Origin: Opitutia bacterium
GTDB lineage: Bacteria > Verrucomicrobiota > Verrucomicrobiia > Opitutales > Opitutaceae
DNA: 37,966 bases
Reading direction: 5' to 3'
NCBI GenBank assembly: GCA_947472765.1
Contig: CANJCM010000044.1
Span: 1 to 37,966, forward strand
The notes under the pieces were generated by a model, which did not search any database, had not been told where the DNA came from, and was given only the letters and a program-made list of their open reading frames with translations. Every line of letters begins with the position of its first letter. Position 1 is the stretch's first letter. Made by a program: the position numbers and the translations under genes. This document shows positions 1-37,966 of this stretch, one piece after another.

Positions 1-2075
1 GCCCGGGCCTGTTCTCGCTTCGCTCCCGGCTCGCGGCCCACGATGAGGAAGTCGACGCCCCTGGTCATGGCGCTCTTCACCGTTCCGCCCGCCGCCTCGA
101 TCTTCTCCGTGGCCTGCGCGCGGGTCAGCGAGTCGAGCGTGCCGGTGAGGACGAAGACCTTTCCGGCCACCCTGCTCCGCCCGGAGCCGGCCGCACCCGG
201 GGCACGTGGTTGCACGCCGACCGCGATCAATGCCGTCAGCATCGCACGCTGCCGTGGCTCGGCCAGGTAAGCCGCCACCGCCGCCGGCACCTTTTCCTCC
301 TTGGCCCCCGCGTTGGCCAGCGCCTCGAGACTCCCATAGCGCCGCGCCAGCTCGCGGGCCGTGACGGTGCCCACATGCGGCAGGCCCAGGCCGACGATGA
401 AGCGCCAGAGCTCGGCCGTGCGACTCGCGGCAATCGCCGCTTCAATCTGTCCGGCGATCCGGTCGCTCCCGAGCGCGGTCAGGTCGGCCGACTTCAGTCG
501 ATAGAGGTCGGCTGGCTCCCGGACGCCTCCAAGACTGACCAGCGCATCGATCGTGGCGGGCCCGAGTCCGGCGATCTCGACGCCCTCCTTCGAGGCAAAG
601 TATTCCAGTCGACGTCGCACCTGGGCCGGACAGTCGAAATTGCTGCAGCGAATCGCGACCTCGCCGCTCCGACTTTCGGCGGGCATCCCGCACGAGGGAC
701 ACACCTGCGGAAATTCATACGGGATCGCGGACGACGGTCGCTTCGCCAGATTGAGGCCAACGATCGCCGGGATGATTTCTCCGGCCTTCTCGATCTCGAC
801 GAAGTCACCGACCCGCACATCGCGGCGCGCAATCTCCGCCCGGTTGTGCAGCGTGGCGCGGCGGATGGTGGCGCCATCGAGCTCGACCGGCGCGAGTTCC
901 GCCACGGGAGTAAGCACCCCAGTCCGGCCCACCTGCACCGTGATGCCCATCAGCTGGGTCTCCCGGCGCGAGGGCGCAAACTTGTACGCGATGGCCCAGC
1001 GCGGCGCGGATTCCGAACGACCGAGCTCCTGCTGACCCGCGAGGGAGTTTAGCTTCACCACCGCGCCATCGGTGGGAAACGGGAAGTTCGCCCGGGCCTG
1101 CCGAACCGCTTCCACCGCCGCAATGACTTCGAGAGGGCCGCGGGCGGCCCAGACATGGTCGACGCCGGGCATTCCCCACGCGCGCATCCGCTCGTGCCAG
1201 CCCGCCTGGGTCGGCGGCAGCATCGAGATGGGTTCGCACTCGCCAAAGGCGTAACACACGAGCTCGAGCGCGCAGCCCGCCTCGCTTTCGCTCCGGCGCA
1301 TCGCGGCGACGGCAAGACTTCGCGGGGTGGTCACAAGCGGTTCGCCGGTCGCCTCGCGTTCGCGGTTGTAGCGCGCGAATTCCTCCGAGGTCACAAAGAC
1401 TTCGCCCCGGATTTCGATTCGCTGCGGAATCAGGTTGGGCCTTCCGTCGGGACCGAGTTTGCGCAGTTCCCGGGGACAGTCGCGCAGCCGGGCAAGGTGG
1501 GACGTAAGATCGTCGCCCTCGAGTCCATTGCCCCGGGTTACGGCGCGGACCAGCACGCCCTGCTCGTAGGTCAGGCTGATCGCGAAGCCGTCATACTTCG
1601 GCTCAATCAGGTAATCGACCTCGCCACCTCCAAGCTGACGCGACACGCGCCGATCGAAGGTGCGGAGCTCAGCTTCGGAGTAGGCCTTTTCGAGACTCAA
1701 CATCGGCTCCCGGTGCGAGGCCGTGCGAAAGAGCCCGCTGCGGTCGTCGCCCAGTTCCGCCCAGGCCCCTAGACTCGTGGCCAGGACCGGAAAGGCCGCC
1801 TCGAGATCGCGCAGCTCACGTTTCAAGCGATCGTAATCGCTGTCGCTGATCGCGGGTGTCGCGTCGCGGTGATAGCGGCGATCGTGTTCGGCGATCTCGG
1901 TGCGCAGTTGGAGCATCCGGAGGGAAAGTGCGGACGCGGTTTCCGAGGTCCGCGCGGCGTCCGCCGCCCGGGCGTGGTTCGGGGCCGGGACCTGCACCAC
2001 GGCGAGAGCGACCAGCAGTGCCGCCGTCCGCAGGCGTTGTTTCGGCTGCCAGGTTCCTGGGCTGATTTCGTTCAT
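1..2075 (-). CDS. ligA: NAD+-dependent DNA ligase (LigA-type), 3' end cut by window edge, signal-peptide-like N-terminus
   Basis: Seals nicks in duplex DNA using NAD+. About 691 residues are visible and the C-terminus runs off the left edge. Domains in order: Ia-like segment (residues 60-95, DSDYDRLKRELRDLE), adenylation domain with nucleophile K160 in EPKYDG, an OB-fold region (VGRTGVLTPVA), a Zn finger with C459, C462, C477 and C482, a HhH region, and a BRCT domain from about residue 632 (KVFVLTGTLDSLTRAQATEK). Oddities: the usual NPRNAAAGS motif is degenerate (TTPRSLAVAA). From the ATG at 2075 the first 40 residues look like a Sec signal: a basic RLR, a hydrophobic TAALLVALAVVQVPA core and an ARA-like cleavage site. 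The internal ATG at 1916 (MLQLRTEIAEHD) would give a conventional cytoplasmic start. The family is certain; the start and location are not. It may be a divergent second ligase rather than the replicative one. Confidence 0.9.
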   Translation of the reverse strand, partial: MNEISPGTWQPKQRLRTAALLVALAVVQVPAPNHARAADAARTSETASALSLRMLQLRTEIAEHDRRYHRDATPAISDSDYDRLKRELRDLEAAFPVLATSLGAWAELGDDRSGLFRTASHREPMLSLEKAYSEAELRTFDRRVSRQLGGGEVDYLIEPKYDGFAISLTYEQGVLVRAVTRGNGLEGDDLTSHLARLRDCPRELRKLGPDGRPNLIPQRIEIRGEVFVTSEEFARYNREREATGEPLVTTPRSLAVAAMRRSESEAGCALELVCYAFGECEPISMLPPTQAGWHERMRAWGMPGVDHVWAARGPLEVIAAVEAVRQARANFPFPTDGAVVKLNSLAGQQELGRSESAPRWAIAYKFAPSRRETQLMGITVQVGRTGVLTPVAELAPVELDGATIRRATLHNRAEIARRDVRVGDFVEIEKAGEIIPAIVGLNLAKRPSSAIPYEFPQVCPSCGMPAESRSGEVAIRCSNFDCPAQVRRRLEYFASKEGVEIAGLGPATIDALVSLGGVREPADLYRLKSADLTALGSDRIAGQIEAAIAASRTAELWRFIVGLGLPHVGTVTARELARRYGSLEALANAGAKEEKVPAAVAAYLAEPRQRAMLTALIAVGVQPRAPGAAGSGRSRVAGKVFVLTGTLDSLTRAQATEKIEAAGGTVKSAMTRGVDFLIVGREPGAKREQAR

Positions 2076-2158
2076 GTCGGCATGCGAACGGCCGCCCGGC
2101 GTTCCAGCGACACGCCAGAGCACCCATTTCCGGGGTGGTGCCGGGTGACCATCGCCGC

Positions 2159-2182
2159 GTGGCACGGGTCTCCCGACCCGTG
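2159..2182 (+). repeat. REP-C hairpin, single copy
   Basis: GTGG (2159-2162) is followed directly by CACGGGTC-TCCC-GACCCGTG, an 8-bp stem with a 4-nt loop. The same head and hairpin recur as an inverted pair at 17478-17554. It lies in the 311-base gap upstream of the ligase, which holds no gene that I can see. Confidence 0.8.
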
Positions 2183-2280
2183 AATCCAGTTCCGCAGCTG
2201 TCGTTTTCAGCGACGGCGCGACCAGGATCCTGTCCTCGGGGATGTTTTTCGGAGCGGGCTGGAAGCGCTTTTTGGAGAAA

Positions 2281-2397
2281 GTAAGAAGGAGGAAGGAAGA
2301 AGGAAGAAATCGGGCGAAACGCGAAACGTCGCCTCCGGAGCCTGACATCCGCCCGAACCTCGGCCCGGGTTATTCCTTCTTCCTTCTTAATTCTTCC
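2281..2397. repeat. Purine/pyrimidine inverted repeat overlapping the end of the glycosyltransferase gene
   Basis: A purine-only arm (2281-2309, AAGGAGGAAGGAAGAAGGAA) faces a pyrimidine arm (2371-2397) made of the same words reversed. The pyrimidine arm supplies the stop codon and last codons of the neighbouring minus-strand gene. Similar CTTCCTTCTTAATTCTT words occur at 7718-7741, and a shorter CTTCCTTCTTCC word at 4576-4588. A role as a transcript end is possible but not shown. Confidence 0.5.
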
Positions 2398-4114
2398 GTG
2401 GTGTCGCTTCAGCCGGTCGGTCGCGACGAACATAGATCCGCGCCCCACCGACATCTGCTGCCGATCGATACTGCGCCCCGACATAGTCCCGCAGTTCGGC
2501 GAAATTTTCGTGCCCGTGGGCCGTCCGATCTTGATAGCTGAAATTGTCGCCGCCGACCGCATCGACGAAAACCGGCGGAGCGAGTCGCCGCAGGTCGGCC
2601 AGAAAGCGTGCCCGATAACGATCCCGAACGGGCGTTGGTTCCAGTTGCCGCGCGCAGTTGCCGTCGCGCGTGCCCTGAACGAGTCCCGTCTCCACCCAGT
2701 ACGTTGGCATCCAGCCCCAGATTGCCATGCGTTCGCCGGGCCGGGCGTGCCGCAGGATTTCACGGGCGACCTCGGATTGGGCCAGCGCCCCGTGGGTCAC
2801 ACTGTAATAGTTGCGGAGCGGAAAATCAGTCTGCGCGCGCCAGAGGATCTGGGGGGCAAGGCCAGCCGCGAGAACGACGACCATCAGCCACGCGCCGCAT
2901 CCCATCCGCCGGCTCGTGTCCGAAGTGAAACGGGTTTCTGCCTGGAGGAGCGCTGAACCCATCATGCCGCCAAAGAGCCCGGCGGGGAACATCAGCAACT
3001 GGACGTAGTGCATGAACATCCGGCCCGGTGCCATCGTGGCGTACCAGGCGGAGAGGAGCAGTCCCGCGGTGAACAGCGTGGCCCAACGATACCACGCATC
3101 GAACCGCCGCCAGCCGAGGAATCCGAAGGCGGAGATTCCCACGACCCAGAAGAAGAATGGACTGAAGCCCTCGGCGACCTCGCTCAGCTCGAGAAACTTG
3201 GCGGGCGTTTCCCGCCACGTGAACCAGCGCGAGCCGGCGTACTGGAGATTGTTGACGAGGTAAGAGTCCCAGAAATCCGGTCCGCTGCCGGTTGCGACTA
3301 CCAGCCCCACCAGCAGGGCCGGCCCGGTCACAGCGCCCGTGGCAAGAGCGGCGAGCGCCCGGCGACGATGCCGCGCCTCTTCACCGGAAAGAAAGCCGAC
3401 CCAGGCCGCCGCCGATGTCGCCGCCCACAGCGCCATCGGCGCCAGCTGCAACTTTCCGAATGGCACGAGACCGAGCAGCAGACCCGCCAGGAAGAGTTGG
3501 CGGTGCCGGGGTCGTCCGGCCGCCGGCGTGGCCGTAAGCAACAGGGCGCAGCCCAGGGCGAGCAGCGCGGCCGGGGCATGCTCGCTGCCATATTGCGCGA
3601 AATACCAGTTGTGCGTGAAGGCGAAGGTCGCGAGCAACGGCAGGACCAGCAGCCGGGCCCACCCTTCACCGACCCGGCTGCGAAAGATCGAAGCGGCTGC
3701 GAGCACCGTGACCCAGGCCAGAAGTACGCTCACCCCGCGGGCCGAGGTGAAGTCCAGGGGAGCGCCCACCAGCCGGGGCAGCAACAACGGAGCGTCCGCC
3801 AACGGGCCGTGCGTCGTGCCATCGACGCTTCGCCAGTAAACGGGATCCTGACTCAGCGTGAGTGCGCCCGCGATGAGCTGGCTCTCATCCGGGTCGGCGA
3901 GCTGACTATTATAGACGAGCACCGGCCACCGAAACGCCAGGATCGCCAGCAACGACAACGCGCCGAAACAGCCCGGATGATGCCACCAGCGGCGTGGACT
4001 CGGAAAGAGTGTCGTGACCACCGCCAGCGCGACGACCAAGCCAAAGGTCACCCACGCCACGGTCCAGTAATGCGTCCCCGACTGATCGAGCCACGTTAGC
4101 AAGCGGGACAACAT
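2387..4114 (-). CDS. Polytopic membrane glycosyltransferase, GT-C / GT39-83 (ArnT/PMT)-like
   Basis: A protein of about 575 residues with many transmembrane segments in its N-terminal two thirds, followed by a soluble tail. Between the first membrane segments lies an acidic loop, NSQLADPDESQLIAG, matching the catalytic Asp/Glu loop of GT-C enzymes that use polyprenyl-phosphate sugars. A roughly 100-residue extracytoplasmic C-terminal region (ERMAIWGWMPTYWVETG) follows. The inferred role is transfer of a sugar to a lipid or protein on the outer face of the membrane; the substrate is unknown. I chose the ATG at 4114 (MLSRLLTWLDQSG). An upstream in-frame ATG at 4219 would add 35 residues, the first of them translated from a REP-A hairpin (MALPVRAGTSS), which is very unlikely to be protein. 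Next to two GT2 genes, suggesting a small polysaccharide or glycosylation cluster. Confidence 0.8.
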   Translation of the reverse strand: MLSRLLTWLDQSGTHYWTVAWVTFGLVVALAVVTTLFPSPRRWWHHPGCFGALSLLAILAFRWPVLVYNSQLADPDESQLIAGALTLSQDPVYWRSVDGTTHGPLADAPLLLPRLVGAPLDFTSARGVSVLLAWVTVLAAASIFRSRVGEGWARLLVLPLLATFAFTHNWYFAQYGSEHAPAALLALGCALLLTATPAAGRPRHRQLFLAGLLLGLVPFGKLQLAPMALWAATSAAAWVGFLSGEEARHRRRALAALATGAVTGPALLVGLVVATGSGPDFWDSYLVNNLQYAGSRWFTWRETPAKFLELSEVAEGFSPFFFWVVGISAFGFLGWRRFDAWYRWATLFTAGLLLSAWYATMAPGRMFMHYVQLLMFPAGLFGGMMGSALLQAETRFTSDTSRRMGCGAWLMVVVLAAGLAPQILWRAQTDFPLRNYYSVTHGALAQSEVAREILRHARPGERMAIWGWMPTYWVETGLVQGTRDGNCARQLEPTPVRDRYRARFLADLRRLAPPVFVDAVGGDNFSYQDRTAHGHENFAELRDYVGAQYRSAADVGGARIYVRRDRPAEATPRKN

Positions 4115-4195
4115 GGGGTGCGCGAACGTTGGTCTTGCGCCGCGGGAGGAGTCAACCCCGCCACCGGGTGGAGACGTCGGGCGTTGTGAAGAAGT

Positions 4196-4219
4196 CCCTG
4201 CCCTCACCGGCAGGGCCAC
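4196..4219 (-). repeat. REP-A hairpin, single, with mismatched loop-closing pair
   Basis: CCCTGCCC-TCAC-CGGCAGGG followed by CCAC, so read on the minus strand it has a GTGG head. The innermost pair is C-C. Other copies have C-G or G-C there, so this one is an intermediate or decayed form. Confidence 0.75.
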
Positions 4220-4251
4220 GCCGAGCCGATCGATTTCGGACCGACAAGTCC

Positions 4252-4362
4252 CTCCGAATCCTGCCCATCCTGCGCATCCTGTCCAAAACCTGCTCGGGAA
4301 TTTCCGATCCGCTCCCAGTCCCGATCATTTGGACAGGATGGACAGGATTTTCAGGATTCGGA
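4252..4362. repeat. ACAGGATG-type word inverted repeat
   Basis: The left arm 4252-4289 is built of repeated CATCCTG units ending in TCCAAAA. The right arm 4328-4362 (TTGGACAGGATGGACAGG) is its reverse complement. The arms are separated by about 38 bases and can form a long imperfect stem. Related units occur at 4529-4566, 14572-15010, 22933-23022 and 28142-28229. Confidence 0.8.
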
Positions 4363-4382
4363 GATGAGTGTCGGCCAGCATC

Positions 4383-4458
4383 GTCGCCCGCTGCGTGAGC
4401 AGCGGGACGACGTTAATCGCAGCGATAAAGAAGTCCCTGCCGTCACCGGCAGGGCTAC
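4383..4458. repeat. REP-A inverted doublet (BIME-like), copy 1
   Basis: Hairpin 1 at 4387-4406 is CCCGCTGC-GTGA-GCAGCGGG, headed here by GTCG. Hairpin 2 at 4435-4454 is CCCTGCCG-TCAC-CGGCAGGG, followed by CTAC (a GTAG head on the minus strand). The gap between hairpins is 28 nt, as in the copies at 9676 and 37783. Relative to those copies, the innermost pair of hairpin 2 is G-C instead of C-G, a compensatory double change. Confidence 0.9.
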
Positions 4459-4528
4459 GCCGAGCCAATTAACGTCGGCCAGGAATACGACGATTGGGCC
4501 CTGGAAAAACTTCGGACCCACAAGCCCC

Positions 4529-4566
4529 TCCGAATCCTGCCCATCCTGTACATCCTGTCCAAAACC
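4529..4566. repeat. ACAGGATG-type word repeat, single arm
   Basis: A second copy of the arm seen at 4252-4289, with the same preceding words (CACAAGCCCCTCCGAATCC). The block 4196-4290 is thus partly duplicated at 4435-4566. The 478-base gap 4115-4592 consists essentially of these elements and has no gene. Confidence 0.7.
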
Positions 4567-4592
4567 GCCCGGTATCTTCCTTCTTCCTTGGT

Positions 4593-5498
4593 CTAAAGCG
4601 GCTTCACGCGCCGATATCCTGTCAAAGCCGCTTTCACTCGCGCGACCCACTTCCACGCTCCGAACGCCGCCTGATACTTCCATCGCACGAGCGCCGAGTC
4701 GTGGGGGTTGAAATGCTTGAGGTAGACGTCGCGGTTGGCGTCGAAGATCGCCCGCGACATCACGTCGAAGTCCTTCGCCACGCTCATGCCCTTCAGGTGC
4801 GTGATCCGCACGCGGCCGTCGTACCCGATCTTCCAGCCGGCTCGCGCCACCCGGATGCACAGATCGAGATCGTCGCCATACATGAAGAACTTCGGGTCGA
4901 AGACGGCCCCGTCTGGCGCGACTTCTTCAAACATCCGTCGCGGGCCGAGCATGAAGGCGCCGTTGATCGCGCCGACCTCGTACGTGCCTTGCACGGGGCG
5001 GTCGGTGAGATTGTAACGCGCCAGCCACGACACGTGCGGAAACAGCGCCGCGAGTCCGCTCGCCCGGCAGAATCCATCCCAGAGCGTCGGGATCGAACGC
5101 CGGCACGCCAGGTCCATGGTTCCGTCCGCCAGTTCGAGCCGCGGTGAGATCAACCCGAGGTGCTCGTCGGCCCGGAGTCGCGCGAGGCAGTGGGCGAGGG
5201 CCGGCGCGTTGGCGATGGTGTCGGGGTTGAGGAACAGCACGAAGTCCCCGTGGGTGTGCGCATAGCCGAGATTGTTGGCGCGACCAAAGCCGAGGTTGGA
5301 CGGCGCCGGCAGGTACGCCACGGCGGGGAAATCGTGCTGCACGATTTCCCTGGTCCCGTCATCGGGCGAATTGTCCACGACCACGACCTCCACGGGACGT
5401 CCGTCGATCAGCGACGGCAACGAGCCGAGGCAGCCGGCGATCTCGTCGCGCGATTTGTACGCCACGACGATGATCGAAAGGATCGGAGACGCTGACAT
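4593..5498 (-). CDS. GT2 glycosyltransferase, rhamnosyltransferase (WbbL/RfbF)-like
   Basis: About 301 residues. It has an N-terminal GT-A nucleotide-binding fold: ILSIIVVAYKSRDEIAGCL, then VVDNSPDDGT and PSNLGFGRANNLG. The metal/sugar-nucleotide motif appears as FLNPDT, and the acceptor region has FFMYGDDLDLCIRVARAGW, typical of dTDP-rhamnose transferases of the WbbL type. No membrane segment; it would act at the cytoplasmic face on a lipid-linked acceptor. I chose the ATG at 5498 (MSASPILSIIVV) because the fold starts immediately after; an upstream in-frame start adds 23 Pro/Arg-rich residues. Divergent from a second GT2 gene across a 194-bp gap holding a REP-A hairpin. The family is firm; the sugar is inferred. 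Confidence 0.88.
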   Translation of the reverse strand: MSASPILSIIVVAYKSRDEIAGCLGSLPSLIDGRPVEVVVVDNSPDDGTREIVQHDFPAVAYLPAPSNLGFGRANNLGYAHTHGDFVLFLNPDTIANAPALAHCLARLRADEHLGLISPRLELADGTMDLACRRSIPTLWDGFCRASGLAALFPHVSWLARYNLTDRPVQGTYEVGAINGAFMLGPRRMFEEVAPDGAVFDPKFFMYGDDLDLCIRVARAGWKIGYDGRVRITHLKGMSVAKDFDVMSRAIFDANRDVYLKHFNPHDSALVRWKYQAAFGAWKWVARVKAALTGYRRVKPL

Positions 5499-5604
5499 CG
5501 GGACGGAGCGTGGGAAGGGTGGGCGCCCGGTGCAATCCGCCGGGTGCCGGGTCGGCGGCGGTCGCATCAGGGTTCGTCGATCCGACTGACAGTACGTTTC
5601 GAAT

Positions 5605-5628
5605 CCCTGCCCTCACGGGCAGGGCCAC
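5605..5628 (-). repeat. REP-A hairpin, single copy
   Basis: CCCTGCCC-TCAC-GGGCAGGG (5605-5624) followed by CCAC, a GTGG head on the minus strand. It sits in the gap between the divergent GT2 genes. Confidence 0.85.
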
Positions 5629-5692
5629 ACTTCGTTCGTGGCCCACGCTTGCGCAGCCCGATCCGGCTGGCACGGTGGACGCCGGCCCGCTC

Positions 5693-6424
5693 ATGTCCGC
5701 CCCGCCCGTCATCAGCATCATCGTCCCTTGTGACGAATCCACGCCACTCCTCACCGGCACGCTGGCGAGCATTCGTGAGCAACGCTGGCTCCAGCCTGAG
5801 GTGTTGTTGCTGGACCGCAGTGGAGGCCGGTTGGAGTCGAGCCCGGCGACGCCAGAGCGGGCGGGCCCGCGAGTTGTGCCAGTGACGGGAATCTCCGACT
5901 CCGAAGCACTGAACGCCGGCATCGCGGCGGCGAAGGGCGAGTGGCTGCTTTTTCTCCAGCCCGGAGATCGGCTCGTGGGCGACATGGTCCTGAGCGAGAC
6001 CCACAACTGGATGAAGAAAACCGAGTCGGGAATCGTCGCGGGCGAAGTGGCGACGGACGACGGCGAAATCCTCCGCTTGCACTCGCAGGTGAACGCGGCG
6101 GCGGGAAATTTCCTGCCGTCGAGCGGAACGTTTTATCGGGCCACGCTCTTCGCGGAAAACGGCGGGTTCGATCCCGCGCTCGGCCCGCAGGCGTTCTACG
6201 AATTCAATGTCCGGCTGTGGAAGAGCCGCGTGCGGTTCAAGCCACTCCCACTGCGGATCGCCGCGGTGCCGGCGACCGGAAAGCGCGCCGCCTCCCCGGT
6301 GGAAATCCGCGAGGCCCGCGCTGTGCGTCACCGCTACTTTTCCTTCGGGCGCTGCCTGCCGTGGGATGTGCTGGATGTGGTCGGCGGGGTGTGGCGTCGC
6401 GCGACGCGGATGTTTCGGCGCTGA
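5693..6424 (+). CDS. Short GT2-like glycosyltransferase
   Basis: About 243 residues with a GT-A fold: VISIIVPCDESTPLLTGTL at the N-terminus, SEALNAGIAAAKGEWLLFLQ in the middle, and FYRATLFAENGGFDP followed by AFYEFNVRLWKS near the acceptor region. The DxD position reads LQPGDRL, so the metal-binding motif is altered. The protein is shorter than typical GT2 enzymes and ends in an Arg-rich tail. I chose the ATG at 5693 (MSAPPVISIIVP); the in-frame extension from 5510 crosses the REP-A hairpin and is not protein-like. The altered DxD leaves activity uncertain. Divergent partner of the GT2 gene at 4593. Confidence 0.75.
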   Translation: MSAPPVISIIVPCDESTPLLTGTLASIREQRWLQPEVLLLDRSGGRLESSPATPERAGPRVVPVTGISDSEALNAGIAAAKGEWLLFLQPGDRLVGDMVLSETHNWMKKTESGIVAGEVATDDGEILRLHSQVNAAAGNFLPSSGTFYRATLFAENGGFDPALGPQAFYEFNVRLWKSRVRFKPLPLRIAAVPATGKRAASPVEIREARAVRHRYFSFGRCLPWDVLDVVGGVWRRATRMFRR

Positions 6425-6533
6425 GCGGCGGAAATCATCCGCCGATGACGCCGGGGGCGCAGATTCAGCCAACCCTCCGCCTCCGGGTTTGCGTCACTGC
6501 GCGGGCGGCTTCCTGCTGATCCTCTTGAACAAC

Positions 6534-7610
6534 GTGTCTTCGACTTCTTCCGGCTCGCCCGGCTCCGGGGGGCGCCCGATTGGCTTTGGGATTTTCGGGC
6601 TCGGGATGATCGCGGAGTTTCACGCGCAGGCGATCGCCGGGTTGAAGGGCGCCCGCCTGGTCGGGGTGGCATCGCGGACCGCGGCGAAGACGCAGGCCTT
6701 TGCCGCGAAGCACGGCGGCGTCTTCGCCGGTTCGACGATCGAGGAACTGGTGGCCCGTCCCGATCTCGATGTCGTGTGCATCACGACCTCGAGCGGCGCC
6801 CATTTGGAACCCGCGCTGGCCGCGATTCGCGCGGGCAAGCATGTCGTGATCGAGAAGCCGATCGAGATTACCCCCGACCGGGTCGATGCGATCCTGCGCG
6901 CTGCGGCCGAGGCCAAGGTCCGGGTGGCGCCGATCTTTCAGGGACGATTCGGCGAGGGCGCCCGCGCGGCCAAGGCCGCGATCGACGCCGGCCGGCTGGG
7001 CCGGCTCGTGCTCGCGAGCGCCTACGTGAAATGGCACCGCACGGCCGATTATTATACCGGGACGCGGGGTCAGCTCGCCGTCGACGGCGGCGGCGCGCTG
7101 ATGGTCCAGGCGATCCACGCCGTCGACTTGTTGCAATGGTTTGCCGGACTTCCCACCGAGGTCTTTGCGTGGTCCGCCCGCCGGGTGCACACCGGCATCG
7201 AAGGGGAGGACACCGTCAGTGGCTCGCTGCGGTATGCCGATGGCGCCCTCGGCGTGATCGAGGCCACGACGGCGCCCTGGCCGGGCTGGCAGCGTCGAAT
7301 CGAAATCTGCGGCGAGAACGGCTCGATCGTCCTCGAGAACGATCACCTCGTGCGCTGGGAATTCCGGATGCCGCAGCCCGAAGACGAAGCCATTCGCGCC
7401 ACCCGAATCGACGGCGCCCTCGGCTCCGGCGCGAGTCGCCCGGATGCGATCAGCTTTGTGGGCCATCAACGGCAACTGCAGGATCTCGTCGATGCCCTGC
7501 AGGCCGGCCGCGCTCCGTCGCTTGATGGCGCGGAAGGTCGGAAAGCCGTCGCGCTGGTGCGGGCCGTGTACGATTCGGCCGCGAGTGGACGAGTGGTGAG
7601 GGTGGGGTGA
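6534..7610 (+). CDS. Gfo/Idh/MocA family NAD(P)-dependent oxidoreductase
   Basis: About 358 residues. The N-terminal Rossmann fold has IGFGIFGLGMIAEFHAQAI (GxGxxA-type) and the EKP motif at residues 107-109 (HVVIEKPIEIT) that carries the catalytic Lys. The C-terminal alpha/beta domain includes GGGALMVQAIHAVDLLQW. These enzymes oxidise, epimerise or hydrolyse sugar derivatives; the substrate cannot be told. The start is uncertain: there is no ATG near the fold, and GTG 6534 or TTG 6525 precede it; the in-frame ATG at 6207 lies inside the GT2 gene. It follows the GT2 gene by 109 bases and may be co-transcribed, fitting nucleotide-sugar or glycan metabolism. Confidence 0.88.
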   Translation: MSSTSSGSPGSGGRPIGFGIFGLGMIAEFHAQAIAGLKGARLVGVASRTAAKTQAFAAKHGGVFAGSTIEELVARPDLDVVCITTSSGAHLEPALAAIRAGKHVVIEKPIEITPDRVDAILRAAAEAKVRVAPIFQGRFGEGARAAKAAIDAGRLGRLVLASAYVKWHRTADYYTGTRGQLAVDGGGALMVQAIHAVDLLQWFAGLPTEVFAWSARRVHTGIEGEDTVSGSLRYADGALGVIEATTAPWPGWQRRIEICGENGSIVLENDHLVRWEFRMPQPEDEAIRATRIDGALGSGASRPDAISFVGHQRQLQDLVDALQAGRAPSLDGAEGRKAVALVRAVYDSAASGRVVRVG

Positions 7611-7620
7611 GGAATCGAGC

Positions 7621-7692
7621 GGTTAACCACGAAGACACGAAGGCACGAAGCGTCAGGCACCTTTGTGACTTCGTGTCTTCGTGGTTGAATCC
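7621..7692. repeat. Word-type inverted repeat (GGTTAACCACGAAGACACGA)
   Basis: Left arm 7621-7650 and right arm 7661-7692 (CTTCGTGTCTTCGTGGTT) are reverse complements built of an ACGAAG word at 8-10-base periodicity. They form a long hairpin between the convergent dehydrogenase and WYL genes. The same words form the ends of the composite repeats at 22833 and 27996. Confidence 0.8.
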
Positions 7693-7749
7693 GGATCGGA
7701 CTCCACTCCCCCGGTCTCTTAATTCTTCCTTCTTAATTCTTACTTCGCC

Positions 7750-8748
7750 TTAGCTCCCGTACACTTTCCGGAGGGCGGCGACGGTCTTGCGCAGGCTGGC
7801 GCGCAACTCCTCCGGTCCGATTACTTCGGCGGCGGCGCCCCAGCCGAGGATCCATTGCTCCACTTCCATCAGCGCGCCGAGTCGCAGCTTCAACTCGAGT
7901 CCGCCGCCGGGGAGGTCGCGCATTTCCTGGGACTCGTGCCACTCGCGTTCCCGCACGCGCTCGGCGACGGCTGACGTGAAGCGGATCACGACTTGATAGT
8001 CGCCGGTCCCGCCGAGCACGCCGAGCGCGTTGGCGAAGAACTTCTCCGGCGAAAAATCCGCGGGACGTGCAAAATTTTCCTTCGTCAGCGCGACTGCGCC
8101 GATCCGCGGCAGGGCAAAGGTCCGGAGCCCGCCGCGCTCGACGTCGAAGCCGATCAGGTACCAGGAGTTCTCGCGGTTCGCCAGATGGTAGGGGCGCACG
8201 CGGCGCGACGATTTCTTGGCGACGCCAGGTTTGCGGTAGTCGAAGACGATCTCCTCCTGCCGGAGCACCGCGGAACTGAGCGTGTTGAAAACCGCGAGAT
8301 CGGTGCGGCCGAGTCCGATGTTCTTGAACGACACCGCGCGCAATTCGTCGGCCGGCGAAAACGAGATCCGGTCCCGCAGTCCGCCCGCGAGTTTCTCGAA
8401 GGCGACTTCGAGCTGACGATGAAACGGCGTGCCGCGGTATTGCTGAAGCGCCCGTTGGGCCACGAGCAGCGCGAGCAGCTCGCCTTCCGTCATGTGGACG
8501 GTCGGAAACGCGTTCACCGGCTGCGTGTAGCGGTACGCCTGGATCTGCACGTCGAACTCGATCGGCAGATCGAGGCGGTCGCGCATGAACGCGATGTCGC
8601 GCACGACGGTCTTCCGCGAGACCTCGAGCGTCTGCATCAGCTTCGTGCAGTTGATCAGCGCGCCGCGGCGCAGTTCATCGTGAATCTTCAGCATCCGCTC
8701 GAGCGGCGGACGGGACAACTGGGCGCGGGAGGAGGTGGGGGAAGTCAC
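7750..8748 (-). CDS. WYL-domain transcriptional regulator with N-terminal HTH (YafY/PafC-like)
   Basis: About 332 residues. A winged HTH at residues 17-65 (LERMLKIHDELRRGALINC, then VSRKTVVRDIAFMRDRL) is followed by a WYL domain with W196-Y197-L198 and basic residues around it (SRRVRPYHLANRENSWYLIG), and a C-terminal extension (WCX-like). WYL proteins bind ligands or nucleic acids and often control stress or defence genes; the target here is unknown. The start is GTG at 8748; an internal ATG at 8694 begins the HTH itself. No defence genes are adjacent. Confidence 0.9.
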   Translation of the reverse strand: MTSPTSSRAQLSRPPLERMLKIHDELRRGALINCTKLMQTLEVSRKTVVRDIAFMRDRLDLPIEFDVQIQAYRYTQPVNAFPTVHMTEGELLALLVAQRALQQYRGTPFHRQLEVAFEKLAGGLRDRISFSPADELRAVSFKNIGLGRTDLAVFNTLSSAVLRQEEIVFDYRKPGVAKKSSRRVRPYHLANRENSWYLIGFDVERGGLRTFALPRIGAVALTKENFARPADFSPEKFFANALGVLGGTGDYQVVIRFTSAVAERVREREWHESQEMRDLPGGGLELKLRLGALMEVEQWILGWGAAAEVIGPEELRASLRKTVAALRKVYGS

Positions 8749-8797
8749 GGAAGGTGGCGGGAGGAGGCGGTGGACGAGGTGGGCGGAAGGAGGCTGC

Positions 8798-8852
8798 GGG
8801 CGCGCACGAGGCGCGCCCCTGCGAAGGGTAGGGGCGGGGCTCGTCCACGCCC
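8798..8852. repeat. REP-B-like hairpin pair upstream of the WYL gene
   Basis: Hairpin GGGCGCGC-ACGAG-GCGCGCCC at 8798-8818 is followed by GTAG (8828-8831) and a weaker hairpin at 8832-8852 with loop region CTCG. The pair is inverted and shares the CTCG/CGAG loop with the REP-B copies at 20148 and 24596. Confidence 0.65.
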
Positions 8853-8924
8853 GGATGGCTTAGCTGTTTCTCATTCCGTTCTTTTTTCAAAAATCTGCGC
8901 GGGCGTTCGAGGCTGGGACAGGCT

Positions 8925-9581
8925 ATGACCCACCCTCCGGCTAAGATGGGCGGCATGAACTCACTTCGCCGAGCCAAAAAATTTGCCCTGCCCCTGGCCC
9001 TTTCCTGGTCGCACGCCGGTGTCACCTATCGCGTCACGGCCTGGCCGGAAGTCACCTTCGAGCGCCTCTATGGTGACGAGTGGATCGGCCTCCAGCCGAG
9101 TGAGGAAGCACTGGCCTCGGCGGCGCAGACCTGCGGCCCGCTGGAATGGCGGCCCTACCTCGAGTTCGTGCCGGCCGACGTGCGGGAGTTTCTCGCCCGC
9201 TTCCGGATTACGCGGATGGAGGCCCTGCAAGTCATCGCCCGCTGTCCCGCCCTGTTGCAGGAACTCACGGAGTATCCCGCACTCACCGGTTATGTCGCGG
9301 CCCACATGGGACTGCGCGGCACGCCGGGACCGGGTTGGGACGAGATTAACGCGGTGCACGAGCGCAGTGGCATCTTCGGCGTGTTGGAGTGGCTCGGACT
9401 GCCGGCCTCGCGGCAGACGCTGGCCATCCTCGGCAACGTCGCGGATCCGGAACTCCCGAAGAAATTCCTCGAGCCCCTCCGGACCCTCCTGTGGGAACCG
9501 GGCGCGATCTTCGCCCTCCAGCGCGTACCCGTCATCACGGACAAGCATCTCGCCCGCTGCTGTCATCCGCTCGCTGCGTAA
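8925..9581 (+). CDS. Conserved-looking hypothetical protein, unknown function
   Basis: About 218 residues, not recognised. It has no signal peptide or membrane segment. The N-terminal part is beta-rich (LSWSHAGVTYRVTAWPEVTF). The rest is helical and Leu/Ala-rich (ALQVIARCPALLQELTEYPA). A Cys pair lies close to the end (HLARCCHPLAA). Possible starts are the ATGs at 8925, 8946 and 8955; 8925 has a purine-rich GGGACAGG just upstream. The amino-acid pattern and codon use look genuine compared with overlapping frames. It stands alone, divergent from the WYL gene with a 176-bp gap, so joint regulation is possible but unproven. Confidence 0.65.
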   Translation: MTHPPAKMGGMNSLRRAKKFALPLALSWSHAGVTYRVTAWPEVTFERLYGDEWIGLQPSEEALASAAQTCGPLEWRPYLEFVPADVREFLARFRITRMEALQVIARCPALLQELTEYPALTGYVAAHMGLRGTPGPGWDEINAVHERSGIFGVLEWLGLPASRQTLAILGNVADPELPKKFLEPLRTLLWEPGAIFALQRVPVITDKHLARCCHPLAA

Positions 9582-9583
9582 AC

Positions 9584-9847
9584 GCTTGGGCTTCGCGCTG
9601 CGCGCGAAGCCTAAGTTTCACCGGCGGCCGGTGAAACGGGGGAGATGGTGGAGTTCCTATTCGGACTTCGAATTGGTAGCCCGCTGCGTGAGCAGCGGGA
9701 CGACGTTAAGCGAAGCGATTGAGAACTCCCTGCCCTCACGGGCAGGGCCACGCCGACTCGCTCACGGCAGCATCGACCCTATTCCCAAAAAGAATCCCTT
9801 TCACCGCCTGCGCGGTGAAAACTAGGCCGGGCGTTGCGCCCGGCCCA
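9584..9847. repeat. Nested mirror array of six hairpins (REP-A doublet inside an inverted double-hairpin unit)
   Basis: In order: hairpin 9585-9615 (CTTGGGCTTCGCG stem), hairpin 9616-9636 (TTTCACCGG-CGG-CCGGTGAAA), REP-A doublet 9676-9751 (GTAG head, CCCGCTGC-GTGA-GCAGCGGG, 28-nt gap, CCCTGCCC-TCAC-GGGCAGGG, then CCAC), hairpin 9799-9820 (TTTCACCGC-CTGC-GCGGTGAAA), hairpin 9825-9845 (GGCCGGGCG-TTG-CGCCCGGCC). The outer hairpins repeat in reverse order and orientation, so the whole gap between two convergent genes is a mirror. It may also end transcription from both sides. Confidence 0.85.
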
Positions 9848-9851
9848 AGCG

Positions 9852-10682
9852 TCAGCGGCGACCCGGCTTCTTCAGCAAATCATCCCGCGCCGCATCCAGC
9901 CGGGCGCGTTCCTTCGCGGTGAGGCTGGCGATTCCGGACTTCGCGATCTTGTCGAGCAACGCGTCGACCTCGGCCATCGAGGTGTCCCGTGGTACCGCGA
10001 CCTGCTTGCGGTCGAGGTCCGGCAGCACCCGGAGTTTGGGCGTGTTGCGGTTGAGGCGAAAACTCGGGAGGCGGAAGTGACCCTGCTGGTGACGGACGAA
10101 CGCAAAGGCGAAGCCGATCGTGGACCAGAGCGTAATCAAGCCGACGAGGTCGCGGTTGCTCAGTGCCATCAGGCTGTAGAGGCCGACGAGGATGAGCGCG
10201 ACCCACTTGGCGAGCAGGTTGAACATCATCATCGCATTCGGATAGAGCGTCGCGAAGGCGATAAAGAGCGCGAACGCCCCGGTTTCCCCGTTCAGGCTCG
10301 TGGGCTGACGTAGGCCGATGAGGGTGAGCACGACGGGCGAGAGGACATAGAGGCAGGCGAACAGCGCCACGAAGGTCGGCCGGCCGAAGAATCTCTCCAA
10401 CTCGCGGCCGAACCACACGATCATCAGCATATCGACGGCGAACCACAGGCTCGGCGGATTCACCAAACCGTAGGAGAGGATCCGCCAGACTTCGCCGCGC
10501 AGCACGGCCTCGCTGCTGAACCGGAGCCAGCCGAGGATGCTCGTCGCCCCGATCGCCATGAGGACAGAGGTCGCAATCATCGACGCGACGAAAATGCCCA
10601 CGACCAGGTGCGCCGCATAAATCGGGTAACCGCGCACCCAGGTCACGGGTTGGTGTTCGTCGGAGGAACCAAAAACGTTCAT
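9852..10682 (-). CDS. Rhomboid-like membrane protein with DUF6576-like tail, catalytic residues missing
   Basis: About 276 residues with roughly six membrane segments. Rhomboid hallmarks are present: RGEVWRILSYGLVNP before the second segment and FGRELERFFGRPTFV in the following loop. The catalytic GxSG motif reads GETG (Thr at 134), and no His is seen in the last membrane segment (LWSTIGFAFAFVRH), so the protein lacks the Ser-His dyad. The cytoplasmic tail has AEVDALLDKIAKSGIASLT and a KERARL helix, as in bacterial rhomboid-family proteins with a DUF6576-type end. It is therefore probably a non-proteolytic rhomboid-like protein, a membrane-protein binder by analogy with iRhoms and Derlins. 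I chose the ATG at 10682 (MNVFGSSDEHQPV); upstream extensions run through repeat DNA. Confidence 0.82.
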   Translation of the reverse strand: MNVFGSSDEHQPVTWVRGYPIYAAHLVVGIFVASMIATSVLMAIGATSILGWLRFSSEAVLRGEVWRILSYGLVNPPSLWFAVDMLMIVWFGRELERFFGRPTFVALFACLYVLSPVVLTLIGLRQPTSLNGETGAFALFIAFATLYPNAMMMFNLLAKWVALILVGLYSLMALSNRDLVGLITLWSTIGFAFAFVRHQQGHFRLPSFRLNRNTPKLRVLPDLDRKQVAVPRDTSMAEVDALLDKIAKSGIASLTAKERARLDAARDDLLKKPGRR

Positions 10683-10885
10683 CGTCGCAAGGGATCCAGG
10701 AAAGTTGGGCGGATGGCGGTGGCTCGCAAGCAGTGAGAGAGACTGAAGGTGGGACGTTTCGTGCCCGGAAGTGGTGCCGCCCGCACTTCCGACAGCGCGG
10801 CGGAGCATGAGTGTCCGCGCCGACGGACGTTGTGAACAATATCCCCACTTTTTCTTTCCGGCCGTTGGAGTCCGAACTTGGCGGT

Positions 10886-10909
10886 GTAGCCCGCTGCGAG
10901 AGCAGCGGG
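10886..10909 (+). repeat. REP-A hairpin 1, single copy
   Basis: GTAG (10886-10889) followed by CCCGCTGC-GAGA-GCAGCGGG. The loop is GAGA instead of GTGA; both fit the GNRA tetraloop rule. It lies in the 601-base gap 10683-11283, which otherwise holds REP-D copy 1 and no gene that I can support. Confidence 0.85.
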
Positions 10910-10960
10910 ATGGAATGGAGTGGACCGAGAAATGCCGCGGCCCGATTGAGGCGTGGACGA

Positions 10961-11139
10961 GCGCCGGCCCTACACCGATCCGTGGACGTTCCGTCGCACG
11001 TGAGGCAGCCTTGGACGGTGGGGGCACCGTCCCTCCATGGATTGCTCTTGGAGAGGAGAGCGAACGGAAGTCTGAACGATCCGCCTACCATGGAGGGCGG
11101 GTGCCCACACCCGCCGATTTCGTTCCACTGCATCGTTCC
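10961..11139 (+). repeat. REP-D unit, copy 1
   Basis: A roughly 180-bp unit. Order: a degenerate REP-B half (GCGCCGGCCCTAC), a conserved 40-bp stretch, hairpin GGACGGTG-GGGG-CACCGTCC, then CTCCATGG, a spacer of about 47 bp, CCATGGAG, hairpin GGCGGGTG-CCCA-CACCCGCC, and a conserved 30-bp tail. Each hairpin carries a GGAG head facing inward. Other copies are at 12434, 20267 and, reversed, 31671. Confidence 0.9.
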
Positions 11140-11283
11140 CGATCAAAGACGTTCGACCGTGGCCCACCCGGCGCGGCCCGCCGACCCCACGGGATGGTTT
11201 CCTGGATTCCTACTTTGGGCCGCCAGCCGATCGGATTTATGCTTCCGCGTCGTTCGCGGGAGGGATTCTATTCTCCCCGCCCC

Positions 11284-12420
11284 ATGCCCAACATTGCCCG
11301 GATCGAAACCTTCGTGGTGAGCCAGCGGCTGCAGAAGCCGTTTTCCTATTCGCAGTGGGAGTACGATCGCCGGACGGTCTGCCTCGTACGCGTCACGGCC
11401 GACGACGGCACCTACGGCTGGGGCGAGGGCTACGGCCCGGCGGGCGTGATCCGCGCGGGCATCGAGTTTTTCACGCCGTTGCTCCTCGGTCGCGACCCGC
11501 TGGCCAACGGCGCGCTCTGGCAGGCGATGCACGTACGCGGCCTCGACTTTGGCCGGCGCGGCGTGCTGCTGGCCGCGATCAGTGCGATCGACATCGCCCT
11601 CTGGGATCTGAAGGGGAAACTCCTCCACGCCCCGGTCAGTGTGCTGCTCGGCGGACCACGCCGTTCGCGCGTGAACGTTTACGCGACCGGCCTCTACTTC
11701 GACCGCGAACCTGGCCTGCGGGATCGGCTCGCCCGCGAGGCGGCCGGGTATGTCGCACAAGGTTTTCGCGCCGTGAAGATGAAGGTCGGCCTCGGCGTCG
11801 AGGAGGATGCCGGCAACGTCGCCGCCGTGCGCGCGGCGATCGGTCAAGACATCCAGCTCATGATCGATTCCAACCATGCCTATCTGCTGACCGAGGCGCG
11901 CGCGCTCGTGGATCGCGTCGCGGAGCACGACATCGGCTGGTTCGAGGAGCCGGTTTCGCCGGACGACTATGCCGGCTACCGCGAGCTCCGCCGGCAGACC
12001 CGGATTCCCATCGCCGGCGGCGAGTGCGAGTACGGGGTGCACGGCTTCCAGCAACTCTTCGCCGCGGAAGCGGTGGACATTGCACAGCCCGATCTCTGTG
12101 CGTGCGGCGGTTTGACCGAGGGTCAGCGGATCGCCGCGCTCGCGCGGGCGCATTTCGTGGAAGTGACGCCGCACTGCTGGGGCACGGGCATCGCGTTCGC
12201 CGTCGGCCTGCATTTCCTCAGCACGATCGATGTGCTGCCCGGCCGGCGGCGCGCGCGCGAGCCGTTCCTCGAAATGGATCGAACGGAAAATCCGCTGCGC
12301 GACCTGCTCACCACGCCGCGTTTTTCTCCGGAAGGCGGCAGCGTGGCCGTGCCGACCGCCCCGGGCCTCGGGGTCGATGTCGATGCGGCGCTGCTCGCGG
12401 AATATTCAAAGCCGTTTTAA
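11284..12420 (+). CDS. Mandelate racemase subgroup enolase-superfamily enzyme (racemase or acid-sugar dehydratase)
   Basis: About 378 residues. An N-terminal capping domain (residues 1-120) is followed by a TIM-barrel. Catalytic features are all present: K165-M-K167 (AVKMKVG), metal ligands D195 (MIDSNHAY), E221 (WFEEPV) and E247 (AGGECEYG), and the H297-D270 dyad (VTPHCWGTG; AQPDLCACGG). Numbering matches mandelate racemase nearly residue for residue (K166, D195, E221, E247, D270, H297 there), which places it in the MR subgroup. The enzyme abstracts the proton alpha to a carboxylate; the substrate is unknown, probably an acid sugar. I chose the ATG at 11284 (MPNIARIETFVV). It lies between two REP-D units and has no operon partner. 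Confidence 0.9.
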   Translation: MPNIARIETFVVSQRLQKPFSYSQWEYDRRTVCLVRVTADDGTYGWGEGYGPAGVIRAGIEFFTPLLLGRDPLANGALWQAMHVRGLDFGRRGVLLAAISAIDIALWDLKGKLLHAPVSVLLGGPRRSRVNVYATGLYFDREPGLRDRLAREAAGYVAQGFRAVKMKVGLGVEEDAGNVAAVRAAIGQDIQLMIDSNHAYLLTEARALVDRVAEHDIGWFEEPVSPDDYAGYRELRRQTRIPIAGGECEYGVHGFQQLFAAEAVDIAQPDLCACGGLTEGQRIAALARAHFVEVTPHCWGTGIAFAVGLHFLSTIDVLPGRRRAREPFLEMDRTENPLRDLLTTPRFSPEGGSVAVPTAPGLGVDVDAALLAEYSKPF

Positions 12421-12433
12421 GCCCGTGGGTGGG

Positions 12434-12612
12434 GCGCCGGCCCTACACCGATTAGTGGACGTTCCGTCGCAGGTTAGGCAGCCCTGGACGGTGGGGGCAC
12501 CGTCCCTCCATGGATTGCTCTTTGCGAGGAGAGCGAACGGAAGTCTGAACGATTCACCTGCCATGGAGGGCGGGTGCCCACACCCGCCGAATTCGTTCCG
12601 CTGCATCGTTCC
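12434..12612 (+). repeat. REP-D unit, copy 2
   Basis: Same order as copy 1: hairpin at 12486-12505, perfect 10-bp inverted repeat CCCTCCATGG (12504-12513) with CCATGGAGGG (12561-12570), and hairpin at 12569-12588. It fills most of the 315-base gap 12421-12735. With copy 1 it flanks the racemase-like gene in direct orientation. Confidence 0.9.
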
Positions 12613-12735
12613 GGCTCGAGAGCGTTGTCTTTAGAGCCGGGGTGGGTGGCTCGGCGGGTTGCGGGCACGCGCAGCGACGTGCACCGCCGTCTCTGTCCGT
12701 TCGTGGCTTCGCGATTAAATCCCGGCAGTCTGGCG

Positions 12736-13185
12736 TCAATCCGCCTTCGCCTTGTAGTAGGCCGCCTGCATCTTGTCCCACGCGGAGATGGCGTTCCGCT
12801 TCGCGCTGTCCCACGTGTCGGCGGTCGCATTGCCGACGGCGGCGAGCTTTTCCTTATAGTCGGCTTCGGAGTTCTTCAGCTCTTCCATCGCGGCCTTGCG
12901 GCTGGCGTTGGCTTTGGCTTCGGAATAATTGGCGCGCAGCTGGCTGATCTCCGAATCCATCTTCGAGGTCAGCGCCTTGAAGCCGTCCTGAAAGTCACTG
13001 CGCTTTTCATACGTATGCGCCTTCACGTCATCCCAGGCCTTGGCCATGGCGGCTCCGGAATCGACGGCGGCCTCCTTGACCTTTTCGCTGGTGGCGGAGC
13101 GTTCCTGCTTGCTGCAGCCGCTGGCTAGGACGGCAAGGAGGGCGGCGGCGATGGCCGCGGTGGGAAGTATACGGGTCGATTTCAT
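12736..13185 (-). CDS. Small helical lipoprotein, unknown function
   Basis: About 149 residues. A lipoprotein signal (AIAAALLAVLASGC) with lipobox ASGC puts the modified Cys at residue 24. The mature part is almost wholly charged amphipathic helix (ATSEKVKEAAVDSGAAMAKA; MDSEISQLRANYSEAKANAS), with repeated AWDDVK / TWDSAK / AWDKM units about every 45-60 residues, suggesting a coiled coil or helical bundle tethered to a membrane. The ATG at 13185 directly precedes the signal. It is divergent from the SGNH esterase gene at 13400; the 214-bp gap shows no repeat. No family assigned. Confidence 0.8.
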   Translation of the reverse strand: MKSTRILPTAAIAAALLAVLASGCSKQERSATSEKVKEAAVDSGAAMAKAWDDVKAHTYEKRSDFQDGFKALTSKMDSEISQLRANYSEAKANASRKAAMEELKNSEADYKEKLAAVGNATADTWDSAKRNAISAWDKMQAAYYKAKAD

Positions 13186-13399
13186 GGCGATCTGGGGGTC
13201 GATTTGCGCTGTGCACGTGCCTGGCCGGAATGGAAGGCGCGCATGAGCGATGTGGAAATTGACCGATCCTGGGAGTGCGGGTTCACCGGTTTCGCTGCTT
13301 CGTGGTCCCCGCTTGCAGTCATCGACCTTGGCGGGCTGGACTGGTGGCCGCCCCGCCCTGGGTTTCCCCAAGGCCCTCGTTCCATCCCATCCACCCCCG

Positions 13400-14551
13400 A
13401 TGTATACCCGATTGTTTGTCCTCGCGGTCGTTTCCGGCCTGTTCGCTGCCGCTCCGTCCCTGGCCCAGGTCCCGGTTCCCGTGCCCGCCGCCGCGCCGGC
13501 CGCGGTGGCCGCCGTCCCACCCGAACCGGCGCTCGAATGGCACCCGGTTGCCCAGTGGGGACTCGAGGGCCGCGCGTTCGGCGACATGGATCGCCTCCGC
13601 TATTTCGATCGTTTTCCCGCAGTGGCCGAGGGACGCGTGACCGCCAACGTTTGGAACCTGAGCCGCGACAGCGCGGGCATGATGGTCCGCTTCCGGACCG
13701 ACGCGACGGACATTTGGGCGAACTATACGCTGCGCAACGAGCGGCTCGCCGGCGCCAACATGACGGCGATCGGCGCGAGCGGCATCGATCTCTATGCCCG
13801 CGATCCGGCGGGCAAGTGGCGCTGGGTCGGCGTGACGCGTCCCGCCGGCAAGGTCGTGCGCCAGTCCATCATCAACGACCTCGCTCCCGGCACGCGCGAA
13901 TACGCCGCGTACCTTCCTCTCTATAATGGCGTCGACGAAATCGCGATCGGCGTGCCCCCCGGCGCGAAGTTCGAGCGCCTCGCGCCGCGCACCGAGAAGC
14001 CAATCGTATTCTACGGCACCTCGATCACGCACGGCGCCAGTGCCTCGCGTCCCGGCATGGCGCACCCCGCGATCCTCGGCCGGCGGTTTGATCGGCCGGT
14101 GGTCAACCTCGGGTTCTCCGGCAACGGTCGCATGGACGCCGCCGTCGGCGAACTGCTCGTGAAGATCGACGCCGCGGTCTACGTCATCGATTGCCTGCCG
14201 AACATGAATGCCGCGCAGGTGCGCGAGAAATGTATTCCGCTCGTGAAGCAGATCCGCGCCATGCGGCCGGAAACCCCGATCGTCCTTGTCGAGGATCGCC
14301 GGTTCACCAACGCGTGGGTCCGCGCGAAGCAGACTGCGTTTCACGACGACAACCACGCCGCACTCCGCGAGAGCTTCGAGACGTTGCAGAAGCAAGGCGT
14401 GAAGGGACTGTTCTACCTCGGTGGCGATGCGCTGCTCGGCGACGATTCCGAGGGCGCGACCGATGGCTCGCATCCGAACGATCTCGGTTTCGTGCGTCAG
14501 GCTGACGCCTTCGAACCCGTCCTGCGCGCCGCGCTGGGCGACAGGAAGTAG
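13400..14551 (+). CDS. Secreted SGNH/GDSL esterase with N-terminal GxDLY domain
   Basis: About 383 residues. Sec signal peptide (TRLFVLAVVSGLFAAAPSLA) and a Pro/Ala-rich linker. The N-terminal beta domain contains GIDLYARDPAGKWRWVG, the GxDLY motif that gives this family its name. The C-terminal hydrolase domain has nucleophile S208 in VFYGTSITHG, oxyanion-hole block NLGFSGNGRMD, block III-like DCLPNMN, and the Asp/His block DGSHPNDLG near the end. Predicted to remove acetyl or other acyl groups from a carbohydrate outside the cytoplasm. I chose the ATG at 13400 because it starts the signal; the upstream frame is Pro/Gly-rich. Downstream lies the tandem repeat block. Confidence 0.9.
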   Translation: MYTRLFVLAVVSGLFAAAPSLAQVPVPVPAAAPAAVAAVPPEPALEWHPVAQWGLEGRAFGDMDRLRYFDRFPAVAEGRVTANVWNLSRDSAGMMVRFRTDATDIWANYTLRNERLAGANMTAIGASGIDLYARDPAGKWRWVGVTRPAGKVVRQSIINDLAPGTREYAAYLPLYNGVDEIAIGVPPGAKFERLAPRTEKPIVFYGTSITHGASASRPGMAHPAILGRRFDRPVVNLGFSGNGRMDAAVGELLVKIDAAVYVIDCLPNMNAAQVREKCIPLVKQIRAMRPETPIVLVEDRRFTNAWVRAKQTAFHDDNHAALRESFETLQKQGVKGLFYLGGDALLGDDSEGATDGSHPNDLGFVRQADAFEPVLRAALGDRK

Positions 14552-14554
14552 CCG

Positions 14555-15025
14555 CGGTTTGGACAGGACGGGTTTAGACAGGATGGACAGGATGGGCAGG
14601 ATGGGCAGGATGGAGAAGCGGAGTTCAGCCTGAATCCTGTCTATCCTGTTCATCCTGTCTAAAGACCTCCGGGCAGGTGAGTGAACTTGGATGCCTCATG
14701 CTCCCCTGAATCGAAGCGATGGCATCCGTTGTTCGGACAGGAATTGTTGGTTTAGACAGGATGAACAGGATGGGCAGGATGGAGAATCCGGAGTTCGGCC
14801 TGAATCCTGTCTATCCTGTTCATCCTGTCCAAAAACCTCCGGGAAGGTGAGTGAACTTGGATGCCTCATGCTCCCCCTGAATCGAAGCGATGGCATCCGT
14901 TGTTCGGACAGGAATTGTTGGTTTAGACAGGATGTACAGGATGGGCAGGATGGAAAAACCGGAGTTCGGCCTGAATCCTGTCCATCCTGTTCATCCTGTC
15001 CAAAACCACCGGGCAGGTGATTGAA
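14555..15025. repeat. Three tandem copies of a 171-178-bp unit containing ACAGGATG-type inverted repeats
   Basis: Units begin at GTTTAGACAGG 14572, 14750 and 14921, a spacing of 178 then 171. Each has a left arm of ACAGGATG-type words, a short centre (GGAGTTC(G/A)GCCTGAATCC), a right arm of TCCTGTC-type words, and then CTCCGGGCAGGTGAGTGAAC. A unique-looking segment (ATGCCTCATGCTCCCC onward) separates units and is itself repeated at 14693-14750 and 14863-14920. The 494-base gap 14552-15045 holds no gene. Confidence 0.9.
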
Positions 15026-15045
15026 CCTAGCTACTTTCTTATCCC

Positions 15046-17469
15046 ATGACTTCCCCTCGCCGTTTGAGAGTTCTCGTCGCCGTCCTGTCTCCTCTCGCGG
15101 CGGTTGCGGCCGCGTTCGCCGCGGAGCTCCCAACGACGCGTCACGCCGTCGCCGGGCTCAGCGAGCCGGTCGAGATTCTCATCGATCGCTGGGGGGTGCC
15201 GCACATCTACGCGCCGACGCCGTATGCGGCTTATTTTGCCCAAGGGTTCAACGCGGCCCGCGATCGGTTATGGCAGCTCGACCTCTGGCGGAAGCGGGGT
15301 CGCGGCGAACTGGCGCGCGATTTCGGTCCGGCCTACGTCGATCAGGACCGCGCCAGCCGGCTGTTTCTCTACCGCGGCGACATGCGCGCCGAGTGGATCG
15401 CCTACAGTTCCGACACCAAACGGATCGTGGAGAACTTCGTCGCGGGCATTAACGCGTACATCGCGTTGACCGAATCCCAGCCGGATCTGCTGCCGCCCGA
15501 GTTCGCGTTGCTGAAGTACCGGCCGACGCGGTGGTCACCGGAGGATGTTGTGCGGCTGCGCAGCCATCTCCTCGTGGGCAACCTCCCGAGCGAAGTCGCG
15601 CGTTCCGCGGTGACGGCGGCCGCCGATCTCGCGACCGATCTGCTGCGTCGAAGCCTCGAGCCCGCGTGGACGACGAGGATTCCCGAGGGGCTCAACCCCG
15701 CGGAAGTGCCGGGCGAGGTGTTGAAGGATTACAACCTTGCCCGCGATCCCGTGACCTTCACCGCCGAGAAGCTGAGCGGAATCTCTCCCGCGCCCCGCAG
15801 CGCCGCCGCGGAATTACAGCACGGGCTCGAGCTCCCGGTCTACGCCAGCAATAACTTCGTCGTCAGCCCGGCGCGTTCGACCACGGGCCGGCCGATTCTC
15901 GCGAACGATCCGCATCGTGCGCACGGCGTGCCAAGCCTGCGCTACTTTGCGCATCTGTCCGCTCCGGGACTCGATGTCATCGGCGCCGGCGAGCCCTGCC
16001 TGCCCGGCATCTCGCTCGGCCATAACGGCGAGATCGCGTTTGGTCTCACCGTGTTCGCCCTGGATCAGGAGGATCTCTACGTCTACGAGACGAATCCGGC
16101 GCAGCCGAACGAGTATCGGTATCGGGATCACTGGGAACCGTTCACGATTCGCACCGAGACGATCGAGGTGAAGGGCGAGGCCCCGCGCCGGGTCGAGTTG
16201 AAGTTCACCCGTCATGGCCCGGTCCTGCTCGAGCAGCCGGGCAAGCACCGCGCCTTTGCGGCCCGGCTCGCGTGGCTCGAGGCCGGCGCCGTGCCGTATC
16301 TCTCCAGCCTCGAATACATGCACGCGAAGAACTGGGATCAGTTTCTCGCGGCGATGAACCGGCATGGCCTGCCGGGGCTGAATTATATCTACGCGGATCG
16401 CGCCGGGCACATTGGCTGGGCGCCGTCGGGCCTTTCGCCGGTCCGGCCGAACTGGGATGGACTCATGCCTGTGCCCGGCGACGGTCGCTTCGAATGGGAC
16501 GGTTTCCTGCCCATGGATCAATTTCCCCGGCGCGCGGATCCGGTCGAGGGCTGGATCGGAACTTCGAACGAAATGAATCTTCCGGCTAACTACGATGCCG
16601 CGCGCACGAAGCTCGGTTTCGAGTGGTCCGATGCCGTGCGCATGAACCGGCAGCGCCAGATTTTCGGCGGGACCGGGAAGTTCGATGTCGCGGGCGTGGT
16701 GCGCGCGCAGACCGATGTGACGAATTTAACCGGCGCACGGGTGACCGCGCTGCTCTCCGAAGTGAAGGCTCCCGCCGGCACGCCGGCCGCCTCCGTCCTC
16801 GCGGCGCTCAAGGCCTGGGATCATCGCACCGATCGCGACACCGTCGGCGGCGCGGTCTACAACGTCTGGTATCACCGCCACGTGCGTCCCGCGGTGATGC
16901 GGAAGCTCGCCCCGCCCGCCGCGCTGGCGGCGATCGGCGAAGGTGATGCGGCGACCACGATCGACTATTTGGAAAAGCCCGACTCGCGCCTGGGTCCGGA
17001 TCCGGTGCAGGCGCGGACCGCGCTCTTCGTCGCGGCACTGGAAAGCGCGGCGGCGGAACTGACGAAGCGGCTTGGCGCCGATCCGGCGGGCTGGACGTGG
17101 GGACGCCTGCACCAGGCCGAGTTTGTGCATCCGCTTGCGCCGGCCTTCCCGAACGATTCGGTCGCGCGCGGCTACACCGTCGGACCGATGGGCAAATCGG
17201 GGGACAACGAGACGCTCGGTCGCAGCACCTGGCGCGCGTCGGACTATCGGCTGACCAACGGTGCCTCGGCGCGCTTCGTCGCGGACGTCGGCAATTGGGA
17301 CAACACCGTTGCGGCCAACACGCCCGGCCAGTCCGGCGATCCGCGGAGTCCGCATTACCGCGATCTCTTCGCGCCGTGGGCGAACAATGAATATTTCCCG
17401 TTGGTCTACTCGCGTGCCGCGGTCGAGCAGGCCGCGGAGGCGAGGATCGTCCTGACGCCGAGACCGTAG
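15046..17469 (+). CDS. Penicillin acylase family Ntn hydrolase, secreted
   Basis: About 807 residues, the usual size for this family. N-terminal signal peptide (RVLVAVLSPLAAVAAAFA), an alpha-chain region (residues 27-260), and the beta-chain start at S268 in PVYASNNFVVSPARSTTGRP, which matches the xSNNW processing site; Ser becomes the N-terminal nucleophile after self-cleavage. ILANDPHR and GHNGEIAFGLT follow, as in acylases, and the C-terminus has TLGRSTWR and the GNWDNTVAANTPGQSGDPRS block. Hydrolyses an amide, for example N-acyl-amino-acid, beta-lactam side chain or N-acyl-homoserine lactone; which one cannot be told. ATG at 15046. Monocistronic: the tandem repeats lie upstream and a REP-C pair downstream. 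Confidence 0.93.
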   Translation: MTSPRRLRVLVAVLSPLAAVAAAFAAELPTTRHAVAGLSEPVEILIDRWGVPHIYAPTPYAAYFAQGFNAARDRLWQLDLWRKRGRGELARDFGPAYVDQDRASRLFLYRGDMRAEWIAYSSDTKRIVENFVAGINAYIALTESQPDLLPPEFALLKYRPTRWSPEDVVRLRSHLLVGNLPSEVARSAVTAAADLATDLLRRSLEPAWTTRIPEGLNPAEVPGEVLKDYNLARDPVTFTAEKLSGISPAPRSAAAELQHGLELPVYASNNFVVSPARSTTGRPILANDPHRAHGVPSLRYFAHLSAPGLDVIGAGEPCLPGISLGHNGEIAFGLTVFALDQEDLYVYETNPAQPNEYRYRDHWEPFTIRTETIEVKGEAPRRVELKFTRHGPVLLEQPGKHRAFAARLAWLEAGAVPYLSSLEYMHAKNWDQFLAAMNRHGLPGLNYIYADRAGHIGWAPSGLSPVRPNWDGLMPVPGDGRFEWDGFLPMDQFPRRADPVEGWIGTSNEMNLPANYDAARTKLGFEWSDAVRMNRQRQIFGGTGKFDVAGVVRAQTDVTNLTGARVTALLSEVKAPAGTPAASVLAALKAWDHRTDRDTVGGAVYNVWYHRHVRPAVMRKLAPPAALAAIGEGDAATTIDYLEKPDSRLGPDPVQARTALFVAALESAAAELTKRLGADPAGWTWGRLHQAEFVHPLAPAFPNDSVARGYTVGPMGKSGDNETLGRSTWRASDYRLTNGASARFVADVGNWDNTVAANTPGQSGDPRSPHYRDLFAPWANNEYFPLVYSRAAVEQAAEARIVLTPRP

Positions 17470-17477
17470 TCGGAAAA

Positions 17478-17554
17478 GTGGCACGGGTCTCCCGACCCGT
17501 GGAGGGCAGAACGGCGAGCCTAAGGATATTCACGGGTCAGGAGACCCGTGCCAC
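17478..17554. repeat. REP-C inverted doublet
   Basis: GTGG (17478-17481) plus CACGGGTC-TCCC-GACCCGTG (17482-17501), then 29 nt, then CACGGGTC-AGGA-GACCCGTG (17531-17550) plus CCAC (17551-17554). The second hairpin is the first one inverted with a one-base loop change. It sits between convergent genes and could also act as a bidirectional transcript end. Confidence 0.88.
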
Positions 17555-17555
17555 G

Positions 17556-17610
17556 AATCCGCCTCTGCGTCCTCCCTGAACCTCTGCGCCCTCTGCGATC
17601 CAATTGAACC
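17556..17610. repeat. Word-type half repeat (CTCTGCGCCCTCTGCG)
   Basis: Loose CCTCTGCG words at about 10-20-base spacing, the same style as the CTTCGTG words at 7621 and 22833 but with no visible partner arm. Confidence 0.4.
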
Positions 17611-17635
17611 GCGCGAACACCCCAAGCTCCCGCTC

Positions 17636-18691
17636 TTACCTGAACCGCGGCTCCAGGGTCGCGTGGATGTCGCGGATGAGCTTCTCGGTCGTCGCCCAGT
17701 CGATGCACCCGTCGGTGATCGACACGCCATAGCGAAGTTTTTCCTTCGGCACCGGGAAGGGCTGGCTGCCGGCCTCGAGGTTGCTCTCGACCATCGCGCC
17801 CATGATGGACGTGTTGCCAGCCGTGATTTGCGTGAGCAGTTCGCGCATGACCTCGGGCTGACGCTCGGGCTGCTTGGCCGAATTGTCGTGGGAGCAGTCG
17901 ACCAGGATCGCCTTCGGGAGCCCGGCTTTCGCCAGCAATTCTTCCGTCCGGGTGATGTGCGCGGGCGAATAGTTCGGGCCGGTGTTGCCGCCGCGCAGGA
18001 CGACGTGGCAGTCCGGATTGCCGCGCGTCACGATCGCGGAAGCCGCGCCATCGAGGTTGATCCCGAGAAACGTGTGCGGCTGGGCGGCCGACTTGATCGC
18101 GTTGATCGCGGTCGTGATCGAACCGTCCGTGCCGTTCTTGAACCCGAGCGGCATCGAGAGCCCGCTCGCCATCTGGCGATGCGTCTGGGACTCGGCCGTG
18201 CGCGCGCCGATCGCCGACCAGCAAATCAGATCCGCGATGTATTGGGGCGTGATGGGATCGAGCAACTCGGTCGCCGTCGGCAGCCCGAGATCCAAAACTT
18301 CGCCCAGGAACGTCCGCGCGGTCTCGAGTCCGGTCGCGATGTCGTGCGTGCCGTCCAGATGCGGATCCATGATCAGGCCCTTCCAGCCGACCGTCGTGCG
18401 TGGCTTTTCGAAATACACCCGCATCACAATCATCACCCGGTCCGAAACTTCGCGGGCGAGTCTGGCCAGTTTCCCGGCGTATTCGCGGCCCGCCTTGAGG
18501 TCGTGAATCGAGCACGGTCCGACAATCATCAGGAAGCGCTTGTCGTCCGTGAAGATCAGCCGGTGGATCTCGCGGCGCGTCCGGGCGATAAACTCGGCCT
18601 GTTGGTCGGTTTTCGGCCGTTTGGCCAGAAGCTGCGCCGGGGACGGCAGGGCTCGCGTCTCGACGACGTTGATGTCGGAAGTTTTCTGCAT
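17636..18691 (-). CDS. aroG: 3-deoxy-7-phosphoheptulonate (DAHP) synthase, type I AroG/AroF/AroH family
   Basis: First step of the shikimate pathway: condenses phosphoenolpyruvate with erythrose 4-phosphate. About 351 residues, equal to E. coli AroG (350). Signature blocks in order: MIVGPCSIHDLKAGREYA, MRVYFEKPRTTVGWKGLI, TATELLDPITPQYIADLI, SWSAIGART-type block (CWSAIGARTAESQTHRQMA), GFKNGTDGSI, VVLRGGNTGPNY, VDCSHDNSAKQ, and SITDGCIDWATTE at the end. I chose the ATG at 18691 (MQKTSDINVVETR), which gives the family length; an in-frame ATG at 18742 is also possible. Feedback type (Phe, Tyr or Trp) cannot be told. Divergent from the dehydrogenase at 18996 across a word-type inverted repeat. 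Confidence 0.93.
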   Translation of the reverse strand: MQKTSDINVVETRALPSPAQLLAKRPKTDQQAEFIARTRREIHRLIFTDDKRFLMIVGPCSIHDLKAGREYAGKLARLAREVSDRVMIVMRVYFEKPRTTVGWKGLIMDPHLDGTHDIATGLETARTFLGEVLDLGLPTATELLDPITPQYIADLICWSAIGARTAESQTHRQMASGLSMPLGFKNGTDGSITTAINAIKSAAQPHTFLGINLDGAASAIVTRGNPDCHVVLRGGNTGPNYSPAHITRTEELLAKAGLPKAILVDCSHDNSAKQPERQPEVMRELLTQITAGNTSIMGAMVESNLEAGSQPFPVPKEKLRYGVSITDGCIDWATTEKLIRDIHATLEPRFR

Positions 18692-18756
18692 GGCTATACG
18701 CTTCGCAAAAAGCTCGTTCGCGTCCGAATGAGCAAGCTCCATGTCGGGGGCGGGGG

Positions 18757-18896
18757 AACAACCACAGATGGACACAAATGGACACGGATTCAGAGGTAGG
18801 GCCGCCGTATACGCCGGTTCGAGAGAAGACCAGTGTTTGGTTGAGCGCGTTTCCGAGCCTTCGCCATCTGTGTGCATCCGTGTCCATCTGTGGTTT
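18757..18896. repeat. Word-type inverted repeat (CCACAGATGGACAC) with a degenerate REP-B inside
   Basis: Left arm 18757-18780 (AACCACAGATGGACAC words) and right arm 18868-18896 (GTCCATCTGTGGTT) are reverse complements. Between them, GTAG at 18796 starts a decayed REP-B-like hairpin. It occupies most of the 304-base gap 18692-18995. Confidence 0.75.
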
Positions 18897-18995
18897 AGCT
18901 GAATGGTTCTGGCTTGAGCGGGTGGGCCGCGGTGCGGCGGTCGGTTGAGGCTTGCGCACCGGCGGCGAGGGGCCGTTTCTCTCGATACGATTCCC

Positions 18996-20066
18996 GTGAA
19001 AACCCATCGCATCGCCACCATTCCCGGAGACGGCATCGGCAAGGAAGTCGTTCCTGCCGGCCGCGAAGTCCTCGTCGCCATGATGAAATCGGACCCGTCA
19101 CTGCGGTTCGATTTCACGGACTACGACTGGGGTGGGGATTATTATCGTCGTCATGGCATCATGATGCCCGCCGACGGCCTCGACCAACTTCGCGACAAGG
19201 ATGCGATCCTCTTCGGCTCGGCCGGCGATCCCGGCATCCCCGATCACATCACGCTCTGGGGACTGCGACTGAAAATCTGCCAGGGCTTCGATCAGTACGC
19301 CAACGTCCGGCCCACGCGCATCCTGCCGGGCATCGACGCCCCACTGAAGCGTTGCACGCCGGCGCAGTTGGACTGGGTCATCGTCCGAGAAAATTCCGAG
19401 GGCGAATACTCCGGCGCTGGCGGGCGCGTGCACCAGGGATTGCCGCTCGAGGCAGCGACGGATGTCACGATCATGACGCGGGCCGGGGTGGAGCGCATCA
19501 TTCGCTACGCCTTCAAGCTCGCGCAGTCGCGGCCGCGGAAGCAGCTCACGGTCGTCACGAAGTCCAACGCCCAGCGCCACGCGATGGTGATGTGGGACGA
19601 AATCGCCGCGGCCGTGGCGAAGGAGTTTCCGGACGTGAAGTGGGACAAGGAACTCGTCGACGCCGCCACGGCGCGCATGGTCAACCGGCCCGCCTCACTC
19701 GACACGCTGGTCGCGACGAATCTCCACGCGGACATCCTGAGCGATCTCGCGGCCGCGCTGGCCGGGAGCCTCGGCATCGCGCCCACGGGAAATATCGATC
19801 CCGAGCGCCGCTTTCCCTCGATGTTCGAGCCGATCCACGGCTCGGCTTTCGACATCATGGGCAAGGGACTCGCCAATCCGATTGGCACGTTTTGGTCGGT
19901 CGTGATGATGCTCGAGCATCTCGGTGAAAACACCGCCGCGCGCCGGCTCATGGCCGCGATCGAGGCCGTCACGGCGAATCCTGCCCTGCATACGCGCGAT
20001 CTCGGCGGCACGGCCACGACGCGGCAGGTGACCGACGCGGTGTGCGCGGCGCTGAGTCGCTTGTAG
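18996..20066 (+). CDS. Tartrate / D-malate dehydrogenase-type enzyme (TtuC/DmlA, isopropylmalate dehydrogenase superfamily)
   Basis: About 356 residues. NAD-dependent oxidative decarboxylase of a 2-hydroxy acid. Superfamily features: IATIPGDGIGKEV at the start, VIVRENSEGEYSGAGGR, VVTKSNAQRH, ATNLHADILSDL for the metal site, and SMFEPIHGSAFDIMGKG. The combination FDQYANVRPTRILPG plus PDHITLWGLRLKI is typical of the tartrate/D-malate branch rather than LeuB. I chose GTG 18996 (reads MKTHRIATIPGDG), which starts the fold exactly; a TTG at 18945 would add 17 basic residues. Stands alone, not in a leu operon, which supports a catabolic role. Confidence 0.85.
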   Translation: MKTHRIATIPGDGIGKEVVPAGREVLVAMMKSDPSLRFDFTDYDWGGDYYRRHGIMMPADGLDQLRDKDAILFGSAGDPGIPDHITLWGLRLKICQGFDQYANVRPTRILPGIDAPLKRCTPAQLDWVIVRENSEGEYSGAGGRVHQGLPLEAATDVTIMTRAGVERIIRYAFKLAQSRPRKQLTVVTKSNAQRHAMVMWDEIAAAVAKEFPDVKWDKELVDAATARMVNRPASLDTLVATNLHADILSDLAAALAGSLGIAPTGNIDPERRFPSMFEPIHGSAFDIMGKGLANPIGTFWSVVMMLEHLGENTAARRLMAAIEAVTANPALHTRDLGGTATTRQVTDAVCAALSRL

Positions 20067-20147
20067 TCGGGCAGACACGTGCGGCGCGGCCTGACACGCC
20101 ACGTCGCTGCGCGCGAATCCTCACAAGCCGGAGCTTTGCAGTTGAAT

Positions 20148-20173
20148 GTAGGGCCGGCGCTCGCCGCCGGTCC
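20148..20173 (+). repeat. REP-B hairpin
   Basis: GTAG (20148-20151) followed by an imperfect hairpin, 8 bp with one bulge and a loop around CTCGC, at 20152-20173. The near-identical inverted copy is at 20738-20763, inside the next gene. Confidence 0.8.
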
Positions 20174-20266
20174 GCTTCGCGAATGAAACCCGTGGCCCGG
20201 CGAAGAGCCGGTTCGGCAAGCTCACGGCCCAACGGAGGGAATCCCGGGCCCTGAGCCAGCCGAAGG

Positions 20267-20445
20267 GCGCCGGCCCGACACCGATCCGTGGACGTTCCGT
20301 CGCACGTTAGGCAGCCCTGGACGGTGGGGGCACCGTCCCTCCATGGATTGCTCTTTGAGAGGAGAGCGAACGAAAGGCTGAACGATCCGCCTGCCATGGA
20401 GGGCGGGTGCCCACACCCGCCGATTTCGTTCCACGGCATCGTTCC
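20267..20445 (+). repeat. REP-D unit, copy 3
   Basis: Same two GGAG-headed hairpins, 10-bp CCCTCCATGG / CCATGGAGGG stem and flanks as copies 1 and 2; the embedded REP-B half reads CCCGAC where the others read CCCTAC. The rest of the 649-base gap (20067-20147 and 20446-20703) shows no gene. Confidence 0.9.
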
Positions 20446-20703
20446 GGCTCCAGCGAGGATCTCCGAGATTCCGTTGAGTGGGGAAGCCGTATCGAGATCC
20501 CCTCTGGAGTGCCAAGCGAAGCGACACTCACACCGGATCTCGCGAAGCGCACAGGCGCTACGCGAAACCATTCCTGAATGGGTACCCGTCAGGGTGGGGT
20601 GTGTTGGCTCGGAGTGCGCACGGAATGCTTCCGACGTCGCTTTCATGCTCGCGCCCGTGGATTCTTCGCTGCGCTCAGAATGACAATCCCAAGTGTTTTA
20701 ATT

Positions 20704-20710
20704 AGAGGGG
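20704..20710 (+). promoter_or_regulatory. Ribosome binding site that fixes the SASA-SGNH start
   Basis: AGAGGGG five bases before the ATG at 20716. It is one of the few clear Shine-Dalgarno matches here, and it is why I keep the REP-B-derived residues in the protein. Confidence 0.6.
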
Positions 20711-20715
20711 TGGAA

Positions 20716-22821
20716 ATGAATCCACGCTCCGCGATCAGGCCCGGCGGCGAGCGCCGGCCCTACAATTTAGGACATCTTTGGGGCTTCGCGCTCCTGCTGC
20801 TGATTTCGCTCCGGCTCGGTGCCGCACCGGCGTTCGATCCGGCGTGGCAGGAAGGAATGGTCGTGCAACGCGATCAGCCGATCACCGTTCACGGCACGGC
20901 GGCGCCGGGTGAGGAAATTGCCGTCAGCTTCGGCGGGCAGGCGCTGACGGTGCGGGCCGGTGGCGACGGCGCGTGGAGTGCGGTGCTGCCGTCATTCTCC
21001 GCCGCGTCGCAGGGTCGGGAGCTGCGGGCCAGGGCCGCGAGCGGCGAGGCCGTGTTGCGCGACGTGCTCGTTGGCGACATCTGGCTGTGCGCGGGCCAGA
21101 GCAACATGCTGTTCATGGTCCGCCAGAGTTCCGAGGCTGGCGCCGTGATGGCGGGGGCGGAGCAGAGCGCGAAGCGGCCGGTTCGGTTGATGAATTGGAA
21201 ATGTCCGTGGCCGTCAGGCGCGGAAGCCTGGGACAAGGACAACCTTCCGAGTGCGGCCACGTGGTTCACCCCGGTCTGGTCCAAGGCGGACGCGGAGCAT
21301 CTCCCGGAATTCTCCGCGGTTGCGTGGCACTTCGCGTCGGCGCTGCAGGAACGCGAACCCGGCGTGCCGCTCGGCATCATCAACTGCGCTGTCGGCGGCA
21401 GCCCGATTCTCGCGTGGATCCCGGAAGAGCGGCTGAAAGAAGATTCCCTGGGAGCCAGCGAACTCGCGCACTGGCTCGAGGGCGAGGGGAGTGAGAACAC
21501 CTGGTGTGACACTCGCGCGCTGCAGAATCTCGCGAACGTGCCGAATCCCGGGGCGGCCTTTCATCACTTCAAGCCCGGGGCACTCGCGGCCGCCGGCCTC
21601 GCGCGCATGACCGGATTCCGCGTTCGCGGAATCCTCTGGTATCAGGGTGAGAGCGAGGCCGAGCAGTCGTGGTCCGTGCCGGCTTACCGGCGGCTCCTGC
21701 CGCTGCTGGCGACTTCGCTCCGCGAGCGCTTCGGACCGGACGCAGCTTTCGTGTGCCTGCAACTTCCCGGGATCGAGCGGCGGCTGTGGCCGGAATTTCG
21801 GGCGATGCAGGCGGCGGCGGTGACGTCGATTCCGCAGGGCGCGTTGGTGACGACGTGGGACACCGGCGATCGGAAGGACGTGCATCCGAAAGCGAAGCGG
21901 GAAGTCGGGCGCCGGGCAGCGGTGGCGGCGATGCAATTGCTGAGCCGCGAACTTTCTCCGGCGGCGCCGGAGTGGCGCGGCGAGCGCAAGGAAGGGCGCG
22001 ATTTGATTTTGGAATTCAGTTCCGCCGTGAGCGGTCCCGCGGAGCCCGCGGGCTTTGAAGTTCGCGCGGCGGACGGAAATTGGCGGCCGGCGGCAGCGCG
22101 GCTGGAAAATGGCGCGGTGCGGCTCGCCGGTGCGGTGGACGTCGGCGCGTGGCGTTATGCGTGGAGTCCGTTTCCCGGCATCGAACCTCTGCGCGGAGCG
22201 TCGGGTCTGCCCGTCGTGCCCTGTCGCCGGGGCGGCGAGCCGCGGCGCGTCGCGTGTATTGGCGATTCGATCACGTATGGACTGACAATTGAGAACCGGG
22301 ATCGGGACAACTATCCCGCGCAGCTCCAGGGGTTGCTCGGGGGCGACTGGCTCATCGGCAACTTCGGCAACAGCGGCCGTTGCGTGATCCTGACCTCGAT
22401 GCGCGGACGCACGCCGCGCGCGTGGATGAAGCAGCGCGAATTTGCCCGCGCGCTCGCCTTCGAGCCGCAGATCGTCGTCAGCAATCTTGGCATCAACGAT
22501 GTCATGGCCTTCGACGCGACAGCCTTCGAACGCGACTACGCACAGTTAATCGCCGCGTTCGCCGTCGAGGGTCGCGCACCGGACTGGCGGATCGGCACGC
22601 CGCTCGGCCCGCTGTTTCCGGGCCATGCCTATTTTGGCAGTGCAGTGATCCCGGCGATCGACGCCTCGCTGCGCAACGTTGCCGCGAAGCACCGGCTCAA
22701 GACCATCGATCTCCGGGCCGCGCTGCAGGACCGGGGTGACCTCTTCGCGGATCACATTCATCCCAACGCCGAAGGCGCGACGATCATCGCGCGGGAAGTG
22801 GCAAAGTCGCTCGGGCGCTAG
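20716..22821 (+). CDS. Secreted two-domain esterase: sialate O-acetylesterase (SASA) domain fused to an SGNH/GDSL hydrolase domain
   Basis: About 701 residues. After a hydrophobic signal segment (LWGFALLLLISLRLGAAPA, residues 21-39) comes a beta-rich linker, then the SASA domain: nucleophile S129 in LCAGQSNM, GILWYQGESEAEQSW, and Asp/His in DTGDRKDVHPKAKRE. A short beta domain leads to a second hydrolase: S518 in ACIGDSITYG, then NFGNSGR, NLGINDVMAF and the terminal DHIHPNAEG block. Both catalytic sets look complete, so this should be a dual deacetylase acting on an acetylated glycan outside the cytoplasm. The start ATG is supported by AGAGGGG upstream; residues 8-16 (RPGGERRPY) are translated from a REP-B hairpin. 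Confidence 0.9.
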   Translation: MNPRSAIRPGGERRPYNLGHLWGFALLLLISLRLGAAPAFDPAWQEGMVVQRDQPITVHGTAAPGEEIAVSFGGQALTVRAGGDGAWSAVLPSFSAASQGRELRARAASGEAVLRDVLVGDIWLCAGQSNMLFMVRQSSEAGAVMAGAEQSAKRPVRLMNWKCPWPSGAEAWDKDNLPSAATWFTPVWSKADAEHLPEFSAVAWHFASALQEREPGVPLGIINCAVGGSPILAWIPEERLKEDSLGASELAHWLEGEGSENTWCDTRALQNLANVPNPGAAFHHFKPGALAAAGLARMTGFRVRGILWYQGESEAEQSWSVPAYRRLLPLLATSLRERFGPDAAFVCLQLPGIERRLWPEFRAMQAAAVTSIPQGALVTTWDTGDRKDVHPKAKREVGRRAAVAAMQLLSRELSPAAPEWRGERKEGRDLILEFSSAVSGPAEPAGFEVRAADGNWRPAAARLENGAVRLAGAVDVGAWRYAWSPFPGIEPLRGASGLPVVPCRRGGEPRRVACIGDSITYGLTIENRDRDNYPAQLQGLLGGDWLIGNFGNSGRCVILTSMRGRTPRAWMKQREFARALAFEPQIVVSNLGINDVMAFDATAFERDYAQLIAAFAVEGRAPDWRIGTPLGPLFPGHAYFGSAVIPAIDASLRNVAAKHRLKTIDLRAALQDRGDLFADHIHPNAEGATIIAREVAKSLGR
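20738..20763 (-). repeat. REP-B hairpin inside a coding region
   Basis: The hairpin at 20738-20759 is followed by CTAC (20760-20763), a GTAG head on the minus strand. Its 22 bases differ from the copy at 20152-20173 at one position. It is translated in frame ahead of the signal-peptide core of the SASA-SGNH protein. Confidence 0.8.
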
Positions 22822-22832
22822 ACGGACCCGGG

Positions 22833-23062
22833 CGGTTTAACCACGAAGGCACGAAGACACAGAGAAACCGGCGGGTTTCGGAGCGGTTGAGCCTGAGGCC
22901 AGGAATTCAGGAAGCAGACTACTGGCAGCAAACTTGGACAGGATGACAGGATTTTTCAGGATGGAGGCTTTGGCTCGAACTCCATGGCCTGAATCCTGCC
23001 AATCCGGTCATCCTGTCTAAGCTCCGAGCCTCTGTGCCTTCGTGTCTTCGTGGTTAAATCCG
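22833..23062 (+). repeat. Composite word repeat, copy 1 (about 230 bp, long terminal inverted repeats)
   Basis: The ends are inverted: GGTTTAACCACGAAGGCACG at the left and CCTTCGTGTCTTCGTGGTT near the right, about 28 bp each. Inside are GTTGAGCCTGA(G/A)... and a nested inverted pair of ACAGGAT words (22936-22964 with 22990-23020). Copy 2 at 27996-28260 has the same order and orientation. It fills the gap 22822-23118. Confidence 0.85.
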
Positions 23063-23118
23063 ACGATCGCGGTGATGAGGCTGCCGGAGCGGATTCGTTG
23101 GGGCCTGCTGGCCGCCTG

Positions 23119-24564
23119 CTAAGCCATGATGTCGCTTACGACTTCACCGGAAACGCCGGTGAGGCGGACATCGAGACCCTGGAACCGCGTGTTAAGCCGC
23201 CGGTGGTCGACTCCCATCAACGCGAGCATCGTCGCGTGCAGATCGTGAACGGACACGACCTTGTCGACGGCGCGATAGCCCAGTTCATCCGTCGACCCAT
23301 AGGTGAGCCCGCCTTTGACGCCACCGCCGGCGAGAAAGACGCTGAAGCCGAGAATGTGGTGATCGCGCCCCGATCCCTGTCCCATCGGCGTGCGGCCGAA
23401 TTCGCCGCCCCAGAGAATCAGCGTGTCGTCGAGCATCCCGCGCTGCTTCAGATCCTTGATCAGCGCGGCGGTCGCCTGGTCCACGTCATGTGCTGCGTCC
23501 TTCATGCCGGGCTCGAGTTCGCCGTGATGATCCCACGCGCGATGGTAGAGCTGAATCATCCGCACCCCGCGTTCCGCCAGCCGGCGGGCGAGCAGACAGT
23601 TCGACGCGAAGCTCCCGTCGCCCGGCTCCTTCACCCCGTAGAGATCCAGGGTCGCCTTGGACTCACTGCGAAAGTCGGTCAGCTCCGGGACGCTCGCCTG
23701 CATCTTGAACGCCATTTCGTACTGCGCGATGCGGGTCGCAATTTCCGGGTCGTATTGTTCGGCGGCGAGCTGGCCGTTCATGCGCGCGATCTCCTCCACC
23801 ACGAGGCGTTGCGTGCTCTGGCACACGCCGGCAGGATTGCCGATGTAGTGGACGGCGTCGCCGCGCGACTGCAGGGGAATGCCCTGGAACCGGCTCGGCA
23901 GCAGGCCGCTGGACCACTGGCGTGACGAGATCGGCTGCAGGCCGTACCTGCCCTGCGAGTTGAGCACGATGAAACCGGGCAGGTTCTGGGCTTCGGCCCC
24001 CAAGCCATACGACAGCCATGAACCCATGCTGGGCCGGCCCTTGATGATCGAGCCGGTGTTCATGAACGCATGCGCGGTGTCGTGGTTGATCTGCTCGGTC
24101 TGCATCGAGCGAATCACGCACAGATCGTCCGCCACCGTGGCGATGTGCGGAAACAGCTCGCTGATCTCCATGCCCGACTGGCCGTGCCGGTGGAATTCCG
24201 TGAACGGGCCGCGCGCCTTGAGTTCCGCGTTCTGGAGCTGCGCGAGCTGCTCTCCCTTGGTGAACGACTCCGGAAATGGTTTGCCGTGCAGCGCCTTGAG
24301 CTCGGGCTTCCAGTCGAAACTTTCGAACTGGGAGGGACCGCCCGCCATGCAGAGGAAGATCACTCGCTTCGCCCGCACCGGATAATGCGCCTCGCGCAGG
24401 ATGCCGTTCCAGCCCGCCGGCGGCGTCGCGGTTACCCCCGTCGCTGCCCCCAGCCGCTGCTGCAGCAGGGCGAAGGCCATGCCTCCCAGCCCGTAGGCGC
24501 TCTGGGTGAGGAAAGTCCGCCGGTTTATGCTCAAGGCCTGGGCGGTGGGATCGAGGCGTGGCAT
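23119..24564 (-). CDS. DUF1501 family secreted protein
   Basis: About 481 residues. DUF1501 proteins have an alkaline-phosphatase/sulfatase-like fold and are abundant in Planctomycetota and Verrucomicrobiota, where they are regularly next to PSCyt1/DUF1549/DUF1553 proteins; biochemical activity is not established. A twin-arginine-like signal begins the protein (INRRTFLTQSAYGLGGMAFA, R15-R16). Typical blocks: KRVIFLCMAGGPSQFESFDW, QTEQINHDTAHAFMNTGS, RPSMGSWLSYGLG, LILWGGEFGRTPMGQG, DHHILGFSVFLAGGGVKGG and the C-terminal VHDLHATMLALMGVDHRRL. ATG at 24564. Lies 159 bases downstream of the DUF1549/1553 gene on the same strand, so likely one operon, with a REP-B doublet in between. Confidence 0.93.
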   Translation of the reverse strand: MPRLDPTAQALSINRRTFLTQSAYGLGGMAFALLQQRLGAATGVTATPPAGWNGILREAHYPVRAKRVIFLCMAGGPSQFESFDWKPELKALHGKPFPESFTKGEQLAQLQNAELKARGPFTEFHRHGQSGMEISELFPHIATVADDLCVIRSMQTEQINHDTAHAFMNTGSIIKGRPSMGSWLSYGLGAEAQNLPGFIVLNSQGRYGLQPISSRQWSSGLLPSRFQGIPLQSRGDAVHYIGNPAGVCQSTQRLVVEEIARMNGQLAAEQYDPEIATRIAQYEMAFKMQASVPELTDFRSESKATLDLYGVKEPGDGSFASNCLLARRLAERGVRMIQLYHRAWDHHGELEPGMKDAAHDVDQATAALIKDLKQRGMLDDTLILWGGEFGRTPMGQGSGRDHHILGFSVFLAGGGVKGGLTYGSTDELGYRAVDKVVSVHDLHATMLALMGVDHRRLNTRFQGLDVRLTGVSGEVVSDIMA

Positions 24565-24595
24565 TCTAGTAGGTATTTAAAACGGTGCAGTAGAT

Positions 24596-24667
24596 GTAGG
24601 GCCGCCGCTTGCCGGCGGGCCGCTTTTCGAGTGAACAACGCGGCCTGCCGACGAGCGGCAGCCCTAC
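24596..24667. repeat. REP-B inverted doublet between the two operon genes
   Basis: GTAG 24596-24599 with hairpin 24600-24621, then 20 nt, hairpin 24642-24663 with CTAC 24664-24667. Both hairpins have 8 pairs, one bulge at the same relative place and a 5-nt loop. They differ by paired changes (G-C versus T-A), so the stem is kept while the sequence varies. Confidence 0.85.
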
Positions 24668-24723
24668 ACGATTCTGTTTCCCCTTGTTCATTCGTCGAAG
24701 TGGTCGAAATGCAACGGCCCGGC

Positions 24724-27700
24724 TTAGAAGCGGGTCAGCACTTCGTGTGAGTTGAGAATGACGCGGGCGACGTTGGTCCAGCTCGCGAGTTCGACCGGAT
24801 CGCCGGCCGGAGCCGGAGCGGGGCCCACCTGCAGCAATTGCTCGGCCTCGGCGCGATCCCCCGCGTAATGCGCACGCAGGGACTGCAGCATCTTCGTGAA
24901 CGACTCCACCTCTGCCGGCCGGGGATCCCGCGCGAGCGCCAGTTGGAACGCCCGTCGCAGACGCGCCGCGTCGGACGGCTCGGTGGCAATCCGCGCCGCG
25001 AACACCCGGGCCGCTTCGACGAACGTTGGATCGTTCAGCAGCGTGAGCGCTTGCTGCGGGGTGTTGCTGGTCACCCGCTGCGCCGTGCACTCGTCGCGCG
25101 CGGGGGCGTCGAAGTTGGCCAGCATCGGATGCAGGAAGGTCCGCTGCCAGTGCATGTACACGCCGCGGCGCCACTGCCCCTCCGGGCCGCTGGCCACGTA
25201 GTCGCGGTCCGGGAACTGCAGCGCGGCATAGTAGCCGGCCGGCTGATACGGGCGGATGCTGGGCCCGCCGACGTCACGCAGGTCCAGCAGGCCCGCAATG
25301 AACAGGGCGTTGTCGCGTACGAACTCGGCATCGAGCCGGCGCGGGTTTTGCGAGGCCAGCAGCCGGTTGGCCGGGTCGGCCTCGCGCAGTTCGGGTCGCA
25401 GCCGGCTGCTCTGGCGATAAGCGGCGCTGGTCACGATCAACCGCATCATGTGCCGCATGTCCCAGCCGCGATCCCGAAACTCGACCGCGAGCCAGTCGAG
25501 CAGTTCGGGATGCGAGGGCAGTTCGCCCTGGGAGCCGAGGTCATCGATCGCCGCACTCAATCCCGTGCCAAAGTAGAGCGCCCAGAGCCGGTTCATCACC
25601 GCGCGCGCCGTGATGGGGTTTTCCGGCGAGACCATCCAGCGGGCGAGATCGAGCCGGGTCAGCCGCTTTTCAGGCGTGCTCTCGATCCGGCCGGGCAGGA
25701 AGCTCGGCGTGGCCGGCAACACCACCGGCCCGCTCTCGTCCTGCCAGTTGCCGCGGGCCAGCACGCGAGTGGTGAGCGGATTCTGGGCCTCCGTGATCAT
25801 CGTCCAGGCTCGTCCGCCATTCGTCTCCCGCAGGGCGGTGGTCAACGTGTGATACCGGCGGAAATCCGCGTTGTTCTCGGGCGAGTTCGCCAGCCAGGCT
25901 TCGACCAGCGCGGGCGACGGCGCCCCGGCCTTTCGTTCCGCGGTCAGCACGGCGAGCATCGGCGGGCTGCCGGTCTGAAGCGGATCGAGTGCGGCCAGCG
26001 GACTGAACGACAGCCGAAACCGCGCGGGCATGTCGCTGCTCAGCTTGACGACCATCGTCTCTCCCGCGGCGAGGTTCACGGGAGCCTCGGGGAGCCACAC
26101 GCCGAAGTTGCCTTCCGGCGATTCGGGAATCTTCCAGCCGGTCACGATGCCGCGGGCTTCCTCGCCTTCCTTGTAACGCGTGATCGACTCCTTCGCTTCG
26201 CCGGCGATGACCGGCACCGGTCGCAGCGTCCCCGACGCCTCCTGCACGAAAAGCCTCAGCTCCATCGGCTCGCGGGGTGGCTTCTGCGTCGGCAGGGCCG
26301 AGGTGGGACGCTTTTGCAGCACTTCGAGCCGGATGGCCGCCACCGGGAACGGCAGCGGAGCCAGGGTGAGCTCGAGATTCTCGTCGCGGTTCACGAAACG
26401 ACTGGACGCGATCACGCCGTCCGTTTCGAACGTGACCGGAGTCGCGCGCGGCACTCCGTCGCGGTGAAACTTCGAGGCCGTGATCGCGGTCGTGGCCCAG
26501 CCGCCGGGTGCTTGCGCCAGCTGGGCACGCATCTCTTCCTGCCAGCGCTGGAAAGCCGGAGTCTCCGCCTCGGCGGTGGCGCGCCGGTTCATCCGGGTGA
26601 GGAACTCGCGCAGATCCCGCTCGATCGCGTCGTGACGCTTCGTCAGGTACGGGCTCTTCACTTCCATTTCGGGCGGAAACGGATGGTCGTTGCTGAAGTC
26701 CGGCAGGTCGGGATTCAGCGAAATGTTCGTGTCGCTATACACGCCCCACTGCCGCACATCCGAGAAGAAGCCCTGCAGTTCGTAGAAATCGCGCGTCTTG
26801 ATCGGGTCGAACTTGTGATCGTGGCACTCGGCACAGCCGAACGTGCTGCCGAACCAGGCGGCGGCGACGGAGCGCACGCGTTCCGCCCCATATTTGGCGA
26901 GATACTCCCGCGGCTGCGCGCCGCCCTCCCGGGTCATCATGTTGAGCCGGTTGTAGCCGGTGGCCACGCGCTGTTCCGGCGTGGCGTTGGGCAGCAGATC
27001 GCCGGCGAGCTGCTCGATCGTGAACTGGTCGAAGCGCTTGTTCGTGTTGAAGGCGTCGATCACGTAATCCCGATACGGAAAAATCCGCTGCTTCTGATCG
27101 CCGTGAAAGCCGACCGTGTCGGCAAAGCGCACAATATCCAGCCACCACACCGCCATCCGCTCGCCGTGCCGCGGCGAGGCCAGCAGCCGGTCGACGTGTC
27201 GTTCGTACGCGCCGGGCGAGCGATCGGCGACGAAAGCGGCGACTTCCTCCGGCGTCGGGGGCAGCCCGGTGAGATCGAGAGACACGCGGCGAAGGAGTTG
27301 GGCGCGGTCCGCCTCCGGCGAGAGATCGACTTTCCGTTCGGCCAGCCGGGCCCGGATGAAGGCGTCGACCGGATGGGAGGCGAGGCGCGGCGGCTCCGGT
27401 TTTTTGAGCGGCTCATAGGCCCAGTGCCGATCGTAAACGGCGCCTTCGGCGATCCAGCGGCGGATGGTTTCCTTCTGCGCAGCGGTGAGCGTCTTGTGGG
27501 AGTCTTCCGGCGGCATGGGATCCACCGAGTCCGTAATGCGCAGGTAGGCTTCACTCTCCTCGGGTTTCCCCGGCACGATCGGAAAGAAGCCGTGCTTGGT
27601 GGGTTTGAGCGCCTCCTCCCGGAGGTCCAACCGCAGTCCGGCTTCCCGGCTGCTCACGTCGAAGCCGTGACAGAGGAAGCATGTGTTCGACATGATCGGC

Positions 27701-27834
27701 CGGATGTCGCGGTTGAACGAAACGGGCGCCGGCTCGGCCGCACTTGCTTCGACCTGAATCAGGCCGGAGGTGAACGCCACCACGACCGCCAGGCTACAAG
27801 GCAGGAACGGCGCAACAGGAACAAGGCGGGTCAT
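24724..27834 (-). CDS. PSCyt1-DUF1549-DUF1553 protein (planctomycete-type cytochrome c domain protein)
   Basis: About 1036 residues. Sec signal (FLPCSLAVVVAFTSGLIQVE), then a PSCyt1 haem c domain with C52-x-x-C55-H56 (NTCFLCHGFD), DUF1549 (about residues 155-365, HPVDAFIRARLAERKVDL, LDLTGLPPTPEEVAAF, and CAECHDHKFDPIKTRDFY, which carries a second CxxCH), a middle carbohydrate-binding-like region, and DUF1553 from about residue 750 (RLDLARWMVSPENPITARAV) to the end (NTPQQALTLLNDPTFVEAAR). The family partners DUF1501 proteins and is thought to take part in complex polysaccharide use; this is association, not proof. I chose the ATG at 27834 because it begins the signal; an upstream in-frame start at 27945 adds 37 non-signal residues. 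Confidence 0.93.
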   Translation of the reverse strand: MTRLVPVAPFLPCSLAVVVAFTSGLIQVEASAAEPAPVSFNRDIRPIMSNTCFLCHGFDVSSREAGLRLDLREEALKPTKHGFFPIVPGKPEESEAYLRITDSVDPMPPEDSHKTLTAAQKETIRRWIAEGAVYDRHWAYEPLKKPEPPRLASHPVDAFIRARLAERKVDLSPEADRAQLLRRVSLDLTGLPPTPEEVAAFVADRSPGAYERHVDRLLASPRHGERMAVWWLDIVRFADTVGFHGDQKQRIFPYRDYVIDAFNTNKRFDQFTIEQLAGDLLPNATPEQRVATGYNRLNMMTREGGAQPREYLAKYGAERVRSVAAAWFGSTFGCAECHDHKFDPIKTRDFYELQGFFSDVRQWGVYSDTNISLNPDLPDFSNDHPFPPEMEVKSPYLTKRHDAIERDLREFLTRMNRRATAEAETPAFQRWQEEMRAQLAQAPGGWATTAITASKFHRDGVPRATPVTFETDGVIASSRFVNRDENLELTLAPLPFPVAAIRLEVLQKRPTSALPTQKPPREPMELRLFVQEASGTLRPVPVIAGEAKESITRYKEGEEARGIVTGWKIPESPEGNFGVWLPEAPVNLAAGETMVVKLSSDMPARFRLSFSPLAALDPLQTGSPPMLAVLTAERKAGAPSPALVEAWLANSPENNADFRRYHTLTTALRETNGGRAWTMITEAQNPLTTRVLARGNWQDESGPVVLPATPSFLPGRIESTPEKRLTRLDLARWMVSPENPITARAVMNRLWALYFGTGLSAAIDDLGSQGELPSHPELLDWLAVEFRDRGWDMRHMMRLIVTSAAYRQSSRLRPELREADPANRLLASQNPRRLDAEFVRDNALFIAGLLDLRDVGGPSIRPYQPAGYYAALQFPDRDYVASGPEGQWRRGVYMHWQRTFLHPMLANFDAPARDECTAQRVTSNTPQQALTLLNDPTFVEAARVFAARIATEPSDAARLRRAFQLALARDPRPAEVESFTKMLQSLRAHYAGDRAEAEQLLQVGPAPAPAGDPVELASWTNVARVILNSHEVLTRF

Positions 27835-27995
27835 GTGGGGGTGGGAGGTCAGCGGTCTCGCCTCGCTCAGTATGATCCATCCGGCAAACGGCGGGCACTT
27901 GCGACCGATCGAGTCGTAAGCTGGCCCCGCCCGTTGGGGTTTCAACCCTGAACCGCCTCAAACCGATTTGCTCCCGCCGGACTCTCTCACCAGGT

Positions 27996-28260
27996 CGGTT
28001 TAACCACCGAGACACCGAGACACAGAGAGCCGGGCTGGCTCGGTGCCTCCGTGTCTGCTCGGTGGTTAAATCGCACGGTTTGGGTGGAGGAGTTGAGCCT
28101 GAAGTCAGGAATCCAGGAAGCAGACTTCGGCGCAGCAAATTTGGACAGGATGACAGGCTGTTTCAGGATGGGTGCTTTGGCTCGAACCCCTGGCCCGAAT
28201 CCTGCCAATCCTGTCATCCTGTCAAAGCTCCGAGCCTCTGTGTCTTCGTGGTTAAGTCCG
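27996..28260 (+). repeat. Composite word repeat, copy 2
   Basis: Same layout and orientation as 22833-23062, with the segment from GTTGAGCCTGA (28092) to GTTAAGTCCG (28260) clearly homologous to 22886-23062. The left end has an extra inverted word pair (TTTAACCACCGAGACACCGA / TCGGTGGTTAAA). It lies in the 435-base gap 27835-28269; the remaining 27835-27995 shows nothing. Confidence 0.85.
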
Positions 28261-28269
28261 CGCCCGCCG

Positions 28270-29820
28270 TTACGGTTCGAACTTCAGCGAATACAAATCC
28301 GCATCGCTGAGCACGAGCTTCAGCCGCACCGGCTTGCCGGCGAGTGCGCTCAGGTCGCTGCGGTCGCCCCAGGAAACGGTGCGATTCAGCGTATCGCCAA
28401 AGAGTTCGTCGCACTCGGCGAGCGAGTAGCCCGGGAGCGCTTTCCCATTGGCGCCCTGCAGTTCCACGCGGATCGAGCCTGCGGCGGAGGTGGCGAAGTT
28501 GAAGGTGAGTTTGCGACCCGAGAACGTGATCGGCTTCGAGATCATTTCGCCGCCCGACAGCTTCGCGTTGAGCGAGACGAAGCCGTCGATCCGAATCGTG
28601 TAGCGACGGACGCGCGTCGGCAGCTTCCAGTGATCGTCGTGGGCATAGAGCGTGAGCTCGGGCTCGGCAGTCGGGTCTTCGGCCGGTGACTCGAACATAC
28701 CCAGGCTGATGAAACCGTCGCCGTAGACCCAGTTGTCCTTCCGCTGCGGTCCCGGGCGGAGGAACGCCTCGCCCCAGCGATTGAAGGAGCGTCCGTCGCG
28801 GCTCGTCATGAAGAGGGCGTCGGTGATGACGGTGCCGTAACGCGGCGAGAATTTCATGCGGGCCTGGCGGTGCGCGGAATCCGGGAGGTCGCGCATCGCG
28901 GCGGCGGAGAACGGACGGTCGATGTAGCGGCCCGGGAAACCGACGAAGAGGTGCGGCGCGCGGTAGTACGGCTGGATGGCGTTCGTGTAGAGGGCCTCGT
29001 CGCGGGAATTCGGGTAGCTGAGGATCTCGGTCTCGGTCCAGTTCAGGAAATCCTTCGAGGTCGCCACCTGCACGTCGCGGACGCCCGTCTTGGTGTCGTT
29101 GGTTATTTTGCCGTCCGGGCCGTGAAAGCTGCGGATGTAGCACCAGTAGTGCTTCCGGATCGGATCCCAGAACGCGTTGTTCTGGGTGTCGAACTTGCCG
29201 CGCGTGATGATCGGCTTCTCCGAGATGCGGGTCCAGTGGATGCCATCGGCGGACTTGAGTCCGTAGAGGCCGCCCGGGCCTTCGCTCACGGCCTTGTACT
29301 TTTCGTCGGGACGCGCGTCGGGATTTGCGTCCTTGAAGGGCGTGAAGTTGTCCAGCTTCGGCACGGCCCAGACGATGTTGTTCTTTTTTGAGCCGTTGAA
29401 TTCGAAGAGGCCGAGTTCCGGCTTCGTCCAGTGAATGCCATCCCGGCTCTCCGCGTAGCACACCACGGAGTCGCGGCGTTCGTCGGGTTTGGCGGGATTG
29501 AACATCAGCTTCGTGCCATCCTTGTTCGTCAGCTCCATGCCCATGTACCACATCCGGAAGACATCACCGTCGCGGATGATGGTCTCGAAATCGCTGCCGC
29601 TGCCTTCCCAGGGCGCGTCCCGCGTCAGCACGACCTCCTTCGGCACCGGTGAATGCAGTCGCAGCTCGAGGTTCGTCTTCTGCGCGATCAGGAATTCGTC
29701 GACGAACAGTTCGCGCCGGCTGCCGAGGTCAATCGGCGCATCGGCCGCGGTGCTGAGGTGGGGTGAAAAGGTGGCGCCAAGCACCGCCAGCAGGGTGGGG
29801 AGGAGTCGGGAAGACGTCAT
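28270..29820 (-). CDS. Secreted five-bladed beta-propeller, glycoside hydrolase-like protein
   Basis: About 516 residues. Signal peptide (SRLLPTLLAVLGATFSPHLS). Propeller-type repeats follow: FRMWYMGMELTNKDG, SVVCYAESRDGIHWTKPELG, LYGLKSADGIHWTRISEKP, YWCYIRSFHGPDGK and MTSRDGRSFNRWGEAFLRPG. These resemble GH32/GH43/GH117-fold proteins in which ESxDGxxW units line each blade; the early RRELFVDEFLI is common in PVC members. A beta-sandwich tail (RKLTFNFATSAAGSIRVELQ) could bind carbohydrate. Specificity is unknown. I chose the ATG at 29820; the upstream reading frame starting with GTG passes through hairpin DNA. Downstream of a structured leader (29945-30020). Confidence 0.8.
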   Translation of the reverse strand: MTSSRLLPTLLAVLGATFSPHLSTAADAPIDLGSRRELFVDEFLIAQKTNLELRLHSPVPKEVVLTRDAPWEGSGSDFETIIRDGDVFRMWYMGMELTNKDGTKLMFNPAKPDERRDSVVCYAESRDGIHWTKPELGLFEFNGSKKNNIVWAVPKLDNFTPFKDANPDARPDEKYKAVSEGPGGLYGLKSADGIHWTRISEKPIITRGKFDTQNNAFWDPIRKHYWCYIRSFHGPDGKITNDTKTGVRDVQVATSKDFLNWTETEILSYPNSRDEALYTNAIQPYYRAPHLFVGFPGRYIDRPFSAAAMRDLPDSAHRQARMKFSPRYGTVITDALFMTSRDGRSFNRWGEAFLRPGPQRKDNWVYGDGFISLGMFESPAEDPTAEPELTLYAHDDHWKLPTRVRRYTIRIDGFVSLNAKLSGGEMISKPITFSGRKLTFNFATSAAGSIRVELQGANGKALPGYSLAECDELFGDTLNRTVSWGDRSDLSALAGKPVRLKLVLSDADLYSLKFEP

Positions 29821-29944
29821 GGCATCGGTTTGCGACAGGCGCTCCGGCGGCACAAGTGGCAAGCACTGGTCTGGCGAAGTGGCCAATCCGCCGCCCGGGT
29901 TGACCGAAACAATCTTCGCCGCGATGTTCGTCGGCGGGGAAAAA

Positions 29945-30020
29945 AAGTGGCCGGCCACTTACCCCTAAGCGGCCGGCCTTTGCTTTCTTAGTTACCCCAA
30001 AACTCCCGCTAGGCGGGAGA
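29945..30020 (-). promoter_or_regulatory. Structured leader upstream of the propeller gene, two terminator-like hairpins on the minus strand
   Basis: On the minus strand, CTCCCGC-CTA-GCGGGAG followed by TTTT (30020-30000) and, 40 bases on, AAGTGGCC-GGCCACTT running into T6 (29960-29941). The two GGCCGGCC blocks (29949 and 29972 regions) can also pair with each other, giving an alternative fold. Located 120-200 bases before the ATG at 29820. It could be an attenuator, a small RNA end, or simply palindromic repeats. Confidence 0.45.
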
Positions 30021-30059
30021 AGTGTTAAATCTGATGAGAAGAGAGATAGGCATTCCATC

Positions 30060-30121
30060 CGTCCGGTCAACTCTCAGTTTGCAAATTCTACCATATTATT
30101 GCCAAAGTACTTTTTAACAGC
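30060..30121. promoter_or_regulatory. AT-rich divergent promoter region
   Basis: About 60 bases of strikingly AT-rich DNA (TTGCAAATTCTACCATATTA) between divergent genes in a GC-rich window. No clean -35/-10 pair can be fixed by eye on either strand. Together with the structured leader it accounts for the 301-base gap 29821-30121. Confidence 0.45.
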
Positions 30122-31027
30122 GTGTTATCACATATCAATAGTTCTACTCGTGAGGGCATTTTTTGGTACCGGCCGGCCGCCTGGCTGCGCGTGACCGGTC
30201 CGGATGCCGCCAATTTCCTGCAGGGACAGTTCACCAACGACCTCCGTGCGCTGGCGACGGCGACGGCCGTATATGGACTCTGGCTCAACGTGAAAGGGAA
30301 GGTTCTGGCTGACAGCTTCGTGGTCCGCGGGCACCAACCAGAGACCTTCTGGATCGGCAGCTATGCGTCGTCGCCGCTCGAGATTCGGGAGCGGCTCGAG
30401 AGTTTCATCATCGCGGACGACGTCACGATCACGGATGAAACCGCGGGTTGGGCGGCGGTGAGTGTGATCGGTTCCGACGCCGGATCGCGTCTCGCCGGAT
30501 TTCCGTCCGGCGACGGATTCGTTTTTCCCGGCCGGCGGGTTCCGTCCGGCGGCCTCGAATGGTTTTACCCCCGCGTGACCGAATTCCATGTCCGCGAGCG
30601 CCTCGCAGGTTGCGTTGAATTGGCTGCCCCCGAGTTGGATTACCGCCGCATCGCGGCGGGAATCCCAGTGGTGCCGGCCGACATCGGGCCGGGCGATTTG
30701 CCGAACGAAGGCGGGCTCGACGCCGATGCGATCTCCTTCACGAAGGGCTGCTACCTCGGCCAGGAGGTCATGGCGCGGCTGAAATCGATGGGCCGGGTGC
30801 GCCGGCGTCTGCTGCGCGTGCGCGGTGTGACGGGCGCTCCTCCCGCAGTGCCGGCGCCGCTCTTCGTGGCGGCACGGAACGTCGGCGAACTGCGCTCCGC
30901 GATCGCGGATCCATCCGGCAGCTGGATCGGACTCGCGCTGCTTTCGCTGCCGAATATCACCGCCGAGTCTGCGCTCGCGCTGGAGGCGAATGCGACTCCG
31001 GTTGTCCATCTGCTCGAAGCGCCATGA
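30122..31027 (+). CDS. ygfZ: YgfZ/GcvT-domain folate-binding protein (Fe-S cluster assembly or repair)
   Basis: About 301 residues. YgfZ (bacterial Iba57 relative) helps assemble or repair certain Fe-S enzymes and binds tetrahydrofolate. The signature Cys block is present: FTKGCYLGQEVMARLKSMG. The GcvT-like start is also seen: AAWLRVTGPDAANFLQGQFT followed by NDLRA, then LWLNVKGKVLADSFV. Somewhat short in the C-terminal barrel. The start is GTG 30122; no in-frame ATG precedes the fold, and the AT-rich promoter DNA lies immediately upstream, so the leader must be very short. The stop overlaps the next gene's start (ATGA), implying translational coupling. Confidence 0.88.
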   Translation: MLSHINSSTREGIFWYRPAAWLRVTGPDAANFLQGQFTNDLRALATATAVYGLWLNVKGKVLADSFVVRGHQPETFWIGSYASSPLEIRERLESFIIADDVTITDETAGWAAVSVIGSDAGSRLAGFPSGDGFVFPGRRVPSGGLEWFYPRVTEFHVRERLAGCVELAAPELDYRRIAAGIPVVPADIGPGDLPNEGGLDADAISFTKGCYLGQEVMARLKSMGRVRRRLLRVRGVTGAPPAVPAPLFVAARNVGELRSAIADPSGSWIGLALLSLPNITAESALALEANATPVVHLLEAP

Positions 31028-31251
31028 GTGAACTCGAGCAACTCACGCAGCTTTGCGAGCGCCTCGGGGCGCCGCCGGCCCAGGCCGCCGCCATGGCCGG
31101 GCAACTGTTGAAGCGGGCGGAGCAAATCGCGGCGGAGCGGGGTGGGACGCGGGAGGCCGCGTTGAAGCGATTGCTCGACCTCATGATTCAAGGCCGCGCC
31201 GGCAAAGTGCCCGAGGAGTTCGCACCGGTGCCTCCGCCGGATAGTAAGTAA
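31024..31251 (+). CDS. Small helical protein coupled to ygfZ, unknown function
   Basis: 75 residues: LEQLTQLCERLGAPPAQAAA, then KRAEQIAAERGGTREAALKR and a Pro-rich end (VPPPDSK). Predicted helical, cytoplasmic, no motif that I recognise. Starts in the ATGA overlap with ygfZ, which argues that it is translated. Followed 71 bases on by HU. Confidence 0.7.
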   Translation: MSELEQLTQLCERLGAPPAQAAAMAGQLLKRAEQIAAERGGTREAALKRLLDLMIQGRAGKVPEEFAPVPPPDSK

Positions 31252-31322
31252 ATTGATCAAACGGCGCGGGCCCGGAAATCAGTTTGACCGGGTTGGGCGC
31301 GGTTTCTTCGCTCGGCGTTCTC

Positions 31323-31598
31323 ATGAACAAGGCCGGCCTGATCGCGGAAGTGCAGAAGATCTTGAGCAACGGAACTTCCAAGGCGGGCGCCGAACGGGCG
31401 ACGGCTGCGGTCCTCGCCGCCGTGAAGCGCGGACTCCGGCGGGACAAGGAAGTGTCGCTCGTCGGCTTCGGCACCTTCGCGCTCGCGGTGCGCCCTGCGC
31501 GCAACGGTTTCAATCCGCACACGAAGCGACCGATGAAAATCGGCGCCGTGAAGACGATCCGCTTCAAGGCCGGGGCCGAATTGCGCGGGTTGGCCTAG
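31323..31598 (+). CDS. HU-family nucleoid DNA-binding protein
   Basis: 91 residues, the standard HU/IHF length. It has NKAGLIAEVQKILSNGTSKA at the N-terminus and the signature EVSLVGFGTFALAVRPARNG followed by FNPHTKRPMKI, which forms the DNA-embracing beta arm (Arg-Asn-Gly-x-Asn-Pro core). Bends DNA and can aid transposition or repression. ATG at 31323; an in-frame TTG at 31284 adds 13 residues before the fold. Just downstream is a GCCTCTC-TC-GAGAGGC hairpin (31648-31663), then a REP-D unit. Confidence 0.93.
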   Translation: MNKAGLIAEVQKILSNGTSKAGAERATAAVLAAVKRGLRRDKEVSLVGFGTFALAVRPARNGFNPHTKRPMKIGAVKTIRFKAGAELRGLA

Positions 31599-31670
31599 GC
31601 GCAAAGGTCGGGGCGGACCAGCCAACACACCCCGGCGCTGCCGCGCCGCCTCTCTCGAGAGGCGATCGAG

Positions 31671-31828
31671 GCAGTTGGACGAAGGCGGCGGGTGTGGGCA
31701 CCCGCCCTCCATGGCAGGCGGATCGTTCAGACTTCCGTTCGCTCTCCTCTCAAAGAGCAATCCATGGAGGGACGGTGCCCCCACCGTCCAAGGTCGCCTA
31801 ACGTGCGACGGAACGTCCACTAATCGGC
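31671..31828 (-). repeat. REP-D unit, copy 4 (reverse orientation)
   Basis: Reverse complement of copies 1-3, with both hairpins and the CCCTCCATGG / CCATGGAGGG stem kept exactly. The 365-base gap 31599-31963 holds this unit, the small hairpin after HU, and no gene. Confidence 0.9.
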
Positions 31829-31963
31829 GCAGCGCCGGGGTGTGTGGCTCGCTCTCCGGGGCCTGCAACCCGGCTGGCTAACTTCGACGCAGCCCTGGTC
31901 CGACCCGCGGACCGTCACCAAAGCGCACTTGCCCGCGGGTCCCAAAGTCGGTGCGTTGCCACC

Positions 31964-33451
31964 ATGCCCCGCCTCACCCCGAAGAGCTGGCTGCTCGCCG
32001 GTCGTTTCATCGCCTTGGTCTTCGCCGGTATCGTCTCCGCTTTCGCCCAGATCCGGCCGAATATCATCTTCATCATGACGGACGATCACGCGGTGAGCGC
32101 CCTCGGCGCTTACGGCAACGCGCTGGTCCGGACGCCCACGCTCGATCGAATCGCGGCCCAGGGCGTGCGCTTTGACCGCGCCTTCGTCACGAACTCGCTT
32201 TGCGCCCCCGGTCGGGCGGCCGTGCTCACGGGCACCTACTCCCATGTGAACGGCGTGCGCGGAAACTCCGAGGCCACCGACGCGATCGAGCACCTCGATC
32301 CCAAGCTGCCCACCTTTCCCCAACTGCTGCAGCGCGCCGGCTATGCGACGGCCATCGTCGGCAAGTGGCACCTCAGCGATCCACCGACGGGCTTCGACTA
32401 CTCGTGCGTGCTGCCGGGGCAGGGATTGTACTTCGATCCCGATTTCATCGAGAACGGCGTGCGACGTAAAATCCCGGGTTATGCGTCCGACATCGTCCGC
32501 GATTTGGCACTGGGCTGGCTGGAGAAGCAGAGCGCCACGAAGCCGTTCCTGCTCGTGTTCCAGCACAAGGCGCCGCACCGGCCGTTCCAGCCGCCGCCGC
32601 GCCACGCCCGGTTGTATGCCGACCGCGATTTGCCGTATCCGGCCACCTTCGACGACGACTATGCCACGCGGAAGGTGGCGGCGGAGGCCGAGGACATGCG
32701 CTTCGATACCAGCCTGGCAGGCGATTATCCGGAACTCCCGGCCGGCCTTACGCCGGCGGAGAAGAAGCGCTGGCTCTACCAGCGGTTCGTGAAGGACTAC
32801 TATGGAGCGATCGCGGGGGTGGACGATTCCGTGGAGGCCCTGCTGGCCGACTTGAAGCGCCGGGGCTGGCTCGAGAACACGGTCATAGTCTACACCTCCG
32901 ACAACGGCTTCTTCGTGGGCGACCACGGCTGGTACGACAAGCGGTACATGTACGAGCCGTCATTCCGCGTCCCCTTGCTGGTACAGGCGCCGGGCGCGCG
33001 GAAAGGCGGAGTGATCGACGCGATGGCGATGAACATCGATATCGCCCCGACCCTGCTCGATTACGCCGGAATCGTCGCGCCGCGTTCCATGCAGGGCCGA
33101 AGCCTGCGGCCGCTGATCGAAGGACGCACTCCGCCCGACTGGCGGAAGTCGGTTTACTATTCCTACTACGAGAACTCGTGGGCGCTCCTCGCTGGCAAGG
33201 ACAAGTCGGCGCAGTCCGATCCGAGTTTCCAGTACCTGACCCCGCATCGCGTGGGTCCGCATCGCGGCGTGCGCACCGCCACGCACAAGCTGATCGAGTA
33301 TTATTCGGATGCGGGCTATTGGGAGCTGTTCGATCTCACCAAAGATCCGAACGAACTAAAGAACCTTTACGGCCAGCCCGGGACGGAACGAATCACCCGC
33401 GAGCTAAAGGAAGAACTGCTCCGGCTCCGCCGCCAGTTTGGGGATATCTGA
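31964..33451 (+). CDS. Sulfatase (formylglycine-dependent, S1 family), secreted
   Basis: About 495 residues. Signal peptide (LAGRFIALVFAGIVSAFA) then the sulfatase start RPNIIFIMTDDHAVSALGAY with metal Asp-Asp. The active-site motif is LCAPGRAAVLTG, with C80 to be converted to formylglycine; canonical CxPSR has Gly in place of Ser. Other blocks: GYATAIVGKWHLS, FQHKAPHRPFQPP, VYTSDNGFFVGDHGW and the C-terminal ELFDLTKDPNELKNLYG. Removes sulfate esters from a carbohydrate outside the cytoplasm, fitting the esterase and DUF1501 genes nearby. I chose the ATG at 31964 next to the signal. No maturase gene (FGE or anSME) is in the window. Confidence 0.93.
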   Translation: MPRLTPKSWLLAGRFIALVFAGIVSAFAQIRPNIIFIMTDDHAVSALGAYGNALVRTPTLDRIAAQGVRFDRAFVTNSLCAPGRAAVLTGTYSHVNGVRGNSEATDAIEHLDPKLPTFPQLLQRAGYATAIVGKWHLSDPPTGFDYSCVLPGQGLYFDPDFIENGVRRKIPGYASDIVRDLALGWLEKQSATKPFLLVFQHKAPHRPFQPPPRHARLYADRDLPYPATFDDDYATRKVAAEAEDMRFDTSLAGDYPELPAGLTPAEKKRWLYQRFVKDYYGAIAGVDDSVEALLADLKRRGWLENTVIVYTSDNGFFVGDHGWYDKRYMYEPSFRVPLLVQAPGARKGGVIDAMAMNIDIAPTLLDYAGIVAPRSMQGRSLRPLIEGRTPPDWRKSVYYSYYENSWALLAGKDKSAQSDPSFQYLTPHRVGPHRGVRTATHKLIEYYSDAGYWELFDLTKDPNELKNLYGQPGTERITRELKEELLRLRRQFGDI

Positions 33452-33533
33452 TGGGCCGCTTCGCGCGCAGGTCCCTCCTTCGCGCAGCTTGCGGAGGGCA
33501 GGCTGAGTTCGGAGTTGAAAGCCGTTCCTGAGC

Positions 33534-33920
33534 TCAAAAAGTCAGATACCGGGCCCCGAGTCGTGTGAAAGCAGGGCGGTCCCGGCCCACGATCTCTGCA
33601 CCGAGGGTTTCGGCTGTCGCCAAAATCCAGGCATCGTTCTCGCCCAGGCGCTGGGCGGACCGGGATTGCAGCAACGCGCAGCGGCGGGCATGCGCCCACC
33701 CGATCGGATGCACGGTGAAGCGAGCCAGGGCCCGCGCGGCGGCATTGGGCTCGGCCGCGCCCTCGAGAAACTCCTCTACACTGACGACCGAGAGACACAG
33801 CTTTCGCCCCTGAAGCCGCGGCAACAGCGCGACCGCCGGACCCGCTCGACGGGTGCGCGTCTCGCGTTCGAGCGCAATCAGGAAGGACGAATCGAGCAGG
33901 AGCGGTGGTCGGTTATCCAC
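33534..33920 (-). CDS. vapC: VapC-type PIN-domain ribonuclease toxin
   Basis: 128 residues. Acidic PIN residues: D10 (LLLDSSFLIALE), E50 (SVVSVEEFLEG), D96 (RLGENDAWILATAETLG) and D114 (EIVGRDRPAF). Acts as a Mg-dependent RNase, usually on tRNA or rRNA. The start codon is GTG at 33920, overlapping the antitoxin stop (33913-33915) by 8 bases, so the two are translationally coupled. Convergent with the sulfatase gene. Confidence 0.9.
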   Translation of the reverse strand: MDNRPPLLLDSSFLIALERETRTRRAGPAVALLPRLQGRKLCLSVVSVEEFLEGAAEPNAAARALARFTVHPIGWAHARRCALLQSRSAQRLGENDAWILATAETLGAEIVGRDRPAFTRLGARYLTF

Positions 33921-34113
33921 GGCTGACGCGGCCGAATCCTTTGCCCCAATGCTCCTCGACGAAGGCCGTCAAATCCTCACCGGTTTCAATTTTTTGACGT
34001 TCATCAATCAGCTCGCGCAGGACGTCCGACTTCGTTTTGCCTTCCTTGCGCGCCCACAGTCCGAGCTTCTTCGCACGGGTCTGGTCCAGCTTCACGGTGA
34101 TGACGGTATTCAT
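33913..34113 (-). CDS. vapB: Antitoxin partner of the PIN toxin, ribbon-helix-helix type
   Basis: 66 residues from the ATG at 34113. The N-terminal beta strand TVITVKLDQTRAKKLGLWAR and the following helix (KTKSDVLRELIDERQK) match CopG/Arc-type RHH DNA-binding domains. The tail (LTAFVEEHWGKGFGR) would wrap the toxin. An upstream ATG at 34140 would add nine residues but would put the palindrome 34117-34132 inside the gene; I prefer 34113, where the palindrome lies just before the start codon. Confidence 0.85.
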   Translation of the reverse strand: MNTVITVKLDQTRAKKLGLWARKEGKTKSDVLRELIDERQKIETGEDLTAFVEEHWGKGFGRVSRG

Positions 34114-34116
34114 GCG

Positions 34117-34132
34117 TATTACGCTCGTAATA
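34117..34132. promoter_or_regulatory. Palindromic operator for vapBC autoregulation
   Basis: TATTACG-CT-CGTAATA, a perfect 7-bp inverted repeat around 2 bases, ending three bases before the antitoxin ATG. RHH antitoxins bind such sites. The half-site reads TATTACG or CGTAATA and could overlap the -10 region, which would make the message nearly leaderless. Confidence 0.7.
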
Positions 34133-34246
34133 TCGCCCATGGTGTCAAGCGGACCGGAGCTTGGTGGAGAAGCTCCTTTCCCTGGTTTTGCCTTGGCTTG
34201 TACTTCTATAAAAATCCTGGGCTGAGGACCGAAATTGAGACGACGC

Positions 34247-34287
34247 GTTAAGCAGCTGCTTCGCTTCTTCGCGTCTTGGCGCTTAAC
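34247..34287. repeat. Word-type inverted repeat (GTTAAGC ... GCTTAAC)
   Basis: GTTAAGC at 34247-34253 and GCTTAAC at 34281-34287, with CTTCGCG / CTTGGCG words between, in the style of the CTTCGTG word family. It sits just past the stop of the dehydrogenase gene, possibly at its transcript end. Confidence 0.5.
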
Positions 34288-34299
34288 TCCGCGTTCCGC

Positions 34300-35343
34300 T
34301 CACGGCTGCACCAAGCGGCGTTCCTTCGAAGAAGTGAACATCGCCATGCAGTCGGCCACGCCAATGCGTCCGTCCAGGCCGGAGCCGCAGGCCATGGGCA
34401 ACCCGCGGATGCCGTCGATGAACGACTTCATCTGGTCGCGGTAGCACTGCATCCGGATGTCGCCGAACGCGGTGTCGGCGGCGGCATTGTGGATCACGAA
34501 CGGCTGATTGCTCATCACCTGCCAGCCGGAGCCGTTGTCCATTTTCATCTCCCCGACCGGGGTGAGATCGATCAACCCCTTGGTTCCGATCATCCGGAAG
34601 CGGAAATCCTCTCCGGGGAATCCGGAGACCGGCAGCACGTTCGTCGAGAGCAGCGAGAACAGCGTGCCGTTGGTGAATTCCATGATGGCATGCGTCGTGT
34701 CCTCGACGACGCCGCCCGGGGTGAACGTGCGGCAAAACGCCGAGACGTTCGCGATGCTCGCGCCCGTCAGCCACCGCATGAGATCCGTGGCGTGCGGCGC
34801 GGTGTTGATGAGGTGGCCGACGCTCTGCGGATCGTTCCACCACTCCCACTTGCCGCCGAACGCCACCGTCGCGGCCGGCTTGTACATGGGCATCGCCATC
34901 TGCACGCTGAGCAGCCGTCCGATTTCGCCGGCCTGGATGAGTTCACGGGCCCGGAGATTGTTCATCCGGAACCGCTGCTGATATCCGATGCCGATCGTGA
35001 CGCCCTGCTGCTTTGCCGCGTACAGGATCCGATCGCAGTCCTCGACCGAAGTCGCCATCGGCTTCTCAATCAACACGTGCTTGCCGGTCGCAATCGCGGC
35101 GAGTGCTTCCGCCACGTGCAGATGGTGCGGCGTCGAGATTGCAATCGCATCAATGTCGGTGCGGCGCATCAGCGCCTCCATCGTCGGCTCGCAGGCCACG
35201 CCGTAGCGCTGGGCGAGCGCGGGAGCGCGGCTGCCGCCCCAGACGGCGACGAGTTCGGCGTCCTCGGGGAGACGACGCACGGCTTCGGCGTGGGTCCGGC
35301 CCATGAAGCCGGAACCGGTGATGCCAAATCGGATTTTTTTCAT
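34300..35343 (-). CDS. Gfo/Idh/MocA family oxidoreductase, third gene of an AraC-MFS operon
   Basis: 347 residues. Rossmann N-terminus KIRFGITGSGFMGRTHAEAV, EKP motif with K94 (HVLIEKPMATSVEDCD), and the C-terminal substrate domain with PHATDLMRWLTG carrying the usual His/Asp. Predicted to oxidise a sugar or inositol-like polyol with NAD(P). ATG at 35343. It follows the MFS gene by 60 bases that hold a GC-rich hairpin, and lies in the same direction as MFS and AraC, so one operon is likely. Substrate unknown; the transporter partner suggests import followed by oxidation. Confidence 0.93.
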   Translation of the reverse strand: MKKIRFGITGSGFMGRTHAEAVRRLPEDAELVAVWGGSRAPALAQRYGVACEPTMEALMRRTDIDAIAISTPHHLHVAEALAAIATGKHVLIEKPMATSVEDCDRILYAAKQQGVTIGIGYQQRFRMNNLRARELIQAGEIGRLLSVQMAMPMYKPAATVAFGGKWEWWNDPQSVGHLINTAPHATDLMRWLTGASIANVSAFCRTFTPGGVVEDTTHAIMEFTNGTLFSLLSTNVLPVSGFPGEDFRFRMIGTKGLIDLTPVGEMKMDNGSGWQVMSNQPFVIHNAAADTAFGDIRMQCYRDQMKSFIDGIRGLPMACGSGLDGRIGVADCMAMFTSSKERRLVQP

Positions 35344-35366
35344 CGTAAAAGAAAAGCCGCCCCACG

Positions 35367-35399
35367 ACCCCCCGGGAGAACCGCACGGATCAGGGGGGT
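35367..35399 (-). promoter_or_regulatory. Intercistronic hairpin between transporter and dehydrogenase genes
   Basis: On the minus strand, ACCCCCC (35399-35393) pairs with GGGGGGT (35373-35367), a 7-bp stem with a loop of about 19 nt. T-rich CTTTTCTTTT follows before the next ATG. It could adjust relative expression by stabilising the upstream part or by partial termination. Confidence 0.45.
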
Positions 35400-35403
35400 A
35401 TGT

Positions 35404-36663
35404 TCAGCCGGCCTGAGCCGGCTCAGGCGCCGGCATCGCCGGCGCCCGTGGAATCCGGATCATCAGCAGCAGCACCACGCAAATCGCGAGGCTGCCGGCC
35501 ATGTAGTTGAAGATGCTGCCGAGCTGGACCTGGTGGTCGCGGAGGATGCCGACAAAATAGATCATGAATCCACCGGTGAAGGTGGAGCAGGCGCTGATGA
35601 TCCCGACGCCGGTGGCGCGGTAGCGCGGATCGCTGACGAGGCAGAGAATCGGCACAAGGTTCACGTCGAAGCAGGTGCGGCTGACGCCAAAGACGATCAA
35701 CCAGGTGATTGCGCCCACGAGTGTCCCGGCATTGGCGGCGAGCAACATCGCGGGGATCGCGATGCACAGCCCGATCACCGGTACGAAGATGTGGCTGCGG
35801 ATGTTGGTCCGGGCCCAGGCACTCGTCCACATGCCGCCGAGGATGAAGCCGACGCCGGTGGCGCCGTTGAGATAGGCGGTGGCGGAAAATCCGGCGGCCC
35901 CTTGCGAGAGGTGGAACCGCTCCCCGATGTACGTGGGCAGCCAGCCGACGATGATCCAGCCGCCCGCGCCGAGGACGACGACCGCCGCCAGTTCGAGCAG
36001 AAAGGCGCGCTGGCCCAGCAATCCCGCAAGCGCCGCCCCGAACCGGGCTGGCGGCTCCGCGGGTTGACCGGCAACGGCCGCGGTCTTGGGGGCCTCGCGC
36101 AGCAGGCCGAGGAGCAGGGCGCCGTATACCAGGCCGGGCAGTCCGAGCACCGTGAACGCGGTTTGCCACGAGTGACTCTCCGCGATCCAGCCGCCGAGTC
36201 CGCCCAGCATCATGCCGGCGACGATGCCGGTCTGATGGACGCCCATCGCAAAGGTTCGCGTGGGCCCCGGATGGTAGTCGGCGATCAGCGCCAGCGCCGC
36301 CGGAATGTAGCACGACTCCGCAATGCCGAGCAGCACGCGCATGAAGAGCAGTTGCGGGAAGGTCTGGACGTACGCCGTGAGGCAGGTCGTGAGCGACCAC
36401 GCGATCAGCGAACCGATGATGACGCCGCGGCGGTTGAAGCGATCGGCGAGAAACCCGGCCATCGGGATCATGATGCCGTAGGTCCAGAGGAAGACCGACG
36501 TCAGCAGGCCGAACTGCGCCTCGGTGAGGTGAATCGCGGTGACGAGCGACGTGTGCATCGTCGTCACCATCGTGCGGTCGACGAAGTTGATGAACGCGAC
36601 CGGCCAGAGCAGCGCGACGGTCAGCCACGCGCGGGGGACTAATTTTGGGGTGGGGGAGGTCAC
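35404..36663 (-). CDS. MFS transporter (ACS / hexuronate-type)
   Basis: About 419 residues with roughly 12 membrane segments. MFS signatures: FVDRTMVTTM in TM1, GFLADRFNRRGVIIG in loop 2-3, LLFMRVLLGIAESCYIPAA in TM4 and DPRYRATGVGIISACSTFTG in TM10, as in the anion:cation symporter branch that imports sugar acids. The start is GTG at 36663, one base after the TGA of the AraC gene, so translation is coupled; an in-frame TTG at 36690 would overlap AraC. Precedes the dehydrogenase it probably feeds. Confidence 0.88.
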   Translation of the reverse strand: MTSPTPKLVPRAWLTVALLWPVAFINFVDRTMVTTMHTSLVTAIHLTEAQFGLLTSVFLWTYGIMIPMAGFLADRFNRRGVIIGSLIAWSLTTCLTAYVQTFPQLLFMRVLLGIAESCYIPAALALIADYHPGPTRTFAMGVHQTGIVAGMMLGGLGGWIAESHSWQTAFTVLGLPGLVYGALLLGLLREAPKTAAVAGQPAEPPARFGAALAGLLGQRAFLLELAAVVVLGAGGWIIVGWLPTYIGERFHLSQGAAGFSATAYLNGATGVGFILGGMWTSAWARTNIRSHIFVPVIGLCIAIPAMLLAANAGTLVGAITWLIVFGVSRTCFDVNLVPILCLVSDPRYRATGVGIISACSTFTGGFMIYFVGILRDHQVQLGSIFNYMAGSLAICVVLLLMIRIPRAPAMPAPEPAQAG

Positions 36664-36664
36664 G

Positions 36665-37621
36665 TCAGGACGCCCGGGGTGGAGCGGCAATCGAATCGAT
36701 GTACTCGGTGGGCGACATTCCCGTGATTTCGCGGAAGGTCGAGTTGAAGTGGCTGAGCGTCTCGAAGCCGGCGGCGAGCGCGACCTCCGTGACCTGCCGG
36801 CGCGAGCGGCCCAGCATCGAGGCCGCGAGCGAGACGCGGTAGCTCTTGAGATATTGCACGCAGCTCAGGCCGAGCGATTCGCGAAACACCGCCTTGAGCC
36901 GGCTTTCGCTCAGCCCGGCGGCGCGAGCGACATCGCGGACATAAACCGGCTCGGCGTAGTGCTCCTGCAGGTAGTTGAGGGCGCGCTGCACGTAGTCCCA
37001 GTCGAGCCGATCGTGCGAGGGTGCGAGACTTCGCCCGGCCTTTTCCTCCCAGCGCAGCAGGGCGACGAGCGAGTCCATCAGGAGCGAACGCAGCCGCATC
37101 TCGCTGCCGAAGCCGCCGGTGCGAAACTCGGTCAGCATCGTCTGCGCGTGGCGTCGGAGCTGATCCCAGAGCGGACGGGGCGGATAGAGGATACGGTCGT
37201 TGATCGATTGCTCCGCGGTGAAACGATTCAACACGCGCACCCCGTCTCCGCCCGGGCCGGTGTCAAACGGCAGCACGGGCAGGAAATAGATCACGAGCGA
37301 GCGGCACGGATACTCCAGCAGCTCGGAATTGTGCGGGACGCCCGGTCCGAGGAGCATGACGCAGGCGCGGTCGCCGGTGAGGTGTTTCTCGCGTCCAATG
37401 TATTGGATGCCTTTCCCGCCGGCCCAACCGATCGTGAACTCGCAGTACGGATGACGCTCCGGATGGGGCACGCCGGGACGCGGCAGCGGCAAGGGGCCCG
37501 TCTTCATGAGATTCTCCTTCACCCAAATCGGCCGCAGCCGGCTGAGCGGCTGGGAGACGTCGCGCACTTTCCCGAGCCACGCCAACTCAGCCGAGTCGAT
37601 CTTTGCGGAGGGCGCGGGCAT
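36665..37621 (-). CDS. AraC-family transcriptional regulator
   Basis: 318 residues. N-terminal cupin-like sensor (HPYCEFTIGWAGGKG; LLGPGVPHNSELLEYPCRSL) and C-terminal double HTH (residues 220-315: PVYVRDVARAAGLSESRLKA, VTEVALAAGFETLSHFNSTF then REITGMSPTEY). Likely a sugar-responsive activator of the operon it leads. ATG at 37621. Its stop is one base from the transporter start. Confidence 0.93.
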   Translation of the reverse strand: MPAPSAKIDSAELAWLGKVRDVSQPLSRLRPIWVKENLMKTGPLPLPRPGVPHPERHPYCEFTIGWAGGKGIQYIGREKHLTGDRACVMLLGPGVPHNSELLEYPCRSLVIYFLPVLPFDTGPGGDGVRVLNRFTAEQSINDRILYPPRPLWDQLRRHAQTMLTEFRTGGFGSEMRLRSLLMDSLVALLRWEEKAGRSLAPSHDRLDWDYVQRALNYLQEHYAEPVYVRDVARAAGLSESRLKAVFRESLGLSCVQYLKSYRVSLAASMLGRSRRQVTEVALAAGFETLSHFNSTFREITGMSPTEYIDSIAAPPRAS

Positions 37622-37782
37622 CGGGTGGAGCCAAAAGCGTCGGTGGCACGGGCGGGCGGCACAAGGCGTTTCCCCTCACGCGCCGTCCAATCGCCGTGGC
37701 GAAAAGTGCTGAACTTCGACCCGGAAACAGGAAGCGTGGCCTGGTGCCGGGACTCATAGTGAATCCGTCTGAAATTGTCCGT

Positions 37783-37858
37783 GTAGCCCGCTGCGTGAGC
37801 AGCGGGACGACGTTGAGCGAAGCAATGACGAGTTCCCTGCCCTCACGGGCAGGGCTAC
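37783..37858. repeat. REP-A inverted doublet, copy 3
   Basis: GTAG 37783-37786, CCCGCTGC-GTGA-GCAGCGGG 37787-37806, 28-nt gap, CCCTGCCC-TCAC-GGGCAGGG 37835-37854, CTAC 37855-37858. The best-preserved copy, with a GTAG head at both ends. The gap 37622-37919 holds this and no gene. Confidence 0.92.
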
Positions 37859-37919
37859 GCCGAGCCGGTTCGATTTCGCATTCCCGTATTTCCTGACGAA
37901 GCCGCCACTCCCCGCCGCC

Positions 37920-37966
37920 ATGAACAAATTCGTCCTCAAATTCACCGGTGACTTGTGCAAGGCGGA
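37920..37966 (+). CDS. Possible start of a gene cut by the right edge
   Basis: ATG at 37920 followed by NKFVLKFTGDLCKA and the window end. Only 15 residues are visible, so no family can be named. The reading is protein-like and lies beyond the REP-A doublet, a usual place here for a gene start. Confidence 0.35.
   Translation, partial: MNKFVLKFTGDLCKA

Follow-up and report, generated by a model that had tools for sequence, protein, structure and literature searches.

What kind of sequence is REP-D, the repeat at positions 10961-11139 of the window (the whole 37,966-nucleotide stretch of DNA that was analysed), and does it move, serve the cell or encode an RNA? The window forms contig 44 in a genome of 4.97 Mb assembled into 157 contigs, with which 26 congeners were compared. 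Our answer is that REP-D is a RAYT-linked REP doublet with an unusual tag and orientation that has expanded in one lineage, and we infer the step by which it spread. In the window, its copies and their parts are placed as follows.

10961..11139, + strand: REP-D copy 1, core and arms, placed by alignment.
10961..11012, + strand: left arm of copy 1; a GTAG doublet contributes its right half (GCGCCGGCCCTAC) as the first part.
11013..11036, - strand: REP unit b of copy 1, GGAG tag and stem GGACGGTG/CACCGTCC; tag and stem also occur beside the RAYT gene.
11037..11091, + strand: the 55 bp between the tags of copy 1 (ATGG, spacer, CCAT), with a subfamily-dependent spacer.
11092..11115, + strand: REP unit a of copy 1, GGAG tag and stem GGCGGGTG/CACCCGCC; an identical unit occurs beside the RAYT gene.
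11116..11139, + strand: right arm of copy 1, the start of an inverted end, which other copies carry at greater length.
12434..12612, + strand: REP-D copy 2, units at 12486-12509 (-) and 12565-12588 (+).
20267..20445, + strand: REP-D copy 3, units at 20319-20342 (-) and 20398-20421 (+).
31664..31838, - strand: REP-D copy 4, reversed, units at 31687-31710 (-) and 31766-31789 (+).

The preliminary description had proposed four near-identical copies, each with two 8-4-8 hairpins and inward-facing GGAG tags, and both claims are borne out. The copies lie where it placed them and are 90-94% alike: in ungapped comparison with 10956-11144, identity is 91% for 12429-12617 and 94% for 20262-20450, and 31664-31838 on the minus strand is 90-91% complementary to the other three. 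Each copy has the same order of parts, namely hairpin b (GGACGGTG-loop-CACCGTCC), CTCC, 55 bp, GGAG and hairpin a (GGCGGGTG-loop-CACCCGCC). A 24-base probe with at most 3 mismatches finds eight sites in the window, which are both hairpins of the four copies, against 0.00 expected from 100 shuffles.

Four copies is the count for the window and understates that of the genome, where pattern searches find 103 tags-inward GGAG pairs and 395 GGAG-tagged hairpin units (196 + 199), with no match to the reversed-pattern control in either case. The perfect stem around CCATGG holds in part and is not general, as CTCCATGG...CCATGGAG are both exact at 57 genome places (reversed-pattern control 0) versus 103 pairs; exact CTCCATGG pairs at short range, 8-36 bp apart, number zero. 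The bounds 10961 and 11139 do mark the end of agreement among the window copies, but many copies elsewhere extend beyond them on both sides. GGAG units have three types of stem, a, b and c (GGCCGGTG), and among the matches listed the tags-outward pairs are mostly of types a and c and 63-128 bp long. A 438-kb sample, consisting of the window (a selected part) and twenty 20-kb stretches, contains 32 units: 12 stand singly, and the others form 6 tags-outward pairs and 4 tags-inward pairs, the latter all within the window. This strict count divided at least one diverged tags-inward copy (L155) that belongs to the 82 copies described below.

These 82 copies were obtained from 114 loose matches, filtered by a required hairpin context. 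Variation among them is lowest in the hairpins, with heterozygosities of 0.000 and 0.006 in the tags and 0.018 and 0.030 in the stems, compared with 0.10 and 0.15 in the loops, 0.21 in the spacer, 0.37 in the left arm and 0.21 in the right arm. The 8-bp stems are perfect in 72 (b) and 70 (a) of the 82, and the pair spans exactly 79 bp in 68. Subfamilies can be distinguished in which the spacer and left arm vary and the hairpins are kept. Flanking sequence differs in all 82 copies, and the longest flank common to any two of them is 206 bp on the left and 133 bp on the right. Large segmental duplication is therefore rejected: the preliminary description had said that copies confined to larger duplicated segments would refute its mobile-element reading, and the copies are not so confined.

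Among the genomes searched, REP-D is restricted to one species. The unit pattern occurs at 5, 2 and 1 sites in three of the 26 congeners (8 units in total) and at none in the other 23. In a search of related genomes, which the preliminary description had suggested, with at most 14 candidate places scored per genome, the full element is unmatched in 56 of 56 relatives, and three of them have hairpin matches of 24-30 bases only. One orthologous gap could be compared, that of copy 1, because synteny with the relative G010 looks one-sided or broken for copies 2-4. G010 keeps the racemase-like gene (82% identical; gene names here are readings of translations) and the left neighbour (72% DNA identity over 492 bp), and REP-D is absent from the gap of about 1 kb that lies between these flanks. 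What fills that gap, by eye, is other sequence together with a GGAG pair whose stems are different. Of the two causes that had been offered for the similarity of the copies, recent spread or homogenisation, species restriction favours spread. In one copy (L025), as read from alignments, the left arm belongs to one subfamily and the spacer to another, which hints that copies may also exchange sequence.

Could a cellular function, such as a role in transcript ends, RNA stability or the binding of a nucleoid protein or gyrase, keep these repeats alike and in place, instead of spread? Genomic context offers this reading some support. With genes predicted by a home-made codon-usage caller and overlaps counted above 20 bp, the core overlaps a predicted gene in none of the 82 copies. 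The claim that all copies are intergenic thus stands for the core and fails for the arms of three copies (L044, L221 and L223), which a predicted gene end enters by at most 41 bp. The 75 copies that could be classified lie in 25 convergent, 40 tandem and 10 divergent gaps, versus 51, 186 and 49 among 286 background gaps; convergent gaps are enriched both by count (Fisher p 0.006) and by length (p 0.016). The part of PMC3733652 that deals with their placement likewise describes REPs as extragenic and enriched between convergent genes. Several observations nonetheless argue against a purely cellular role. Divergent gaps come out as depleted when length is considered (p 0.003), though not when gaps are counted (p 0.49), and orientation within the tandem gaps is even (20:20). 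The subfamilies differ in spacer and arm, and the element is both unmatched in the 56 relatives at the depth of scoring given above and absent at the one orthologous site. We consider this reading very unlikely.

The preliminary description had also allowed for a structured RNA. As RNA, REP-D folds better than shuffled sequences on both strands (z -2.5 on the plus strand and -2.1 on the minus strand), but its DNA fold also beats shuffles (z -3.0), because palindromes must fold in this way. No Rfam family matches the window at gathering score, and for the 82 rows the covariation term from RNAalifold is 0.01, with two-sided change at 1 of 19 consensus pairs. Together with the 20:20 orientation, these results leave the RNA claim unsupported, and we reject a discrete structured RNA as extremely improbable.

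A more serious rival follows from the sequence around the core. On the right, 74 of the 82 copies have an inverted end (around TTCCACTGCATCGTTCCGGCTCGAGAGGGG, with its complement on the left), and a left inverted copy of it occurs within 400 bp in 30 of the 82, at 143-147 bp in 12. Right flanks of many copies agree up to about +70-80. REP-D could accordingly be a classical MITE, with REP hairpins as cargo and outer inverted ends that an unrelated transposase recognises. In the 438-kb sample, five of the six right-end motifs adjoin a REP-D core, which would suit a MITE, and three of these five are the window's own copies. Yet 52 of the 82 copies are without a recognisable left end within 400 bp, and conservation is higher in the tags and stems than in the right arm. 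Moreover, ten copies on the left and nine on the right have at most 20 nt in common with any other copy; with the hairpin feet at 12, the left-hand ten share at most 8 nt past the foot of hairpin b. We regard a MITE as improbable, though less so than either a cellular function or an RNA. A separate palindromic target for REP-D insertion, which the inverted ends had suggested, was rejected on the same five of six motifs. Because of that adjacency we take the inverted ends, on thin evidence, as part of the element, and they slightly lower our confidence in the REP/RAYT reading.

The window holds other repeats as well. A second doublet family (GTAGCCCGCTGCGTGAGCAGCGGG...) has outward-facing GTAG tags and lies at 9676-9759 and 37783-37866 (also 4383-4466), with 87% identity to the reference copy; the outward tags can be read in the sequences at 9676 and 37783, and 4383 reads GTCG. 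Repeats of the AATCCTGTCCATCCTGTTCATCCTGTC type are found at 14611-15007 with a spacing of 170-171 bp, and also at 4235-4566, 22925-23044 and 28132-28250. The left half of a GTAG doublet is present in all 12 copies with a fixed-distance left end, its right half at the usual place in 9 of them and the right inverted end in 11. In window copy 3 (20267..20445), the GTAG half and the left inverted end lie farther out on the left side. The longer mosaic consists of the left inverted end, a GTAG doublet, the left arm, the GGAG doublet and the right inverted end, in this order; its simplest explanation is that nested elements were copied as one. By eye, the outermost piece of some copies (e.g. L036 and L010) reads ACCCCG-hairpin-CACCCCTCT, with a stem that varies among copies yet remains self-complementary (GCCC/GGGC, GGCGC/GCGCC); this piece is perhaps a further REP-like unit.

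A candidate enzyme for a REP doublet is encoded in the same genome. Of seven Y1_Tnp genes, one (locus L051, contig C32) has REP-D units on both sides. Its product matches NCBIfam NF047646 (REP-associated tyrosine transposase, RAYT) with 99.5 bits, above the cut-off of 80, and aligns with the E. coli RAYT 4er8 (E=8.6e-9) such that the HVH motif and the tyrosine match up. The locus therefore pairs a Y1 HUH transposase of the RAYT family with the same REP type on both sides, as in a REPtron. Three b/a pairs are present, divided two to one between the sides of the gene. Their unit a matches that of REP-D exactly, and their unit b keeps the REP-D stem but differs by one base in the loop in two of the three pairs. 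Beside the other six Y1_Tnp genes, no REP-D units were found in the available flanks (three loci end at contig ends). A second RAYT of the genome (L271, the same as L052, G000:C37:21213-21503) has GTGG tags-outward pairs on both sides (GTGGCACGGGTC...).

We think it probable that REP-D is a non-autonomous REP/RAYT element, composed of two inverted GGAG hairpins in a tags-inward ('TT') doublet and spread in trans by the C32 RAYT. This HUH/Y1 transposase would read the GGAG hairpins as single-stranded DNA and would carry REP-D in trans into intergenic DNA. We infer that it cuts and joins at the hairpins, that the moving unit is the doublet, with the arms as passengers, and that movement was recent. 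The proposal of a non-autonomous mobile element, made earlier from the window, is supported: there are 103 pairs, no large duplication, no match to the full element among the 56 relatives as searched, and a RAYT with the same hairpins. Some features count against the REP/RAYT reading. At the RAYT locus, the flanks consist of tandem tags-outward a...b units of about 87 bp with about 20 bp between successive units, which leaves just some 20 bp between inward-facing tags instead of 55. The spacer and arms are conserved beyond the needs of a bare doublet, and low stem diversity could instead come from gene conversion or a recent burst. Finally, the tags of REP-D face inward, whereas doublets with reported excision are said to carry theirs outward.

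The GGAG tag itself extends beyond this genome. Scanning out to 500 bp from RAYT loci (80 in number, the best 80 of 240 relatives) shows GGAG to be the commonest four-mer 5' of a perfect hairpin of at least 7 bp, at 18 of the 80, ahead of GTAG at 17 and GTGG at 1. GGAG hairpins also accompany related RAYTs, where the stems are different but self-complementary, and a congener RAYT (L253, G003:C68) has three tags-outward GGAG pairs of 69 bp around it, their stems different again (GGCGCTGC, GGCTGCGC). Tags differ even within one genus: set against L245 and L247, of which L247 carries GGAG hairpins, the loci L246, L248, L249 and L251, whose RAYTs are 54-59% identical to that of L051, have GTAG hairpins, and L246 also GTGG. 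Tags were assigned by the author from hairpin scans, and L074, L079, L120, L246 and L259 show more than one. The 39 GGAG-labelled loci, 35 of them with a match, have 148 units, and in none of these does GT[A/G]G stand three bases farther out, as in the Pseudomonas layout. T is the majority base before GGAG in 27 of the 35 GGAG-labelled loci with a strict hairpin, so a degenerate NTGG with AG after it is a possible alternative reading of the tag. We prefer GGAG, as the first base of NTGG is not conserved.

Tag class follows the RAYT tree. For 40 chosen RAYT rows, 36 of them with a tag and 4 without, the tree requires 4 changes of the GGAG label compared with 13.7 when labels are shuffled, and residue 109 fully separated 18 GGAG from 17 GTAG rows (L068, identical to L247, left out). 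A first rule, by which F, Y, Q or T at 109 means GGAG, was correct for 20 of 23 rows in a first held-out set (24 further tagged loci, of which L047 was unalignable). Its misses were two GGAG loci (L125, with a weak tag call, and L127, with E at 109) and one GTAG locus with T. A second held-out set comprised 51 untagged loci scored with looser hairpins, E having been added after the first set; L052 in it is L271 of the first. Rows with Q, F, Y, T or E at 109 gave 16 GGAG, 0 GT[A/G]G and 4 ties, and the rest 2, 18 and 11, respectively (Fisher 4e-8). A rule that was refined after these tests predicts GT[A/G]G where H at 108 is combined with any 109 residue but F, Y, Q or E, and it holds for 84 of 87 rows.

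On a tree of these 87 rows (39 GGAG, 48 GT[A/G]G; excluding ties, L047, L265, L266 and any row shorter than 100 residues), which has many open forks, three tag changes suffice, one of them L125 with its weak tag. So few changes are needed that the rows are far from independent. The other changes fit two gains of GGAG, or one gain and later returns; the two GGAG groups differ at the key residues (F/Y versus mostly Q), which would suit two origins. The association of 108/109 with the tag, as judged from these alignments, thus rests on about two events; the L051 RAYT has HF at these positions and its GTAG relatives have HI. Residues 108/109 of the L051 RAYT align with 101/102 of the E. coli enzyme, at the known tag-contact segment, for which the relevant part of PMC8266576 discusses Q95, D100 and R104 and that of PMC6006769 W94, Q95, E100, H101 and R104. 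The latter also gives H101 as sometimes R in RAYT subclasses with typical GT[A/G]G REPs, which disfavours residue 108 alone as the tag determinant; L261 and L262, with R at 108 and a GTAG tag, agree. We offer one joint reading tentatively, since as a whole it is somewhat more apt to fail than to hold: GGAG may be a large second RAYT/REP tag class, about as common as GTAG around the sampled RAYTs; residues 108/109 may set the tag and have changed at least twice, also between congeneric species; and REP-D may be a tags-inward GGAG transposition unit with a captured GTAG doublet. It is weakened by the atypical REPs already reported, by the NTGG alternative and by the two events.

REP-D bears on hairpin recognition by RAYTs and on the change of tags in REP families. 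The relevant sections of PMC8266576 report that the E. coli RAYT tolerates no tag change and that the S. maltophilia RAYT barely cuts GCAG; a natural switch of the second base therefore offers a pair for swapping one or two residues. Since the final two bases of the tag stay the same, the model in that paper would predict a cut at CT. Congeneric RAYTs that are 54-59% identical, GTAG-flanked versus GGAG-flanked, provide a ready comparison, and a hundred-copy, species-restricted expansion lets tags-inward versus tags-outward movement be asked.

REPs are defined in part of PMC3686654 by a 5' tetranucleotide GT[A/G]G. REP-D departs from this definition in its almost invariant GGAG tag and agrees with it in the palindrome downstream of the tag (8-bp stems) and in being numerous and almost only intergenic; its 103 tags-inward pairs are two close inverted REPs, as in a REPIN. 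In the tag definitions and lists of PMC3686654 and PMC2817692, which give GT[A/G]G, no word starts with GGAG, and GGAG is likewise missing from the main texts of PMC3733652 and PMC6006769. Among the matches listed, judged by title, no description of a GGAG REP/RAYT class was found. In the part of PMC6006769 that sets out its search, GT[A/G]G was scanned by rule, and other, weaker structures that lack this consensus were found by eye in subclass 2.6 and class 3. These atypical REPs resemble REP-D in flanking a RAYT, in lacking GT[A/G]G and in having copies elsewhere in the genome. By their description there, they are set apart by weaker structure and NH[LIV]H or NHVH motifs, as opposed to the perfect stems of REP-D and the DHVH of its RAYT; their hosts are mainly Bacteroidetes (2.6) and Planctomycetes, Acidobacteria and Proteobacteria (class 3). 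Some of them may nevertheless overlap with the GGAG class.

The closest known systems are the REPIN or REP doublets with their RAYT, the REPtron, as portrayed in parts of PMC3116915, PMC8266576 and PMC6006769. They share with REP-D an inverted pair of tagged hairpins, high copy number, extragenic location, a RAYT flanked by the same hairpins and a tag and stem that are best conserved; excision of a REP doublet is reported in the first of these. REP-D differs in its GGAG rather than GT[A/G]G tag, in tags that face inward, mostly with 55 bp between them, and in extra conserved arms. The passages of PMC3733652 on dimers describe GTAG-tagged TT dimers, including GTAG-19 of O. terrae, that are likewise tags-inward and occur in a REP-rich Verrucomicrobium. 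Unlike REP-D, the partners of GTAG-19 are 1-2 bp apart and TT dimers have, by rule of thumb, variable spacers; the degenerate tags listed there are GYAG, GYRG, GTRG, GTMG and GTGG, and GGAG is not among them. The same source places a REP dimer inside a longer inverted repeat in A. variabilis GTAG-15 and H. neapolitanus CGTC-1, as in REP-D, which differs from both in having doublets of two tag classes side by side between its inverted ends.
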